Positions 1 through 64,000 of a stretch of 64,000 nucleotides of DNA are shown here, piece by piece. The stretch covers positions 682,001 through 746,000 of the forward strand of contig NZ_QDDR01000001.1 in the NCBI RefSeq assembly GCF_003075525.1, given 5' to 3'. The stretch is from Pararhodobacter aggregans (lineage in GTDB: Bacteria > Pseudomonadota > Alphaproteobacteria > Rhodobacterales > Rhodobacteraceae). The stretch's first letter is position 1, and every line of letters begins with the position of its first letter. The notes beneath the pieces were generated by a model. The model was not told the origin of the DNA. It saw only the letters and a program-made list of their open reading frames with translations, and did no database searches. Position numbers and translations under genes: made by a program.

Positions 1-1044
1 GGCTATATCTCGCATCACATGGTCACCGACCGTGACGCGATGGAAGCGGTGCTGCGCAACCCGCTGATCCTGATGACGGATCAGAAGATCCTGAAGCCCG
101 AGGTTCTGGCCAATGCCCGCCGCATCGCCGATGACGAGGGCCGCCCGCTGATGATCATCGCCGAAGAGATCGCGCCCGAGGTGGTGATCTCGCTTCTGGA
201 TGGCGGCGGCGCCGGGAAATACCTGATCGTCCATCCCCCGGAATACGGCCATTGGCGCACGGCGATGCTGGATGACCTCGCGATCCTGACCGGCGGCGAG
301 GTTCTGGCCCGCGATCTGGGCAAGAAGATCGAGAACGTCACCCGGGCGCAACTCGGCGGGGCGGAGATCGTCCGCTCCCATGCCTCGGGCACCAGCGTAT
401 TGAAAGGGCAGGGCGATCCCGCCGCCATCACGGCCCGGCGCGCGCAGGTGCAGCGCCAGCATGACGTGGCGCCGCCGAACGTGGAGAAGGACAAGCTGCG
501 CGAGCGGCTGTCGAAACTGACCGGCGGCAGTGCCATCATCTATGCGGGCGGCTTCACCCCGGTCGAGCAGAAGCGCACCATCCAGCTGGTCGAGGACGCG
601 CTCTGCGCCGTCAAGGCGGCGGCCGAGGATGGCGTTGTGGCCGGCGGCGGCACGGCGCTGGCGCAGATCGCGCCCTGCCTCGACGGACTCACGCCCGAGG
701 GCGATGCGGCCAAGGGCGTGGCGCTGGTCCGCCAGATCCTGACCCAGCCCCTGCGCCGCATCGCCCGCAACGCCGGGGCGGATGTGGAAAGCGTGGTTTC
801 CCGGGTGACCGGCGGGGCGGCGGGCAGCGGCTATGACGCCGCGACGGGCACCTTCGGCGACATGTTCGCGGCCGGGATCATCGACCCGGCTCGGGTGCCG
901 GCCAGCGCGCTGGTCAACGCCGCCTCGGTCGCCACGCTGATCCTGACCACCGAGACGCTGGTCGCCAGCCTCGGCGAGGGGGAACCCGACCCGACCGAGG
1001 GCCCGGCGCTGGGCGGCGGTGCCGAACTTCTGGGCCGCAAGTGA
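1..1044 (+). CDS. GroEL/Cpn60-type chaperonin paralogue, 5' truncated by window edge
   Basis: The reading frame is open from base 1, so the N-terminal ~200 residues lie outside the window; 347 residues are visible. They cover the apical, intermediate and C-terminal equatorial parts of Cpn60, starting at the GYIS apical segment. The nucleotide-binding VVAGGG motif and the upstream catalytic-type Asp (VEDAL) are present. It is clearly divergent from housekeeping GroEL and lacks the GGM-rich tail. No groES is adjacent; the next gene, 57 bp downstream, is a zinc alcohol dehydrogenase. Divergent GroEL copies followed by an alcohol dehydrogenase are typical of propane 2-monooxygenase (mim/prm) operons, where the chaperonin helps fold the hydroxylase. 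The family call is firm; the link to a monooxygenase is inference because the upstream genes are not visible. Confidence 0.85.
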   Translation, partial: GYISHHMVTDRDAMEAVLRNPLILMTDQKILKPEVLANARRIADDEGRPLMIIAEEIAPEVVISLLDGGGAGKYLIVHPPEYGHWRTAMLDDLAILTGGEVLARDLGKKIENVTRAQLGGAEIVRSHASGTSVLKGQGDPAAITARRAQVQRQHDVAPPNVEKDKLRERLSKLTGGSAIIYAGGFTPVEQKRTIQLVEDALCAVKAAAEDGVVAGGGTALAQIAPCLDGLTPEGDAAKGVALVRQILTQPLRRIARNAGADVESVVSRVTGGAAGSGYDAATGTFGDMFAAGIIDPARVPASALVNAASVATLILTTETLVASLGEGEPDPTEGPALGGGAELLGRK

Positions 1045-1101
1045 CGCCTTCCCGCCGTCCCGGGCGCGGGGCGGCGGCCATTCCCGGAAAGGATGAGAGA
1101 G

Positions 1102-2145
1102 ATGAAAGCAGCGAGACTCTACGAATACGACCCCGAGATGAACGTCCAGCTCAAGATCGAGAACGTCGCGGCGCCGACCATCACCGGCCCGAACGAGGTG
1201 ATCGTCAAGGTGGGCGCGGCGGGCCTGTGCCGCACCGACCTCCATATTATCGAGGGGGTCTGGCGCGAGATCATGGACACCCACGGCAACCTGCTGCCCT
1301 ATATCATGGGGCACGAGAACGCGGGCTGGGTCGAGGATGTCGGCAGCGCCGTGACCTCGGTGAAGCCCGGCGATGCGGTCATCTGCCACCCGCACCGCAG
1401 CTGCGGCATCTGCCTCAACTGCCGCTATGGCCATGACATGTATTGCGACCACGGCCTCTTCCCTGGGCTGGGGCTGGACGGCGGGTTCGCCGAGTATTTC
1501 AAGACCAACGAAAGCTCGGTCATCAAGCTGAACACCGGGATCACGCCGCTCAGCGTGGCGCCGATGGCCGATGCCGGGATCACCGCCTATCGCGCCGCCA
1601 AGAAGGCCGCGAAGCTGCTGCGGCCGGGCGCCTATGTGCTGCTTCTGGGCATCGGCGGGCTGGGCCATATCGCGCTGCAGGTCCTGAAGCACATGAGCGG
1701 CGCGCGGGTCATCGCGGTGGATCGCGAGCCCGGCGCGCAGGTGCTGGCCCGCGAGTTGGGCGCCGATTTCGTGCTGGATGGCGGGCCCGACCTGCTGACG
1801 CAGGTGGCCGACATCACCGGCGGCGGCGCGCATGTGGTGATCGACTTCGTGGGCGAGCACGGGACCGAGAACCTCTGCTGGCAGATGCTGCGTCAGGGGG
1901 GCGACCTGATCATGGTGGGCTATGGCGGCACGATCCAGGTGCCGACGCTGGACCTCGTCTCGCGTGAGATCCGCATCGGCGGCAGCCTCGTGGGCGATTA
2001 CACCGAACTGGTCGAGCTGATGGAGATGAACGCCGACGGCAAAGTGATGATGCACCAGACCGAGTACAAGCTCGACGACATCAACACCGCCATCTCGGAT
2101 TTCAAGAACCGCAAGTTCACCGGGCGGGGCGTGATCGTTCCCTGA
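1102..2145 (+). CDS. NAD(P)-dependent zinc alcohol dehydrogenase (MDR family)
   Basis: A 347-residue cytosolic medium-chain dehydrogenase. The catalytic zinc site is visible (Cys in GLCRTDLH, GHEN), as is the structural zinc lobe with four cysteines (SCGICLNC...MYC) and the Rossmann motif GIGGLGHIALQ. I chose the ATG at 1102 over the in-frame ATG at 1093 because AAGGA at 1089-1093 then sits 8 bases upstream and the protein begins MKAARLYEYD as family members do. It follows the GroEL paralogue closely and is probably in the same operon. In propane-oxidation operons this enzyme oxidises the alcohol made by the monooxygenase (2-propanol to acetone, or 1-propanol). Substrate preference cannot be read from sequence. 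Confidence 0.88.
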   Translation: MKAARLYEYDPEMNVQLKIENVAAPTITGPNEVIVKVGAAGLCRTDLHIIEGVWREIMDTHGNLLPYIMGHENAGWVEDVGSAVTSVKPGDAVICHPHRSCGICLNCRYGHDMYCDHGLFPGLGLDGGFAEYFKTNESSVIKLNTGITPLSVAPMADAGITAYRAAKKAAKLLRPGAYVLLLGIGGLGHIALQVLKHMSGARVIAVDREPGAQVLARELGADFVLDGGPDLLTQVADITGGGAHVVIDFVGEHGTENLCWQMLRQGGDLIMVGYGGTIQVPTLDLVSREIRIGGSLVGDYTELVELMEMNADGKVMMHQTEYKLDDINTAISDFKNRKFTGRGVIVP

Positions 2146-2249
2146 CGCCCTGACAGCAACTCCGGCCGTCTCCCCGATGGCCGGGCATGTCCCTGCGGCC
2201 GCATTCCCTCCCGCGTGCCGCAGGGACCTTTTTCCCCTGCGAGGCTCTC

Positions 2250-4875
<2,626 letters not shown>

Positions 4876-4911
4876 CACCGCCCCGGCGCCATGCTGAACG
4901 AAGCAACGAAA

Positions 4912-4937
4912 CCCGGGGGGCGGATCCGGCCCCCGGG
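4912..4937 (+). terminator. GC-rich hairpin after katG
   Basis: CCCGGGGG at 4912-4919 pairs with CCCCCGGG at 4930-4937 around a second small palindrome (CGGATCCG). It lies 37 bases after the katG stop. There is no T-tract, so it may only pause transcription or protect the 3' end. Confidence 0.35.
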
Positions 4938-5110
4938 ATCACGACCCGTTTCAGAGCCTTGTTTGTAAAGGGTAATATCCGGCCATTCTTGCCGCACTCC
5001 GGTTCGGCGGCCTGCGCTTTCCCGGCGCATTTCTCGCCCGGATCAAAGCCGAATTTCCTTTGCGGGATAGGCCCGCAATGCTACCATTTGGAATTAGGAG
5101 GAGACCAACC

Positions 5111-5590
5111 GTGGATATCATTTCCAAGCGCGAAGGCCCGCGTGCCGAGGACCTGCGTGCCCGGCGGATGATTGCCGAGAACTCCACCACCATCCGCCGA
5201 CTGGCCGACCAGATCAGCAACGGCGGATACACCAAGATGCAACAGGACAAGGCCCGCCGGGCCCAGCAGCCGCAGGCCGAGGGGTTGATTATCCGCGACC
5301 TCAAGGCGCCCGCTGCGGCCGATACGGTCGAGCCCTATGTCAAGGTCAGCCTGAACGGCCGCGTGGTTCTGGTCGACAAGGTCACCAGCCGCCAGCTGCA
5401 GATGCTGGGCGAGATCCGCGGCGCCTCGTTCGCCCGGCGCTTCGTCCTGGCCACCGCCGAGAACGGCTTCCTGTCACCGATCGACGACCAGATGCGGGGC
5501 GCCCTTGCCCCCTTTGCCGAGATCCCCCTGACGCGCGCGTTCACCGAGAAAGACCTCGCCCGCGCGCTAGAGGAGGCCCTCGGCGTGTGA
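5111..5590 (+). CDS. Conserved-looking protein of unknown function
   Basis: I do not recognise this 159-residue protein. The GTG at 5111 is chosen because a near-perfect Shine-Dalgarno (AGGAGGAG, 5096-5103) lies just before it; the frame extends 17 codons further upstream without such a site. It is soluble, with a charged helical N-terminus (many Arg, Glu and Gln up to about residue 60) and a compact second half beginning at YVKVSLNGRVVLVDK. There is no signal peptide, membrane segment or cysteine. It ends 9 bp before the AcoR-type regulator and is probably co-transcribed with it. It could be a regulator partner or an accessory protein of the adjoining catabolic operon. Confidence 0.65.
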   Translation: MDIISKREGPRAEDLRARRMIAENSTTIRRLADQISNGGYTKMQQDKARRAQQPQAEGLIIRDLKAPAAADTVEPYVKVSLNGRVVLVDKVTSRQLQMLGEIRGASFARRFVLATAENGFLSPIDDQMRGALAPFAEIPLTRAFTEKDLARALEEALGV

Positions 5591-5599
5591 CGTGACCCG

Positions 5600-7663
<2,064 letters not shown>

Positions 7664-7762
7664 TCCGGCTCCGGTATCAATGCTTTCTTAACCATATGGA
7701 CGCGAGGCTGGGGTTCCTGAAACTCCGCTTGAAATGTTCCTGTTTTGTGCGCATATTGGCGA

Positions 7763-7777
7763 GAACAAGAATGGAAC
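7763..7777 (+). promoter_or_regulatory. LexA (SOS) box of recA
   Basis: GAACAAGAATGGAAC is an exact GAAC-N7-GAAC alphaproteobacterial SOS operator, 49 bp before the recA start. A second, one-mismatch element on the same register (GTTC-N7-GTGC) lies at 7736-7750. Together they indicate LexA repression of recA. Confidence 0.85.
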
Positions 7778-7826
7778 AAACGCGACATTGCCGCCCGGTA
7801 CGGGCTATGGGATAAGGGGTCTGAAC

Positions 7827-8894
7827 ATGGCAACGGCGAGCCTTCTCGACATGCAGGACAAACGCGCACAGGACAAGCAGAAGGCGCTCGACTCGGCGCT
7901 GGCGCAGATCGAACGGCAGTTCGGCAAGGGCTCGATCATGCGGCTGGGGAAAGACAATCCCGTGGCCGAGATCGAATCGACCTCGACCGGCTCGCTCGGC
8001 CTCGACATCGCGCTGGGCATCGGCGGCCTGCCCAAGGGCCGCATCATCGAGGTTTACGGGCCCGAAAGCTCGGGCAAGACGACGCTGACGCTGCATGTCA
8101 TTGCCGAAGAACAGAAAAAAGGCGGCACCTGCGCCTTTGTCGACGCTGAACACGCGCTCGACCCGCAATATGCCAAGAAGCTGGGCGTCAATCTGGACGA
8201 CCTGCTGATCTCGCAGCCCGACACCGGCGAACAGGCGCTGGAAATCGTCGACATGCTGGTGCGCTCGGGCGCCGTCTCGGTGGTGGTGGTCGACTCGGTT
8301 GCCGCGCTCACCCCGAAATCGGAGCTTGAGGGCGATATGGGCGACAGCTCGGTCGGCGTGCACGCCCGCCTGATGAGCCAGGCCATGCGCAAGCTGACCG
8401 GCTCGATCAGCCGCTCGAACTGCATGGTGATCTTCATCAACCAGATCCGCATGAAGATCGGCGTGATGTTCGGCTCGCCCGAGACCACGACCGGCGGCAA
8501 TGCGCTGAAATTCTACGCCTCCGTGCGCCTCGACATCCGCCGGATCGGTTCGATCAAGGACCGGGACGAGGTCGTGGGCAACCAGACCCGCGTGAAAGTG
8601 GTGAAGAACAAGGTCGCGCCGCCCTTCAAGCAGGTCGAATTCGACATCATGTACGGCGACGGGATTTCCAAGACCGGCGAGCTTCTCGACATCGGCGTGA
8701 AGGCCGGCGTGGTGGAGAAATCGGGCTCGTGGTATTCCTACGGCGACGAACGGATCGGCCAGGGGCGCGAGAATGCCAAGGGCTTCCTCAAATCCAACCC
8801 GCAGATCGCCTACGAGATCGAGGACAAGATCCGCGCGGCGAACGGCCTCGACTTCCACATGAGCGAGGAAGACGGCGCGGTGCTCGACGAGTGA
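7827..8894 (+). CDS. recA: RecA recombinase
   Basis: A 355-residue RecA of normal length: strand exchange, LexA cleavage and DNA repair. Walker [10 protein letters not shown], Walker [10 protein letters not shown], loop L1 ([18 protein letters not shown]) and loop L2 ([20 protein letters not shown]) are all intact, as is the acidic C-terminal tail. ATG 7827 gives the family N-terminus [20 protein letters not shown]; the frame is open another 31 codons upstream but that stretch contains the SOS box and promoter. Expression should be DNA-damage inducible. Its stop codon overlaps the GTG of the MOSC gene. Confidence 0.98.
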
Positions 8895-9451
8895 CGGGCA
8901 GGGCGCAGGTCACGGCCGAGGAACTCGCCGCCGGATTGCCGCATGTGCTGGCCGCGCCGAAGGACGGCGCGGCGGTCGAGCTGCTCTGCCTGCGCCCCGC
9001 CTATAACGAACGCCGCTTCGTCGACCGGATCACGATGACGCGCGCCGGCGGGATCCCCGGCGAACGCTGGTCCACCGCTCCCTGGCTGCGCCTGCCCGAC
9101 GGCAGTCCGCATCCCGGCATCCAGGTCTCGATCCTGCCGCGGCGGGTCATGGACCTGGTCTGGCGCGACCGCGAGGGCACGCCGCATCCGGGCGACACCT
9201 TCGTGGCGGATCTGGATACCAGCGAGGCCAATCTGCCGACCGGCACGCTGCTGGCCGTCGGCAGCGCGGTGCTGCGGGTGTCCGAGGTCTTCAACGACGC
9301 CTGCGTGAAGTGGAAGGTCCGCTACGGCAGTGCCGCCAAGGACTGGATCACCGCCCCCGGCCATCCGCCCCTGCGCCTGCGCGGGCTGCTGTGCAGCGTG
9401 GAGACGGACGGTGAGCTCGCCAACGGCGACGTGATTCGCGCCCTGCGCTGA
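8891..9451 (+). CDS. MOSC-domain protein
   Basis: A 186-residue protein resembling MOSC (molybdenum cofactor sulfurase C-terminal) domains, with the typical beta-rich pattern and a central Cys (DACVKW) where MOSC proteins carry the conserved sulfur-carrying cysteine. GTG 8891 overlaps the recA TGA (8892-8894), indicating translational coupling; the same frame is open upstream inside recA, but that part is a shadow of recA. Free-standing MOSC proteins are thought to transfer sulfur in molybdenum-cofactor or related metal-sulfur chemistry. Substrate and partner are unknown, and why it is coupled to recA is not evident. Confidence 0.7.
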
Positions 9452-10030
9452 ACCCCGGCGCGACAAGGGGGATCGCCGGCAGAAAACGGCCCCTCTGGCG
9501 GGAGGCCGACGGATCGTAGCTCCGTGGCGACCTCGGAGAGTCCGGTTGCGGGCCTGAGCGGGCCTCATGGCCACGGGCACTCCGGCAGCAGGGCGCAATC
9601 CCCGGGGAAGACGCCATTGGCAGGATCTCGGGGCACAGCTCACCCGCAACCGGCAGCCCGACGCCTTGCCTCGATGACGGGAAAGGGCGGGATGGGCGCC
9701 TTGCAGTCGTTCCACCTCTGCCGCGGAACCCCGGACGATCGTGCGACCGCTGAGCGACATGCGGCGAGGATCGGGCCACGATCCGATGCACCCGGCCGCC
9801 GGGGAACCCGCCGGACGCCTCCTCAGCGCCTCTGAAAGTCCTCTCTGCCGGAGGATTGACACCGGGGCGAACCGATTGACCCTGCTGGCATCCCCCCCAA
9901 GGCAAAGCCGAGACCCTGGCAAAGAACCGGCGCCCCGGCGTGAGTGGGCATTGAGACCCAGCGACAAGCCCACCTGACACCCCAAGGGCACGGTGCGCCC
10001 GACGCTCTCCCCGAACCTCGCGCCTTCTTT
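9452..10030. other. Gene-free interval between MOSC gene and repeat element
   Basis: Nearly 600 bases with no frame that has a plausible start, ribosome-binding site and protein-like composition. The open frames here are Arg/Pro/Ser-rich by-products of GC bias. I see no tRNA, tmRNA, RNase P or transposase remnant. It could be a decayed gene or an unrecognised RNA. Confidence 0.5.
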
Positions 10031-10114
10031 GCGCCTCAAATATCCTCGGGGGTTTCCAAAGGGGGTGGAAAACCCCCTTTGGCGAGGGGGTGCGGGGGGC
10101 GAGCAGCCCCCCGC
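10031..10114. repeat. Convergent-gene palindromic element, copy A (partial)
   Basis: Shares modules with copies near 29.8, 57.0 and 59.4 kb. Visible parts: the half-module CAAATATCCTCGGGGGTTT; a perfect 11-bp hairpin CCAAAGGGGGT/ACCCCCTTTGG (10056-10082); and a 9-bp hairpin GCGGGGGGC/GCCCCCCGC (10092-10114). The long AAAGAT inverted-repeat arm seen in the other copies is missing. It lies between the 3' ends of the MOSC and nlpD genes. Confidence 0.75.
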
Positions 10115-10165
10115 TTCCGGTCGCCCGCAGGCGCAAGCCCAGGGCGAAACCCGGGGCCCCGGCGC

Positions 10166-11362
10166 TTATTGCAGATAGGGCATCGGATCCACGCTCTCGA
10201 AGCCCTCGCGGACCTCGAAATGCAGGAACGAGGGATCGCCCGAGCGCACCGTGGCGATGCTCTGGCCGCGGGTCACCCGGTCGCCGCGGGCCACGCGGAT
10301 GCCGTCGATATTGGCATAGACCGTCAGCAGGTTGTTCTCGTGGCGGATCACCATGATCGGCACCTGATCGGTGTCCTGGGTGATCGCCGCGACCGTGCCC
10401 GCGGCGGCGGCATGGACCTCGGTCCCGGCCGGGGCGCCGATGCCGACGCCATCGTTGCGGCCCTGGGCATAGGCGCGGATGATGCGGCCCTGCACCGGCA
10501 TGCCCAGACGCGGGCCCTGGGTGCGCTGACCGGCCATGTCGGCGACCGGCGCGGCGGGCTGGGTCGCGCCCTGACCGGCAGGCGCCGGATTGGTCTGCGG
10601 CAGCGGGGTCGCGGCCGAGGGTGGCACCGGCGTGGGCGAGCCCTGGCCGGGCGGCGTGGTGCTGGTCGTCGTCTCGCTGGCCGGCAGCGAGGCGGGCACC
10701 GGCACCGTCGGCGCGGCAAGCCCGGTCGCATTCAGCGGGTCGCCTGCGGCCGCGGCGGTGATGGATTGCGGCACCGGGATCACCAGGATCTGGCCCTCGC
10801 GCACGCTCATGTCGGCGGGCAGCCCGTTCCATTCGGCGATCGAGCGCGGCGAGACGTTGTAGAGCCGGGCGATGGTGAAGGCGGTCTCGCCCCGTTCGAC
10901 GGTGTGGCGCAGCGGCTCGGCCACCGCGGGCGTCGCCGGGCCCAACGGCGTCGAGGTGATCGGCGTGCTGGCCGAACCGTCACCGACCCGGGACGGCAGC
11001 ACCAGCAATTCGCCGCCGCGCAGCGCCGTGTCGGGGGCGATGGCATTGTGGTTGGCAAGCGAGGTCGCATCGAGGCCGAGCCGGGCGGCGATATCCGCGA
11101 CCCGCTCGCCGCGCTGGGCGACGACGACCTGATAGCCGGGGTAGGAGATGACGCCACGCCCATCGGGCGCCGGGCGCGAGCCGGTGGTGTTGCGCGCCGC
11201 ATCCGTGGTCGAGAAGCGCTCGGACGGCCGCAGGTCCCAGTCCAGATCGTTCACGTTGCTGCAGCCCGCGACGCTGAGCCCCGCCAGCACCGCCAGTGTC
11301 GTCAGCCGCAAGCCGCGGCTCGGTTCCCGTATCGCCAAATGCTGTCTGCTCATTCCGTCCAC
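10166..11362 (-). CDS. nlpD: NlpD/EnvC-like LysM and LytM (M23) lipoprotein
   Basis: A lipoprotein of about 395-398 residues. The signal peptide ends in a lipobox (SVAGC), followed by two LysM-like modules (around GYQVVVAQRGERVADIA and RHTVERGETAFTIARLYN), a long Pro/Thr/Ala-rich linker, and a C-terminal LytM/M23 domain. The zinc-binding residues of active M23 peptidases are replaced (NDGVGIG where HxxxD is expected, FLHFE in place of HLHFE), so it is probably an amidase activator like E. coli NlpD. It is the last gene of a surE-pcm-nlpD operon, 149 bp after pcm. GTG 11362 and ATG 11353 are both possible starts. Confidence 0.85.
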   Translation of the reverse strand: MDGMSRQHLAIREPSRGLRLTTLAVLAGLSVAGCSNVNDLDWDLRPSERFSTTDAARNTTGSRPAPDGRGVISYPGYQVVVAQRGERVADIAARLGLDATSLANHNAIAPDTALRGGELLVLPSRVGDGSASTPITSTPLGPATPAVAEPLRHTVERGETAFTIARLYNVSPRSIAEWNGLPADMSVREGQILVIPVPQSITAAAAGDPLNATGLAAPTVPVPASLPASETTTSTTPPGQGSPTPVPPSAATPLPQTNPAPAGQGATQPAAPVADMAGQRTQGPRLGMPVQGRIIRAYAQGRNDGVGIGAPAGTEVHAAAAGTVAAITQDTDQVPIMVIRHENNLLTVYANIDGIRVARGDRVTRGQSIATVRSGDPSFLHFEVREGFESVDPMPYLQ

Positions 11363-11444
11363 GCCATTTCCGCCCGTTCATAGCCCGTCATTGGCCGGAG
11401 AACCGGCACCGCGCGGGCCTTGTGACATCTATACCGAAAAACAA

Positions 11445-11479
11445 GGGGTAATACACCCCATCACCACAACGTGTTGTGG
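11445..11479. promoter_or_regulatory. Two short inverted repeats upstream of nlpD
   Basis: GGGGT/ACCCC around AATAC (11445-11459) and a near-perfect palindrome CCACAAC-GT-GTTGTGG (11464-11479) lie in the pcm-nlpD gap, about 85-115 bp upstream of nlpD. Either could be an operator or a processing structure. No matching regulator is recognised. Confidence 0.35.
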
Positions 11480-11511
11480 ATTTCCGCGCATCGGACGCGA
11501 GGTCCAGCCCG

Positions 11512-12159
11512 TCAATCCCGCGCCATCCCCTCCAGAAGCGGCACGAAACGTACCGGCCGCAGCTCCTCGTACTCGTAGCCCTGCTCGGTCTTGCGCACCT
11601 TGATGAGGCTTTGCACCGTATCGGTCTGACCCACCGGCACCACCATGATCCCGCCCGGGCGCAGCTGCGCCAGCAGGGGGCCGGGCGGGTCCTCGGCCGC
11701 GGCGGTGACGATGATCCGGTCGAAGGGCGCCTGATCGGGCAGGCCGAAACTGCCGTCCGTGGCGATGGCGGTGATGTTGTGCAGGTCGAGCCGGGCAAAG
11801 AGCGCGCGCGCCTCGGCGATCAGCGGGCGGTGGCGTTCCACCGTATAGACCCGCCGCGCCAGCCGGCTCAGGATCGCCGCCTGATAGCCCGAGCCGGTTC
11901 CGACCTCGAGCACCTTGTCGCGGGGCGTGACCTCCAGCGCCTCGGTCATCAGCGCCACGACCGAGGGCTGGCTGATGGTCTGGCCGCAGCCGATGGGCAG
12001 CGGCGTGTCCTCATAGGCGCGGTCGGCGAAGATGCCGGTGACGAAAAGGCCGCGGTCGATGGTCTCGAAGGCGCGCAGGATGGCCGGATCGGTGACGCCG
12101 CGCGAACGCAGGGTCAGGATCAGGCGCATCACGTTCTGAGCGCGCTCGGCCTCGGTCAT
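11512..12159 (-). CDS. pcm: Protein-L-isoaspartate O-methyltransferase
   Basis: A 215-residue cytosolic SAM-dependent methyltransferase that initiates repair of isoaspartyl residues in damaged proteins. The SAM motif [15 protein letters not shown] and the PCMT-specific [10 protein letters not shown] segment are present, along with the C-terminal GGIMVVPVG strand. The ATG at 12159 overlaps the surE stop in an ATGA, so the two are translationally coupled. The surE-pcm-nlpD order is the same as in E. coli. Length and motifs fit the family. Confidence 0.95.
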
Positions 12160-12944
12160 TCCAGCCGCTCGCGGAGGGTGTCGAGGCTCTCGTGCGCGGT
12201 CAGGTCGCAGCGCATCGGCGTGACCGAGATCCAGCCGTCGAGATTGGCCGCCGCATCGGTGCCGGGCAGCGTCGGCACGCCCTGCGGGCCGCCCTTGATC
12301 CACAGGAACTTGCGCCCCGAGGGCGAGACATGCGGTTCCACCCCGAACGAGGTGTGGCGCCGGAAACCCTGTGCGGCGACCTTGACGCCCTTGACCTCAT
12401 CCGCCGGGACCGCCGGGAAGTTGACGTTATAGAACAGCCGGTAATCGGTATCGTCCCAAAGGCCCCGCTCCAGCAGGTCGCGCACCACCTTGGTGCCGTG
12501 CAGGACGGCGGGTTCGAACATGCCGCCCTCCATGTCGGCGCTGCGGGGGCCGATGTATTGCGAGAGCGCAATCGCCTTCATCCCCTGCAGGGCGGCTTCC
12601 ATCGCGCCGCCGATGGTGCCCGAATAGAGCGTGTTCTCGGCCGAATTGTTGCCGCGATTCACGCCCGAGAGCACCAGATCCGGCCGCGCACCGTCCAGCA
12701 CCTCATAGAGCCCGGCCAGCACGCAATCGGCGGGGCTGCCCTCGGTGGCGAAGCGGCGCGGCGCCAGTTCCATAATCATCATCGGATGGGTGTAGCTGAT
12801 CTTGTGGCCGACGCCCGATTGCTCGAAGGCCGGGGCCACGACCCAGACCTCGCCGTCGGGGCCGGCGATCTCGGCGGCGATGGCTTCGATCACCTTCAGG
12901 CCGGGCGCGTTGATACCGTCGTCATTGGTCACGAGAATGCGCAT
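12156..12944 (-). CDS. surE: 5'/3'-nucleotidase SurE
   Basis: A 262-residue metal-dependent nucleotidase. The N-terminal [14 protein letters not shown] motif supplies the metal-binding Asp-Asp pair, and SGVNRGNN and [11 protein letters not shown] are the other SurE signatures. ATG 12944 puts NDDG at the usual distance from the start. It is the first gene of the surE-pcm-nlpD operon; the 163-bp region upstream also serves the divergent gene at 13108. It acts on nucleoside monophosphates in the cytosol and is associated with stationary-phase survival in relatives. Confidence 0.96.
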
Positions 12945-13107
12945 GTCGGGCCTTTCCTGTCGCTCGCCTCTGCTTAGTCCAGCCGGGGACGGGCGGCAAG
13001 CGCGGGGGGCGCCTTCCGGGCCTCCGGCGCCGCTGTCACGCGTTTTTGCGGCGCCATCCCGGGGGGCGGATGCTAGGCTCACCCCTGACCGAGGCCAGGA
13101 GGACCCG

Positions 13108-13563
13108 ATGCGCCCCAAGATCTTTGCCCCCATCCTGGCGCTCGCCGCCGCCCTGCTCGGATCGCCGGTCCTGGCCGACGAGGCCTGGGAGACGAACCTC
13201 GGCTATGCCGTCTGGGAAGAGACGCGCGGCGCCGACGCGGTGCTGCGCCTCTATCAGGGGCCGGGCACCGAGGGGCCGGTAACGCGGCTGGTCGTGCCGG
13301 GACTCGGCCGCGACATGATGGGCGAGCGCGGCAGCTACGAGGCGCTCTGGCTCTCTACCGAGGGCGAGACGGCCTGCGCGGTCGAGGTGATCGACCCGAT
13401 GGACGGCACCAAGACAGGCTATTGGGGCAGCGCCCTCCTGACCTTCGTCAGCCCCGATTTCCCCAGCGACTGGGCCGGGGTCTATGGCGATTGCCTCGCG
13501 GCGCCGACCCGGCCGCTGCAAGCCCGCGCTCTTGTCGGCGAGGCCCGCAACCGCGCGCCCTGA
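13108..13563 (+). CDS. Small secreted protein of unknown function
   Basis: 151 residues with a clear Sec signal peptide ([19 protein letters not shown], cleavage probably after ALA or ADE) preceded by an excellent ribosome-binding site (CAGGAGG, 13096-13102). The mature part of about 125 residues is acidic, with two cysteines (ETACAVEV and YGDCLAAP) that could form a disulfide in the periplasm. I do not recognise a family. It is divergent from surE and followed by an oxidoreductase 131 bp downstream. Confidence 0.75.
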
Positions 13564-13694
13564 ACCCGCCCCCCCTTGAGCCCGCCCCGCCTTGAGTCCG
13601 ATGTGGCCCTGCGACCTGAGAGGTCGGTTTCGGACGCGCTTTCGGCGCGGACGGCGTGACAGGCTGGGTGGGGACAGGGCAGGGGAGGGCCGCG

Positions 13695-14594
13695 ATGCGC
13701 TATGCCTATATCGGATTGGGAAACCTCGGCGGGCATCTGGCGGCCTCGCTGGCAAGCGCCGGTTTTCCGCTGGTGGTGCATGACCGCGACCCGGGGCTGA
13801 GGCCCCGGTTCGACGCGCTGGGGGTCGATTGGGCCGATGTCGCCGCCGAAGCCGCGGCCGAGGCCGATGCGGTCATCACCTGCCTGCCCTCGCCCGCGGT
13901 CAGCGAGGCGGTGCTGGCCCAGATCCTGCCGGTGATGAAACCCGGCGCCGACTGGATCGAGATGTCGACGCTGGGCCGGGCCGAGATGCTGCGCCTTGCC
14001 GCCACGGCCGAGGCGCAGGGCCTGGGCGTGCTGGAATGCCCGGTCACCGGCGGCGTGCATCTGGCGGCGCAGGGCGAGATCACCGTGCTGGCCGGGGGCG
14101 AGGCGGCGCTGGTCGACCGCCACCGCCCGGCGCTGGAAGCAATGGGTGGACGGATCTTCCACATGGGGCCGCTGGGCTCGGCCGCGCTTATCAAGGTCAT
14201 CACCAACATGCTGGCCTTCGTCCATCTGGTCGCCGATGGCGAGGCGCTGATGCTGGCCAAGCGCGGCGGGCTGGACCTGAAGACGGCGTGGGAGGCGATC
14301 GCCGCCTCCTCGGGCAGTTCCTTCGTGCACGAGACCGAGGGCCAGCTGATCCTGAACGGCAGCTACGACATCGCCTTCACCATGGATCTGGCGCTGAAGG
14401 ATCTGGGCTTTGCCATGCGGTTCGGGCGGGAATTCGGCGTGCCGCTGGATCTGGCCTCGATGACCGAACAGACCTTCCTCAAGGGCCGCGCGGCCTATGG
14501 CGGGGCGGCGCAATCGACGCAGATCGTCAAGCTGCTGGAGGATCTGCTGGGCACCGACCTGCGCGCCGAGGGCTTCCCGGCGCGGCTGGAATAG
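13695..14594 (+). CDS. NAD(P)-dependent beta-hydroxyacid dehydrogenase (3-hydroxyisobutyrate dehydrogenase family)
   Basis: A 299-residue enzyme with the N-terminal dinucleotide fingerprint YIGLGNLGGHLA, the CPVTGGVHLA substrate-binding segment and the catalytic Lys in LIKVITNMLAF. It belongs with 3-hydroxyisobutyrate, tartronate-semialdehyde and glyoxylate/succinic semialdehyde reductases; the exact substrate cannot be told. ATG 13695 is chosen because the Rossmann strand then starts at residue 2; the frame is open 13 codons upstream. Its TAG abuts the stop codon of the convergent LytTR gene with no spacer. Confidence 0.85.
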   Translation: MRYAYIGLGNLGGHLAASLASAGFPLVVHDRDPGLRPRFDALGVDWADVAAEAAAEADAVITCLPSPAVSEAVLAQILPVMKPGADWIEMSTLGRAEMLRLAATAEAQGLGVLECPVTGGVHLAAQGEITVLAGGEAALVDRHRPALEAMGGRIFHMGPLGSAALIKVITNMLAFVHLVADGEALMLAKRGGLDLKTAWEAIAASSGSSFVHETEGQLILNGSYDIAFTMDLALKDLGFAMRFGREFGVPLDLASMTEQTFLKGRAAYGGAAQSTQIVKLLEDLLGTDLRAEGFPARLE

Positions 14595-15467
14595 CTATTC
14601 GGCCGCCGCCCGGCGCTGGTCGAGCGCCGCCCGCAACGCGGCACGCTGGCCCCGCGCCACCGGGATCGTCATCCCGGTCGAGGTGGTCAACTCCATCCCC
14701 CCGGCCTCGGTCCGCGCCAGGCTCACCACATGGTCGAGGTTGACCCACCACGATCGATGCACCCTGAGCCCGTTGAACCCGCTCAGGTCGCGCTCGGCAT
14801 CCGACAGGCGCATCAGCACATTGGTGCTGCCGCGGGGGGTGACGGCCTCGACATAATGGTCCTGCGCGCGCAGGCAGACGAGGTCACGCCCCAGTTCCGC
14901 GGGCAGTTTCTCGAAGAGAAGGGGCTGGGCCGGGGAGGGGTCGACAGCGTGCAGCACAGCGACGGGGCGCGCCGGTGCCGGGGACTGGGGGCCGAGCACA
15001 TAGTACCTTGCGTTGCCGACGATGCTCATCAGCACGAGGATCGTCGCCAGTTCGATCAGCATGCGCAGCGGATCCTGCGGCGCGCCGAAGCGTGAGAACG
15101 CGCTGTTCAGCCCGTAGAAGATCACGAAGGCTGGCGGCACGGCGAAAAGCGCCGCCGCCGCCGACACCAGGGTCCAGGGATAGCGGCGATCGGCGTTGAA
15201 ATGGCGCGCGCCGGTGACCACAACCGTCATGACCAGGCTGGTGCTCAGCAGGCCGACGCCCCAGAACACCACCCGCGAGGCGAGGCTCATCTTGGCCAGC
15301 GTGCCGAAGGGCCCGGCCACCACGGTCAACGCCACCCCGGTCGCCAGCAGGGTCCAGAAAAACGGCCGTCGCAGGGTCTCGTGCGTTTCACGAAGCGTGG
15401 AATACACCCAGTCGCGCCAGATGCCGGCGCCGGGTTCCTCTGCGGATTTGCCCTGATTTTCGGTCAT
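14595..15467 (-). CDS. Membrane-anchored LytTR transcriptional regulator
   Basis: 290 residues. The first half has four hydrophobic segments (about residues 37-55, 65-85, 95-120 and 135-152), and the last ~100 residues form a LytTR DNA-binding domain (LVCLRAQDHYVEAVT, VHRSWWVNLDHV). There is no receiver domain, so it is not a classical two-component regulator; the membrane half may itself sense a signal. Similar four-helix LytTR proteins are common in Rhodobacteraceae and related bacteria without assigned function. Its own promoter region carries no obvious LytTR direct repeat that I can identify. It converges with the dehydrogenase gene. Confidence 0.85.
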   Translation of the reverse strand: MTENQGKSAEEPGAGIWRDWVYSTLRETHETLRRPFFWTLLATGVALTVVAGPFGTLAKMSLASRVVFWGVGLLSTSLVMTVVVTGARHFNADRRYPWTLVSAAAALFAVPPAFVIFYGLNSAFSRFGAPQDPLRMLIELATILVLMSIVGNARYYVLGPQSPAPARPVAVLHAVDPSPAQPLLFEKLPAELGRDLVCLRAQDHYVEAVTPRGSTNVLMRLSDAERDLSGFNGLRVHRSWWVNLDHVVSLARTEAGGMELTTSTGMTIPVARGQRAALRAALDQRRAAAE

Positions 15468-15558
15468 ACTCCCTGAATACCGTTGTTTTGGCGGATTTCA
15501 AGGCGGATCGGCCGCAGATTTTGCGTTGCGGCGCCGCTGTCGGGGCGGCGTGAATCGC

Positions 15559-16488
15559 TCAGGTCGGGGCGTGCGAGGCGTGCCATCGTTGCAGCATATA
15601 GCGTGCCGTCATCAGGTCCAGATGTGCCCCGCCGCCGTTCTTGAAAATCGTGATATCCCCGGGTCCGCGCGGGGCCACGCGCTCGGCGGCGAAGTCGCGC
15701 AAGTCGCCCAGGATATCGGCTTCGCTGATCGTGCCCCTGGCCAGCGGAATCAGCAATTCGCCGATATGGGGCAGGGTCGTGGCGCGGCTGTCGACGAAGA
15801 TCCGGGCACGGGTCAGGGCGGTGTCGTCGACCTCGCGCATCTCGGGCGTATAGGCGCCGATCAGGTCCAGATGCTGGCCCGGTCGCAGCCACTCGCCCAG
15901 CACGACCGGGGCCTTGGCCATGGTGCAGGTGCTGACGATATCGGCCGCCGCCACCGCCGCCTGCAGATCCTGCGCAACGCCGACACCGGGATAGCGGGCG
16001 GCGAGGGCCGCGGCCGCTTCGGTCCGGCGGGCCCAGAGGGTGATGGCGATCCCCGGTTTCCAGGCGCGATAGGCCTCGATCAGCGTGCTGGCGACGGTGC
16101 CCGCGCCGACGATCAGCAGGCTTGCGGCGTCGGGGCGGGCCAGCAGGCGGGCCCCCAGCAGCGAGTCGCCCGCGGTCTTCCACTTGGTGATCAGCGCGTT
16201 GTCGATCACCGCCTCGATGGCGCCGGTCGTGTCGTCGAAGACCAGCATGGCGCCCTGCACGCTGGGCCGCCCCTGCGCCGCGTTGCCCGGAAAAACCGAG
16301 ACCGATTTCACCCCCAGCCCCATGCCGTCGATCCAGGCGCAGCGCGACAGCATCCGGTCGTCCCGACGCGACAGCAGGACATCCTCGATCTGCGGCGGGG
16401 CGGCGCGATGGCCCGCCAGCAGGGCCGAGGAGAGGTCGAGCCAATCCAGCAGCGGTTCCACCTTTTCCAGGGTCAGGACGGGGATCAT
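15559..16488 (-). CDS. Ornithine cyclodeaminase/mu-crystallin family protein
   Basis: 309 residues with the family's N-terminal substrate region (GLGVKSVSVFPGN with the conserved Lys) and the Rossmann NAD motif LLIVGAGTVASTL. Family members are ornithine cyclodeaminase, alanine dehydrogenase and delta1-pyrroline-2-carboxylate or ketimine reductase; sequence reading does not decide between them. The start at 16488 has a strong AAAGGAG upstream. It stands alone between the LytTR regulator and the MarR gene, both on the same strand but separated from it by 91 and 282 bp. Confidence 0.85.
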   Translation of the reverse strand: MIPVLTLEKVEPLLDWLDLSSALLAGHRAAPPQIEDVLLSRRDDRMLSRCAWIDGMGLGVKSVSVFPGNAAQGRPSVQGAMLVFDDTTGAIEAVIDNALITKWKTAGDSLLGARLLARPDAASLLIVGAGTVASTLIEAYRAWKPGIAITLWARRTEAAAALAARYPGVGVAQDLQAAVAAADIVSTCTMAKAPVVLGEWLRPGQHLDLIGAYTPEMREVDDTALTRARIFVDSRATTLPHIGELLIPLARGTISEADILGDLRDFAAERVAPRGPGDITIFKNGGGAHLDLMTARYMLQRWHASHAPT

Positions 16489-16770
16489 GGGGGCTCCTTT
16501 GCGGCGAGGCGAGGCTTGCGGATTCGGGGGCAAGCATGAAGCGGTTGTCGGAAAATGAACAGTCGCGACTGAGGGGGATCGCCGCGCACTCGGGTGCGAG
16601 CGGCCTATCCCGGTCAGACCTTTCAAGGACAGACATTCAAGGGGGCGTGCAATTCCGGCGGTTTGGCGGGTGGTGTGCCGCGTCTCACGGCGCCACGAAG
16701 CTCCTGCGGCGGGCCACCGATAGGGGCACCGCGCCGCCGCAGGGTCCGACGATTGCAGGAAAAGTGCCAG

Positions 16771-17394
16771 TCAGCGCCGCAGATTGCCCGGCGCGAAATC
16801 GATGCAGAGCGCGCGCATGTCCGCGCTGTTCAGCAGCGACTGGCTGCAGCGGCAGAAGACCTCGCCCGACCGCGATGTGTCGCAATGCCCGCAATCGCCG
16901 CATTTGCCGAAGCTCGGCGCGGCGCGCAAGCGGGCCAGCGCCTCGCCCAGCTGCGCCAGGGTCTCGGTAAAGGCGGCGCGGCGGGCGGGCGACAGATCCT
17001 TGATGCAATGGATCAGATCGTCGAGCGGGTCGTCGGCCAGCTTGGCGCGCCCGGCCTCGGTCAGCTCGATCAGGAACGAGCGCCCGTCGCTTTCATGCGC
17101 GCGCTTTTCCAAGAGCCCCAGCGCGATCAGCGATTTCACGGTCTGCGACGCGGTGCCCCGGGTCGTGGCGTTGAATTCCGAAAAGGCCGAGGGCGTTCGC
17201 GACAGCCGGTTGGCCGAGGCGAAATAGCGCAGCGCCGTCCATTGCGCGGGCGTCAGGCTGACATCGGCGGCCGCGCTGTGCACGAGCCGCGCGAGGTGAA
17301 CCAGAAGCTCGGCGGAATGGCAGGGAATCGGGCCTGCGTCCTGCGCGGGCTCCGGCTGGGAATTGGGCGACATCATCGGTGCGGGTTCGCTCAT
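16771..17394 (-). CDS. MarR-family regulator with cysteine-rich C-terminal tail
   Basis: 207 residues. A winged-helix MarR domain spans about residues 30-150 (LTPAQWTALRYFA ... RGTASQTVKSLIALGLLEK ... DGRSFLIELTEAG). The C-terminal ~45 residues contain seven cysteines in the pattern CGDCGHC ... CRC ... C, which is absent from ordinary MarR proteins and could bind zinc or an Fe-S cluster. It is divergent from rpoH2 across 113 bp that include the palindrome CTTGACAAG (17421-17429), a candidate operator. By inference it may sense oxidants or metals and control itself, rpoH2, or both. Confidence 0.82.
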   Translation of the reverse strand: MSEPAPMMSPNSQPEPAQDAGPIPCHSAELLVHLARLVHSAAADVSLTPAQWTALRYFASANRLSRTPSAFSEFNATTRGTASQTVKSLIALGLLEKRAHESDGRSFLIELTEAGRAKLADDPLDDLIHCIKDLSPARRAAFTETLAQLGEALARLRAAPSFGKCGDCGHCDTSRSGEVFCRCSQSLLNSADMRALCIDFAPGNLRR

Positions 17395-17507
17395 GGCCCG
17401 GAAATAAGCGATTCCTCGAACTTGACAAGGGGGAGGTCAGATAGTAGCGTCACGAAACAATATGAGTTCGATGCGCTATTACTTGCGCTTCTCCAAGGAT
17501 GAGTGCC

Positions 17508-18359
17508 ATGGGCTTTCAGGATCCGCATATCCGCCGCTACGTGCGCGCCTCGATGGCCGAGGAAATCCTCGACGCCGAAACCGAGACGCAGCTGGCCATC
17601 GCCTGGCGTGACCACGCCGACGAGGCCGCGCTTCACCGCCTGATCCAGGCCTATGCCCGTCTGGCCGTGTCCTTCGCGGGCCGTTTCAAGCGCTATGATG
17701 TCCCCTACGAGGATCTGATCCAGCAGGGCAACCTGGGCCTGATGCGCGCGGCGGAGAAATTCGACCCCGAGAATGGCTCGCGCTTTTCGACCTATGCCGC
17801 CTGGTGGATCCGTGCGTCCATGCAGGATTACGTGATGCGCAACTGGTCCTTGGTGCGTACCGGCACCAATGCGACGCAGAAGAAGCTGTTCTTCCACCTG
17901 CGCCGGGCCATGCAGAAACACGCGCGGGACGAGGGGGCGGACGAGCCCCTCAGCCTGCGGGTCGCGCGGGAATTGCAGGTGCCCGCCGATCAGGTCGAGG
18001 CGATGATGGGCCGCATGGCCGGTCCCGACCTGTCGCTCGACGCGCCGCAGGGCGCCGATGAGGACGGGCGCTCGTGGGTCGACACGATCGAGGACGAGGA
18101 TATCGCCACCGAAGCCGAGGTGGTCGAAAAGCTCGATGGCGCCCGCCGCCGCGCTGCCCTGCATGCGGCGGTCGAGCAGCTGCCCGACCGTGAGCGGCAC
18201 ATCGTTTCCGCCCGGCACCTGTCGGAAGAACCGGCGACGCTGAGCGATCTGGGCGCCGAGATGGGCATCTCGAAAGAGCGGGTGCGCCAGCTCGAAGAAC
18301 GCGCCCTGGCCCGGCTGACGACGCTGGTGCGGCAGACCAACGCGCTGTCTGTGCATTGA
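17508..18359 (+). CDS. rpoH2: RpoH-family sigma factor, RpoHII type
   Basis: A 283-residue sigma-70 family group 3 factor. Region 2 (ISFAG-like core helix, DLIQQGNLGLMRAAEKFDP, then FSTYAAWWIRASMQDYVMRNW) and region 4 (LSDLGAEMGISKERVRQLEERA) are complete. The RpoH box is present as TQKKLFFHLRR. The N-terminus (DPHIRRYVRASMAEE) resembles R. sphaeroides RpoHII, which acts in the photo-oxidative and heat-stress response, rather than RpoHI. ATG 17508 is chosen over 17499 because AAGGA at 17495-17499 lies 8 bases before it. It has its own terminator downstream. Confidence 0.92.
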   Translation: MGFQDPHIRRYVRASMAEEILDAETETQLAIAWRDHADEAALHRLIQAYARLAVSFAGRFKRYDVPYEDLIQQGNLGLMRAAEKFDPENGSRFSTYAAWWIRASMQDYVMRNWSLVRTGTNATQKKLFFHLRRAMQKHARDEGADEPLSLRVARELQVPADQVEAMMGRMAGPDLSLDAPQGADEDGRSWVDTIEDEDIATEAEVVEKLDGARRRAALHAAVEQLPDRERHIVSARHLSEEPATLSDLGAEMGISKERVRQLEERALARLTTLVRQTNALSVH

Positions 18360-18362
18360 GGG

Positions 18363-18390
18363 AACGGCGGCCATGATGCGCCGCCGTTTT
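18363..18390 (+). terminator. Rho-independent terminator of rpoH2
   Basis: AACGGCGGC (18363-18371) pairs perfectly with GCCGCCGTT (18380-18388) around an 8-base loop and is followed by TT. It begins 4 bases after the rpoH2 stop. Confidence 0.8.
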
Positions 18391-18419
18391 GCCACGCCTT
18401 TGTTCCGCCGCCTTTTCTT

Positions 18420-18453
18420 CACCGTTGAGCCATGGTCTATTGGTTCAACGGTG
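18420..18453. promoter_or_regulatory. 13-bp inverted repeat upstream of the VanZ-like gene
   Basis: CACCGTTGAGCCA (18420-18432) pairs with TGGTTCAACGGTG (18441-18453) with one G-U wobble around TGGTCTAT. The in-frame ATG at 18432 would lie at the top of this stem, which argues for the later start at 18486. It could be an operator or an RNA hairpin in the leader. Confidence 0.5.
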
Positions 18454-18485
18454 AATTGCCGAAGGCAAACGGGCGGTGTCCCCCG

Positions 18486-19145
18486 ATGACGAGAAGTCCC
18501 TCTCCTGATGATCGCCTGAAGGCGATCCGCGGCGAAGTACCCGGGGCGACAGGGCCGCTGAGTGCGCTGATCGTCGGCCAGACCTGGCTCTGGCGCTGGT
18601 CGGGTCTGGTGCTGGGCGTGATGCTGGCCTTGCTCATCGCCTCGCTGACCCTGACGCCGCTGCCGGCCGAGCGCATCATGACCGGCGGGATCGACAAGGT
18701 TTACCATTTCCTTGGCTTCGCGGCGCTGATCTTTCCGGTGATCCTGACGGATTCGCGGCGCTGGCTCTGGGCGGTGCCGCTGGCCGTCGCGTATGGCGGG
18801 GCGATCGAGCTGATCCAGCCCAGCGTCGGGCGGAGTGCCGACTGGCTCGATTTCGGCGCCAATCTGACCGGCGTCCTGGCCGGGGCCGCGCTGGCCGAGA
18901 TCCTGCACGACCGGATCCGCGACCGGTTCTTTGCCGTCGAGACCGTCGATCTGCCCGATGCCGATCTGGAGGCCGAGGCGCTCAGGGTCGAGGCGATGCG
19001 CGCCGAACTGGTGGATGAATTGCGGGTCCTGCTGCGGGAAGAACTGACCGGGATGCGGGCCGGGGCTGCCGAGGCCAGCGCCCCGCCCGAGGCCGAGCCG
19101 CCGGCGGCCACCCCGGCGGCACCGCCCGCCCCGCGCCGTCACTAG
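18486..19145 (+). CDS. VanZ-like membrane protein
   Basis: 219 residues with about four transmembrane segments (WSGLVLGVMLALLIASLTL, HFLGFAALIFPVIL, WAVPLAVAYGGAIELIQ, FGANLTGVLAGAALAEI) and the VanZ-type IDKVYHF and GRSADWLDFGAN motifs. The last ~70 residues are a charged helix ending in a Pro/Ala-rich tail. Family members are loosely tied to envelope stress and glycopeptide response; no specific job is known here. The start is uncertain (18486 or 18432; neither has a good ribosome-binding site). It shares a CTAG with the stop of the convergent DUF2125 gene. Confidence 0.75.
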   Translation: MTRSPSPDDRLKAIRGEVPGATGPLSALIVGQTWLWRWSGLVLGVMLALLIASLTLTPLPAERIMTGGIDKVYHFLGFAALIFPVILTDSRRWLWAVPLAVAYGGAIELIQPSVGRSADWLDFGANLTGVLAGAALAEILHDRIRDRFFAVETVDLPDADLEAEALRVEAMRAELVDELRVLLREELTGMRAGAAEASAPPEAEPPAATPAAPPAPRRH

Positions 19146-20131
19146 CCGCCGAGCCCCGGCACCAGCCGCGGCAGCGTGCCCAGCCACAGCGGCCCGAGCC
19201 GGACCTCGCCCTCGACCACCGACAGCGGCACTTCCAGCGTTTCGCCCTCGGACCCGGCGGCCATGGCGGCAAGCGCCGGTTCCAGCCCCGATTCCAGATC
19301 GGGCGCGATGATGCCCGCGTCGCGCAGGGTCGCCAGCAATTGCCGCCAGCCCTGGATCACCGCTGTCGCATCGCCCGACAGCGCGCCGTCCAGACCCGGG
19401 GTCAGCCGTCCGGTCACGTCGATATCGACGCCTTCCCAGGTGGCATGGCCGCCGGTCAGGGTCAGGCGGGTGAGTTGGGGTTCCGGCCCGTCGAAGAGGT
19501 GGCGGTCCAGCGGCCGGTCGAATTCGGCCTCGGCATCGAGGCGCAGCGCCTCGATCCGCCGCGGCCAGAGGCGCTGCGGGTCCAGCCGGTCCATCAGCGC
19601 GGGATCGGGGAACACGCCCTCGGCCAGCGCCACCAGCTGATGCACCCGCTCACCGATCCGGCGGCTGGCCAGCCTGATCCGGTCCAGCCCGTGGGTGGCG
19701 TCGGTCAGTGACAGGTCCAGACCCTCGCCGACCAGCGTCAGAGCCCTGAGCGGCAGGTCCAGCCCCGGCTCCATCTGCAGGGAGGCGCGCAGATCCTGCG
19801 CATGCACCGCCACCGACAGATCGCCCCGCTGCCAGAGCTGGTCCGGGGCGAAGACGGCGATCAGGTGGTTCAGCCGGTAGCTGAGCGCGAAGATCTGCAC
19901 GAAGGGCGCCTGCCACTCGGCGCCGGCGACCCGGATCCGGGGTTCGGTGAAGGTCACGTCAAAGCGGTTGGGAAAGCCCTGGATCGAATGGCCCTGAACC
20001 TCGACCTCGGGCACATGGGCAAGGCCCCGCTCGATCGCCCGGTCAAGCGCCCGCGCCCCCACGAACCAATAGCCGCACCAGATCACCGCCACGACCACGG
20101 CCAGCGCCGTCAATGCCTTGAGCGCCCGCAT
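19142..20131 (-). CDS. DUF2125 family protein
   Basis: 329 residues with an N-terminal signal anchor (ALTALAVVVAVIWCGYWFVG), followed by a large beta-rich periplasmic domain typical of DUF2125 proteins in Rhodobacteraceae and Rhizobiales (ALDRAIERGLAH, GFPNRFDVTFTEP). The fold resembles that of AsmA/LPS-transport-like beta proteins, but no function is established. ATG 20131 places the membrane helix directly at the N-terminus. It is divergent from chaC across 91 bp. Confidence 0.8.
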   Translation of the reverse strand: MRALKALTALAVVVAVIWCGYWFVGARALDRAIERGLAHVPEVEVQGHSIQGFPNRFDVTFTEPRIRVAGAEWQAPFVQIFALSYRLNHLIAVFAPDQLWQRGDLSVAVHAQDLRASLQMEPGLDLPLRALTLVGEGLDLSLTDATHGLDRIRLASRRIGERVHQLVALAEGVFPDPALMDRLDPQRLWPRRIEALRLDAEAEFDRPLDRHLFDGPEPQLTRLTLTGGHATWEGVDIDVTGRLTPGLDGALSGDATAVIQGWRQLLATLRDAGIIAPDLESGLEPALAAMAAGSEGETLEVPLSVVEGEVRLGPLWLGTLPRLVPGLGG

Positions 20132-20222
20132 CGGCTGCCCCCGTTGTTCTTTCTGCCCGTGCTGTTTACACAGCACGCGCGGGGCGGGCCAGACCTGCCG
20201 CGCCCTGTCGAGGAGGCCCGGC

Positions 20223-20759
20223 ATGCGCCCGCTGTGGGTATTCGGTTACGGATCGCTGGTGTGGAACCCCGGTTTCGCCTGGAGCGCCCGGCATCTGGCG
20301 GTGCTGAAGGGCTACCGGCGGTCCTTCTGCATGCTGTCGATCCACCATCGCGGCACCGTCGAACGCCCGGGGCTGGTGCTGGCGCTGGATGCGGCCGAAG
20401 GGGCCGAATGCCACGGCGTCGCCTTCGAGATCGCGCCGCAGATCGCCGACGAGACGCTGGAATATCTGCGCGCGCGGGAGCTGATCTCGGCCGCCTATCT
20501 TGAGGAAATCCATCCCCTGACGCTGGAAGACGGCCGGGTGGTGGAGGCCGTGGTCTATGTCATCGACCCCACGCATGAGCAATATTGCGGGGCGCTGACG
20601 CTGGAGGATCAGGCGCAGCGGATCGCCGGGGCGGTCGGCGGGCGCGGCCCCAATGGCGACTATCTGCACCAGACGGCGGCGCATCTGGCGGCGCTGGGCC
20701 TGCCGGATGCGGAACTCGAATGGCTGTCGGATCGCGTCAAGGTGTTGCAGGGGGCCTAG
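20223..20759 (+). CDS. chaC: Gamma-glutamylcyclotransferase (ChaC-like)
   Basis: 178 residues. The N-terminal FGYGSLVWNPGF is the ChaC glutamine/glutathione-binding YGSL motif, and the acidic catalytic residue is expected in the YLRARELISAAY segment. ChaC enzymes cleave glutathione to 5-oxoproline and Cys-Gly in the cytosol. AGGAGG at 20211-20216 supports ATG 20223. It stands alone, divergent from DUF2125 and 63 bp before the MotA/ExbB-like gene. Confidence 0.9.
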   Translation: MRPLWVFGYGSLVWNPGFAWSARHLAVLKGYRRSFCMLSIHHRGTVERPGLVLALDAAEGAECHGVAFEIAPQIADETLEYLRARELISAAYLEEIHPLTLEDGRVVEAVVYVIDPTHEQYCGALTLEDQAQRIAGAVGGRGPNGDYLHQTAAHLAALGLPDAELEWLSDRVKVLQGA

Positions 20760-20822
20760 TTCCTTGTTGGCAAAGCCCGGCCGGACCACTAGATTTTGAG
20801 GCAAAAGAAACAGGTGGGCCGG

Positions 20823-22046
20823 ATGGCGAAACAATTGCGAGCGGGCGCGCTGGGGCCGATCGGGCGGGTCCAGTTCACGCCGCCCCTGCGCCAGCTGACG
20901 CTCATGCTGATCTCGCTGGGGCTGGTGGGCGCGGGTGTCGCGCTGGCCTTTCCCCGCGTCTCGCCGATCTTTCTTGCCAATGTCTGGCTGAACGGTTTCA
21001 TCGCGCTGGTCTTCGTGATCGGCGTGCTGGCGACCTTCTGGCAGACGCTGCAGCTGTTCAGTTCCGTGCGCTGGATCGGCGGTTTCGTCGCCGGAACGCC
21101 CGGCCATCAGATCACCATCGCCCCCCGGCTGCTGGCCCCGCTCGCCGCGCTGCTGCGCCAGCACGGCAAGGGCAGCCATATCTCGTCGACCTCGGCCCGC
21201 TCGATCCTGGAATCGGTCGGCACGCGGATCGAGGAAGAGCGGGACATCACCCGCTATCTGGTCAACCTGCTGATTTTCCTGGGGCTTCTGGGCACGTTCT
21301 ACGGCCTCGCCACCTCGGTCCCGGCGGTGGTGGAGACGATCCGCTCGCTGGCGCCGCAGGAAGGTGAAAGCGCGCTTTCGGGCTTCGGGCGGCTGATGGG
21401 CGGGCTCGAGGCGCAGATGGGCGGCATGGGGACGGCGTTTTCCTCGTCGCTGCTGGGTCTCGCGGGCTCGCTGGTCGTCGGCATCCTCGAACTCTTCGCC
21501 AGTCAGGCGCAGAACCGCTTCTACCGCGAGTTGGAGGAATGGCTCAGCTCCATCACCCGCCTCGGCACCGCCTTGACCGAGGGCGAGGGCGGCGGCGCGG
21601 GTCTTGGCGCGGTGGCCGAGGTGCTGGATTCGCTGGCCGAGCAGATGGAGGGCATGCGCGTCCTGCAGGCTCAGGCCGAGGAGGGGCGCGCCCAGCTCGA
21701 TGCGGCGCTCGAAGGGGTGTCGGCGGCGCTGAACCGGCTGGCGGACCGCGGGCAGGCCGAGGGCGCGACCCGCAGCGCGCTGGAGCGGGTGGCCACGGGG
21801 CAGGAGCGTCTGATCGCCCTGATCGAGCGCCAGCAGGGCAACGAGGCCGAACCGCATATCGAGGCCGAGACGCGGCTCAGGCTGCGCTCGATGGATGTGC
21901 AACTGGTTCGGATCCTTGAGGAACTCTCGGCGGGCCGGCAGGAATCCATGGCCGACCTGCGCAGCGACATCGCCATGCTGACGCAGGCCGTCCGCATGCT
22001 CAACCGCCAGCCGCCGCCCAGCATGGGCCGCGAGGATGACTACTGA
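20823..22046 (+). CDS. MotA/TolQ/ExbB-like inner-membrane proton-channel protein
   Basis: 407 residues. Three hydrophobic segments (LTLMLISLGLVGAGVALAF, LNGFIALVFVIGVLATFW, then a MotA/ExbB core around YLVNLLIFLGLLGTFYGLATS and MGTAFSSSLLGLAGSLVVGIL) match the stator subunit family. The last ~170 residues form a cytoplasmic coiled coil (LAEQMEGMRVLQAQAEEGRAQL). Its TGA overlaps the ATG of the next gene (TGATG), so the two are made together and should form a 5:2-type proton-driven complex. This is not flagellar MotA or TolQ, since neither neighbourhood is present. The process it drives is unknown. Confidence 0.82.
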   Translation: MAKQLRAGALGPIGRVQFTPPLRQLTLMLISLGLVGAGVALAFPRVSPIFLANVWLNGFIALVFVIGVLATFWQTLQLFSSVRWIGGFVAGTPGHQITIAPRLLAPLAALLRQHGKGSHISSTSARSILESVGTRIEEERDITRYLVNLLIFLGLLGTFYGLATSVPAVVETIRSLAPQEGESALSGFGRLMGGLEAQMGGMGTAFSSSLLGLAGSLVVGILELFASQAQNRFYRELEEWLSSITRLGTALTEGEGGGAGLGAVAEVLDSLAEQMEGMRVLQAQAEEGRAQLDAALEGVSAALNRLADRGQAEGATRSALERVATGQERLIALIERQQGNEAEPHIEAETRLRLRSMDVQLVRILEELSAGRQESMADLRSDIAMLTQAVRMLNRQPPPSMGREDDY

Positions 22047-24868
22047 TGGGCCTCTCGCGCCGCGGCGGTCAGCGATTCTCGGCCTCGATCTGGCCGGGCT
22101 TCGTCGATGCCATGACGGCGCTGTTGCTGGTGCTGATGTTCGTGCTGTCGATCTTCATGATCGTGCAATCGGTGCTGCGCGAGACGATCACCACGCAGGA
22201 CCACGAACTTGAAGGCCTGACTGCGCAGGTGGCCAGCCTGACCGACGCGCTGGGCCTCTCGCGCAGCCGGGTCGGCGCGCTGGAGGGGCAGGTGGCGGGG
22301 CTGAACTCGGACCTCGACGCCCTGCGCGCCACCTCGCGCCAGCAGGAGGCGGCGATCGCCGCGCTGAACACCGACCTCGCCGCGCGCAACGCCGATCTGA
22401 CCGAGGCCCGCACCCAGATCACCGCCTTCGAGGCGCAGGTCGCGGCCCTGCTGGCCGACCAGACCCGGCTCAACACCCAATTGGCCGAGACCGAGGCCAA
22501 TCGCGACGCGCTGATGTCCGAGACCGAGGCGCTGAACCTGGCGCTGGCCCAGGCCCGGGGCGAGATCGACGCGCAGACCGAAGCGGCGCGGCTGGCGGCG
22601 GCCGAGCGCGAGGCCATCGAGGCGGCGCTGGCCGAGATGCGCGCGCGGGCGGAGTCGGGCGAGGCCTCGCTGGCCGAGATGCTGGCGCGGCTGACCGAGA
22701 CGCAGGGCGCCCGCGACGCGGCAGTGACGGCGCTTGCCTCGACCGAGGAGGCGCTGGCCCAGACCCGCGCCCGTCAGGCCGAGACCGCCGACCGGCTGAC
22801 GCAGCTGCAGGATCAGCTCGCACGGGCCGAAAGCGCCCGCAACGACGCGCTGACGGCGCAATCGCGCACTGCCGCGACACTGGCCGCGCGCGAGGCGGCG
22901 CTGGCGGCCTTGGCCAGCCAGACCGAGGATCAGACGGCCCGGATCGCGGCGCTCGATGCCCAACTCTCGGACGCGGACCTCGCGCGGCAACAGGCTTTGG
23001 CCGATCTGGCGGCGCTGGATGCGCAGACGCAGGCGCGGATCGCGGAATTGCAGGGGCAGATGTCAGAGGCGGATCTGGCGCGGCAGCGGGCGCTGGCGGA
23101 TCTGGCGGGACTGGACGAGCAGACCCGGGCCCGCATCGCCGAGCTGGAATCGCAGCTGACCGACGAGCAGGCCGCCCGCCAGCGCGCGCTGGCCGATCTG
23201 GCGACGCTCAACGACGCGACCCGCGCCCGGATCGCCGAGTTGGAGGCGCAGCTCTCCGACAGCGACCTCGCCCGCCAGCAGGCCTTGGCACAACTCGCGG
23301 CGCAGGATGACCAGACTCGGGCCCGGATCGCCGAGCTTGAAGCGCAGCTCTCCGACAGCGACCTCGCCCGCCAGCAGGCTTTGGCACAGCTGGCGGCGAT
23401 GGATGACCAGACCCGGGCCCGGGTGGCGGAACTGGAGGCGCAGCTTTCCGCGGCGGACCTCGCGCGGCAGCGGGCGCTGGCCGAGATGGCGGCGCTCGAT
23501 GACAGCACGCGGGCGCGGATCGCCGAATTGCAGGCGCAATTGTCGGACGCGGATCTGGCGCGTCAGCAGGCGCTGGCCGATATCGCCACGCTCGATGCGG
23601 CGACCCGGGCGCGGGTGGCGGATCTGGAGCAGCGGCTGAGCGATGCCGACATCGCCCGCCAGCAGGCGCTGGTGCAACTCGCCAGCCTCGACGAGACGAC
23701 GCGGGCCCGCATCGCCGAACTGGAGGCGCGGCTGTCCGATGCCGAGATCGCCCGCCAGCAGGCCGTGGCGCAACTGGTGCAGGCGCAGGGCGACAGCGGC
23801 GCCGCGCTGGAGGAATCGGAACGCGCGCGTCTGGCCGAAGCCGCCGCCGCCGAGGCCCTGCGCCAGCGGCTCGCCGATGCCGAGGCGACGCTCAGCGACG
23901 CCGAACGCGAGCGGCTGGCGCAACTGGCGGCGGCCGAGGCCTTGCGCGAACGGCTCGCCTCGTCGGACGCCGAACTGACGGCGATGACCATGGCGCTGGA
24001 GGCGCAGCGCCAGCGGGCCGAGGAGACGCTGACCCTGCTCGCCGCCGCCGAAGCCGCCCGCGACGAGGCCCGGCAGACCCTGACCCGCGAGGCGACCGAA
24101 GCCGAGACCCGCGCCGCCCTCCTGCAACTGGCGCAGCAGCAATTGACCGACGCGCAGAGCGCCTCGACCGAGGATCAGCGGCGCCTTGCCCTGCTCAACG
24201 AACAGGTGGCGCAATTGCAGCGGCAGGTGGCGGGCCTGCAGGACCTTCTGGGTGAAAGCCGCGAGCGCGAGGCCGAAGCCGGCACGCAGATCGATTCGCT
24301 GGGCAGCGAACTCAACGCCGCGCTGGCCCGCGTCGCCGCCGAGGAACGCCGCCGGGCCGAGCTGGAAGCCGCCGAACGGGCGCGGCTGGAGCGCGAGGCC
24401 GCCAATCTGGAGCGTTACCGCTCGGAATTCTTCGGCCGGATGCGTGACATCATCGGCGGGCGGGATGGGGTGCAGATCGTCGGCGACCGCTTCGTCTTTC
24501 AATCCGAGGTGCTGTTCCCGCCCGGCTCTGCCGACCTCTCGGCCGAGGGGCAGGCGCAGATCCGGTCGATCGGCCAGCTGCTGCTCGACGCCTCGCGCGA
24601 GATCCCCGATGATATCGACTGGGTGCTGCGGGTCGACGGCCACACCGACAACGCCCAGATCCGGCCCGGCGGCGCCTATGCCTCGAACTGGGAGCTGAGC
24701 CAGGCGCGGGCGCTGTCCGTCGTGCTCTATCTCATCAGCGAGCTGGATTTCCCGCCCGAACGGCTGGCCGCCACCGGCTTTGGCGAGTTCCGCCCGGTGG
24801 TCCCCGGCTCCAGCGCCGAAGCGCGGGCAGCCAACCGCCGGATCGAGCTGAAACTCACCGAACGCTGA
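22046..24868 (+). CDS. MotB/OmpA-like peptidoglycan-binding protein with long repetitive coiled coil
   Basis: 940 residues. A single N-terminal membrane helix contains a MotB/ExbD-type acidic residue (GFVDAMTALLLVLMF), followed by ~700 residues of Ala/Gln/Glu/Arg-rich periplasmic coiled coil. Residues 298-585 are nine tandem 32-residue repeats. A C-terminal OmpA-like domain follows (VDGHTDNAQI, NWELSQARA, TGFGEFRPV, NRRIELKL) that should bind peptidoglycan. With the preceding gene it makes a stator-like pair. The coiled coil, if fully extended, could span the periplasm several times over. No outer-membrane or effector partner is encoded nearby. Confidence 0.85.
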   Translation: MGLSRRGGQRFSASIWPGFVDAMTALLLVLMFVLSIFMIVQSVLRETITTQDHELEGLTAQVASLTDALGLSRSRVGALEGQVAGLNSDLDALRATSRQQEAAIAALNTDLAARNADLTEARTQITAFEAQVAALLADQTRLNTQLAETEANRDALMSETEALNLALAQARGEIDAQTEAARLAAAEREAIEAALAEMRARAESGEASLAEMLARLTETQGARDAAVTALASTEEALAQTRARQAETADRLTQLQDQLARAESARNDALTAQSRTAATLAAREAALAALASQTEDQTARIAALDAQLSDADLARQQALADLAALDAQTQARIAELQGQMSEADLARQRALADLAGLDEQTRARIAELESQLTDEQAARQRALADLATLNDATRARIAELEAQLSDSDLARQQALAQLAAQDDQTRARIAELEAQLSDSDLARQQALAQLAAMDDQTRARVAELEAQLSAADLARQRALAEMAALDDSTRARIAELQAQLSDADLARQQALADIATLDAATRARVADLEQRLSDADIARQQALVQLASLDETTRARIAELEARLSDAEIARQQAVAQLVQAQGDSGAALEESERARLAEAAAAEALRQRLADAEATLSDAERERLAQLAAAEALRERLASSDAELTAMTMALEAQRQRAEETLTLLAAAEAARDEARQTLTREATEAETRAALLQLAQQQLTDAQSASTEDQRRLALLNEQVAQLQRQVAGLQDLLGESREREAEAGTQIDSLGSELNAALARVAAEERRRAELEAAERARLEREAANLERYRSEFFGRMRDIIGGRDGVQIVGDRFVFQSEVLFPPGSADLSAEGQAQIRSIGQLLLDASREIPDDIDWVLRVDGHTDNAQIRPGGAYASNWELSQARALSVVLYLISELDFPPERLAATGFGEFRPVVPGSSAEARAANRRIELKLTER
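22937..23800 (+). repeat. Nine tandem 96-bp coding repeats
   Basis: Nine consecutive 32-codon units with consensus ARIAELEAQLSD.DLARQQ, continuing ALA.LA.LD..TR. Units 4 and 5 are nearly identical; the outer units are more diverged, which suggests growth by unequal exchange from the centre. Confidence 0.9.
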
Positions 24869-24918
24869 CCTGCGGCACGGCAAGCGGCGGGGCAGGGGGC
24901 TTGATCGGTGCCGATTTT

Positions 24919-24934
24919 GTGAGTAAGCACTCAC
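24919..24934. promoter_or_regulatory. TetR operator upstream of the YhgE-like/tetR operon
   Basis: GTGAGTAAGCACTCAC is a perfect 6+4+6 inverted repeat of the TGAGT...ACTCA type bound by many TetR proteins. It is 25 bp before the start at 24959, where bound repressor would block transcription of the operon that includes the tetR gene. Confidence 0.65.
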
Positions 24935-24958
24935 TATCATGATTCCCCGGAGGTCGCC

Positions 24959-26053
24959 ATGTCCCTCATCGCCGATGCCCTGCGCGAGCGTCCCGTTCTC
25001 AGGGGGGCGCTGATCGCCCCCTCGGTGGCGGCGCTGATCTTCTCGCTCTTCACCCTCACGGCCGCGCCGGACCCGGTGACGCTGGCCTCGGGCGTGACCA
25101 TCGCCACGGTCAACCACGACGCGGGCCTGCCCTTTCCGCCGATCAACGTGGCCAGCCGGATGATCGACGGGCTGGACGCCCGCCTGCCGATGCAGCTGCA
25201 AGCCTTCGACAGCGACGCGGCGGCGCGCGCCGCGCTCGATGCCGAAACGGTGCAGGCGGTGCTGATCTTCCCCGAGGATTTCTCGCGCGCGGTCGCCGGG
25301 TCCGAGGCCGTGCCGTTGACGCTCATCACCTCGGGCAGCCTGACCATGGCCGAGGCGCAGCTGACCGGCGCGCTGCCGGGGATGGTGGAATCGGGCGTCT
25401 CGGCCGCGGTGCAGTCGATCCGGCTGGCCATGGCGCGGGGCCAGATGCCCGACATGACCCCGCCCGTTGCCCTGAATGCCGAGACGCAGAACCCGCCCGC
25501 CAGCGCGGCGGCCCGCGCCGCGCCCTTCGTGGCGGGCTTTGCCACGGCGCTGGCGGCGCTGGTCGGCGGCATCCTCGGCTGGGTCGGCACCCGGGGGCTG
25601 GGCGGCAGGCGGGGCGCCATGGTGCGCACCCTCGTTCCGCTGGCCGCGCTGCCCGTTGCCGGGCTGGTGCTGGCGGGGATCGTCGCTGGCCTCGCCGGGG
25701 GGTCGTTCGGCGCGCTGTGGCTGGCCATCGCCGGGCTGGGCGTGGCCTTCGGCTGGTTCTTCGCCGGGGCGCTGGCGCTCTTCGGTCCGCTGGCCCTGCT
25801 GGTGCTGGTGCCGCTCGCCTTCTGGCAGCCGGCCATCGGTGGCGGGCAGATGCCGCTTTCCGCCGCGCCCGCGTGGCTGCACTGGCTGGCACCGCTGCAT
25901 CTGGACGCCATCGGCGGCTATTTCCGGGCGCTGATCCTGGGCGCGGGGCATGACTTCCCCTGGTCGCTGGCGCTGGGCGCGGCGGCGCTGGGACTGGCGA
26001 TGATCTGGCTGCGCGCCGCCCTTGTCCGCCGTCCGGCGCCGGTCGCCGCATGA
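24959..26053 (+). CDS. YhgE/Pip-like ABC-2-type membrane protein
   Basis: 364 residues: an N-terminal transmembrane helix (ALIAPSVAALIFSLFTLTA), an extracytoplasmic domain of ~150 residues (VTIATVNHDAGLPF ... VQAVLIFPEDFS), then about six C-terminal helices. This is the layout of YhgE/Pip proteins and of ABC-2 transporter permeases such as YhiN/DrrB relatives. A CGGAGG ribosome-binding site precedes the ATG. The ATGA overlap with the tetR gene, and the operator upstream, suggest an inducible exporter or envelope protein. No ATPase gene is nearby. Confidence 0.7.
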   Translation: MSLIADALRERPVLRGALIAPSVAALIFSLFTLTAAPDPVTLASGVTIATVNHDAGLPFPPINVASRMIDGLDARLPMQLQAFDSDAAARAALDAETVQAVLIFPEDFSRAVAGSEAVPLTLITSGSLTMAEAQLTGALPGMVESGVSAAVQSIRLAMARGQMPDMTPPVALNAETQNPPASAAARAAPFVAGFATALAALVGGILGWVGTRGLGGRRGAMVRTLVPLAALPVAGLVLAGIVAGLAGGSFGALWLAIAGLGVAFGWFFAGALALFGPLALLVLVPLAFWQPAIGGGQMPLSAAPAWLHWLAPLHLDAIGGYFRALILGAGHDFPWSLALGAAALGLAMIWLRAALVRRPAPVAA

Positions 26054-26706
26054 AGCCCGGCGATCTGACCGAGGCGGTCGCCGCCGTCCTCGCCGCGGTC
26101 GAGGCCGCGGAGGGCCGCCTTGCCCCCAAGAAACGCGCGGTCATCGAGGCCGCGCTGCTGTGCTTCGCCGAAACCGGCTATGCCGCGACCTCGACCCGCA
26201 GCATCGCCCACCGCGCCGGTGTCGCCGAGGCCACGATCTTTCGCCATTTCGGCACCAAGGCCGACCTGCTTCTGCGTCTGGTCCGGCCGGTCGCCGCGCG
26301 GCTGATCCAGCCGGGTCTGGTCGAGGCGCAGGAGATCTTCGCCGAGACCGAAGGCAATCTCGAGGCCAAGATCGCCCGCATGATGACCGCGCGGCTGGCC
26401 TTCGCCGACCGCTATGCGCCGCTGGTGCGCATCCTGCTGCAGGAACTGCCGGTGAACCCGGAATTGCACGGGCTTTTGCAGGACAGCGTGATCGGCGGGC
26501 TGATCCGCTTCCTCGATATCGCGCTGGGCGAAGAGATCGCCCAGGGCCGCCTGCGCCCGATCCCGGCGCCGCGCTTCCTCAGGATCCTTGCCTCCATGCT
26601 GATCGGCTACTGGATCGCGCGCTCCATGGTGGCGCCCGGCGAGTGGGACGACGAGGCGGAAATCGCCCTCATGGCGGGGCTCCTGGCCCGGGGGCTGAAA
26701 CCCTGA
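26050..26706 (+). CDS. TetR-family repressor
   Basis: 218 residues. The N-terminal helix-turn-helix is [20 protein letters not shown] followed by [21 protein letters not shown], followed by an all-helical ligand domain. It overlaps the preceding membrane-protein gene by an ATGA and probably represses it through the inverted repeat at 24919-24934. The inducer is unknown; such pairs often respond to lipophilic compounds. Confidence 0.9.
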
Positions 26707-26713
26707 GGGCCGG

Positions 26714-26744
26714 GCGCCGCGCGATTCCCCTTGGAACGCGGCGC
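26714..26744 (+). terminator. Hairpin between tetR and alaS
   Basis: GCGCCGCG (26714-26721) pairs with CGCGGCGC (26737-26744) around a 15-base loop, just after the tetR stop. There is no T-tract; it may be a weak terminator or a leader structure of alaS. Confidence 0.35.
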
Positions 26745-26797
26745 GGAAATCCTCTAAATGGCGCGCAAACCCGCAGACCGAAGGGCCCGTTCCGCCA

Positions 26798-29449
26798 ATG
26801 GCAAGCCTCAACGATATCCGCTCGACCTTCCTCGATTATTTCCGCCGCCAGGGCCATGCCGTGGTGGACAGCTCGCCCCTGGTGCCGCGCAACGACCCGA
26901 CGCTGATGTTCACGAACTCGGGCATGGTCCAGTTCAAGAACGTCTTCACCGGGCTGGAACACCGCCCCTACAACCGCGCGACCACGTCCCAGAAATGCGT
27001 CCGCGCCGGCGGCAAGCACAACGACCTCGACAACGTGGGTTATACCGCCCGTCACCATACGTTCTTCGAGATGCTGGGGAATTTCTCGTTCGGCGATTAC
27101 TTCAAGACCGAGGCGATCCCCTTTGCCTGGGAACTCCTGACCAAGGATTTCGGCATCGACAAGACCCGGCTTCTGACCACGGTCTACCACACCGATGACG
27201 AGGCCTTCGAGATCTGGCGCAAGGTCGGTGTGCCGGAAGACCGGATCATCCGCATCGCCACCGACGACAATTTCTGGCGCATGGGCCCGACCGGCCCCTG
27301 CGGCCCCTGCACCGAGATCTTCTACGATCACGGCGACCATATCTGGGGCGGCCCGCCCGGCTCGAAGGATGAGGACGGTGACCGCTTCATCGAGATCTGG
27401 AACGTCGTGTTCATGCAGAACGAGCAGTTCGAGGACGGCACGCTGCGCCCGCTGGAGATGCAGTCGATCGACACCGGCATGGGGCTGGAACGGATCGGCG
27501 CGCTGCTGCAGGGCAAGCACGACAATTACGACACCGACCTGATGCGCGGGTTGATCGAGGCCTCGGCCAATGTGACCGACGGCGCCCCCGATGGCCCCGG
27601 CAAGACCCATCACCGGGTCATCGCCGACCACCTGCGCTCGACTGCCTTCCTGATCGCCGATGGCGTCATGCCCTCGAACGAAGGCCGCGGCTATGTCCTG
27701 CGCCGGATCATGCGCCGCGCCATGCGCCATGCGCATATGCTGGGCGCGCAGGATCCGGTGATGTTCAAGCTGGTGCCGGCGCTGGTGCGGGCCATGGGCG
27801 GCCATTACACCGAGTTGAAGACCGCCGAGGCCCTGATCGCCGAGACGCTGCGCCTGGAGGAAACCCGCTTCCGCACCACGCTGGACCGGGGCCTGAAACT
27901 GCTCGACGCCGAGCTGGAGAAGATCGCCGACAACACCGACCTTCCGGGCGAGGCGGCGTTCAAGCTCTATGACACTTACGGCTTCCCGCTGGACCTGACG
28001 CAGGACGCGCTGCGCGAAAAGGGCCGGGGCGTCGACACAAGGGGCTTCGAGGCGGCGATGGCCGAGCAGAAGGCCAAGGCCCGCGCCTCCTGGGCGGGGT
28101 CGGGCGATACGGCCAATCAGGCGATCTGGTTCGAACTGGCCGAGAAGCACGGCGGCAGCGAATTCCTGGGCTATGACACCGAAACCGCCGAAGGGCAGGT
28201 CCTGGCGCTGGTCGAGGGCGACACCCTGGTCGACGAGGCCAAGGGCGAGGTCTCGGTCGTCGTCAACCAGACCCCGTTCTACGCCGAAAGCGGCGGTCAG
28301 GTCGGCGACAGCGGCTTCCTGCGCTGGGACGGCGGCGAGGCCGCGGTCAAGGACACCAAGAAGCTGAACGGCGTCTTCGTGCATCAGGCCGTGGTCACCA
28401 AGGGCGCCCTGCGCCGGGGTGCAGCGGTGAAGCTGGAAGTGGACCATTCCCGCCGCGGCGCGATCCGCGCCAACCACTCGGCCACGCACCTCTTGCATGA
28501 GGCCCTGCGCCGGGCGCTGGGCGATCACGTCGCGCAGCGCGGCTCCTTGAACGCACCCGACCGGTTGCGGTTTGACTTCAGCCATGGCAAGGCGCTGGAC
28601 GGCGGCGAACTGGCGATTGTCGAGGCCGAGGTCAACACCTTCATCCGCCAGAACGCCCCGGTGGACACCCGCATCATGACCCCCGACGACGCCCGCGCGC
28701 TGGGCGCGCAGGCCCTCTTCGGCGAGAAATACGGCGACGAGGTGCGGGTCGTGTCGATGGGGACGTTGCTCGATTCCGGCAAGGGTGCCGAGGGCAACAC
28801 CTATTCGCTGGAACTCTGCGGCGGCACCCATGTGAAGCGCACCGGCGACATCGGCGCCTTCGTGCTCTTGGGCGACTCGGCCTCGTCGGCCGGCGTGCGG
28901 CGGATCGAGGCCCTGACCGGCGAGGCGGCGCTCGCCCATCTGCGCCAGCAGGAAGCCCGCCTGACCGAGGTCGCGGCGCTGCTGAAAACCCCGCTCGCCG
29001 ATGTGGTGGAACGGGTGAAGGCGCTGGCCGAGGAACGCCGGGCGCTCTCCAACGAAGTGGCGCAGCTGAAACGCGACCTCGCCATGGGCGGCGGCACGGG
29101 CGGCGGGACCGAGGCCAAGGACATCGCCGGCGTCAAGTTCATCGGCCAGGTGCTGTCCGGCGTCTCGGGCAAGGACCTGCCGGCCATGGTCGACGCGATG
29201 AAGGCCAGGCTCGGCTCGGGCGCGGTGCTGCTCATCGCCGATACCGGCGGCAAACCGGCGGTGGCGGCGGGGGTCACCGATGACCTGACCGCGCGCCTCT
29301 CGGCCGTGGATCTGTTGAAAGCGGCGGTCGTGGAACTGGGCGGCAAGGGCGGCGGCGGCCGCCCGGCGCTGGCCCAGGGCGGCGGCGCCGACATGGCCGG
29401 GGCCGAGAAGGCCATCGCCGCGGCCGAAGCCATCATCAAAGGAAACTGA
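26798..29449 (+). CDS. alaS: Alanyl-tRNA synthetase
   Basis: 883 residues, the normal size. Class II catalytic motifs are at the N-terminus ([45 protein letters not shown]). The editing-domain zinc ligands are HSATHLLH and [10 protein letters not shown], and the C-Ala domain with [12 protein letters not shown] closes the protein. It charges tRNA-Ala in the cytosol. It is followed after 2 bp by the DUF1330 gene. In R. sphaeroides and relatives alaS is often near recA; here the two are 18 kb apart. Confidence 0.98.
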
Positions 29450-29451
29450 CC

Positions 29452-29754
29452 ATGCCCAAAGCCCTCTGGATCGCCCATGTCGAGGTGACCGACGCCGATT
29501 CCTATGGCCGCTATGCCCAGGGCGCCGGTCCGGCCATCGCCGGGCACGGCGGCAAGTTCATCGCCCGTGGCGGGCGCTACGTGACGCTGGAAGGCAAGGA
29601 CCGCGCCCGCAATGTGGTGGCGGTCTTCCCCTCGCTGGAGGCGGCCGAGACCTGCTACCATTCGCCCGAATACCAGGCGGCACTGGACCACGCCCGCGGC
29701 GCCTCGGTCCGGGATCTGGTGATCGTCGAGCTGATGGACGACGCGAGCCTGTGA
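29452..29754 (+). CDS. DUF1330 domain protein
   Basis: 100 residues of the ferredoxin-like dimeric alpha+beta barrel type (WIAHVEVTDADSYGRYA ... VAVFPSLEAAETCYHSPEYQ), a full-length DUF1330. The function of the family is unknown. It begins 2 bp after the alaS stop, so it is almost certainly on the alaS transcript, a common arrangement in this family of bacteria. Confidence 0.9.
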   Translation: MPKALWIAHVEVTDADSYGRYAQGAGPAIAGHGGKFIARGGRYVTLEGKDRARNVVAVFPSLEAAETCYHSPEYQAALDHARGASVRDLVIVELMDDASL

Positions 29755-29966
29755 ATGGCGGGGGCCAGCCCCCAGAGACGGGGAATGCGGGGGGCCAGCC
29801 CCCCGCACCCCCCGCCAAAGGGGACCCTCGGGCCCCCTTTGGAAACCCCCGAGGATATTTGCAGAACAAAGATCAAGATTAGCCTTTCGTTAACCGTGCA
29901 TCTTTGTTCTTCAAATATCCCGGGGGGTGAGCCGCAGGCGAGGGGGGCAGCGCCCCCCTTTCTTCG
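29755..29966. repeat. Convergent-gene palindromic element, copy B (complete)
   Basis: In order: hairpin GCGGGGGGC/GCCCCCCGC (29787-29806); CCAAAGGGG...CCCCCTTTGG (29815-29842); a 21-nt inverted repeat whose arms at 29853-29873 and 29900-29920 (GGATATTTG..AGAACAAAGAT) match at all but one position around a 26-nt loop; and hairpin AGGGGGGC/GCCCCCCT followed by TTCTT (29941-29964). It fills the gap between the convergent DUF1330 and Lrp genes and probably terminates both. Confidence 0.85.
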
Positions 29967-29968
29967 TT

Positions 29969-30424
29969 TCACAAGGGCAGCGCCGTCGTGTCCTTGAGCT
30001 CTTCCATCACGAAGCTTGCCGAGACATCCGACAGGTCCACCCGCCGGATCAGCCGCTGATAGAGCGCGTCATAGGCTTTCACATCGGCGACCCGGGCGTG
30101 GATAAGGTAGTCGAGGTCGCCGGTCATGCGGTAGGCGCCCAGGATCTCCGGCAGGTCGCGGGTGGCCCTGGCGAAGCGCTCCAGCCAGTCGGGCCGGTGG
30201 TCCGAGGTGCGGATCATCAGAAAGACCGACAGGCCCAGTCCCAAGGCCTCGGCGTCGAGCAGCGCCACCCGGGCGCGGATCACGCCCGCCTCTTCCATCA
30301 GCCGGATCCGGCGCCAGACGGCGTTGCGCGACAGAGACACGCGACTGCCGATCTCCTCGAGCGGAAGTCCCGCATCCTGTTGCAAGATGGCGAGGATCCG
30401 GCGGTCGATTTCGTCCAGTGTCAT
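29969..30424 (-). CDS. Lrp/AsnC-family transcriptional regulator
   Basis: 151 residues: an N-terminal winged helix-turn-helix (LDEIDRRILAILQQDAGL, then EIGSRVSLSRNAVWRRIRLM) and a C-terminal RAM ligand-binding domain (DLDYLIHARVADVKAYDALY). Such regulators sense amino acids and usually control nearby transport or catabolic genes. It faces the amidotransferase gene across a 115-262 bp region. No target can be named. Confidence 0.92.
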   Translation of the reverse strand: MTLDEIDRRILAILQQDAGLPLEEIGSRVSLSRNAVWRRIRLMEEAGVIRARVALLDAEALGLGLSVFLMIRTSDHRPDWLERFARATRDLPEILGAYRMTGDLDYLIHARVADVKAYDALYQRLIRRVDLSDVSASFVMEELKDTTALPL

Positions 30425-30539
30425 GGCTTTTCCCGATATCTTGGGAGAATGTCACAAGAACCCTGGCAGAAATCACGGATCTTTGCGACCCTTTCCCGCG
30501 AAGGATTGGCTAGACTGCCAGCCAGTCAGGAGAGACCCG

Positions 30540-30686
30540 ATGCTGCCACCCCACCTCCCCCTCCGACACGCTCCATGGCTGCCCCTGGCGGGGCTGGCGG
30601 GTTCCCGTCACCGCGTGCTAGCTTTTCCCGGCTACCCCGGGGCTGCCGCGCCCCTCCTGCCGATCACCGAAGACCGGAGTCGCTGA
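30540..30686 (+). CDS. Possible 48-residue leader peptide
   Basis: ATG 30540 has a strong ribosome-binding site (AGGAG, 30528-30532, 7 bases before the start). Its TGA directly abuts the ATG of the amidotransferase gene, the geometry of a translationally coupled leader. The product is Pro/Leu/Arg-rich with no recognisable domain. It may be a regulatory leader or just a transcribed untranslated region; protein evidence is needed. Confidence 0.35.
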   Translation: MLPPHLPLRHAPWLPLAGLAGSRHRVLAFPGYPGAAAPLLPITEDRSR

Positions 30687-31481
30687 ATGTGTCGCTGGGC
30701 CGCCTATGTCGGAGCGCCGATTTTTCTTGAGGACATCGTCTGTCGCCCCGGCCATTCGCTGATCGCCCAGAGCCATCACGCGATGCAGAGCACCACCGCG
30801 ATCAACGCCGACGGATTCGGCATCGCCTGGTATGGCGAGCGGCCGGAGCCCGGGCTTTACCGCGACATCCTGCCCGCCTGGTCCGATCCGAACCTGCGCG
30901 CCATCACTGCCCAGGTGCGCTCGTCCCTGTTCCTCGCGCATGTCCGGGCCTCGACCGGCACCGCCACCAGCCGCAACAATTGTCATCCCTTCGTGGTGGG
31001 GCGCTGGAGCTTCATGCATAACGGGCAGGTCGGCGGCTATGACGGGTTCCGGCGCGATGCCGACATGATGATCCCCGACGACCTCTATCCCCAGCGCAAG
31101 GGCGCCACCGACAGCGAGGCCCTGTTCCTGATCGCCCTGGCCGAGGGGCTGGACCGCGACCCGCAGGGCGGGCTGGAACGCGCCGCCGCCCGGCTGGCGG
31201 CGCTGAGCCGGGCCAAGGGCTGCGGGCCGCATCTGCGGCTGACCTGCTGTTTCAGCGATGGCGAGACGCTTTACGCCGTGCGCTATGCCACCGACGACAA
31301 GGCGCCGAGCCTCTGGCACCGCTGGTCCGACACCCGGGGCGGGCGGGCTGTGGTCTCGGAACCGCTGGAGGCGGACGAGGGCGATTGGCAGGCGATCCCG
31401 CCCGGTTCCTTCTGCCGGTTCCGGGGCGCCGAGGTCGAAATCCGGCCCTTCGCGCCGGAGGGCATCGCGCAGGCGGCTTGA
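30687..31481 (+). CDS. Class II glutamine amidotransferase domain protein
   Basis: 264 residues. Removal of Met exposes the Ntn nucleophile Cys2 (MCRWAAYVG), which fixes the start. Further glutaminase motifs are NADGFGIAWY, LAHVRASTG and FMHNGQVGGY. This is the stand-alone YafJ/EgtC-like type, which hydrolyses amide bonds of glutamine or gamma-glutamyl compounds. No ergothioneine genes are nearby, so EgtC itself is not supported. The substrate is unknown. Confidence 0.88.
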   Translation: MCRWAAYVGAPIFLEDIVCRPGHSLIAQSHHAMQSTTAINADGFGIAWYGERPEPGLYRDILPAWSDPNLRAITAQVRSSLFLAHVRASTGTATSRNNCHPFVVGRWSFMHNGQVGGYDGFRRDADMMIPDDLYPQRKGATDSEALFLIALAEGLDRDPQGGLERAAARLAALSRAKGCGPHLRLTCCFSDGETLYAVRYATDDKAPSLWHRWSDTRGGRAVVSEPLEADEGDWQAIPPGSFCRFRGAEVEIRPFAPEGIAQAA

Positions 31482-31512
31482 CCCGGGGCGCGCTTCGGGG
31501 GCTCATGGACCG

Positions 31513-32406
31513 ATGGAACCACCCCTGAGCCATAGCGACTTCCTCAGATCCCTGACGCCCGAGGCAAGGGCGGCGCTGACCGCGCGGCCGCGCCGGGCAG
31601 GGCTGGTGCATCTGGCGGCGCATGGCGGCGCCATCCTGCTGGCGGGCGGGCTGATCGCGGCGGGCGTGCCGGGCTGGCCGCTGCTGCTGCCGGTGCAGGG
31701 GGTGTTGATCGTCTTCCTCTTCACGTTGGAGCATGAATGCACCCACAAGACGCCTTTCGCCAGTGACCGGCTGTGCGAGGTCATGGGCACGCTCGCCGGG
31801 GCGCTGATCCTCAATCCCTTTCAATGGTTTCGCTATTTCCATCTGGCGCATCACCGCTTCACCAATCAGCCCGGCGACCCCGAGTTGGCCTCCCCCAAGC
31901 CCGAAACCCGGGGGGACTGGCTCTGGCATGTCTCGGGCATCCCGCTCTGGATCGGGTCGCTGCGGCTGCTCGGCCGGCTGGCGATGGGCGCCGAGCGCCC
32001 ATCCTACCTGCCCGAGCGCGCGCGGCCCCGGGCGGAACGCGAGGCGCGGATCCTGCTCGCGCTCTACGCCGTGGCGCTGCTGTCGCTGCTGTGGACGCCC
32101 GTGATCCTCTGGGTCTGGCTGCTGCCAATCGTCATCGGCCAGCCCTTCCTCAGGCTCTACCTGCTGGCCGAACATGGCGATTGCCCGCAGGTGGCCGACA
32201 TGTTCGACAACACCAGGACCACCTTCACCAACCGGCTGGTGCGCTTTCTCGCCTGGAACATGCCCTATCATGTCGAACATCACGTCTATCCGGCCGTGCC
32301 CTTCGACCAGCTCCCGGCGCTGCACGCGCTGATGCGGGATCACTTGCGCGTCACCGCCCCCGGCTATGCGGCGTTTTCCCGCGCCTATCTGGCCCGGCGG
32401 CGCTGA
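31513..32406 (+). CDS. Membrane fatty-acid desaturase family protein
   Basis: 297 residues with the three histidine boxes of di-iron membrane desaturases: HECTH, HLAHH and HVEHH. Hydrophobic segments flank them (AAHGGAILLAGGLIAAG, LLLPVQGVLIVFLFTL, ILLALYAVALLSLLW). It could introduce a double bond into membrane acyl chains or act on another lipid or carotenoid-like substrate. ATG 31513 lies 31 bp after the amidotransferase stop; the pair may be co-transcribed. Confidence 0.85.
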   Translation: MEPPLSHSDFLRSLTPEARAALTARPRRAGLVHLAAHGGAILLAGGLIAAGVPGWPLLLPVQGVLIVFLFTLEHECTHKTPFASDRLCEVMGTLAGALILNPFQWFRYFHLAHHRFTNQPGDPELASPKPETRGDWLWHVSGIPLWIGSLRLLGRLAMGAERPSYLPERARPRAEREARILLALYAVALLSLLWTPVILWVWLLPIVIGQPFLRLYLLAEHGDCPQVADMFDNTRTTFTNRLVRFLAWNMPYHVEHHVYPAVPFDQLPALHALMRDHLRVTAPGYAAFSRAYLARRR

Positions 32407-32463
32407 CGGGGCTTGCGCCCCGGGGCTGCACAGGGCATGACGGGAACAAGTGGGGAACGACCA

Positions 32464-35037
32464 ATGAGCGAACGCAGCCTGTCATCCTTGGCCATGGCCG
32501 GCGCCACGGCCAGCCGCTCGGCGCAATACATGGAGGGGCTGAACGCCCCCCAGCGCGAGGCGGTGGAAACCCTGAACGGCCCGGTGCTGATGCTGGCCGG
32601 GGCGGGGACCGGCAAGACCAAAGCCCTGATGGCGAGGGTTGCGCATCTCATTACCACCGGCGCCGCACGCTCTGACGAGATCCTCGCCGTTACCTTCACC
32701 AACAAGGCGGCGAAGGAGATGCAGCAACGCTTGCTCGTCACGCCGTTCGAGTTGAAGGAGCCGATCCGCTGGATGGGCACCTTCCATTCCATCTCAGCGA
32801 AGATACTGCGGCGCCATGCCGAATTGGTCGGACTGAAGTCCAACTTCACCATCCTCGATACCGACGACCAGCTGCGGTTGATGAAGCAGCTCATTCAAGC
32901 CCTGAACATGGACGAAAAGCGTTGGCCCGCGCGGCAGCTGGCCAATCTGATCGACGCCTGGAAGAACCGCGCCTGGCGGCCGGATCAGGTGCCGGGGGCG
33001 GAGGCCAGCGCCTTCAACAACCGCGGGACCGAGCTTTACGCCGCCTATCAGGACCGCCTGCGGACCCTCAACGCCTGCGATTTCGGCGATCTGATCCTGC
33101 ATGTGGTGACGATCTTCCAGCAGAACCCGGATGTTCTGGCGCAATACCAGCGTTGGCTGCGCTACATCATGGTGGACGAATACCAGGATACCAACGTCGC
33201 CCAATACCTGCTGCTCAGGCTGCTGGCGCAGAGCCATTCCAACATCTGCTGCGTCGGCGACGACGATCAGTCGATCTATGGCTGGCGCGGCGCCGAGGTC
33301 GGCAACATCCTGCGCTTCGAGCGGGATTTCCCGGGCGCCAAGGTCATCCGGCTGGAGCAGAATTACCGCTCGACCCCGCATATCCTGGCCGCCGCCTCGG
33401 GCGTCATCGCCGCCAACCAGAGCCGGCTGGGCAAGACCCTGTGGACCGAGGCGACCGAGGGAGAAAAGGTTCGGCTTATCGGTCATTGGGACAGCGAAGA
33501 CGAGGCGCGCTGGGTGGGCGAGCAAGTCGAGAAACTGGAACGCGGAACCAGTGCGTATTACTCGTATCGAAGGAACCCAAGGTCACAAACCGTAGACCAA
33601 GAGAACGACCGACTCGCGAAGAACTACGCGGCACGGGCCGAATCAAGATCGCTGCCCGTCGGTCGCGCCGGAGACCCCGAGACTGACTTTAAGTCTCGGA
33701 AGCTAATTTCAGATCCTGATAGCCCCCAGTTTGGACCCGAGATTTCTCCTGACGAGATGGCGATTCTGGTCCGCGCCAGCCATCAGATGCGCGCCTTCGA
33801 GGACCGCTTCCTGTCGATCGGGCTGCCCTATCGCGTCATCGGCGGCCCGCGCTTTTACGAGCGGATGGAGATCCGCGATGCGATGGCCTATTTCCGCCTC
33901 GCCATCTCGCCCACCGACGATCTGGCCTTCGAGCGGATCATCAACACCCCCAAGCGCGGTATCGGCGACAAGGCGCAGCAGACCATCCAGCGCGTCGCGC
34001 GTGAGGCGGATCTGCCCTTGCTGATGGGGGCGGCACTGGTGTTGCGCGATGGGATGCTGGGCGGTCGTGCCGCGGGCAACCTGCGGGAATTCATCGAGAA
34101 TATGGCGCGCTGGCACGATATGGTGCGGGCACCCGCCGCACCGCCCGAGGATGCCGCACTGGTGGTCGAGGATTTCGACGCGCCCGCGCCCGGCCTCTCG
34201 CATGTCCGGCTGGCCGAGATGATTCTCGACGAAAGCGGCTATACGGCGATGTGGCAGGCCGAGAAGACGCCCGAGGCCGAGGGGCGGCTGGAGAACCTCA
34301 AGGAACTCATCAAGGCGCTGGAGGGCTTCGGCTCGCTGCAGGATTTTCTGGAGCATGTGGCGCTGATCATGGACAACGAGACCGAGGAAAGTCAGGCCAA
34401 GGTCACGATCATGACCCTGCACGCGGCCAAGGGTCTGGAATTCCCGGTGGTCTTCCTGACCGGCTGGGAAGAGGGGCTGTTCCCCTCGCAGCGCTCGATG
34501 GACGAATCGGGGCTCAAGGGGCTCGAGGAAGAGCGGCGGCTGGCCTATGTCGGCATCACCCGCGCCGAGGAGCTGTGCTTCGTCTCCTTCGCCGCCAACC
34601 GCCGGGTCTATGGCCAGTGGCAAAGCCAGCTGCCCAGCCGCTTCATCGACGAGATGCCGCGCGACCATGTCGAGCTGCTCAGCGCGCCCGGGCTGGGTGG
34701 CCTTGGCGGCGCGGCGCAGAGCCGTCACGCCCGGGCCGAGGATGACGACAGCCTCGAACACCGGGCGGCCAAGGCGGATGTCTACAACGCCCCCGGCTGG
34801 CGGCGCATGCAGGCCCGGGCCCGCGTGGCGCCGCCCACACCGATGGCCGTGCGCAGCGCCACCGCCGAGGTGCATTTCGCCCCCGGCGAGCGGGTTTTTC
34901 ACCAGAAATTCGGGACGGGGTCGGTGGTCGCGGTGGACGGCGACAAGGTCGCCGTGGCCTTCGACCGGGCGGGCGAGAAACATATCGTCGCCCGCTTCCT
35001 GATGCCCGCGGATGGTATGGACGACGTGCCCTTCTGA
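32464..35037 (+). CDS. uvrD: UvrD/PcrA-type DNA helicase with an in-frame insertion
   Basis: 857 residues of superfamily 1A helicase (3'-5', nucleotide-excision repair and replication-fork clearance). Motifs: Walker A LAGAGTGKTKAL, DEYQDTN, GDDDQSIYGWRG, EQNYRS, VTIMTLHAAKGLE and VGITRAEE. The C-terminal RNA-polymerase-binding Tudor-like module is present (RVFHQKFGTGSVVAVDGD). Between LERGT and ISPDEMAILVRAS there are about 60 extra residues (roughly 363-425) encoded by visibly less GC-rich DNA; relatives join these blocks almost directly. The insertion is in frame and sits in a surface linker of domain 2A, so activity is probably kept. Confidence 0.95.
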   Translation: MSERSLSSLAMAGATASRSAQYMEGLNAPQREAVETLNGPVLMLAGAGTGKTKALMARVAHLITTGAARSDEILAVTFTNKAAKEMQQRLLVTPFELKEPIRWMGTFHSISAKILRRHAELVGLKSNFTILDTDDQLRLMKQLIQALNMDEKRWPARQLANLIDAWKNRAWRPDQVPGAEASAFNNRGTELYAAYQDRLRTLNACDFGDLILHVVTIFQQNPDVLAQYQRWLRYIMVDEYQDTNVAQYLLLRLLAQSHSNICCVGDDDQSIYGWRGAEVGNILRFERDFPGAKVIRLEQNYRSTPHILAAASGVIAANQSRLGKTLWTEATEGEKVRLIGHWDSEDEARWVGEQVEKLERGTSAYYSYRRNPRSQTVDQENDRLAKNYAARAESRSLPVGRAGDPETDFKSRKLISDPDSPQFGPEISPDEMAILVRASHQMRAFEDRFLSIGLPYRVIGGPRFYERMEIRDAMAYFRLAISPTDDLAFERIINTPKRGIGDKAQQTIQRVAREADLPLLMGAALVLRDGMLGGRAAGNLREFIENMARWHDMVRAPAAPPEDAALVVEDFDAPAPGLSHVRLAEMILDESGYTAMWQAEKTPEAEGRLENLKELIKALEGFGSLQDFLEHVALIMDNETEESQAKVTIMTLHAAKGLEFPVVFLTGWEEGLFPSQRSMDESGLKGLEEERRLAYVGITRAEELCFVSFAANRRVYGQWQSQLPSRFIDEMPRDHVELLSAPGLGGLGGAAQSRHARAEDDDSLEHRAAKADVYNAPGWRRMQARARVAPPTPMAVRSATAEVHFAPGERVFHQKFGTGSVVAVDGDKVAVAFDRAGEKHIVARFLMPADGMDDVPF
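33550..33740 (+). other. Low-GC in-frame insertion in uvrD
   Basis: About 190 bases whose composition and codon use differ from the flanks (TAT, TCA, AGA and TTT codons rare elsewhere). It contains an 8-bp hairpin CCGAGACT/AGTCTCGG (33677-33699) with a nested GACTTTAAGTC palindrome. There are no intein motifs. It resembles a small palindromic mobile element inserted within a coding region. Confidence 0.55.
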
Positions 35038-35184
35038 GGCGCGTTCTTTACCAAGCGGTCCATATATGACTGCAATTCTACTTTCGAAAAAACAAAAACA
35101 CGCGATGTCGTCGCAATATGCGAGATTCCGGGCCCGTGCCCGGAAAACAGGCATGCCGGAAACATCTTAAAACTGCAGGGACAA

Positions 35185-35226
35185 AACGAAAAAACGCGGC
35201 TGCCCGGGAGGAGGTGGGCAGCCGCG
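35185..35226 (-). terminator. Rho-independent terminator ending the CCTCCTCCC array
   Basis: On the minus strand CGCGGCTGCCC and its perfect 11-bp complement enclose the loop ACCTCCTCCC and are followed by TTTTTT (35194-35189). It doubles as the last repeat of the array and should end the DUF1127-sRNA transcript. Confidence 0.85.
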
Positions 35227-35545
35227 TCATCATCGGCGTTCGGGGGAGGACCGTCCGCCGCCTGTTTGGGGCGCGGCGATCCTGGGAGGAGGTAGGATCG
35301 CCGCGCCACGAACGGATACCCAGGGAGGAGGAGGGGCATCCGTAACTTTTGGGGTCGGCCCGCCAGGCGGGGAGCCCCGGAATTCGGGGCGCGGTTCCCC
35401 AGGGAGGAGGAGGGGGAACCGCGCCGGAGTGCCTTCGGCCCAGGGAGGAGGAGGGGCCTCAGCAACAGGTCGGAACCTTACCGCAGGGAGGAGGAAGCGG
35501 CGGTTCCTTGCACGATCGGCCCAGGGAGGAGGAGGGGCCGTCGTT
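35195..35545 (-). ncRNA. CcsR-like sRNA array (CCTCCTCCC-loop hairpins)
   Basis: Seven hairpins, each with CCTCCTCCC in the loop on the minus strand, occupy the region directly downstream of the DUF1127 gene. Perfect motifs (plus-strand coordinates): 35524-35532, 35486-35494, 35443-35451, 35402-35410, 35323-35331, 35284-35292 and 35206-35214. An eighth, degenerate copy is at about 35234-35260. Stems differ in sequence (perfect 11, 13 and 14 bp in three of them), but the loop is invariant. This is the organisation of the stress-induced CcsR1-4 RNAs of R. sphaeroides, processed from the transcript of the DUF1127 gene ccaF1 (RSP_6037). CCUCCUCCC can pair with Shine-Dalgarno regions of target mRNAs. 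Confidence 0.85.
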
Positions 35546-35576
35546 TCGGTCACAGGCCCCGCGGGGCCCGGAATTC

Positions 35577-35798
35577 TTAAGCGTCGCGGCCGTAGGCGGC
35601 CTCATAGGCCAGGCGCGAGATCATCGAGCGGCTGATGCCGAGGTCAGCCAGTTCGCGGCTGGTCAGCGCATTCAGCTCGTTGTAGGTCCGGACATAGACA
35701 CGCGAGCGCGCCCAGGCCGTCCGCAGCGACGAGAAGGCTTCGGCGATCTGGCCGAACACGCCGGTCGCGCGGGTCGTTTGTGCAGAGGCGTAAGCCAT
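35577..35798 (-). CDS. DUF1127 small RNA-binding protein (CcaF1-like)
   Basis: 73 residues, with a C-terminal DUF1127 domain (RTYNELNALTSRELADLGIS). R. sphaeroides CcaF1 (71 aa, RSP_6037) has the same size and the same downstream sRNA array; it binds RNA and affects maturation of those sRNAs. ATG 35798 has a modest AAAGG upstream. The frame is open further 5', but that extension is not family-like. It should be induced by heat and oxidative stress through RpoHI/RpoHII, one of which (rpoH2) is also encoded in this window. Confidence 0.9.
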   Translation of the reverse strand: MAYASAQTTRATGVFGQIAEAFSSLRTAWARSRVYVRTYNELNALTSRELADLGISRSMISRLAYEAAYGRDA

Positions 35799-35868
35799 GG
35801 GTGTTACCTTTTCGTTTCGAGGCGATCCGTTTCCAGCCGGGCTGGTGATTTTGTTTCGCCGTTGAAGC

Positions 35869-35898
35869 AAAGATGGCCCAAATGCTGCGCCTGCACAA
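35869..35898 (-). promoter_or_regulatory. Candidate RpoH-type promoter of the DUF1127-sRNA operon
   Basis: On the minus strand TTGTGC (35898-35893) and CCATCTTT (35876-35869) are separated by 16 bases, a fair match to alphaproteobacterial RpoH promoters (TTG... and a C-rich/AT -10). It lies about 70 bp before the DUF1127 start. Confidence 0.3.
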
Positions 35899-36129
35899 TC
35901 CCTCCTCACGGCAATGCTGCTATGCAGCGACAGCATGGCGACGTAGGGGAAAGCTGCCTCAGGGGTGTATCTTGGGGACAAAGGTCGCATTCGGCGGGGG
36001 CACGGGCGGCCTGAGCGGCCCTTCCCTGCGGCAGAATGTCCCTTTCGGCGCCCGGGTCGCGGGGGCTTGTCACCGGCCGATTCCCGGACAGGTTAGGGCA
36101 AACCGATTCTGAAGGAACAGGAGTATCCC

Positions 36130-37218
36130 ATGGCCGCCAGCCCGTCGCGCGACGCGATCCTCGCCACGCTTGCCCGCATCGCGGTGCCCGGCGGGGGCGA
36201 TCTGGTCAGCCGCGACCTCGTCCGCGCGCTGGGTGTCGATGCGGGCAGCGTCCGGTTCGTCATCGAGACCGACTCCGCCGACACCGCCCGCGCGCTGGAA
36301 CCGGTGCGCGCCGCGGCCGAGGCGGCGGTGGCGGCGATGGAGGGGGTGAGCAAGGTCTCGGTCGCGCTGACCGCGCATGGCCCGGCCGCGAAGGCACCCG
36401 CCGGGGCGGGGAAGGGGGCCGCGCCCTCGCTCTCGATCGGTCGCCACCCGACCGCCGGTCCCAACGAGGTGCCGGGCGTCAAGCGCATCATCGCCGTGGG
36501 CTCGGGCAAGGGCGGGGTCGGCAAGTCGACCGTCTCGGCCAACCTTGCCGTGGCGCTGGCGCGCGAGGGCTGGCGGGTCGGGCTGGTCGACGCCGATATC
36601 TATGGCCCCAGCCAGCCGCGGATGATGGGCGTGACCAAGAAACCCGCCTCGCCCGATGGCAAGACCATCATCCCGCCGGTGGCCTTCGGGGTGCGCGTCA
36701 TCTCCATCGGCATGATGCTGCCCGAGGAACAGGCACTGATCTGGCGCGGCCCGATGCTGATGGGGGCCTTGCAACAGCTGATGACGCAGGTCGCCTGGGG
36801 CGATCTTGATGCGCTGGTCATCGACATGCCGCCGGGGACGGGCGATGTGCAGATGACGCTTTGCCAGAAGTTCCCGGTGACCGGGGCGATCATCGTCTCG
36901 ACCCCGCAGGATGTGGCGCTCCTGGACGCGCGGCGCGCGCTCAACGCCTTCGAGACGCTGAAGACCCCGGTGCTGGGGCTGATCGAGAACATGTCGACCT
37001 TCGTCTGTCCGAACTGCGGGCATGAGGAGCATATCTTCGGCGATGGCGGCGTGGCGCGCGAGGCCGAGAAACATGGGCTGCCGATGCTGGGATCGCTTCC
37101 CCTGCTGCTGGAGGTGCGCCTGTCGGGTGATGGCGGGCAGCCGGTGGCGGCGGGCGACAGCCCGGCGGGCGAGCCCTACCGGCGCATGGCGCGGTCGCTG
37201 ATCGCGCAGCTGGTCTGA
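36130..37218 (+). CDS. mrp: Mrp/ApbC/NBP35-type iron-sulfur cluster carrier ATPase
   Basis: 362 residues. An N-terminal MIP18/DUF59 domain (about 1-90) is linked by a Pro/Ala-rich stretch to a deviant Walker ATPase (VGSGKGGVGKSTVSAN; IDMPPGTGDVQMT). The CPNC pair near the C-terminus (VCPNCGHEEH) bridges the Fe-S cluster in the dimer. It carries and transfers [4Fe-4S] clusters to apo-enzymes in the cytosol. It is followed by a strong terminator and the mraZ regulatory region. Confidence 0.95.
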   Translation: MAASPSRDAILATLARIAVPGGGDLVSRDLVRALGVDAGSVRFVIETDSADTARALEPVRAAAEAAVAAMEGVSKVSVALTAHGPAAKAPAGAGKGAAPSLSIGRHPTAGPNEVPGVKRIIAVGSGKGGVGKSTVSANLAVALAREGWRVGLVDADIYGPSQPRMMGVTKKPASPDGKTIIPPVAFGVRVISIGMMLPEEQALIWRGPMLMGALQQLMTQVAWGDLDALVIDMPPGTGDVQMTLCQKFPVTGAIIVSTPQDVALLDARRALNAFETLKTPVLGLIENMSTFVCPNCGHEEHIFGDGGVAREAEKHGLPMLGSLPLLLEVRLSGDGGQPVAAGDSPAGEPYRRMARSLIAQLV

Positions 37219-37245
37219 CGCGGGATCAGGCTGGGATTTTCAGGG

Positions 37246-37279
37246 AGCCCGGGCGGAAACGCCCGGGCTTTTGGTTTTT
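37246..37279 (+). terminator. Rho-independent terminator of mrp
   Basis: AGCCCGGGCG (37246-37255) and CGCCCGGGCT (37260-37269) form a perfect 10-bp stem with a GAAA tetraloop, followed by TTTGGTTTTT. Confidence 0.93.
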
Positions 37280-37688
37280 CGACCCTCTGATACGGGGCCT
37301 CCGCCGCCCGGATCCGTGAAATCCCAGCGGTGTTTCGGGGGAATGGCCTGGAAAGGCGGGGGAGGGGCGCGAAAGCGTGGCGCCGCGAACACGGCGGCTG
37401 CGACGCATCAGGCGTGATGGCGCGGCAGCGGGTGGGGTCCGTGGGGAGGACCCGCGGGTCTCAAGGTCCTGGCGGCGGCTGATCTGGGGGCCGGGTATCC
37501 GCAAGGGCGGGGGCGCAGGCCCGGCGAGGAGGCGGCGCGCGGTCAGGCCCGGGATCGGGCTGGGAATTCCAGGGATCCGCTCGGGACGGCCGGGGTTTTC
37601 CCTGGCGCTGACCCGTTCCGTCCCATCGCAGCCCCCTCCGGGAAACCGCCGAACCCACGAAATCCCAGAATGAGGCCCGGAGTCCGGC

Positions 37689-37736
37689 TGGGACAGGCTG
37701 GGAAATGGCCTGGGACTGGATGGGATCGCTCTGGGC
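37689..37736 (+). promoter_or_regulatory. MraZ-box array (five TGGGN repeats)
   Basis: TGGGA at 37689, 37699, 37711 and 37721, and TGGGC at 37732. Spacers are 5, 7, 5 and 6 bases, so the boxes fall on one face of the helix. MraZ binds TGGGN direct repeats with 5-base spacers upstream of the division cluster in E. coli. The array lies about 540 bp before the mraZ start, just upstream of an AT-rich promoter-like segment. Confidence 0.7.
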
Positions 37737-37783
37737 CAACCTCCGCCGAATCGGAATCACACCCCGGTGAGGGGGATATTAAT

Positions 37784-37792
37784 TGTGGATAA
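37784..37792 (-). promoter_or_regulatory. DnaA box
   Basis: TTATCCACA on the minus strand, a perfect consensus DnaA box within the only AT-rich stretch of the mraZ upstream region (37776-37815). A near-copy with one extra base (TGTGGGATAA) follows at 37794. It may link division-gene transcription to DnaA. Confidence 0.6.
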
Positions 37793-37821
37793 GTGTGGGA
37801 TAATTAATCTTAACGATTGCG

Positions 37822-37839
37822 TGTGTCCCTATGGACACA
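37822..37839. promoter_or_regulatory. Perfect inverted repeat TGTGTCC-CTAT-GGACACA
   Basis: Seven-base arms around a four-base centre, 30 bp downstream of the DnaA box. A candidate operator or the 5' hairpin of a transcript starting in the AT-rich segment. Confidence 0.4.
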
Positions 37840-38043
37840 AATCCGCGCCCCGCCGCCGATTCTTCCCCTGACCCTGAAGGGGGCTGTTAGCGCTTTATCT
37901 GGTGGGGCGGGTAGGGGGTCTGGCCGATATCTAGTGTTGCGCCAGGCCGGGCCTCAACGACTGGTAGCGTCATCCCCTGCGCGACCTGCGCATTCCCTCG
38001 AATTCCCGTTGATATCCGTGAAGTCCCATGGCATCAAAGGACC

Positions 38044-38237
38044 ATGGAAGGACACAAAAAAGATCCTCCGATACCAAGGCAGTAACTACAGGCAACTTCA
38101 CATCAAGATCTGGAGCGTAGCGAGCAGACGTCTTTCATCCCCCCCCCTAGTAAAGACGGTTACGTGACCAGGCGACCCCGCAGTGGGACGAGGGCGGCGG
38201 CTCGGGTATGGCAGCACCCGAGCCGCCGTTTCAATTT
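38044..38237 (+). ncRNA. UpsM-like sRNA / extended mraZ 5' leader
   Basis: In R. sphaeroides the dcw cluster has a 5' leader of roughly 270 nt, most of which accumulates as the abundant sRNA UpsM because of an imperfect terminator ahead of mraZ. Here the segment before mraZ is less GC-rich than its surroundings and ends in a strong hairpin plus T-rich tail. A possible promoter (TTGATA at 38009 with a weak CATCAA at 38032) would give a ~190-nt RNA. The 5' end is a guess. Confidence 0.55.
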
Positions 38238-38238
38238 T
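38195..38238 (+). terminator. Terminator-like hairpin in the mraZ leader (attenuator)
   Basis: CGGCGGCTCGGGT (38195-38207) pairs perfectly with ACCCGAGCCGCCG (38216-38228) around an 8-base loop, followed by TTTCAATTTT. It stands 48 bases before the mraZ GTG, so read-through here must supply the whole division cluster. Confidence 0.85.
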
Positions 38239-38276
38239 GGCGCTCCCGGATCGGTGGAGCAACAGGAGAATGCGGC

Positions 38277-38798
38277 GTGTCGCTCAGATTTCGCAGCGAC
38301 GACGAACAGGGCATCGACGGGAAGGGGCGCGTCTCCATTCCCGCCGCTTTCCGTCCTGTCATCGCCGCGGGCGACCATCTGATGGCCCAGGGCGAGCGCC
38401 CCACCTTCGTCATCGTCTACGGCACCGACTCGCTTAATCACCTGCGCTGCTATACCCGCAAGGAGATGGAGAAGATCGAGGAGCGTATCGAGCTTCTCGA
38501 CGAGGGGACCGAAGAGCGCGAGATCGCCGAGACCTTCTTCCTCGGTTCCTCGATGGACGTGCAGCTGGGCGACGACGGACGCATCGTCCTGCCGCAACGG
38601 CTGCGCAAGAAGCTCGACCTCGACGACCGCATCTATTTCATCGGTGTCGGCAGCCACTTCAAGATGTGGAAGCCCGAGACCTACAAGGCGCATGAAGCCG
38701 GCCGCACGGACGCGCTGATCGTCGAGCGTGGCGGTGCCCGCTTCGATCCCGCTTCGCTGCTGCCGAAGCTTCCGCCGAAACCGACCCCTGCCGTGTGA
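38277..38798 (+). CDS. mraZ: Transcriptional regulator MraZ
   Basis: 173 residues with the two MraZ/AbrB-like half-motifs [13 protein letters not shown] and [15 protein letters not shown] 38277 is chosen from AGGAG at 38264-38268; the frame is open 23 codons further but runs back through the leader hairpin. It is the first gene of the dcw cluster and in E. coli represses its own promoter by binding TGGGN repeats, which are present upstream here. RsmH counteracts it. It is slightly longer than the ~152-residue E. coli protein because of its C-terminal tail. Confidence 0.95.
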
Positions 38799-38809
38799 CG
38801 GAAAGGACG

Positions 38810-39799
38810 ATGCCCTCCGAGAACCCCGACGCCCCGCACATCCCCGTCCTCCTGACCCCGCTTCTGGCCGGGGTAGGGGCAGTCTCGGGCGTGTGGCTGG
38901 ACGGGACCTTGGGCGCGGGCGGCTATGCCCGGGGCCTTCTGGCGGCCGGTGCGGATCTGGTCATCGGCATCGACCGCGACCCGCTGGCGCTGGATCTGGC
39001 GCGGGACTGGGGCCGGCCCTATGGCGAGCGGCTGCGGGTGGTGCAGGGCACGTTTTCGGACCTCGATACGCTGGCGGGCGAGCCGCTTGACGGCGTGGTG
39101 CTCGACCTTGGCGTGTCGTCCATGCAGCTCGACCTGCCCGAACGCGGCTTTTCTTTCGCCAAGGACGGCCCCCTCGACATGCGGATGAGCCAGGAGGGGC
39201 CCTCGGCCGCCGATCTGGTCAACCACGAGGATGAAGCGGCGCTGGCCGACATCCTCTACCATTACGGCGAAGAACGCGCCTCGCGCCGCATCGCCCGGGC
39301 CATCGTCAAGGCCCGCGCGCTGGAACCCATCGAGACCACGCTGCGCCTGACCGAGATCGTCAGCAGCCAGCTGCCCCGGCCGAAACCCGGGCAAAGCCAC
39401 CCCGCGACGCGCAGCTTTCAGGCGCTTCGCATCGCGGTGAATGCCGAGTTCCACCAGCTCGCCGAAGGGCTCGAGGCCGCCGAACGGGCGCTGAAACCGG
39501 GCGGCATGCTGGCCGTGGTCAGCTTCCATTCGCTGGAAGACCGGATCGTGAAACGCTTCCTGCAGCAACGCTCGGGCCGCGCCGGGCAGGGGAGCCGCCA
39601 CGCCCCGATGCAGGAGGCCGAAGCGCCGCGCTTCGAGACCCTGACCCGCAAGGCGGTCGCCGCCGACGAGGCCGAATGCGCCGCCAACCCCCGCGCGCGC
39701 TCGGCCCTTCTCAGGATCGCCCGGCGCACCGATGCCCCGGCCGGCCCCGTCGACCGTTCGGCCCTTGGCCTTCCCTCGCTTGTCCTGAAAGGAGACTGA
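38810..39799 (+). CDS. rsmH: 16S rRNA (cytosine-1402-N4)-methyltransferase
   Basis: 329 residues, formerly MraW. The SAM motif is [17 protein letters not shown]; further signatures are [20 protein letters not shown] and [14 protein letters not shown]. The ATG at 38810 is preceded by GAAAGGA. It methylates C1402 of 16S rRNA in the 30S subunit. It lies 11 bp after mraZ and is followed by ftsL after 1 bp. Confidence 0.97.
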
Positions 39800-39800
39800 G

Positions 39801-40127
39801 TTGCGCGCGCTCTTCTATCTGCTGACGGCCTTCGGGGTGATCGGGCTGGCGATCTGGGCCTATGACCAGAACCAGAAGACCCAGGTGGCGATCCGCGACG
39901 TGCGGGGCCTGCGCGCCGAGATCCGCGCGCTGCACGAGGCGCTGGATGTGCAGCGCGCCGAATGGGCCTATCTCAACCGCCCGCAACGCCTGCGGGCGCT
40001 GGCTCAGATGAATTTCGAGCGCCTGGGCCTTCTGCCGCTGCAAGGCGGGCAATTCGGCCAGGTTGACGAGATCCCTTATCCGCTGATCGGCGCCGCCGCC
40101 AGCACCGGCCCGGAGGATACGCTGTGA
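39801..40127 (+). CDS. ftsL: Cell division protein FtsL-like
   Basis: 108 residues: an N-terminal membrane helix (LFYLLTAFGVIGLAIWAYD) and a periplasmic coiled coil (TQVAIRDVRGLRAEIRALHEALDV), as in FtsL. The TTG start at 39801 has GGAG at 39791-39794. Sequence identity within FtsL is always low, so the call rests on topology, size and position between rsmH and ftsI. It overlaps ftsI by 4 bp. It would form the FtsQLB divisome core. Confidence 0.85.
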   Translation: MRALFYLLTAFGVIGLAIWAYDQNQKTQVAIRDVRGLRAEIRALHEALDVQRAEWAYLNRPQRLRALAQMNFERLGLLPLQGGQFGQVDEIPYPLIGAAASTGPEDTL

Positions 40128-41899
40128 ACCGCCTGCCGCTGCGCCCGCTGGCCCGCATCCTCGATGCCCGCGCCCAGGGCGTGAACCCGCTGACCATCGA
40201 GAAGGAAAACCTGCGCCTGCGCCGCGAGCAGCAGCGCGACGCCGGGCGCCGCCGGGCGGAATGGCGGCTGCTGTTCCTCGCCACCGCGTTTTTCGCGGGC
40301 TATGCGGCGATCGGCGCCAAGATGGGGATGCTGGCCGCCTCGCCGGTCGTGGAATCCGAACCCTATGTCGGCGAGAGCATCTCGGGCGAACGGGCCGATG
40401 TGCTTGATCGCAATGGCAATATCCTCGCCACCAACCTGGTGACGCATTCGCTTTACGCCGAGATGCGCTACATGGTCGACGGCCGCCGCGCCGCGCATGA
40501 ACTGGTGCAGATCTTCCCCGATCTGGACGAGGAACGTCTGGCCGCGCGGCTGACCGATCCCAACCGCCGCTTCGACTGGATCCGGGCCCGCGTTTCGCCC
40601 GAACAGGCGCAGGCCGCGCATGACATCGGCGAGCCGGGCCTGCTGCTGGGCCCGCGCGACATGCGGCTTTATCCCAACGGGACGCTGGCCGCGCATGTGC
40701 TGGGTGGCACGACCTATGGCGAACAGGGTGTCACCGCGGCCGAGATCCAGGGCGTTGCCGGCCTCGAATACGCCCAGAACCAGCGGCTGAGCGACGCCGA
40801 TCTGGCCGACGTGCCGCTCACCCTGTCGCTGGACCTTGGCGTGCAGGCGGCGGTCGAGGAGGTGCTGGCAGACGGCATCGCCATGTATAACGCCAACGGC
40901 GGCTCGGCGATCCTGATGGACGCGCATACCGGCGAGATCGTCGCCATGACCTCGGCCCCGACCTTCGATCCGAACGACCGCCCGGCGCCGGCACTGACCG
41001 GCGATCCGGCCGATTCGCCGCTGTTCAACCGGGCGGTGCAGGGGCTTTACGAGCTGGGCTCGGTGATGAAGGTCTTCACCGTGGCCCAGGCGCTCGACAT
41101 GAACATGGTCACGCCCGAGACGATGATCGACACCCGCGGCCCGATCCGCTTCGGCCGCTTCCGGCTGAGCGACATGCATTCGATGCCCGCCTCGATGTCG
41201 GTGACCGACGTGCTGGTCGAAAGCTCGAACGTCGGCACCGCGCGGATCGCCCAGATGATCGGGGCCGAGCAGCAGCAGAACTTCCTGCGCCGTCTGGGCC
41301 TTCTGGACCAGATGCCGCTGGAGGTCAGCGAAACCGGCCGTGTGCGCCCGCAATACCCGGCGCGCTGGTCGGAGCTTTCGGCCATGACCATCAGCTATGG
41401 CCACGGCATGACCATGACGCCGCTGCATCTGGCGGCGGGCTATGCGGCGATGGTGAACGGGGGCACGCTGGTGCAGCCGACGCTGCTGCGCCGCCCCGAC
41501 GCGCCCGTGGGGCAGCGGGTCATCACCGAAGAGACCTCGCGCATCATCCGCACCATGCTGCGTGATGTGGTGACCGAGGGCACGGCCTCGTTCGGCGATG
41601 TCGACGGCTATGCCGTGGGCGGAAAGACCGGGACCGCCAACAAGGTCCGTCCCGAGGGCGGCTATTATCAGGACCGTACCGTTGCCACCTTTGCCGGGGC
41701 CTTTCCGATGAACGACCCCCGCTATGTCTTTGTGGTGACGATGGATGAGCCGACGATCTTTGTCGCCGGCCAGAACCGGCGCACGGCGGGCTGGACGGTG
41801 GTGCCGGTGGTGGCGCAGATGATCGGCCGGGTGGCGCCGATGCTGGGATTGCGCCCGCAGACCCCCGCAGAGATTGAAGCGGGCATGCAGCTGCGTTAG
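40124..41899 (+). CDS. ftsI: Penicillin-binding protein 3 (septal transpeptidase)
   Basis: 591 residues: an N-terminal membrane anchor (LLFLATAFFAGYAAIG), a dimerisation domain, and a class B PBP transpeptidase domain. The active-site motifs are ELGSVMKVF (SxxK), SSN and GGKTGTANK (KTG). It cross-links septal peptidoglycan in the periplasm with FtsW. The GTG start overlaps the ftsL TGA. Length is usual for alphaproteobacteria. Confidence 0.97.
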   Translation: MNRLPLRPLARILDARAQGVNPLTIEKENLRLRREQQRDAGRRRAEWRLLFLATAFFAGYAAIGAKMGMLAASPVVESEPYVGESISGERADVLDRNGNILATNLVTHSLYAEMRYMVDGRRAAHELVQIFPDLDEERLAARLTDPNRRFDWIRARVSPEQAQAAHDIGEPGLLLGPRDMRLYPNGTLAAHVLGGTTYGEQGVTAAEIQGVAGLEYAQNQRLSDADLADVPLTLSLDLGVQAAVEEVLADGIAMYNANGGSAILMDAHTGEIVAMTSAPTFDPNDRPAPALTGDPADSPLFNRAVQGLYELGSVMKVFTVAQALDMNMVTPETMIDTRGPIRFGRFRLSDMHSMPASMSVTDVLVESSNVGTARIAQMIGAEQQQNFLRRLGLLDQMPLEVSETGRVRPQYPARWSELSAMTISYGHGMTMTPLHLAAGYAAMVNGGTLVQPTLLRRPDAPVGQRVITEETSRIIRTMLRDVVTEGTASFGDVDGYAVGGKTGTANKVRPEGGYYQDRTVATFAGAFPMNDPRYVFVVTMDEPTIFVAGQNRRTAGWTVVPVVAQMIGRVAPMLGLRPQTPAEIEAGMQLR

Positions 41900-41942
41900 G
41901 CATCCCCCAGACGGGCTGACGCCGACGGGCAAGGGGACCAGG

Positions 41943-43415
41943 ATGACCGACAAGACCCTGGGAGAGCTGGGACTTACCGCGCAAAGCGGCGATTCCCGGG
42001 CGCCGATCACGGCGATCACGCTCGACAGCCGCGCGGTGCGGCCCGGGACGCTGTTCGCGGCGCTGCCCGGCAGCCGGGTGCACGGGGCCGAGTTCATCGA
42101 CCCGGCGCTGCGCATGGGGGCCTCGGCCATCCTGACCGACCGGCAGGGCGTCCAGATCGCCGCCGAGACGCTGGCCCGCCACCCGCAGGCAGCCCTTGTC
42201 GTGGCCGAGGACGCACGCGCGGCGCTGGCCATGGCGGCGGCGCTTTTCTACGGCGCGCAGCCCTCGGTGATGGCGGCGGTGACGGGGACCAACGGCAAGA
42301 CCTCGGTCGCCAGCTTCACCCGCCAGCTCTGGACCGCGCTGGGCCATGCCGCGATCAATGTCGGCACCACGGGGGTCGAGGGCGCCTGGGGCATGCCGCT
42401 GGCCCATACCACCCCCGACGCGGTGACGCTGCAATCGCTGCTGGCCCAGGCCGCGGCGGCGGGCGTGACGCATGCGGCGATGGAGGCGAGCTCGCACGGC
42501 CTCGACCAGCGGCGGCTGGAGGGCGTGCGCCTGTCGGCGGCGGCCTTTACCAACCTCACGCAGGACCACCTCGATTATCACCCCTCGATGGAGGAGTATT
42601 TCCTCGCCAAGGCCGGGCTCTTCACCCGCCTCCTGCCCGAGGAAGGGATCGCGGTCATCAACACCGACGATGCCTATGGGCGGCGCCTGTTGGGCATGGT
42701 CGAACAGCCGGTGCTCAAGGTCGGCCAGGACGAGGATTGCGACCTGCGCATTCTCGACCAGCGTTTCACCGCCCATGGTCAGACGCTGCGTTTCCGCTGG
42801 AAGGGCCGGGCGCAGCAGGTCGATCTGGCGCTGGTCGGGGGCTTTCAGGCGGCGAATGCGCTGCTGGCGCTGGGGCTGGTGCTGGCCACCGGCGGCGACG
42901 CGGCCGAGGCGATTTCGGCGATGGAGACGCTGCAAGGCGTGCGCGGCCGGATGCAGCTGGCCGCCACGCGGCAGAACGGCGCCCCGGTCTTCGTCGATTA
43001 CGCCCATACCCCGGCAGCGGTGGAAACCGCGCTGAAGGCGCTGCGCCCGCATGTGATGGGGCGGCTGATCGTGGTGCTGGGGGCGGGCGGCGACCGTGAC
43101 AAGACCAAGCGCCCGCTGATGGGCAAGGCGGCGGTCGAGAATGCGGATGTTGTTTTTGTGACAGACGACAACCCTCGGAGCGAGGATCCGGCGGTGATCC
43201 GTGCAGAAATATTGCAAGCCGCGCCCGAAGCCACCGAAGTCGGCGACAGGGCCGAGGCGATCCTGCGGGCCGTTGACGCGCTGGAGCCGGGCGATGCCCT
43301 GTTGATCGCGGGCAAGGGGCACGAGACCGGGCAGACGGTCGGAGGCATCGTCTATCCCTTCGACGATCTGGAACAGGCCAGCGTGGCGGTGGCCGCGCTT
43401 GACGGGACATTGTGA
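41943..43415 (+). CDS. murE: UDP-MurNAc-L-Ala-D-Glu:meso-diaminopimelate ligase
   Basis: 490 residues. The ATP motif GTNGKTSVASF and the Mur-ligase DNPR motif (TDDNPRSEDP), which binds meso-diaminopimelate, are both present, so the peptidoglycan is of the DAP type. AGGGGACCAGG before ATG 41943 acts as the ribosome-binding site. It adds the third residue of the stem peptide in the cytosol. It follows ftsI by 43 bp and precedes murF by 1 bp. Confidence 0.97.
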   Translation: MTDKTLGELGLTAQSGDSRAPITAITLDSRAVRPGTLFAALPGSRVHGAEFIDPALRMGASAILTDRQGVQIAAETLARHPQAALVVAEDARAALAMAAALFYGAQPSVMAAVTGTNGKTSVASFTRQLWTALGHAAINVGTTGVEGAWGMPLAHTTPDAVTLQSLLAQAAAAGVTHAAMEASSHGLDQRRLEGVRLSAAAFTNLTQDHLDYHPSMEEYFLAKAGLFTRLLPEEGIAVINTDDAYGRRLLGMVEQPVLKVGQDEDCDLRILDQRFTAHGQTLRFRWKGRAQQVDLALVGGFQAANALLALGLVLATGGDAAEAISAMETLQGVRGRMQLAATRQNGAPVFVDYAHTPAAVETALKALRPHVMGRLIVVLGAGGDRDKTKRPLMGKAAVENADVVFVTDDNPRSEDPAVIRAEILQAAPEATEVGDRAEAILRAVDALEPGDALLIAGKGHETGQTVGGIVYPFDDLEQASVAVAALDGTL

Positions 43416-43416
43416 C

Positions 43417-44817
43417 ATGAGCCTCTGGACCCATACCGAGGCCGAAGCGGCCACCGGCGGCAGCGCCACCGCGCCCTTCGCGGTGACCGGCCTTTCCATC
43501 GACACCCGCAGCCTGCGCCCGGGCGACCTGTTCGTCGCCCTGAAAGCGGCGCGGGACGGGCATGATTTCGTGGCCCAGGCCTTTGCCGCAGGCGCCGCGG
43601 CGGCGCTGGTCGACCACGTGCCCGAGGGCGTGACCGGCCCCTGCCTGGTGGTGCCCGAGGTGCTGGCGGCGCTGACCGCGCTGGGCGCGGCCGGGCGCGC
43701 GCGGGCCAAGGGCAAGGTGATCGCCGTCACGGGGTCCGTCGGCAAGACCTCGACCAAGGAGATGCTGCGCGAGATGTTCGACGCTTTCGGCAGCGTCCAC
43801 GCCGCCGAGGCCAGCTTTAACAACCATTGGGGCGTGCCGATCACCCTGGCCCGGCTGCCCGCCGAGGCCGATTTCGCCGTCATCGAGATCGGCATGAACC
43901 ACCCCGGCGAGATCGCGCCGCTGGCCCGCCTCGCCCGGCCGCATGTGGCGATGGTCACCACCATCGCCCCCGCCCATCTGGAGGCCTTCGACTCGCTCGC
44001 GGGCATCGCGCGGGAAAAGGCCGACATCTTCCTCGGCCTCGAACCCGGCGGCACCGGCGTCTACAACGCCGATCTCGAGACCAGCCCGATCCTGGCCGCG
44101 GCGGCGGGTGAGGGGGCGCTGTCCTTCGGCCTGAGGGGCACGGTGACACTGACCGCGATCCGCCAGACCGCGGTCGCGACGGTGGCCGAGGCCGATATCG
44201 ACGGCGGGCATTACCTGCTCAGGCTCGCCGACGCCGGACCGCATTTCGCGCTGAACGGGCTGGGCTGTCTGGCGGTGGCCCGGGCGCTGGACCTCGACCT
44301 CGCGCTGGCGGCGCAGGCGCTGGGCCGCTGGCGGCCGCCCGCCGGGCGCGGCAAGCGCGAGGTGCTGCTGCTCGATCCGGCCAGCGATGCCCGGGCCACG
44401 CTGATCGACGACGCCTTCAACGCCAATCCCGCCTCGCTCGCCGCCGCGCTCGACGTGCTGGCCGCGACCCAGCCCGGCCCGGGCGGGCGCCGCATCGCCA
44501 TCCTGGGCGACATGCTGGAACTCGGCCCCGACGAAATCGCCCTGCACCGCGCCATTGCCGACCACCCGGCCATCGCCCGCACCGACCTTGTGCACACGGT
44601 CGGGAGGCGGATGGAGGCCCTGTGGCAGGCGCTACCGCAATCGAAGCGCGGCAAGCATGTCGCGCAGGCCGACGATCTGGGCGCCAAGGCGCATCACCTG
44701 GTCCATCCCGGTGATGTCGTGCTGGTGAAGGGGTCGAAAGGCAGCTATGTGTCCCGCGTCGTGGATGCGCTGCGCCATCTGGGTCACCCGCTACCTGAAG
44801 AGCCGACAGGGGAATAG
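43417..44817 (+). CDS. murF: UDP-MurNAc-tripeptide:D-Ala-D-Ala ligase
   Basis: 466 residues with the P-loop [14 protein letters not shown], the central-domain [11 protein letters not shown] and [10 protein letters not shown] motifs, and the C-terminal ligase domain ([19 protein letters not shown]). It adds D-Ala-D-Ala to complete the UDP-MurNAc-pentapeptide. It begins 1 bp after murE and ends 1 bp before mraY, so the three are tightly coupled. Confidence 0.97.
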
Positions 44818-44818
44818 G

Positions 44819-45904
44819 ATGCTCTACTGGCTTGCCGAATTTTCCGAGGCCTTCATCGGCTTCAACCTGTTTCGCTACATCACCGTCCGCGCCGGCGCCG
44901 CCTTCTTCACGGCGCTGATCTTCGGCTTCGTCTTCGGCAAGCCGCTGATCAACTTCCTCAGGAAGCGGCAGGGCAAGGGCCAGCCGATCCGCGAGGACGG
45001 GCCGCAATCGCATCTATTGACCAAGAAGGGCACGCCGACCATGGGCGGGCTTTTGATCCTCAGCGCGCTGACCGTCTCGACCCTGCTCTGGGCGCGGCTC
45101 GACAATCCCTATGTCTGGCTGGTGATGGGCGTGACCTGGGGCTTCGGGCTGATCGGCTTTGCCGACGATTACGCCAAGGTGACCAAGTCCAACGTCAAGG
45201 GCGTTTCGGGCAAGATCCGCATGGCGGCGGGGCTGGTGATCGCGCTGATTGCCGCCGTGGTGGCGATGTGGCTGCATCCGGCCGAGCTGACCGGCCAGCT
45301 GGCCATGCCGGTGTTCAAGAGCGCGCTCCTCCCGCTGGGCTGGGCCTTCGTGCCCTTCGCCATGCTGGTGATCGTGGGATCGGCCAATGCGGTCAACCTG
45401 ACGGACGGGCTGGATGGTCTGGCCATCATGCCGGTGATGATCGCGGCGGGGACGCTGGGGGTGATCGCCTATGCGGTCGGCCGGGTCGACTTCACCGCCT
45501 ATCTGGACGTGCATTACGTGCCGGGGACCGGGGAACTGCTGATCTTCACCGCGGCGCTGGCGGGCGGGGGCCTCGGCTTCCTGTGGTACAACGCGCCGCC
45601 GGCGGCGGTGTTCATGGGCGACACCGGCTCGCTGGCGCTGGGCGGCGCGCTGGGGGCGATCGCGGTGGCGATCAAGCATGAGATCGTGCTGGCCATCGTC
45701 GGCGGCCTCTTCGTGGTCGAGGCGATGTCGGTCATCATCCAGGTCGTCTATTTCAAGCGGACCGGGAAACGGGTCTTCCTGATGGCCCCGATCCACCATC
45801 ATTTCGAGAAACGGGGCTGGGCCGAGCCGCAGATCGTGATCCGGTTCTGGATCATCAGCCTGATCCTGGCCCTGATCGGCCTCGCGACGCTGAAAATCCG
45901 CTGA
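44819..45904 (+). CDS. mraY: Phospho-MurNAc-pentapeptide transferase
   Basis: 361 residues, about ten transmembrane helices. The MraY signatures are [32 protein letters not shown] and [12 protein letters not shown], and the HHH-containing loop [11 protein letters not shown]. It makes lipid I from UDP-MurNAc-pentapeptide and undecaprenyl phosphate in the inner membrane. This is the last dcw gene here; murD, ftsW and murG, which usually follow, are absent, and two hairpins close the operon. Confidence 0.98.
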
Positions 45905-45911
45905 CGGTGCC

Positions 45912-45966
45912 GGTGTCCCCCGCGTGGGACACCCCGACCGGCCAAGCCTTTCCAAAGGCTTGGCCG
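45912..45966 (+). terminator. Double hairpin after mraY
   Basis: GGTGTCCC/GGGACACC (45912-45933) followed directly by a 13-bp stem CGGCCAAGCCTTT/AAAGGCTTGGCCG (45939-45966) with a CC loop. No T-tract is seen. Being between convergent genes, it probably ends both transcripts. Confidence 0.6.
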
Positions 45967-46014
45967 CGCGCATTCAGGAAAACTTAAGAAAGTCCCTTTG
46001 GACGGAAGGCGGGG

Positions 46015-46518
46015 TCAGAACCGCGCTTCCAGCAGGACCACGGCGATCGGCGGCAGACCCTCGCGCCCCGGGAAAACGCCGCGCCCGACTTCGGCAAAGC
46101 CCCAGCGGCGGTAGAAGGCCACCGCGTTCAGCGTGGCCTCGATGCGGATCAGCCGGTCACCCGCCGCCCGCGCATCGGCCAGCGCGCGCTCCATCAGCGA
46201 CTGGCCCAGCCCGCGTCCGGCATGATCGGCGCGCACGAATAGGCGTTTCACCTCACCCGGCTCACCCAGGGCAAAACCCAGGGTCACGCCATCCGCCTCG
46301 GCGATCCAGACCTTGCCCGCGGCGCAATCGGGCCGGTAATCCTCGGGCGTGCGGCCGGTCATCCAGGTGGCGACGACCTCGGGCGGATAGGGATCGGGCG
46401 CCAGCCGCCGCACCGAATCGCCGGTCAGAGAAAAGACGGTTTCGGCGTCTGCACCCGTCGAGCGCCGGTAGATGACGAATTGCGAAGATATGGCGGATTC
46501 TCCTGTTTTCCGGCTCAC
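46015..46518 (-). CDS. GNAT-family N-acetyltransferase
   Basis: Up to 167 residues with the acetyl-CoA motif RLFVRADHAGRGLGQSLMERA and the C-terminal VAFYRRWGFAEVGR. The substrate is unknown. The start is uncertain: GTG 46518 has no spaced ribosome-binding site, whereas a good AGGAG inside the frame leads to an ATA codon and no nearby ATG/GTG/TTG. It converges on mraY. Confidence 0.82.
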   Translation of the reverse strand: MSRKTGESAISSQFVIYRRSTGADAETVFSLTGDSVRRLAPDPYPPEVVATWMTGRTPEDYRPDCAAGKVWIAEADGVTLGFALGEPGEVKRLFVRADHAGRGLGQSLMERALADARAAGDRLIRIEATLNAVAFYRRWGFAEVGRGVFPGREGLPPIAVVLLEARF

Positions 46519-46618
46519 CTTGCCGACGAAAAAGGTACCGTCAATCTACAGAAGCGTGATTCTCCTCCTGCGGGACAGGCGGCACCGGAACACACCCGGC
46601 CACCGCCCCGCCCCCAGG

Positions 46619-46876
46619 TCAGTCCGCGCGCAGGCGATGCAGCATCGCCCGGTTGCGGCAGTAATCGGGCGTATCCCCGGCGCCCGCGGCGTGATCGCTC
46701 AGCCAATTGGCGCACTCGCCCGAGCCTTCGCAGCCCATGCAGGCCATGACCGCGTTGCGCATATCCTGCCCGGTAATCCTGCCTTCCGCCAGACCCTGGC
46801 CGAGATCGGCGTGAAGCGTTTCGGCCATGCTGCCGATCAGGCCGCTTGCGCGGTCCAGTTTCTTGAAAAAGCCCAT
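46619..46876 (-). CDS. DUF6455 family protein
   Basis: 85 residues. The MGFFKKLDRASGLI start and the cysteine pattern (ACMGCEGSGECANWL...YCRN) identify the DUF6455 family common in Rhodobacteraceae. The four cysteines could bind a metal or Fe-S cluster; function is unknown. A perfect FNR-type box lies 65 bp upstream at the position expected for activation (about -41 if TSS is near 46906, with CATAGT at 46919-46914 as -10). It is therefore probably induced under low oxygen. Confidence 0.85.
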   Translation of the reverse strand: MGFFKKLDRASGLIGSMAETLHADLGQGLAEGRITGQDMRNAVMACMGCEGSGECANWLSDHAAGAGDTPDYCRNRAMLHRLRAD

Positions 46877-46940
46877 GGTGTGCTCCCGCCCAACCCCGTT
46901 GCATTGGCAACAACTATGCGGGGCCCGGGGCGGCGGCTCC

Positions 46941-46954
46941 TTGATCCAGATCAA
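46941..46954. promoter_or_regulatory. FNR/FnrL box
   Basis: TTGATCCAGATCAA is an exact TTGAT-N4-ATCAA site between the divergent DUF6455 and TPR genes. Distance to the DUF6455 -10-like element fits class II activation. Confidence 0.8.
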
Positions 46955-47023
46955 GCTGTGCCGCGGGGAACAGCAGGGCACGGCGTCTGCGGGGCAGGGT
47001 GGGGCATACCCAAGGAGCCCGTC

Positions 47024-47998
47024 ATGGTCGAAACCGTCGCTGCCCTGATCGCCGATGCCGAGAGGCTGACAACCCATCACCGCCCGGATGCGGCCGCAAC
47101 GAGGCTGCGCCGGGCGCTGGCCTTTGACGGGCCGAGCCTTGAGGACCGGGCACGGCTGAACCTGGCGCTGGCCCGGTCCCTGTGGGCGCTGCGCGACGGC
47201 GAGGCGGCGCTGGATGCGGTCTGCGCGGCGATGGTGATCGACCTGCCCGAGGTGCTGCCGGATCTGGCCGCGGTGCTGGGGCAGATGCCGGCGCCCTCGG
47301 TTCAGGGGGCGCTGCGGCTGGTCCGGGCCCGGGCCATGGCCGGGCTGTCCGGTGCGCCTCTGGCCGGGGTGCTGGCGGTCAGCGGCCAGCATCTGCTGGC
47401 GCTGGCCACGACCTGTGACCATGGCAGCACGCGTCCCGACCGCGCCCGGGAGCAGGCGCTGGCGGGTGAGGCTTTCGCCGATCTGACGGCGGCGCTGGCC
47501 TTTCCGCAGCCCGAGGCGGTTCACGCGGCCCGGGCCGAGGCTTGCGCCCGCAGCGGCGCGCATCGCGAGGCGGCGGCGCTCTGGCAGCGGGTCGGGCAGG
47601 AGTTCGGGCTGCCGGTGGCCTTCGCCCGGCAATCCAACGCCCTGATGGCGCTGGAGGATTGGGTCGGCGCGGCGCGGGCCTATGCCTGGTACGAGGCGGG
47701 CGGGGCGGAACCCCTCTGGTCGGCGGGCGCGGCCCGGGCCGAGGCGCTGCTGGACGAGGGGCGGGCCGCCGAGGCCATCGCGCCCGCCCGCATGGCGCTG
47801 AAGGCCTCGCGCGACCGGCAGGACGCGCGCTTCGCGGCGCTGGCCGGGGGCGCGCTGGGACGGGCGCTGGCGGCCACGGGGCAGGGGGCAGCGGCCCGGC
47901 GCGTACTGCGCGAGGCTCTGCCGCTGTTGCGCGAGGAATGGGGCGAGGGCATCGCCCAGGTCGCAGCCGCCGAGGCGGCGCTCAGCGCCCTGGGTTGA
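47024..47998 (+). CDS. TPR-like helical repeat protein of unknown function
   Basis: 324 residues made of alanine-rich helix pairs ([67 protein letters not shown]) that look like tetratricopeptide repeats. There is no signal peptide or membrane helix, so it is probably a cytosolic scaffold. AAGGAG at 47012-47017 supports ATG 47024. It is divergent from DUF6455 and shares the FNR-box region. Its last 17 bases overlap the end of der on the opposite strand. Confidence 0.7.
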
Positions 47999-49454
47999 TG
48001 TGCTTCTTCAGCCGCGAGGGCTGGCTGGTCTTGCGGCCCTGATAGGGGTTCTTCTTCGCATCCGAGCGGAAGAACAGGCGAATCGGCGTGCCGGGCATGT
48101 CGAAGCGTTCGCGCAGCCCGTTGACCAGATAGCGGCGATAGGCCTCGGGCAGTTCCTCGGGGTGCGAACATTTCACCACGAAACCCGGGGGGCGCGTCTT
48201 GGCCTGGGTGATGTATTTCAGCTTGATGCGGCGGCCGCCGGGGGCGGGCGGGGGATGCGCCTCGGTCATCGCGCCCAGCCATTGGTTGAGGCGCGAGGTG
48301 CCGACGCGGCGGTTCCAGATCGCATGCGCCCGCAGGATCGCGGCATGCAGACGGTCCAGCCCCCGGCCGGTCTTGGCCGAAACGGTGACCAGCGGCGCGC
48401 CTTTCAGCTGCGGCAAGGCGCGCTCGAACATCTCGAGCAGCGCTTTCAGCTTGTCCTGCTTGTCGTCCTCGAGGTCCCATTTGTTGACCGCGACGACGAC
48501 GGCGCGGCCCTCGGTCTCGGCGAGGTCGGCGATGCGCAGGTCCTGCGTTTCGAACGGGATCTGGGCGTCGAGCAGCACGACCACGACTTCGGCGAATTTC
48601 ACGGCGCGCAGGCCATCCGCAACCGACAGCTTCTCCAGCTTGTCCGTCACCCGGGCGCGGCGCCGCATCCCGGCCGTATCGAACAGCCGCATGGGCGTCT
48701 GGTTCCAGGTGAAGGGCAGGGCGATGGAATCGCGGGTGATCCCGGCCTCCGGCCCGGTCAGCAAGCGGTCCTCGCCGATGATCTTGTTGATGAGCGTGGA
48801 TTTTCCGGCGTTCGGGCGGCCGATCACCGCGACCTGGAGGGGGCGCTTTTCGGTGGGGGCCCAGACCGGGGCCTCTTCACCCTCGGTGTTGTCGTCCTCG
48901 CTGTCCTCGGCGATGGAGACATCGGTCTCCGGCGCCTCGGCGGCGGCGCGTTCCTCGAAGGTGGCGGCCAGCGGCAGGAGTTCGTGGTAAAGCTCGTCGA
49001 TCCCGGCGCCGTGTTCGGCGGACAGGCGAATGGGCTCGCCCAGACCCAGCGAGAAGGCCTCGAGATAGCCGCCCTCGGCCGCGTTGCCCTCGGACTTGTT
49101 GGCGGCGAGGATGACGTGGCGCGCCCGGCGGCGGAGGATGTCGGCGAAGATCTCGTCGGCCGGGGTCACCCCCACCCTCGCGTCGATCATGAAGAGGCAC
49201 ACATCAACCATCTCGACCGCGCGTTCGGTCAGGCGGCGCATCCGGCCTTGCAGGCTGTCGTCGGTCACATTCTCCAGCCCCGCGGTGTCGATCACCGTGA
49301 AGCGCAGGTTGTGCAGACGCGCCTCGCCCTCGCGCAGGTCGCGCGTGACGCCGGGCTGGTCGTCGACCAGGGCCAGCTTCTTGCCGACGAGGCGGTTGAA
49401 GAGCGTGGACTTGCCCACGTTCGGGCGGCCCACGAGGGCGAGGGTGAAGCTCAT
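47982..49454 (-). CDS. der: Ribosome-assembly GTPase Der (EngA)
   Basis: 490 residues with two consecutive GTPase domains: G1 motifs [12 protein letters not shown] and [12 protein letters not shown], with DTAGLE and DTAGMRRR as their G3 motifs, NKSEG and NKWDLE as G4, and the C-terminal KH-like domain ([19 protein letters not shown]). It is essential for 50S maturation. It is the last gene of the YfgM-like/bamB/der run, the same gene neighbourhood as in E. coli. Confidence 0.97.
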
Positions 49455-49515
49455 GATCTACTCGGGTTCAGCGCAAGCCGCCCCGATACGCGGGACTGCC
49501 GCGTTTGTAAAGCGC

Positions 49516-50838
49516 TCAGCGGTAGGCGAGCAGATCCCCGTCGCGGCTGAGGATGTACATGATGCCGCCCGCAACGATCGGGGCCGAGGCCGCGCCGCCG
49601 GGAATCTCGATCTCGGCGGTGGTGTTGCCCGAGACAGGATCGAAGCCCCTGAGCACCCCGTCGCCCGACGCGACCCAGAGCCGTCCGCCGGCCAGGACCG
49701 GCCCGTGCTGCGGATAGATCGCCAGACGGCGGCGCACGCGGGACGTGGTGTAGAGCGGCAGCTCATGCGCCCAGATCAGCGAGCCGTCGCTGGCGTCGAG
49801 CCGGAGCAGGCGGTTCTGGTCGGACACGAGGAAGACCGAGCCGCCCACCGGCCAGACCGGGGCGTTGGCGCCTTCCTCGACCGACCAGATGGTGGCGCCG
49901 CTGCGGGCGTCCATGGCGAAGACCCGGCCCGATTGGTTCGCGGCATAGATGCGGTTGCCCTCGACCACGGGATCGCCGGTCAGCGCCGGGATCGTACCCA
50001 GCGCGGCGCCGGTGCGGCGGCCTGCGGCGACCGTGGTCCAGAGGAGCCCGCCGTTCGAGCGGCGCACGGCGGTCAGTTCCCCGGCCTGGGTCGGGAAGAC
50101 CACGGCTTCCCCGGCGATGGCCGGGGCCGAGCCGCGGGCGATGGTCGACAGCGCGGGCGTGCCGGCCAGGGTCCATTCGATGCGGCCCGTCGCGGCGTCG
50201 AGGCCCCAGAGGGTCGAATCGATGGCCGTGACATAGACCCGGTTGTCGGCGACCGCGGGCGAGCCGGTCAGCGGCGCCGCGAAATCGGTGCGCCAGATCT
50301 CTTGCCCGGTCGCGGCATCGAGCGCGGCCAGATAGGCCTGGGCCGAGGCGACGAAGACCCGGCCCCCCGCCACGGCCAGCGAGCCGCCCGAGGCCGAGGA
50401 GCGCGCATCGCGGGACGGCGTGAGGTCCGTGCCCCAGAGCACCGCGCCCGAGGGCGAGGTCGCCTGCACATGGGCGCGGGCGTCGAGCGTGTAGACGCGG
50501 CCGTCGGCATAGACCGGATCGGTGGTCAGGCGCGCGCGGCGGCTGTCGCCCTGGCCGATCGGGGTAGACCAGATCAGCTGCGGGCTGGCCGAGAGCGCGG
50601 GATGACCCGGGCGGCCGCCGGGCGTGCCCTGGCGCTGGCTCCAGCTGGCATTGGCGCTTTGCCCGGGCAGCGAGATCGGCAGACTGCGGTTGGCGGTCTC
50701 GGCGTCGCTGCCGCCCCAGGGGGCGCGCAGGTCGACGCGCTCGCCTTCCAGCGGGCGCTCGCGGTTGCAGGCAGCCAGCGCGCTGGTGGCCATCAGGGCG
50801 GCAAGGCCGGTCAGGGCGTGTCGGCGGGTCAGGCTCAC
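49516..50838 (-). CDS. bamB: Outer-membrane assembly lipoprotein BamB
   Basis: 440 residues: a signal peptide with a lipobox (ATSALAACN), then a PQQ-like eight-bladed beta-propeller with repeated AxDAxTGxxxW blade motifs (LAALDAATGQEIW, LWGLDAATGRIEW, FAMDARSGATIW). BamB is the lipoprotein partner of BamA in folding outer-membrane proteins. The start is a GTG with GGGAG upstream. It lies between the YfgM-like gene and der. Confidence 0.92.
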   Translation of the reverse strand: MSLTRRHALTGLAALMATSALAACNRERPLEGERVDLRAPWGGSDAETANRSLPISLPGQSANASWSQRQGTPGGRPGHPALSASPQLIWSTPIGQGDSRRARLTTDPVYADGRVYTLDARAHVQATSPSGAVLWGTDLTPSRDARSSASGGSLAVAGGRVFVASAQAYLAALDAATGQEIWRTDFAAPLTGSPAVADNRVYVTAIDSTLWGLDAATGRIEWTLAGTPALSTIARGSAPAIAGEAVVFPTQAGELTAVRRSNGGLLWTTVAAGRRTGAALGTIPALTGDPVVEGNRIYAANQSGRVFAMDARSGATIWSVEEGANAPVWPVGGSVFLVSDQNRLLRLDASDGSLIWAHELPLYTTSRVRRRLAIYPQHGPVLAGGRLWVASGDGVLRGFDPVSGNTTAEIEIPGGAASAPIVAGGIMYILSRDGDLLAYR

Positions 50839-50855
50839 GGTCGCTCTCCCTCGTC

Positions 50856-51515
50856 TCAGCCCAGATCGGTCGGCTGGGCGCCGCCGAGCAGGACGATCAG
50901 TTGCGCGACGCGGCGGCGCAGCCCGTCGGTCAATTCGGGTTCCTGGGCCAGCGCCTGCGCCTGTTGCAGCGCGGCGGCGCGGTCGCCCTGTTCCAGCGCC
51001 AGAAGCGCCAGTTGTTCCAGCGCCAGCGGCCGGAAGGTGCCGCCCGGCGCCGCAAGGCCCTGCAGCGTGGCGCGGCGGTCGTCGGCGGGAATCTCGGCGC
51101 CGCCGATCATCACCCGCTTCAGCGCGGCGATCTGGCGGTAGCTGAGCGGCAGAGTCGCGTCATTCTCGACCGCGGCGAGGGCGGTCAGCGTGCCGGGGCG
51201 GTCGCCCTCGGCCAGATCGGTGGCGGCGATGAGCAGGTTCAGGATGCCCTGGCGGTCGCCCGCGGCCGTCACCCCGCCCAGCGCGGCGCGGCGCGCCTCG
51301 GGGTCGGTCACGTCGAGCGCGGCAACCACCTGATCGCCAAAGGCTTCGGCGGCGGCACGGTCCTGGGCCTTGCGCCATTCGTTATAGGCGGCACCGCCCA
51401 CCAGCACGATCACCAGCACGATGGCGATCCAGCCGTAGCGGCGCATGGCGGCGAACAGGCGGTCGCGCTTGAGTTCCTCGTTCACCTCGTCGATGAAGCT
51501 GTCGGGGTTGCTCAC
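50856..51515 (-). CDS. YfgM-like TPR membrane protein
   Basis: 219 residues: a cytoplasmic N-terminus (FIDEVNEELKRDRL), one membrane helix (GWIAIVLVIVLVGGAAYNEW), and a periplasmic TPR-like helical domain. This is the layout of E. coli YfgM, a chaperone-type ancillary of the Sec translocon encoded just before bamB, as here. GTG 51515 has CGGAGG upstream. It begins the operon with bamB and der. Confidence 0.87.
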   Translation of the reverse strand: MSNPDSFIDEVNEELKRDRLFAAMRRYGWIAIVLVIVLVGGAAYNEWRKAQDRAAAEAFGDQVVAALDVTDPEARRAALGGVTAAGDRQGILNLLIAATDLAEGDRPGTLTALAAVENDATLPLSYRQIAALKRVMIGGAEIPADDRRATLQGLAAPGGTFRPLALEQLALLALEQGDRAAALQQAQALAQEPELTDGLRRRVAQLIVLLGGAQPTDLG

Positions 51516-51895
51516 GTCTCGCCTCCGGGTCCTGCTGGGCAGCCCGCGAGGCGGGCTCGCGGCGCTTTGGTCCCCCTCTTAGCGCGGACCGGCCGGGCTG
51601 CCAAGCCTGCCGCCATCACCCCCGCGTGGGTTTGCCGCTTTTCACGTCAGCGCGGGGCAGGGCTGCCCCTGGGGCAGCGGCCGGGCGCAAGGGGCGGGGT
51701 GACGTGGCGGCAGGCCGCGCGCCGCGATTGCAAAAAAAAGGGGCTGGGAGTAATCCACCGGCCATAGCCTGCCTATATAAGGCACGCGCACGCCAGGGGC
51801 GTGGATCGCGGGGCGCCGGGGTCTGCGCCTTGCGGGTGACGCTTCCGGCGGCGCGAGAAATCCGGGCATGGGTCCGGGCAAGGATGGGTGTAGAC
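51516..51895. other. Divergent promoter region (YfgM-like operon / efflux operon)
   Basis: 380 bp without a plausible gene. The most notable element is TGCCT-ATATA-AGGCA (51770-51784), a small palindrome containing a TATATA that could be the -10 of the efflux operon, preceded by an A8 run at 51732-51739. A hairpin GCCCGCGAGGCGGGC lies at about 51541. Confidence 0.4.
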
Positions 51896-53044
51896 ATGCG
51901 AGTGGTCCCGCTGATTACCGCCACGCTGGTGCTGGTGTTGCTGTACCTGTTCGTGATGGAGCGCGAGACGCTGCTGTCCTGGGTCGGCGTCGAGCCCGCC
52001 CCGGTCGAGGCTGCGGCGCCCGCCGGGGCGGCGATGGCCGCGCCGGTGGCCGAGGATCTGCCCTTTGCCGTGGTCGTCGAGCATCTGGTCGAGCGTGACC
52101 TCGAAAGCGCCATCGTTCTGCGCGGGCGCACCGCCGCCTCGCGCTCGGTCGAGGTTCGGGCCCAGACCACGGGTCTGGTGATCTCGTCGCCGCTGGCGCG
52201 GGGCTCGATGGTGGCCGAGGGCGATGTGCTCTGCGAACTCGATCCCGGCACCCGGGCGGCCTCGATGGCCGAGGCGCGGGCGCGGCTGGCGGGGGCCGAG
52301 GCCGGTCTGGCCGAGGCCGAGCTGAACCGCGCCACCGCCACCCGGCTGGCCGAGGGTGGGTTCCGCGCCCAGAACACCACCGCCAGCGCCGACGCCGCGC
52401 TCGAAGGCGCGCGCGCCTCGGTCGAGGCGGCGCATGCGGGCGTCGAGGCGGCGCAGGCCGAGCTGGACCGCCTGACCATCACCGCGCCCTTTGCCGGGCT
52501 GGTCGAGGCCGATCCGGCCGAGACGGGCAGCCTGATGCAGGCGGGCGGGCTCTGCGCCACGGTGATCCAGCTCGATCCGCTGCTGATCGTGGGCTATGCC
52601 GCCGAGGCGCAGATCGACCGGCTGGCGGTGGGGGCCATGGCGGGCGCGCAGCTGCCCAGCGGCGAGCAGGTTGTGGGGCAGGTGACCTTCCTCGCCCGCG
52701 CCGCCGATCCCGCGACCCGGACCTTCCGCGTCGAGGTGACGGTGCCGAACCCCGATTTCGCCATCCGCGACGGGCTGAGCGCCGACATGCTGGTCGCCGC
52801 CACCGCGACGCGCGGCCATTTGGTGCCGGGTTCGGCGCTGACCATCAACGACGAGGGCGAGCTGGGCCTGCGGCTGGTCGATGCCGAGAGCCGCACCTTC
52901 TTCCAGCCGGTGCGCGTGCTGCGCGACGCGCCGCAGGGTTTCTGGGTCGATGGTCTGCCGACCGAGGCCGATGTCATCGTGGTCGGTCAGGAATATGTCA
53001 CCGACGGGATCGAGGTGCGGGTGACGCGCCGCGGGGAGGAATAG
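51896..53044 (+). CDS. RND efflux periplasmic adaptor (membrane fusion protein)
   Basis: 382 residues: an N-terminal membrane anchor (LITATLVLVLLYLFVME), a barrel-sandwich (VRAQTTGLVISSPLARGSMVAEGDVLCELDPG), a coiled-coil hairpin (ARARLAGAEAGLAEAELNRA), the second lipoyl half (ITAPFAGLVE), and beta-barrel and membrane-proximal domains. ATG 51896 is preferred (AAGGA 11 bases upstream) over ATG 51884. It ends 4 bp before the RND pump gene. It links the pump to an outer-membrane channel, which is not encoded here. Confidence 0.9.
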   Translation: MRVVPLITATLVLVLLYLFVMERETLLSWVGVEPAPVEAAAPAGAAMAAPVAEDLPFAVVVEHLVERDLESAIVLRGRTAASRSVEVRAQTTGLVISSPLARGSMVAEGDVLCELDPGTRAASMAEARARLAGAEAGLAEAELNRATATRLAEGGFRAQNTTASADAALEGARASVEAAHAGVEAAQAELDRLTITAPFAGLVEADPAETGSLMQAGGLCATVIQLDPLLIVGYAAEAQIDRLAVGAMAGAQLPSGEQVVGQVTFLARAADPATRTFRVEVTVPNPDFAIRDGLSADMLVAATATRGHLVPGSALTINDEGELGLRLVDAESRTFFQPVRVLRDAPQGFWVDGLPTEADVIVVGQEYVTDGIEVRVTRRGEE

Positions 53045-53048
53045 CGCG

Positions 53049-56000
53049 ATGTCGGGCATGATCGACTGGGCCGCGGCCCGCGCCCGCATGGTTCTGGCCT
53101 TCGTGGCGCTGACGCTGGCCGCGGGGCTCATGGCCTATGTCGGCCTGCCCAAGGAGGGCGAGCCCGATATCGAGGTGCCCGCGCTGTTCATCTCGGTCCC
53201 GTTCCAAGGGATTTCCGCCAGCGATTCCGAGACCTTGCTGGTCCGGCCGATGGAGCAGGAACTCTCGGGCCTGACCGGGCTTACCGACATGACGGCGACG
53301 GCGTATCAGGGCTATGCCTCGGTCGTGCTGGAATTCGAATTCGACTGGGACAAGAACGCGACCATCGCCGACGTGCGCGACCGGATGAGCCGGGCGGCGA
53401 CGAATTTCCCCGAAGGCGCCGACAGTTACACGATCAACGAATTCAACTTCAGCCAGTTCCCCATCGTCATCGTGGCGGTGGCGGGCGATGTGCCCGAACG
53501 CACCCTGATGCGCGCCGCGACCGATCTGCAGCGCGCCATCGAGGGGGTGGACGCGGTGCTCAGCGCCGAGGTGGCGGGCACCCGCGACGAGATGGTCGAG
53601 GTGGTGATCGACCCCTTGCGGCTGGAAGCCTACAACGTCAGCGCCGGTGAGCTGATAAACGCCGTCACCCTGAACAACCAGCTGGTGGCCGCGGGCGAGA
53701 TCGAAACCGAGAGCGGGCGCTTCTCTCTGTCGCTGCCGGGCTCGTTCGAGGATATCCAGGACATCTACGAGCTGCCGATCAAGGTGAACGGCGACCGCAC
53801 GGTGACGCTGGGCGATCTGGCGACGATCCACATGACCTTTCAGGACCGCACCGGCACGGCGCGCTTCAATGGCGAGCCGACGCTGGCCCTTCAGGTGGTC
53901 AAGCGCAAGGGCTTCAACCTGATCGACACGGTGGCCGCGGTGCGCGCCGCCATCGACGCCGAGGTCGCCACCTGGCCCCAGGCGCTGCAACAGACCATCC
54001 ATGTGACGCCCGCGCTCGACCGCAGCTATCAGGTCGCCTCGATGATCGACCAGCTCGAAGGCTCGGTGCTGACGGCGATCGCGCTGGTCATGATCGTGGT
54101 GCTGGCCTCGCTCGGCACCCGCACGGCGCTGCTGGTCGGCTTCTCGATCCCGTCCTCGTTCCTTCTGTCCTTCATTCTGCTGGGGATCATGGGGGTGACG
54201 ATCTCGAACATCGTCATGTTCGGCCTGATCCTGGCCGTGGGGATGCTGGTCGACGGCGCCATCGTCGTCGCCGAATACGCCGACAACCAGATCGCCGAGG
54301 GCAAGGGGCCGATGGCCGCTTATACCACGGCCGCCAAACGCATGTTCTGGCCGGTCGTCTCCTCGACCGCGACGACGCTCTGCGCCTTCCTGCCGATGCT
54401 GTTCTGGCCGGGCGTGGCGGGCGAGTTCATGGGCATGCTGCCGGTCACGCTGATCTTCGTGCTGGCCTCGTCGCTGATCGTGGCGCTGATCTATCTGCCG
54501 ATCCTGGGCGGCGTCACCGGTCGCATCGCGCGGCGCTTCGACCAGATCGCGCAGGGGCTGCGGCGCCTGCCCTGGCTGGCGCGCGTGCCGGTCATGCTGC
54601 TGGCGCTGGCCCTGCTGGCGGGCGGGGTGGTGGCGATGCTGAACCCGGGGCTGCTGTTCCCCGATCCGGCCGCGCGGCTGGCGATGGGGGCGCTGGCCGT
54701 GGTGCCCGGCGCGCTAGGCATGGCGCTGGGCGCGGCGGGCATGTCGATCACGCTGAACGCGCTGAAGCCGCGGGCCCGGCCGAAACCCGTGGACGCCACC
54801 TATCGCCACACGCTGTTCGGCTGGATCACCAAGCTGATCGTCGGCAATCCGGTGATGCCCTTCGTCGCCACCGCCACCATCGTCTTCGCCGTCTGGCAGG
54901 TATTCACCTATTACGGCGAGAACAATTACGGCGTCGATTTCTTCGTCGAGACCGAGCCCGAGCAGGGCATCGTCTATGTCCGTGCCCGCGGCAACCTGTC
55001 GCTCGCCGAAAAGGACGCCATGCTGGCCCAGGTCGAGGCCATCGTGCTGGAGGAACCCGGCGTCGCCGCGAGCTTCGCCTTCGGCGGCTCGGGCGGGCTC
55101 AATTCCAACACCGGCGGCGGGCAGGCGCCCCGCGACGCCGTCGGCCAGATCCAGTTCGAACTGGTCAACTGGGATCAGCGCGGCGGCCATCCCGAGATGC
55201 TGGGCCAGGCGATCCTCGACCGGATGGAGGCGCGCTTCCAGCAGATCCCGGGGATCATCACCGAATACATGATCATGTCGGGGGGGCCCGCCTCGGCCAA
55301 GCCGATCCATCTGCGGCTGACCGGGCAGGATTTCGACGCGCTGGGTCAGGCGGTCGACATCGTGCAGGCCCGCATGCGCGAGATCGGCGGCATCACCGGC
55401 ATCGAGGACAGCCGCCCCTTGCCCGGCATCGACTGGGAAATCCGCGTCGATACGGCGATGGCCGGACGGTTCGGGGCGGATGTGGCGACGGTCGGCGGCA
55501 TGGTGCAGCTGGTCACCCGCGGCATCATGCTGGACACGATGCGGGTCGAGACCTCGGACGAGGAAATCGAGATCCGCGTCCGCCTGCCCGAGGAAGACCG
55601 CCTGCTGGCGACGCTGGACACGCTGCGGGTGCCTACGGCGCGCGGGCTGGTGCCGCTCTCCAACTTCGTCACCCGCGCCCCGGTGGCGCTGCGCGGCACC
55701 ATCGACCGCTACGGCGAGGAACGCTATTTCGACGTCAAGGCCGATGCCGCGCCCGCCATGCTGAGCGTGGTCGATGCCGGGGGGCAGAGCCTGCGGCTGG
55801 TGCCGGCGGCGCAGGTCGATCCGCGGCTGCATCCGGCGGGCTCGGCCGAGGCCGAAGCCGCGCGCGCGGCCCGGGCCGAAATTACCGGGGCCGGGCAGCA
55901 TCTGGTGCCGGTCACGCCCTCGGAACGGATCGCGGCGCTGACCCAATGGCTCACCGCCGAGACGCCGCTGCCCGACGGCGTCAACTGGCAATGGACCGGC

Positions 56001-56765
56001 GAGCAGCAGGACCAGGAAGAGACCGGCGCCTTCCTCGGCGTCGCCTTCAGCGCGGCGCTGGGGCTGATGTTCATCATCCTGCTGGCGCAGTTCAACAGCT
56101 TCTACAACGCCATTCTGGTGCTGCTGGCGGTGGTTCTGTCCACGGCGGGCGTGCTGATCGGCATGCTGGTGATGGGGCAGAGCTTTTCCATGATCATGAC
56201 CGGCACGGGCGTGGTGGCGCTGGCCGGGATCGTGGTGAACAACAACATCGTGCTGATTGATACCTATCAGGAATTCGTCCGCTACATGCCGCGGCTCGAG
56301 GCCATCGTGCGCACGGCGGAACAGCGGCTGCGGCCGGTGCTGCTGACCACGATCACCACCATGGCGGGGCTGGCCCCGATGATGCTGGGGCTTTCCATCG
56401 ATTTCGTGAATGGCGGCTACACGATCGACAGCCCGACCTCGATGTGGTGGAAACCGCTGGCGACGGCGGTGGTCTTCGGGCTCGGCGTCTCGACGGTGCT
56501 GACGCTGGTGCTGACCCCGGCGCTGCTGGCGGTCCGGGTCTGGGTCGAGGCCTTCTTCAAGGCGGTGCTGCCCTTCCTGCGCTCGCTGGCCGGGGGACGC
56601 GCGCGCGACGACCGCAGGCTCAAGCGCCGCACTGGCCGCGTGCGCCATGCCGAGATCATCTGGGACCCGACTGGCGCCCCCGCCGCGCCCGCCTCGGTCC
56701 CGGAAAAGCGCCCCGAGACACCCGTCCGCGGGGCCCCCGGCACGCCCCGCCACGCGGCGGAATAG
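53049..56765 (+). CDS. RND-family efflux pump, enlarged
   Basis: 1238 residues, about 200 longer than AcrB-type pumps. Core RND features are present: the first helix, periplasmic loops (YQGYASVVLEFEFDWDKNA), the TM4 acidic region (LILAVGMLVDGAIVVAEYADN), and the C-terminal helices with GVVALAGIVVNNNIVLIDTYQE. Extra parts: two additional hydrophobic helices in the middle (VPVMLLALALLAGGVVAML and MGALAVVPGALGMALGAAGM) and a ~60-residue basic, Pro-rich cytoplasmic tail. The first of these replaces the usual simple TM6-to-loop junction. It is a proton-driven exporter with unknown substrate. No local regulator is present. Confidence 0.92.
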   Translation: MSGMIDWAAARARMVLAFVALTLAAGLMAYVGLPKEGEPDIEVPALFISVPFQGISASDSETLLVRPMEQELSGLTGLTDMTATAYQGYASVVLEFEFDWDKNATIADVRDRMSRAATNFPEGADSYTINEFNFSQFPIVIVAVAGDVPERTLMRAATDLQRAIEGVDAVLSAEVAGTRDEMVEVVIDPLRLEAYNVSAGELINAVTLNNQLVAAGEIETESGRFSLSLPGSFEDIQDIYELPIKVNGDRTVTLGDLATIHMTFQDRTGTARFNGEPTLALQVVKRKGFNLIDTVAAVRAAIDAEVATWPQALQQTIHVTPALDRSYQVASMIDQLEGSVLTAIALVMIVVLASLGTRTALLVGFSIPSSFLLSFILLGIMGVTISNIVMFGLILAVGMLVDGAIVVAEYADNQIAEGKGPMAAYTTAAKRMFWPVVSSTATTLCAFLPMLFWPGVAGEFMGMLPVTLIFVLASSLIVALIYLPILGGVTGRIARRFDQIAQGLRRLPWLARVPVMLLALALLAGGVVAMLNPGLLFPDPAARLAMGALAVVPGALGMALGAAGMSITLNALKPRARPKPVDATYRHTLFGWITKLIVGNPVMPFVATATIVFAVWQVFTYYGENNYGVDFFVETEPEQGIVYVRARGNLSLAEKDAMLAQVEAIVLEEPGVAASFAFGGSGGLNSNTGGGQAPRDAVGQIQFELVNWDQRGGHPEMLGQAILDRMEARFQQIPGIITEYMIMSGGPASAKPIHLRLTGQDFDALGQAVDIVQARMREIGGITGIEDSRPLPGIDWEIRVDTAMAGRFGADVATVGGMVQLVTRGIMLDTMRVETSDEEIEIRVRLPEEDRLLATLDTLRVPTARGLVPLSNFVTRAPVALRGTIDRYGEERYFDVKADAAPAMLSVVDAGGQSLRLVPAAQVDPRLHPAGSAEAEAARAARAEITGAGQHLVPVTPSERIAALTQWLTAETPLPDGVNWQWTGEQQDQEETGAFLGVAFSAALGLMFIILLAQFNSFYNAILVLLAVVLSTAGVLIGMLVMGQSFSMIMTGTGVVALAGIVVNNNIVLIDTYQEFVRYMPRLEAIVRTAEQRLRPVLLTTITTMAGLAPMMLGLSIDFVNGGYTIDSPTSMWWKPLATAVVFGLGVSTVLTLVLTPALLAVRVWVEAFFKAVLPFLRSLAGGRARDDRRLKRRTGRVRHAEIIWDPTGAPAAPASVPEKRPETPVRGAPGTPRHAAE

Positions 56766-56840
56766 GCGAGGTGTTTCGCCCTCGTTGCCCGCTGCCGCGG
56801 GCGCCTCGGGCGACCAACGGCGCGGCGTGCCGCCGCGCCG

Positions 56841-57028
56841 AAGAAGGGGGGCTTTCTGCCCCCCTCTTGGCCTGAAGGCCAATTCACCCCCCGAGGATAT
56901 TTGCAGCGCAAAGAAGTCGGCGTAACGCCCTCTTAATCTTCATCTTTGTTCTTCAAATATCCACGGGGTTTCCAAAGGGGGGCGTACCCCCCTTTGGGCA
57001 GGGGGTGCGGGGGGCGGCAGCCCCCCGC
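56841..57028. repeat. Convergent-gene palindromic element, copy C
   Basis: Order: terminator-like hairpin AAGAAGGGGGGC/GCCCCCCTCTT (56841-56868); left arm GGATATTTG...AAAGA (56895-56914); right arm ATCTTTG...AAATATCC (56942-56962); CCAAAGGGGGG/CCCCCCTTTGG (56972-56997); GCGGGGGGC/GCCCCCCGC (57007-57028). The same modules as copy B, in inverted order. It lies between the convergent RND and DUF3445 genes. Confidence 0.85.
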
Positions 57029-57040
57029 ATGACCCGGCCT

Positions 57041-57817
57041 CTACCGTGGCCGGGCCGAAAAGGCCGCCTCTTCCTCGGCCGTCAGCATTTCGCGCGCCAC
57101 GACATACGTGTGGATCGAGAAGATCACCGCCTGCGTCCGGGGCAGCCGCATCAGCCCCTGCCGTTCGCTGCGGATGAAACCGCGCGGGCCTTCGGGCTTC
57201 TCCCGCCGGTTGGCCTCGGACCGCGGCTGGTAGAGCGAGGGATCGACGTAATCGAGCACATTCGCCCGCCAGAGCGGCTGCCCGACCCGCACCGCGTCGA
57301 ACAGCCGCTGCACGCGGGCCGCGAGCCCCTCGTCATAGACCGAGACCGGGCGGTGGATGCCGGGCAGGCCGCGGCCGAGTTTCTCGACCAGCGTCCAGCT
57401 GGCGGGAAAACAGAGCACGGCGGCGGTCAGGACATGATGCCCCTCGGGACCCGCTTCCATGACGCAGAGATCCTCCTGCACCAGCTGCCCCAGCCGGGCG
57501 AGCACCGGGCCGCCATCCGCCACCAGCCGCCCGTCCGGGCAGCGCCAGGCCGCCCCCTCACGGGCGAAGCCGAGGCCGGGCAACCGTGCCTCCACCGCCT
57601 CGGCCAGTTCCGCCACCGCCGGTTCCGAACCGGGCAGGGCTCCGGTCACCGCCCCGGGCTCGCCGGCGATCAGCCGTGCGCGTTCCGCCATCTGCCCGGC
57701 ATAGGCCTCGTCCACCCGCAGCCAATCCTCCGGGTCCATGGGCAGGATCCCCGGCAGCCGGGTCAGGCGCGGGTCCATCCAGACCTTGAAGGGCAGGGAA
57801 TCGTGCAAAATCGCCAT
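57041..57817 (-). CDS. DUF3445 / haem-dependent oxidative N-demethylase (HODM)-like protein
   Basis: 258 residues of the DUF3445 family, now linked to the alpha subunit of haem-dependent oxidative N-demethylase. Family features: an N-terminal LPGILPMDPEDWLRVD segment, the central ASWTLVEKLGRGLPGIHRPV (a family His), and the C-terminal LPRTQAVIFSIHTYVV. In relatives the enzyme demethylates dimethylamine-type substrates. ATG 57817 is 81 bp from the divergent dddP start, so they share a promoter region. Only this subunit is present; activity is inferred. Confidence 0.82.
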   Translation of the reverse strand: MAILHDSLPFKVWMDPRLTRLPGILPMDPEDWLRVDEAYAGQMAERARLIAGEPGAVTGALPGSEPAVAELAEAVEARLPGLGFAREGAAWRCPDGRLVADGGPVLARLGQLVQEDLCVMEAGPEGHHVLTAAVLCFPASWTLVEKLGRGLPGIHRPVSVYDEGLAARVQRLFDAVRVGQPLWRANVLDYVDPSLYQPRSEANRREKPEGPRGFIRSERQGLMRLPRTQAVIFSIHTYVVAREMLTAEEEAAFSARPR

Positions 57818-57898
57818 GGGATCGGGGCTCCGGGTCGCGTTCAGGCCAGACCCGCCCCCGGCCCCGCGCGAGGCTTCCCGGGGACAGGAGGCGCGACG

Positions 57899-59233
57899 AT
57901 GGACCACTACCGAGACCGGCGCAAGATCGACCCCGGCCGCGGCGAGACGCTGGCGGACGGCACGCCGAACGACAACGACCGGGTCGAGATCGGACCCACG
58001 CAGCTGGCCTTCCGCGAATGGGCCGAGGCGGGGCTGGCGCTGCCGGACCTGGCGCGGATGCGGCGCTACCGGCTGGACCGGCTGGTGGCGGCCCTGCAGG
58101 CGCGCGACATCGGCGGGCTGCTGCTGTTCGACCCGCTGAACATCCGCTACGCGACCGACACGACCAACATGCAGCTGTGGAACAGCCACAACCCGTTCCG
58201 CGCCTGTCTGGTCTGCGCCGACGGGCATATGGTGGTCTGGGAATACAAGCAATCGCCCTTCCTCGTGACCTTCAACCCGCTGGTGGCGGAGCTGCGGCAC
58301 GGCGCGTCCTTCTTCTATGCGGTGACCGGCGACAAGGGCGAGGACGCCGCCCGGGGCTTCGCCGGTCAGGTGGACGAGGTGATGCGGGCCCATGCCGGGG
58401 CGAACCGGCGGCTCGCGGTCGACAAGATCATGGTCGCGGGGCTCAGGGCGCTGGAACGCGCGGGATTCGCGGTGCTGGAAGGCGAGGAGGTGACCGAACG
58501 CACCCGCGCGGTGAAGGGCCCGGACGAGATCCTGGCCATGCGCTGCGCCCACCACGCCTGCGAGGCGGCGATGGCCGGGATGGAGGCCTTCGCCAGGGCC
58601 GAGATCCCGAAAGGCGGGGTCAGCGAGGATGATGTCTGGGCCGAGCTTCACCGCGGCAACATCCGCCGCGGCGGCGAATGGATCGAGACGCGGCTTCTGG
58701 CCTCGGGTCCCCGGACCAACCCCTGGTTCCAGGAATGCGGGCCCCGGATCATCCAGCCGAATGAGATCGTGGCTTTCGACACCGACCTGATCGGCTGCTA
58801 CGGCATCTGCATCGACATCAGCCGCACCTGGTGGGTGGGCGAGGGGCGGCCGACCAACGCCATGGTCTCGGCCATGCAGCACGCGATGGACCATATCCGG
58901 ACCAATATGGCGATGCTGAAACCCGGCGTCGCGATCGAGGACCTGGTGCGGGGCGGGCATCAGCTGGCACCGGAATACTGGGCGCAGAAATATTCCTGCA
59001 AGATGCATGGGGTCGGGCTCTGCGATGAATGGCCCTACGTGCCCTATCCCGACGGCTGGATCCCGGGGGCCTTCGACGCCGTGCTGGAGCCCGGCATGGT
59101 GCTCTGCGTCGAGGCACTGGTCTCGCCCGAGGGCGGGGATTTCTCGATCAAGCTCGAGGAACAGGTGCTGATCACCGAGACGGGGTATGAGAACCTGACG
59201 CGGTATCCGTTTGATCCGGCTCTGTTGGGGTGA
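57899..59233 (+). CDS. dddP: Dimethylsulfoniopropionate (DMSP) lyase DddP
   Basis: 444 residues of the M24 metallopeptidase-like DddP family, which cleaves DMSP to dimethyl sulfide and acrylate with an iron centre rather than acting as a peptidase. The N-terminal domain has RKIDPGRG, NDNDRVEIGPTQLAF and FDPLNIRYATDTTNMQLWN. The six metal ligands are conserved as Asp294, Asp296, Asp306, His370, Glu405 and Glu420 (one less than the numbering I recall for the characterised Roseobacter enzyme). AGGAG at 57886-57890 supports ATG 57899. An M24 Xaa-Pro peptidase is the alternative, but the whole sequence follows DddP. It is divergent from the DUF3445 gene. Confidence 0.92.
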   Translation: MDHYRDRRKIDPGRGETLADGTPNDNDRVEIGPTQLAFREWAEAGLALPDLARMRRYRLDRLVAALQARDIGGLLLFDPLNIRYATDTTNMQLWNSHNPFRACLVCADGHMVVWEYKQSPFLVTFNPLVAELRHGASFFYAVTGDKGEDAARGFAGQVDEVMRAHAGANRRLAVDKIMVAGLRALERAGFAVLEGEEVTERTRAVKGPDEILAMRCAHHACEAAMAGMEAFARAEIPKGGVSEDDVWAELHRGNIRRGGEWIETRLLASGPRTNPWFQECGPRIIQPNEIVAFDTDLIGCYGICIDISRTWWVGEGRPTNAMVSAMQHAMDHIRTNMAMLKPGVAIEDLVRGGHQLAPEYWAQKYSCKMHGVGLCDEWPYVPYPDGWIPGAFDAVLEPGMVLCVEALVSPEGGDFSIKLEEQVLITETGYENLTRYPFDPALLG

Positions 59234-59253
59234 GCGCGCTCGGACCATGAGGA

Positions 59254-59530
59254 AGCGGGGGGCCAGCCCCCTCGACTCCCGGCCGCGCCACGGGCGCGGC
59301 GTTCGCGGCGAGAGGCGCGCCACTGGCGCGTTCCCGAGACGCCGCTCACCCCCCGCCAAAGGGGACCCTCGGGCCCCCTTTGGAAACCCCCGAGGATATT
59401 TAGAGAACAAAGATGAAGATTAAGAGGGTACTAAGCCCCATCTTTGTTCTTCAAATATTCTCGGGGGGTGAATGCCCGCAGGGCAGAGGGGGGCAGACGG
59501 CCCCCCTTTCTTCGGCGCGGCGAAGCCGCG
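59254..59530. repeat. Convergent-gene palindromic element, copy D
   Basis: CCAAAGGGG...CCCCCTTTGG (about 59356-59383), left arm GGATATTTA...AAAGAT (59394-59414), right arm ATCTTTG...AAATATTC (59440-59460), then a GGGGGGC/GCCCCCC-type hairpin (about 59489-59507). An extra GC-rich inverted segment (about 59281-59345) precedes these modules. It lies between the convergent dddP and unknown genes. Confidence 0.82.
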
Positions 59531-59607
59531 CCGCTGGTCGCCCGAGGCGCCCGCGGCAGCGGGCAACGAGGGCGAAACACCTCCCCCGTCTTTCAGGGCG
59601 GGCCGTT

Positions 59608-60444
59608 TCAGCCGACACCGCCGAGGCCGGTGAGGGCAGGGAGAAGGCTGGTCCAGAGGGAGGCGGCCCGGCGGTTGGCGTGTTTCTGTTCCGGCCCGGT
59701 GTCGCGCAGTGCGGCGGTCACCCGGTCGGAGGCGCGGTCGAGGCGGGGCAGGAGGGGCGCGCGCCCCGGGGGCTCGCGTCTGCCGAAGAGGCGGCCGAGG
59801 CTGGCGGCGTCGGCGCGGTCCTGGCGGGTGACGGGGTCGGGGGGGGACGCGTCCGTCATCAGCGCGCTCGCGCCTGGGCGGGGCAGGGCCAGACGGTCGC
59901 TGCGGGGCGGGGTCAGGGGCACGCGGGCATCGCCCGGTTGCAGCAGCAGATCGACCCCGGCGCGGCGGAATTCCTCGGTCGTGAGCACCAGGCCGCCGGG
60001 TTGCCAGACCAGCATCGAGGGCGCCGTGGCCTCGATCACCGGCAGCAGGCAGAAGCGGCCCTCCTCGGCGAGGGTCCGCATCGCCTCGTCCAGGTCGAGG
60101 ATCGGTGCGCCACGGCGGCGCAGGAGGAACCCCATGGCGTGGCGGTGGATGCGCAGCGTCCGTCCCAGATGCACGCGGGCGAAATCCGGCGCCTCGCCCA
60201 TCGGCGGGCGCAGCAGGCCCTGCATCGAGGTGAAGGGCAGCGGCGCCTCGGCCACGGTCAGCACCAGCTCATAGGGGTCGGTGCGCAGCCGCAGCGTCGA
60301 GGGGGTCAGCTTGATCGCGGCGATGCGCCGCCCTTCGCTGCGCAGGTCGTCGAGCAGGTATTGCATGGCCTGCACCAGATCGGGCGCCTTGTCGCGCGGC
60401 CCGAAGAGCATGGTCGCCCCGGCAATCCCCGATCCCTTGCGCAT
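59608..60444 (-). CDS. Conserved-looking protein of unknown function
   Basis: 278 residues that I cannot assign. There is no signal peptide or membrane helix. The first ~180 residues look folded (LVQAMQYLLDDLRSEGRRIAAI, ARVHLGRTLRIHRHAMGFLL, with a His-rich HRHAMG); the last ~100 are Pro/Arg/Ala-rich and probably disordered. AGAAGGGG precedes ATG 60444. It is the downstream neighbour of a small membrane protein on the same strand, 119 bp away. Confidence 0.6.
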   Translation of the reverse strand: MRKGSGIAGATMLFGPRDKAPDLVQAMQYLLDDLRSEGRRIAAIKLTPSTLRLRTDPYELVLTVAEAPLPFTSMQGLLRPPMGEAPDFARVHLGRTLRIHRHAMGFLLRRRGAPILDLDEAMRTLAEEGRFCLLPVIEATAPSMLVWQPGGLVLTTEEFRRAGVDLLLQPGDARVPLTPPRSDRLALPRPGASALMTDASPPDPVTRQDRADAASLGRLFGRREPPGRAPLLPRLDRASDRVTAALRDTGPEQKHANRRAASLWTSLLPALTGLGGVG

Positions 60445-60563
60445 GGTGCCCCTTCTCCGCCGCGCCGGGTTGGGGCGCAGGGTCGGAGGATAGCAAAAGG
60501 CGGCTCTGGCTTCCCCCCTGAAATTCTTACAATTTCAGTACACTTGTCGGGGCGGCGGCCGGG

Positions 60564-60980
60564 TCAGAAGGGCAGGCGGAAGCCGAGATCCAGCGCCCAG
60601 AGGCGCAGCTGCAGGATCAACGGATCGAGGATGTCGGTCTGCTGCGCCAGCACGATCACGATGATCCCGAAGATGATCAGCGAGCGCAGGAACCCCATCA
60701 GCCCGCCGAGCGCGCTTTCGGCGCGGCGCGTGGCGCTGCCCGGGGCCGGGCTGGCCGCCGGGGTGGCGGCGGTGCGGCTTCTGCCGCTGGTGCTGGACCA
60801 GGGGGCGGCGGGCTGCTGCACGCCGGCGGTGGCCGGTCGGGCCTTTTCCGTCCGCGCGCCCGAGGCACGGGCGGGCTGGGGCGCGGCGCTGCGCGCGGGC
60901 ATCGCGTCCAGCAGGTAGTCGCGGCGCGTGAGGTCCCGGTTCGAAGGGTGGCGCACGTCGAGGGGGTGATATTTGCTCAT
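60564..60980 (-). CDS. Small membrane protein of unknown function
   Basis: 138 residues: a basic N-terminus (KYHPLDVRHPSNRDLTRRDYL), an Ala/Pro/Ser-rich low-complexity middle, and one C-terminal hydrophobic helix (LIIFGIIVIVLAQQ) followed by a short tail. It is probably anchored in the inner membrane. No family is recognised. It sits upstream of another unknown gene and 109 bp beyond the glnA end. Confidence 0.6.
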   Translation of the reverse strand: MSKYHPLDVRHPSNRDLTRRDYLLDAMPARSAAPQPARASGARTEKARPATAGVQQPAAPWSSTSGRSRTAATPAASPAPGSATRRAESALGGLMGFLRSLIIFGIIVIVLAQQTDILDPLILQLRLWALDLGFRLPF

Positions 60981-61089
60981 GGTGTTCCCGATCCGGGCCG
61001 ACTGGCCGGAGGCCATCCTACAACCCGCCTGCGCGGGGCAAAAGAGGCCACGGTGCGCGCCCACGCAAATGCGAGGTCACCCAAGCAGA

Positions 61090-61111
61090 AGGGGCGCCTT
61101 GCGGCGCCCCT
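61090..61111 (-). terminator. Terminator of glnBA
   Basis: A perfect 9-bp hairpin AGGGGCGCC/GGCGCCCCT with a 4-base loop, followed on the minus strand by TTCTGCTT. It starts 24 bases after the glnA stop. Confidence 0.75.
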
Positions 61112-61134
61112 CCGGGTCCTTCGATCCTGAGGGA

Positions 61135-62541
61135 TCAGCAGGAATAGTACATCTGGTACTCAATCGGGTGCGGCGTGTGCTCGTAGGCGTAGACCTCTTC
61201 CCACTTGAGCGCCATGTAGCCCTCGAGCTGGTCCTTGGTGAACACGTCGCCGGCCAGCAGGAAGTCCATGTCCTTCTCCAGCTCCTCCAGCGCCTCGCGC
61301 AGCGAGCCGCAGACGGTCGGGATCTGGGCCAGTTCTTCCGGCGGCAGGTCGTAGAGGTCCTTGTCCGAGGCTTCGCCCGGGTGGATCTTGTTCTTGATGC
61401 CGTCGAGGCCGGCCATCAAGAGGGCGGCGAAGGCCAGGTAGGGGTTCGCCGAGGGATCGGGGAAGCGGGCTTCGACGCGCTTGGCTTTCGGCGATTCGGT
61501 CCACGGAATACGCACGCAGCCCGAGCGGTTGCGGGCGGAATACGCGCGCAGAACCGGGGCTTCGAAGCCGGGGATCAGGCGCTTGTACGAGTTGGTCGAG
61601 GGGTTGGTGATGGCGTTGAGCGCCTTGGCGTGCTTCAGGATGCCGCCGATGAAGTAGAGCGCTTCCATCGACAGGTCGGCATATTGGTCGCCCGCGAAGA
61701 GCGGTTTGCCGTCCTTCCAGATCGACATGTTGACATGCATCCCCGAGCCGTTGTCGCCCTTCATGGGCTTGGGCATGAAGGTCGCGGTCTTGCCGTAGCC
61801 GGCAGCGACGTTGTGGATGATGTACTTGTATTTCTGGATGTTGTCGGCCTGTTCGACCAGACCGCCGAAGATCATGCCCAGCTCGTGCTGGCAGGTCGCG
61901 ACCTCGTGGTGGTGCTTGTCGACCTTCATGCCGATCGACTTCATGGTCGACAGCATTTCCGAGCGGATGTCCTGGGCTTCGTCGATCGGGTTGACCGGGA
62001 AGTAGCCGCCCTTGTGGCCGGCGCGGTGGGCGAGGTTGCCGCCTTCGAATTCGGCATCCGTGTTCCAGGCCGCGGCATCGGCGTCGATCGAATAGCCGAC
62101 TTTCGCCGGGGTGACCGAATAGCGCACGTCGTCGAACAGGAAGAACTCGGCCTCGGGGCCCGCGTAGAAGGTGTCACCGATCCCCGAGGATTTCAGGTAG
62201 GCTTCGGCCTTCTTGGCGGTCTGGCGCGGGCAGCGGTCATAGACTTCGCCGGTGTCGGGCTCGACCACGTCGCAATGGATGGCCAGCGTCTTCTCGGCGT
62301 AGAACGGGTCGAGGTAGACGCTCGTGGTGTCGGGCATCAGTTTCATGTCCGACTGATCGATGGATTTCCAGCCGGCGATCGACGAGCCGTCGAACATGAA
62401 GCCTTCTTCGAGGAAGTCCTCGTCCACCAGATCCGACACGACGGTCACGTGCTGGAGTTTGCCTTTGGGGTCGGTGAAACGGATGTCCACATATTCGACC
62501 TGTTCGTCGGCAATCAGCTTGAGAACTGATTCAACGCTCAT
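61135..62541 (-). CDS. glnA: Glutamine synthetase type I
   Basis: 468 residues, the standard GSI-beta length. The beta-Grasp N-terminus ([18 protein letters not shown]), [11 protein letters not shown], the active-site [23 protein letters not shown] and [10 protein letters not shown] are present, and the adenylylation Tyr lies in DLYDLPPEE. It makes glutamine from glutamate and ammonia as a dodecamer. Activity should be controlled by adenylylation (GlnE) and by GlnB signalling. It follows glnB by 34 bp in one operon. Confidence 0.98.
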
Positions 62542-62575
62542 ACTAAGTCCCCTGGATTGTTAGAGAAGTTTAGGG

Positions 62576-63028
<453 letters not shown>

Positions 63029-63096
63029 CTAATCGTGCCTAAAAAACAAGCAAATGGCCCACCTGATGTGCGGGTTATGGATGATTGAGCGGCGAA

Positions 63097-64000
63097 ATGA
63101 CCGATTTGGTGACATCTGCACAAATGCGCGCCATCGAGCGAACGGCCTTTGAGTCGGGGGTTGTGACTGGCCTGGACCTGATGGAGCGCGCGGGTGAGGG
63201 GGTCGTGGCGGCGATTCAGATGCGCTGGCCGGACGCGCAGCGGGTCACCGTGCTCTGCGGGCCGGGCAACAACGGCGGCGACGGGTTCGTCGTGGCGCGG
63301 CTCTTGCGCGAGGCGGGCTGCGCGGTGAGGGTGCTGGCGGCGGCGGTGCCCGACAGGATGCCGCCCGACGCCGCCGAAAATGCGCGGCGGTGGCTGGAGG
63401 CGGGCGTCATACTGCCCCTGACACGCAAGACGTTGAACGATCCTGACTGGGGACGCTCCGATCTCTATGTCGATGCGATCTTCGGCACCGGGCTTTCGCG
63501 CCCGCCCAAAGGTGACATCGCCAGCGTCCTGTTGCGCCTCGGCGGCGCGAGCGGCGATGGCGAATACTACTCAAACCGGCTGGTGGCCATCGACGCACCT
63601 TCGGGCCTGTGTCTTGACAGCGGACGCATCCTCCTGGCCGGGGAATCGGTGCCCCATGCGGCGTTGACGGTGACCTTTCACTGCCTGAAGGCTGGGCACG
63701 TCCTGTCGCGCGGGCCCGAGGTCTGCGGCGAAGTCGTCGTGCACGATATCGGCCTTGAACCCTGGTTGCGAAATCGCAAAGGCATGAATTCGCAAGAGTT
63801 CGCCTGGTTCATGGCCGGGCGCACCCCTCCGCTTGGCCTGGTGTCTCCGCTTCCCTTCGAGAGGATGAACGCCGACGCGCGGGTCGGTTCGTTCATGATT
63901 GAGGCTCTGAACAAGTTTGGCCGACTGAGCGAGGAGACCCACAAATACACCTATGGACACGCGCTGGTCCTGACCGGCGGCATGGGCCGTACCGGGGCGG
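63097..64000 (+). CDS. nnr: Bifunctional NAD(P)H-hydrate epimerase/dehydratase, 3' truncated by window edge
   Basis: 301 codons are visible and the frame is open at the end of the window. The N-terminal epimerase (YjeF_N) domain has VLCGPGNNGGDGFVVARLL, the catalytic region DAIFGTGLSRPP and AIDAPSGLCLDSG. The start of the ADP/ATP-dependent dehydratase half appears at YGHALVLTGGMGRTGA. The enzyme repairs hydrated NAD(P)H in the cytosol. ATG 63097 is 182 bp from the divergent glnB. The linker (about residues 230-285) is less GC-rich than the rest and does not look conserved. Confidence 0.88.
   Translation, partial: MTDLVTSAQMRAIERTAFESGVVTGLDLMERAGEGVVAAIQMRWPDAQRVTVLCGPGNNGGDGFVVARLLREAGCAVRVLAAAVPDRMPPDAAENARRWLEAGVILPLTRKTLNDPDWGRSDLYVDAIFGTGLSRPPKGDIASVLLRLGGASGDGEYYSNRLVAIDAPSGLCLDSGRILLAGESVPHAALTVTFHCLKAGHVLSRGPEVCGEVVVHDIGLEPWLRNRKGMNSQEFAWFMAGRTPPLGLVSPLPFERMNADARVGSFMIEALNKFGRLSEETHKYTYGHALVLTGGMGRTGA

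Follow-up and report, generated by a model that had tools for sequence, protein, structure and literature searches.

A CcsR-like array of fixed-loop hairpins behind a ccaF1-like DUF1127 gene in Pararhodobacter aggregans, with a predicted Shine–Dalgarno-based regulon

Published accounts place the CcsR RNAs of Rhodobacter sphaeroides within the 3′ UTR of ccaF1, describe their processing by RNase E and assign the ccaF1-CcsR locus an RpoHI/RpoHII promoter (PMC10253847). The flhR mRNA is a target of CcsR1–4, which also affect the pyruvate dehydrogenase complex (PMC8307010), and RS0680a (CcsR) comprises two motif stem-loops (PMC3927594). That a fixed loop sits on diverging stems is already on record (PMC3927594, PMC10746234). 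The related NfeR1 uses anti-Shine–Dalgarno (aSD) loops to silence ntrBC, and ABC transporter genes make up the majority of its candidate targets (PMC10746234).

A comparable locus occupies positions 35189–35798 on the minus strand of the window, the 64-kb stretch of P. aggregans DNA analyzed here, in the order 73-aa DUF1127 gene, hairpin array and terminator. We determined its anatomy, conservation, synteny, copy number and Shine–Dalgarno (SD) matching computationally; in the direction of transcription, its features are as follows.

35916..35928, minus strand: dyad GCTGCATAGCAGC upstream of the promoter, candidate activator site (upstream alignment)
35871..35898, minus strand: predicted RpoH-like promoter TTGTGC-N16-CCATCT (aligned upstream regions; –35 and –10 elements assigned in this analysis)
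35577..35798, minus strand: DUF1127 (CcaF1-like) gene, 73 aa (PF06568, E 4.7e-12)
35550..35572, minus strand: GC-rich hairpin without motif, directly 3′ of the stop codon (fold)
35512..35544, minus strand: hairpin 1, loop CCTCCTCCC at 35524–35532 (motif search, stem folding)
35472..35507, minus strand: hairpin 2, motif at 35486–35494 (motif search, stem folding)
35430..35464, minus strand: hairpin 3, motif at 35443–35451 (motif search, stem folding, Rfam CcsR1)
35388..35425, minus strand: hairpin 4, motif at 35402–35410 (motif search, stem folding, Rfam CcsR1)
35351..35380, minus strand: motif-less hairpin between units 2 and 3 (fold)
35312..35343, minus strand: hairpin 5, motif at 35323–35331 (motif search, stem folding, Rfam CcsR1)
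35270..35307, minus strand: hairpin 6, motif at 35284–35292 (motif search, stem folding, Rfam CcsR1)
35234..35260, minus strand: degenerate hairpin, loop TCCTCCC at 35244–35250 (sequence, fold)
35189..35228, minus strand: last motif hairpin, motif at 35206–35214, plus T6 (sequence, stem folding, fold)

Exact copies of CCTCCTCCC number seven, all on the minus strand between 35206 and 35532 and each the loop of its own stem; the motif is absent elsewhere in the 64 kb on both strands, and shuffled sequences contained 1.58 copies on average, with at least seven in 0 of 100 shuffles. An eighth, degenerate copy (GGTCCTCCCCC) retains TCCTCCC on a weak stem, and its hairpin is identical in the closest species (L109). 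Since the last motif hairpin (35193–35228) runs into T6 at 35189–35194, it is likely the Rho-independent terminator. The 387-nt stretch from 35190 to 35576 folds at –202.8 kcal/mol (z –7.9), a value equalled by 0 of 100 shuffles. Pfam matching, motif search and folding confirmed everything the initial annotation had described here, i.e. the DUF1127 gene, seven fixed-loop hairpins, the degenerate eighth and the terminator.

The first motif lies 44 nt from the stop codon of the DUF1127 gene, and successive motifs are spaced by 38–43 nt, apart from two gaps of 78–79 nt; the one from unit 2 to unit 3, at 79 nt, falls inside the inter-unit step range of other arrays. As part of the explanation that we consider probable, the array is best parsed as four CcsR-like two-hairpin units, with the final hairpin as the terminator. 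Pairs of exact motifs (gap 12–42 nt) yielded four matches in the 5.08-Mb genome, all at this locus, against one match for a reversed control pattern. A DNA repeat or mobile element was ruled out, as motif pairs occur nowhere else in the genome and the stems differ.

The DUF1127 protein is 48% identical to that of locus L050, a relative taken up below. Alignment of the region upstream of its gene with those of 33 other loci (34 regions) revealed TTGTGC in 34 of 34 and TTGTGC-N16-CCATNT in 24 (the window and 23 of the 33 others), CCATNT being absent from the expected place in 10. This conserved block fits the published RpoHI/RpoHII promoter, the sigma factor assignment being predicted from sequence. 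The dyad further upstream is present as exact GCTGCATRGCAGC in 13 of the 34 regions and in a looser form in 33. Within the window, positions 35871–35928 hold a dyad near GCTGCATRGCAGC and then TTGTGCANNTGCAGCA, both retained ahead of ccaF1 in most aligned relatives; the dyad is reminiscent of the LsrB site of NfeR1, TGCA-N6-GCAT (PMC10746234). Autoregulation via GAGGAGGG (35900–35907), a loop complement, was rejected: the element precedes the proposed –35 box, and its presence in only two of the 34 regions (the window and its closest relative, L109) counts against such a role.

Genes for a PcrA/UvrD-type helicase, Mrp, MraZ, RsmH and a penicillin-binding protein neighbor the locus. PcrA, Mrp, MraZ and RsmH likewise surround the DUF1127 gene and array of Cereibacter johrii (L115) and Luteovulum (Cereibacter) azotoformans (L117), with extra DNA separating array and PcrA in L115. 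Among 80 named loci retrieved with the DUF1127 query, several of them from one genome (L115/L116, L134/L181, L179/L184, L193/L194) and five with fewer than two motifs, Mrp was found in 75 and MraZ in 67 within the flank examined, and three of three congeners checked directly (L102, L109, L114) have PcrA and Mrp. The DUF1127 protein of P. zhoushanensis (L174) equals that of the congener G136 (L114), and the motif spacing of the two agrees except for one base in the last interval, in keeping with Pararhodobacter as the probable genus of the window. At three loci (L160, L163, L179), a CcaF1-like DUF1127 gene is present but its strand lacks an exact CCTCCTCCC in the flank examined, a possible loss of the array. 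Ahead of mraZ, the window contains ~1 kb without a clear gene (37219–38207), in which Rfam gave no match at gathering cut-off; at this place the UpsM sRNA of R. sphaeroides arises from the dcw 5′ UTR (PMC8625941).

The adjacent hairpins bear CCUCCUCCC loops on variable stems (seven exact, one degenerate), a short DUF1127 gene immediately precedes them in the same orientation, and the chromosomal neighborhood is the one seen in Cereibacter (PcrA, Mrp, MraZ and RsmH in L115 and L117). By these features the array, at the syntenic ccaF1 locus (CIN1 locus), is a further member of the cuckoo/CcsR family. Protein family, motif hairpins, upstream block, terminator and synteny all support the corresponding proposal that the DUF1127 gene is ccaF1-like and the array behind it CcsR-like. 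An Rfam scan at gathering cut-off gave no match at the array: the best score for CcsR1 (RF02791) was 32.6 bits against a cut-off of 65.3, the sub-cut-off matches covering hairpins 3 and 4 (35383–35466) and hairpins 5 and 6 (35268–35346), and three of the four CcsR1-like units of C. johrii are likewise below 65.3 bits (39.4–46.6 bits). The ar14 model (RF02344, cut-off 58.8 bits) reached 51.5 bits at 35190–35311 and 54.7 bits in the genome search.

The initial annotation had further called the array enlarged, with nearly twice the number of R. sphaeroides. This was wrong, as hairpins had been compared with RNAs. RS0680a has two motif hairpins, and four CcsR RNAs therefore amount to eight. The Rfam CcsR1 model also comprises two motif hairpins, and C. 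johrii and C. azotoformans each show four CcsR1 matches with eight motifs, the same total as the seven plus one of the window. The RSs0680a probe (PMC3688512) is, as read by eye, complementary to the first unit of L115 and of L050. The latter locus (G051:C4:690400-694000) contains seven CcsR1-like units, of which the final five are almost identical; published work counts four CcsR RNAs. Its genome, G051, which we tentatively take to be R. sphaeroides 2.4.1, holds fourteen motifs and seven CcsR1 matches.

A family draw of 120 genomes, including that of the window, was scored for exact motif pairs, which are present in 84; the reversed control pattern gave at most three per genome across this table. 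More pairs than the four of the window were found in 37 genomes, four in 12 (the window included), one to three in 35 and none in 36, so that 37 of 120 exceed the window and 71 have fewer or none. The comparison of copy number across Rhodobacteraceae thus shows no enlargement, and the seven or eight motifs of the window are mid-range for the family. Motif counts in 60 fetched family arrays plus the window ranged from 2 to 16 with a median of 8, which holds for the fetched set, as the 60 were drawn non-randomly from the 83 other genomes with a match (the remaining 23 comprise 15 with one or two pairs and others with four to fifteen); a nearby contig end makes some counts (e.g. L105) lower bounds. 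Within the genus, a motif-pair match was obtained in 16 of 18 genomes including that of the window, and the window and 15 congeners carry 4–11 motifs (median 6). This spread, together with a weak correlation between motif count and genome size (Spearman 0.34, n = 60; rounded sizes, no kinship correction), would suit a copy number raised to tune aSD capacity. We nevertheless regard that explanation as highly improbable, and its claim of an enlarged array is refuted by the counts in Cereibacter, G051 and the 120 genomes; moreover, no recent duplication was seen inside the array of the window (best flank identity 0.63).

Elsewhere, array growth mostly follows the two-hairpin module. The motif count is even in 57 of 75 named loci with at least two motifs (related species and hence not independent), and neighboring steps belong to unlike length classes in 644 of 904 cases, compared to 412 expected under independence. 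Because near-identical hairpins lie two or four hairpins apart in 39 of the 46 arrays that have such a pair (three apart in 5, one in 2), the two-hairpin unit is what mostly duplicates, and array size shifts within the genus mostly in steps of this unit. Two loci, L060 and L059, reach 15 and 16 motifs, roughly twice the size of the window's array, with short steps of 37–54 nt in the former and of 40–52 nt plus one of 86 nt in the latter.

The statement that the stems diverge while the loop stays fixed proved true. Across 147 arrays holding two or more exact motifs, after removal of letter-identical arrays, 1196 hairpins folded with their own arms at –20.1 kcal/mol on average, compared to –11.1 kcal/mol when arms were swapped with another hairpin of the same array and –10.6 kcal/mol with one of another array. 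Each stem is therefore private and the loop fixed. Within the genus stems vary little, the structure of the window pairing 93.2% of cells across eight species versus 30–47% when slid, and covariation is weak (three pairs changed on both sides, a number reached by 34 of 500 shuffles).

Hairpins of this kind could also serve mainly to stabilize the 3′ end of the DUF1127 mRNA and to terminate transcription, the loop being retained for another reason, e.g. binding by the DUF1127 protein. Indeed, a run of at least four T within 30 nt follows the last motif hairpin in 84 of 147 arrays but only 33 of 1051 internal motifs, and CcaF1, a DUF1127 protein, binds RNA in R. sphaeroides (PMC10253847, PMC12501420). 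Yet termination calls for no invariant nonamer loop and no series of up to 16 hairpins, and the loop is an SD complement, through which a related RNA silences mRNA (PMC10746234), making this alternative quite unlikely.

We instead favor a reading in which the ccaF1-CcsR (cuckoo RNA, CIN1) locus probably gives rise to an RpoH-type stress transcript that is cut into aSD RNAs blocking GGGAGGA-type SDs. From an RpoH-type stress promoter, a single transcript would comprise the DUF1127 mRNA and a 3′ UTR of eight aSD hairpins; RNase E, aided by the DUF1127 protein, would cut this 3′ UTR into short RNAs as published for R. sphaeroides, and their CCUCCUCCC loops would pair with GGGAGGA-type SDs and block ribosome loading. 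TRAP solute-binding proteins, other uptake components and catabolic enzymes are the predicted favored targets, and stress would in this way throttle carbon uptake. Transcription, processing, pairing in the cell and repression as the direction of effect are what we infer for the window.

A genome-wide search for the loop complement GGGAGGAG before ATG returned 46 rows representing 42 distinct sites, compared to 7 for reversed-pattern controls. Reading frames at 37 of the 42 were scanned against Pfam, five short ones being left out (L228, L231, L257, L259, L270), and three dubious frames had no Pfam match. The 34 plausible genes comprise 15 transport components (nine DctP, one DctQ, one TAXI-like NMT1_3, two ABC-type binding proteins, one permease and one ATPase), 17 members of other families and two without a Pfam match; the 17 are largely catabolic by family name and include a RuBisCO large chain, a SoxA-like cytochrome and a single regulator of the AraC type.

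The genome contains 41 genes for DctP, the TRAP solute-binding protein. GGGAGGAG as SD leads a DctP gene at 9 of 42 sites versus 0 of 55 for RAAGGAGG (Fisher p 3e-4), and none of the 21 GAAAGGAG SD sites does so. A single rule, applied equally to loop and 16S complement, was used to read the SDs of all DctP genes except C7:72322. Perfect loop complement of 7 nt or more was present in 28 of these 40, compared to 2 of 40 window genes (Fisher p 1e-9), and GGGAGGA itself in 22 of the 40 DctP genes. The enrichment of loop complements on DctP SDs in this genome is firm.

Its dependence on the array is less secure. Two genomes chosen for lack of an exact motif pair, in which a single or degenerate array is possible, also have DctP SDs with at least 7 nt of loop complement (7 of 21 read, of 39 genes, in G101; 2 of 10 read, of 27, in G014), and the 14-motif genome G051 has them at only 4 of 9, not different from the genome of the window (p 0.24). 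Given these counts, DctP genes may bear GGGAG-type SDs out of lineage habit and not as targets of the array.

The array loop resembles the 16S anti-SD, and perfect 8-nt sites before ATG occur in 51 and 46 rows versus 5 and 7 for reversed patterns. Both points would suit array RNAs that soak up any strong SD unspecifically and cause a general drop in translation under stress with no chosen regulon. We consider this unlikely: canonical RAAGGAGG (55 rows) leads no DctP gene, whereas GGGAGGAG leads mainly uptake and catabolism genes, and the named CcsR targets are specific (PMC8307010).

Blockage of GGGAGGA-type SDs by processed array RNAs, the reading we prefer, leads to a tentative proposal, to which we give somewhat less than an even chance. 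Here the loop would act as an SD code: genes would join a stress-silenced regulon by using GGGAGGA instead of a canonical SD, carbon uptake would be shut down as a class by the one array, and the degenerate UCCUCCC hairpin would still work. Carriers of GGGAGGA in this genome include about half of the TRAP solute-binding protein genes read, some ABC uptake parts, a RuBisCO large chain and many catabolic enzymes. We found no TRAP target of such RNAs reported, although the main CcsR and cuckoo-family papers may contain one. The array is an ordinary one, and it is the predicted regulon that is of interest: an SD variant of uptake genes that matches an sRNA loop better than the 16S tail would supply a simple rule for who is regulated. 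As we found few published targets for this widespread RNA family, a prediction of its regulon could matter there.

Among known systems, AbcR1/AbcR2 have, to our knowledge, no DUF1127 array. They resemble the window in possessing aSD-type motifs, similar but not identical to the one studied here, and in targeting mostly transport and metabolic mRNAs (PMC10746234). The alpha-r14/NfeR1 RNAs of rhizobia (SmelA075, SmelA099) come closer, with several CCUCCUCCC-loop hairpins on diverging stems and, in the Rfam ar14 model, a terminal hairpin that also bears the motif. Unlike the array of the window, they are independent sRNA genes of three or four hairpins, and NfeR1 is driven by an RpoD-type promoter rather than located in a DUF1127 3′ UTR (PMC10746234). 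Compared to CcsR1–4 of Rhodobacter (Cereibacter) sphaeroides, the stems of the window are unrelated in sequence, its steps of 38–43 nt with two 78–79-nt gaps differ from the alternating short and long steps of Cereibacter, and its terminator hairpin bears the motif, which that of C. johrii, read by eye, does not. What the locus shares with CcsR1–4 is the DUF1127 gene, an array in its 3′ UTR, two-hairpin units and CCUCCUCCC loops, along with a predicted RpoH-like promoter and PcrA, Mrp and MraZ as neighbors, as in C. johrii and C. azotoformans.
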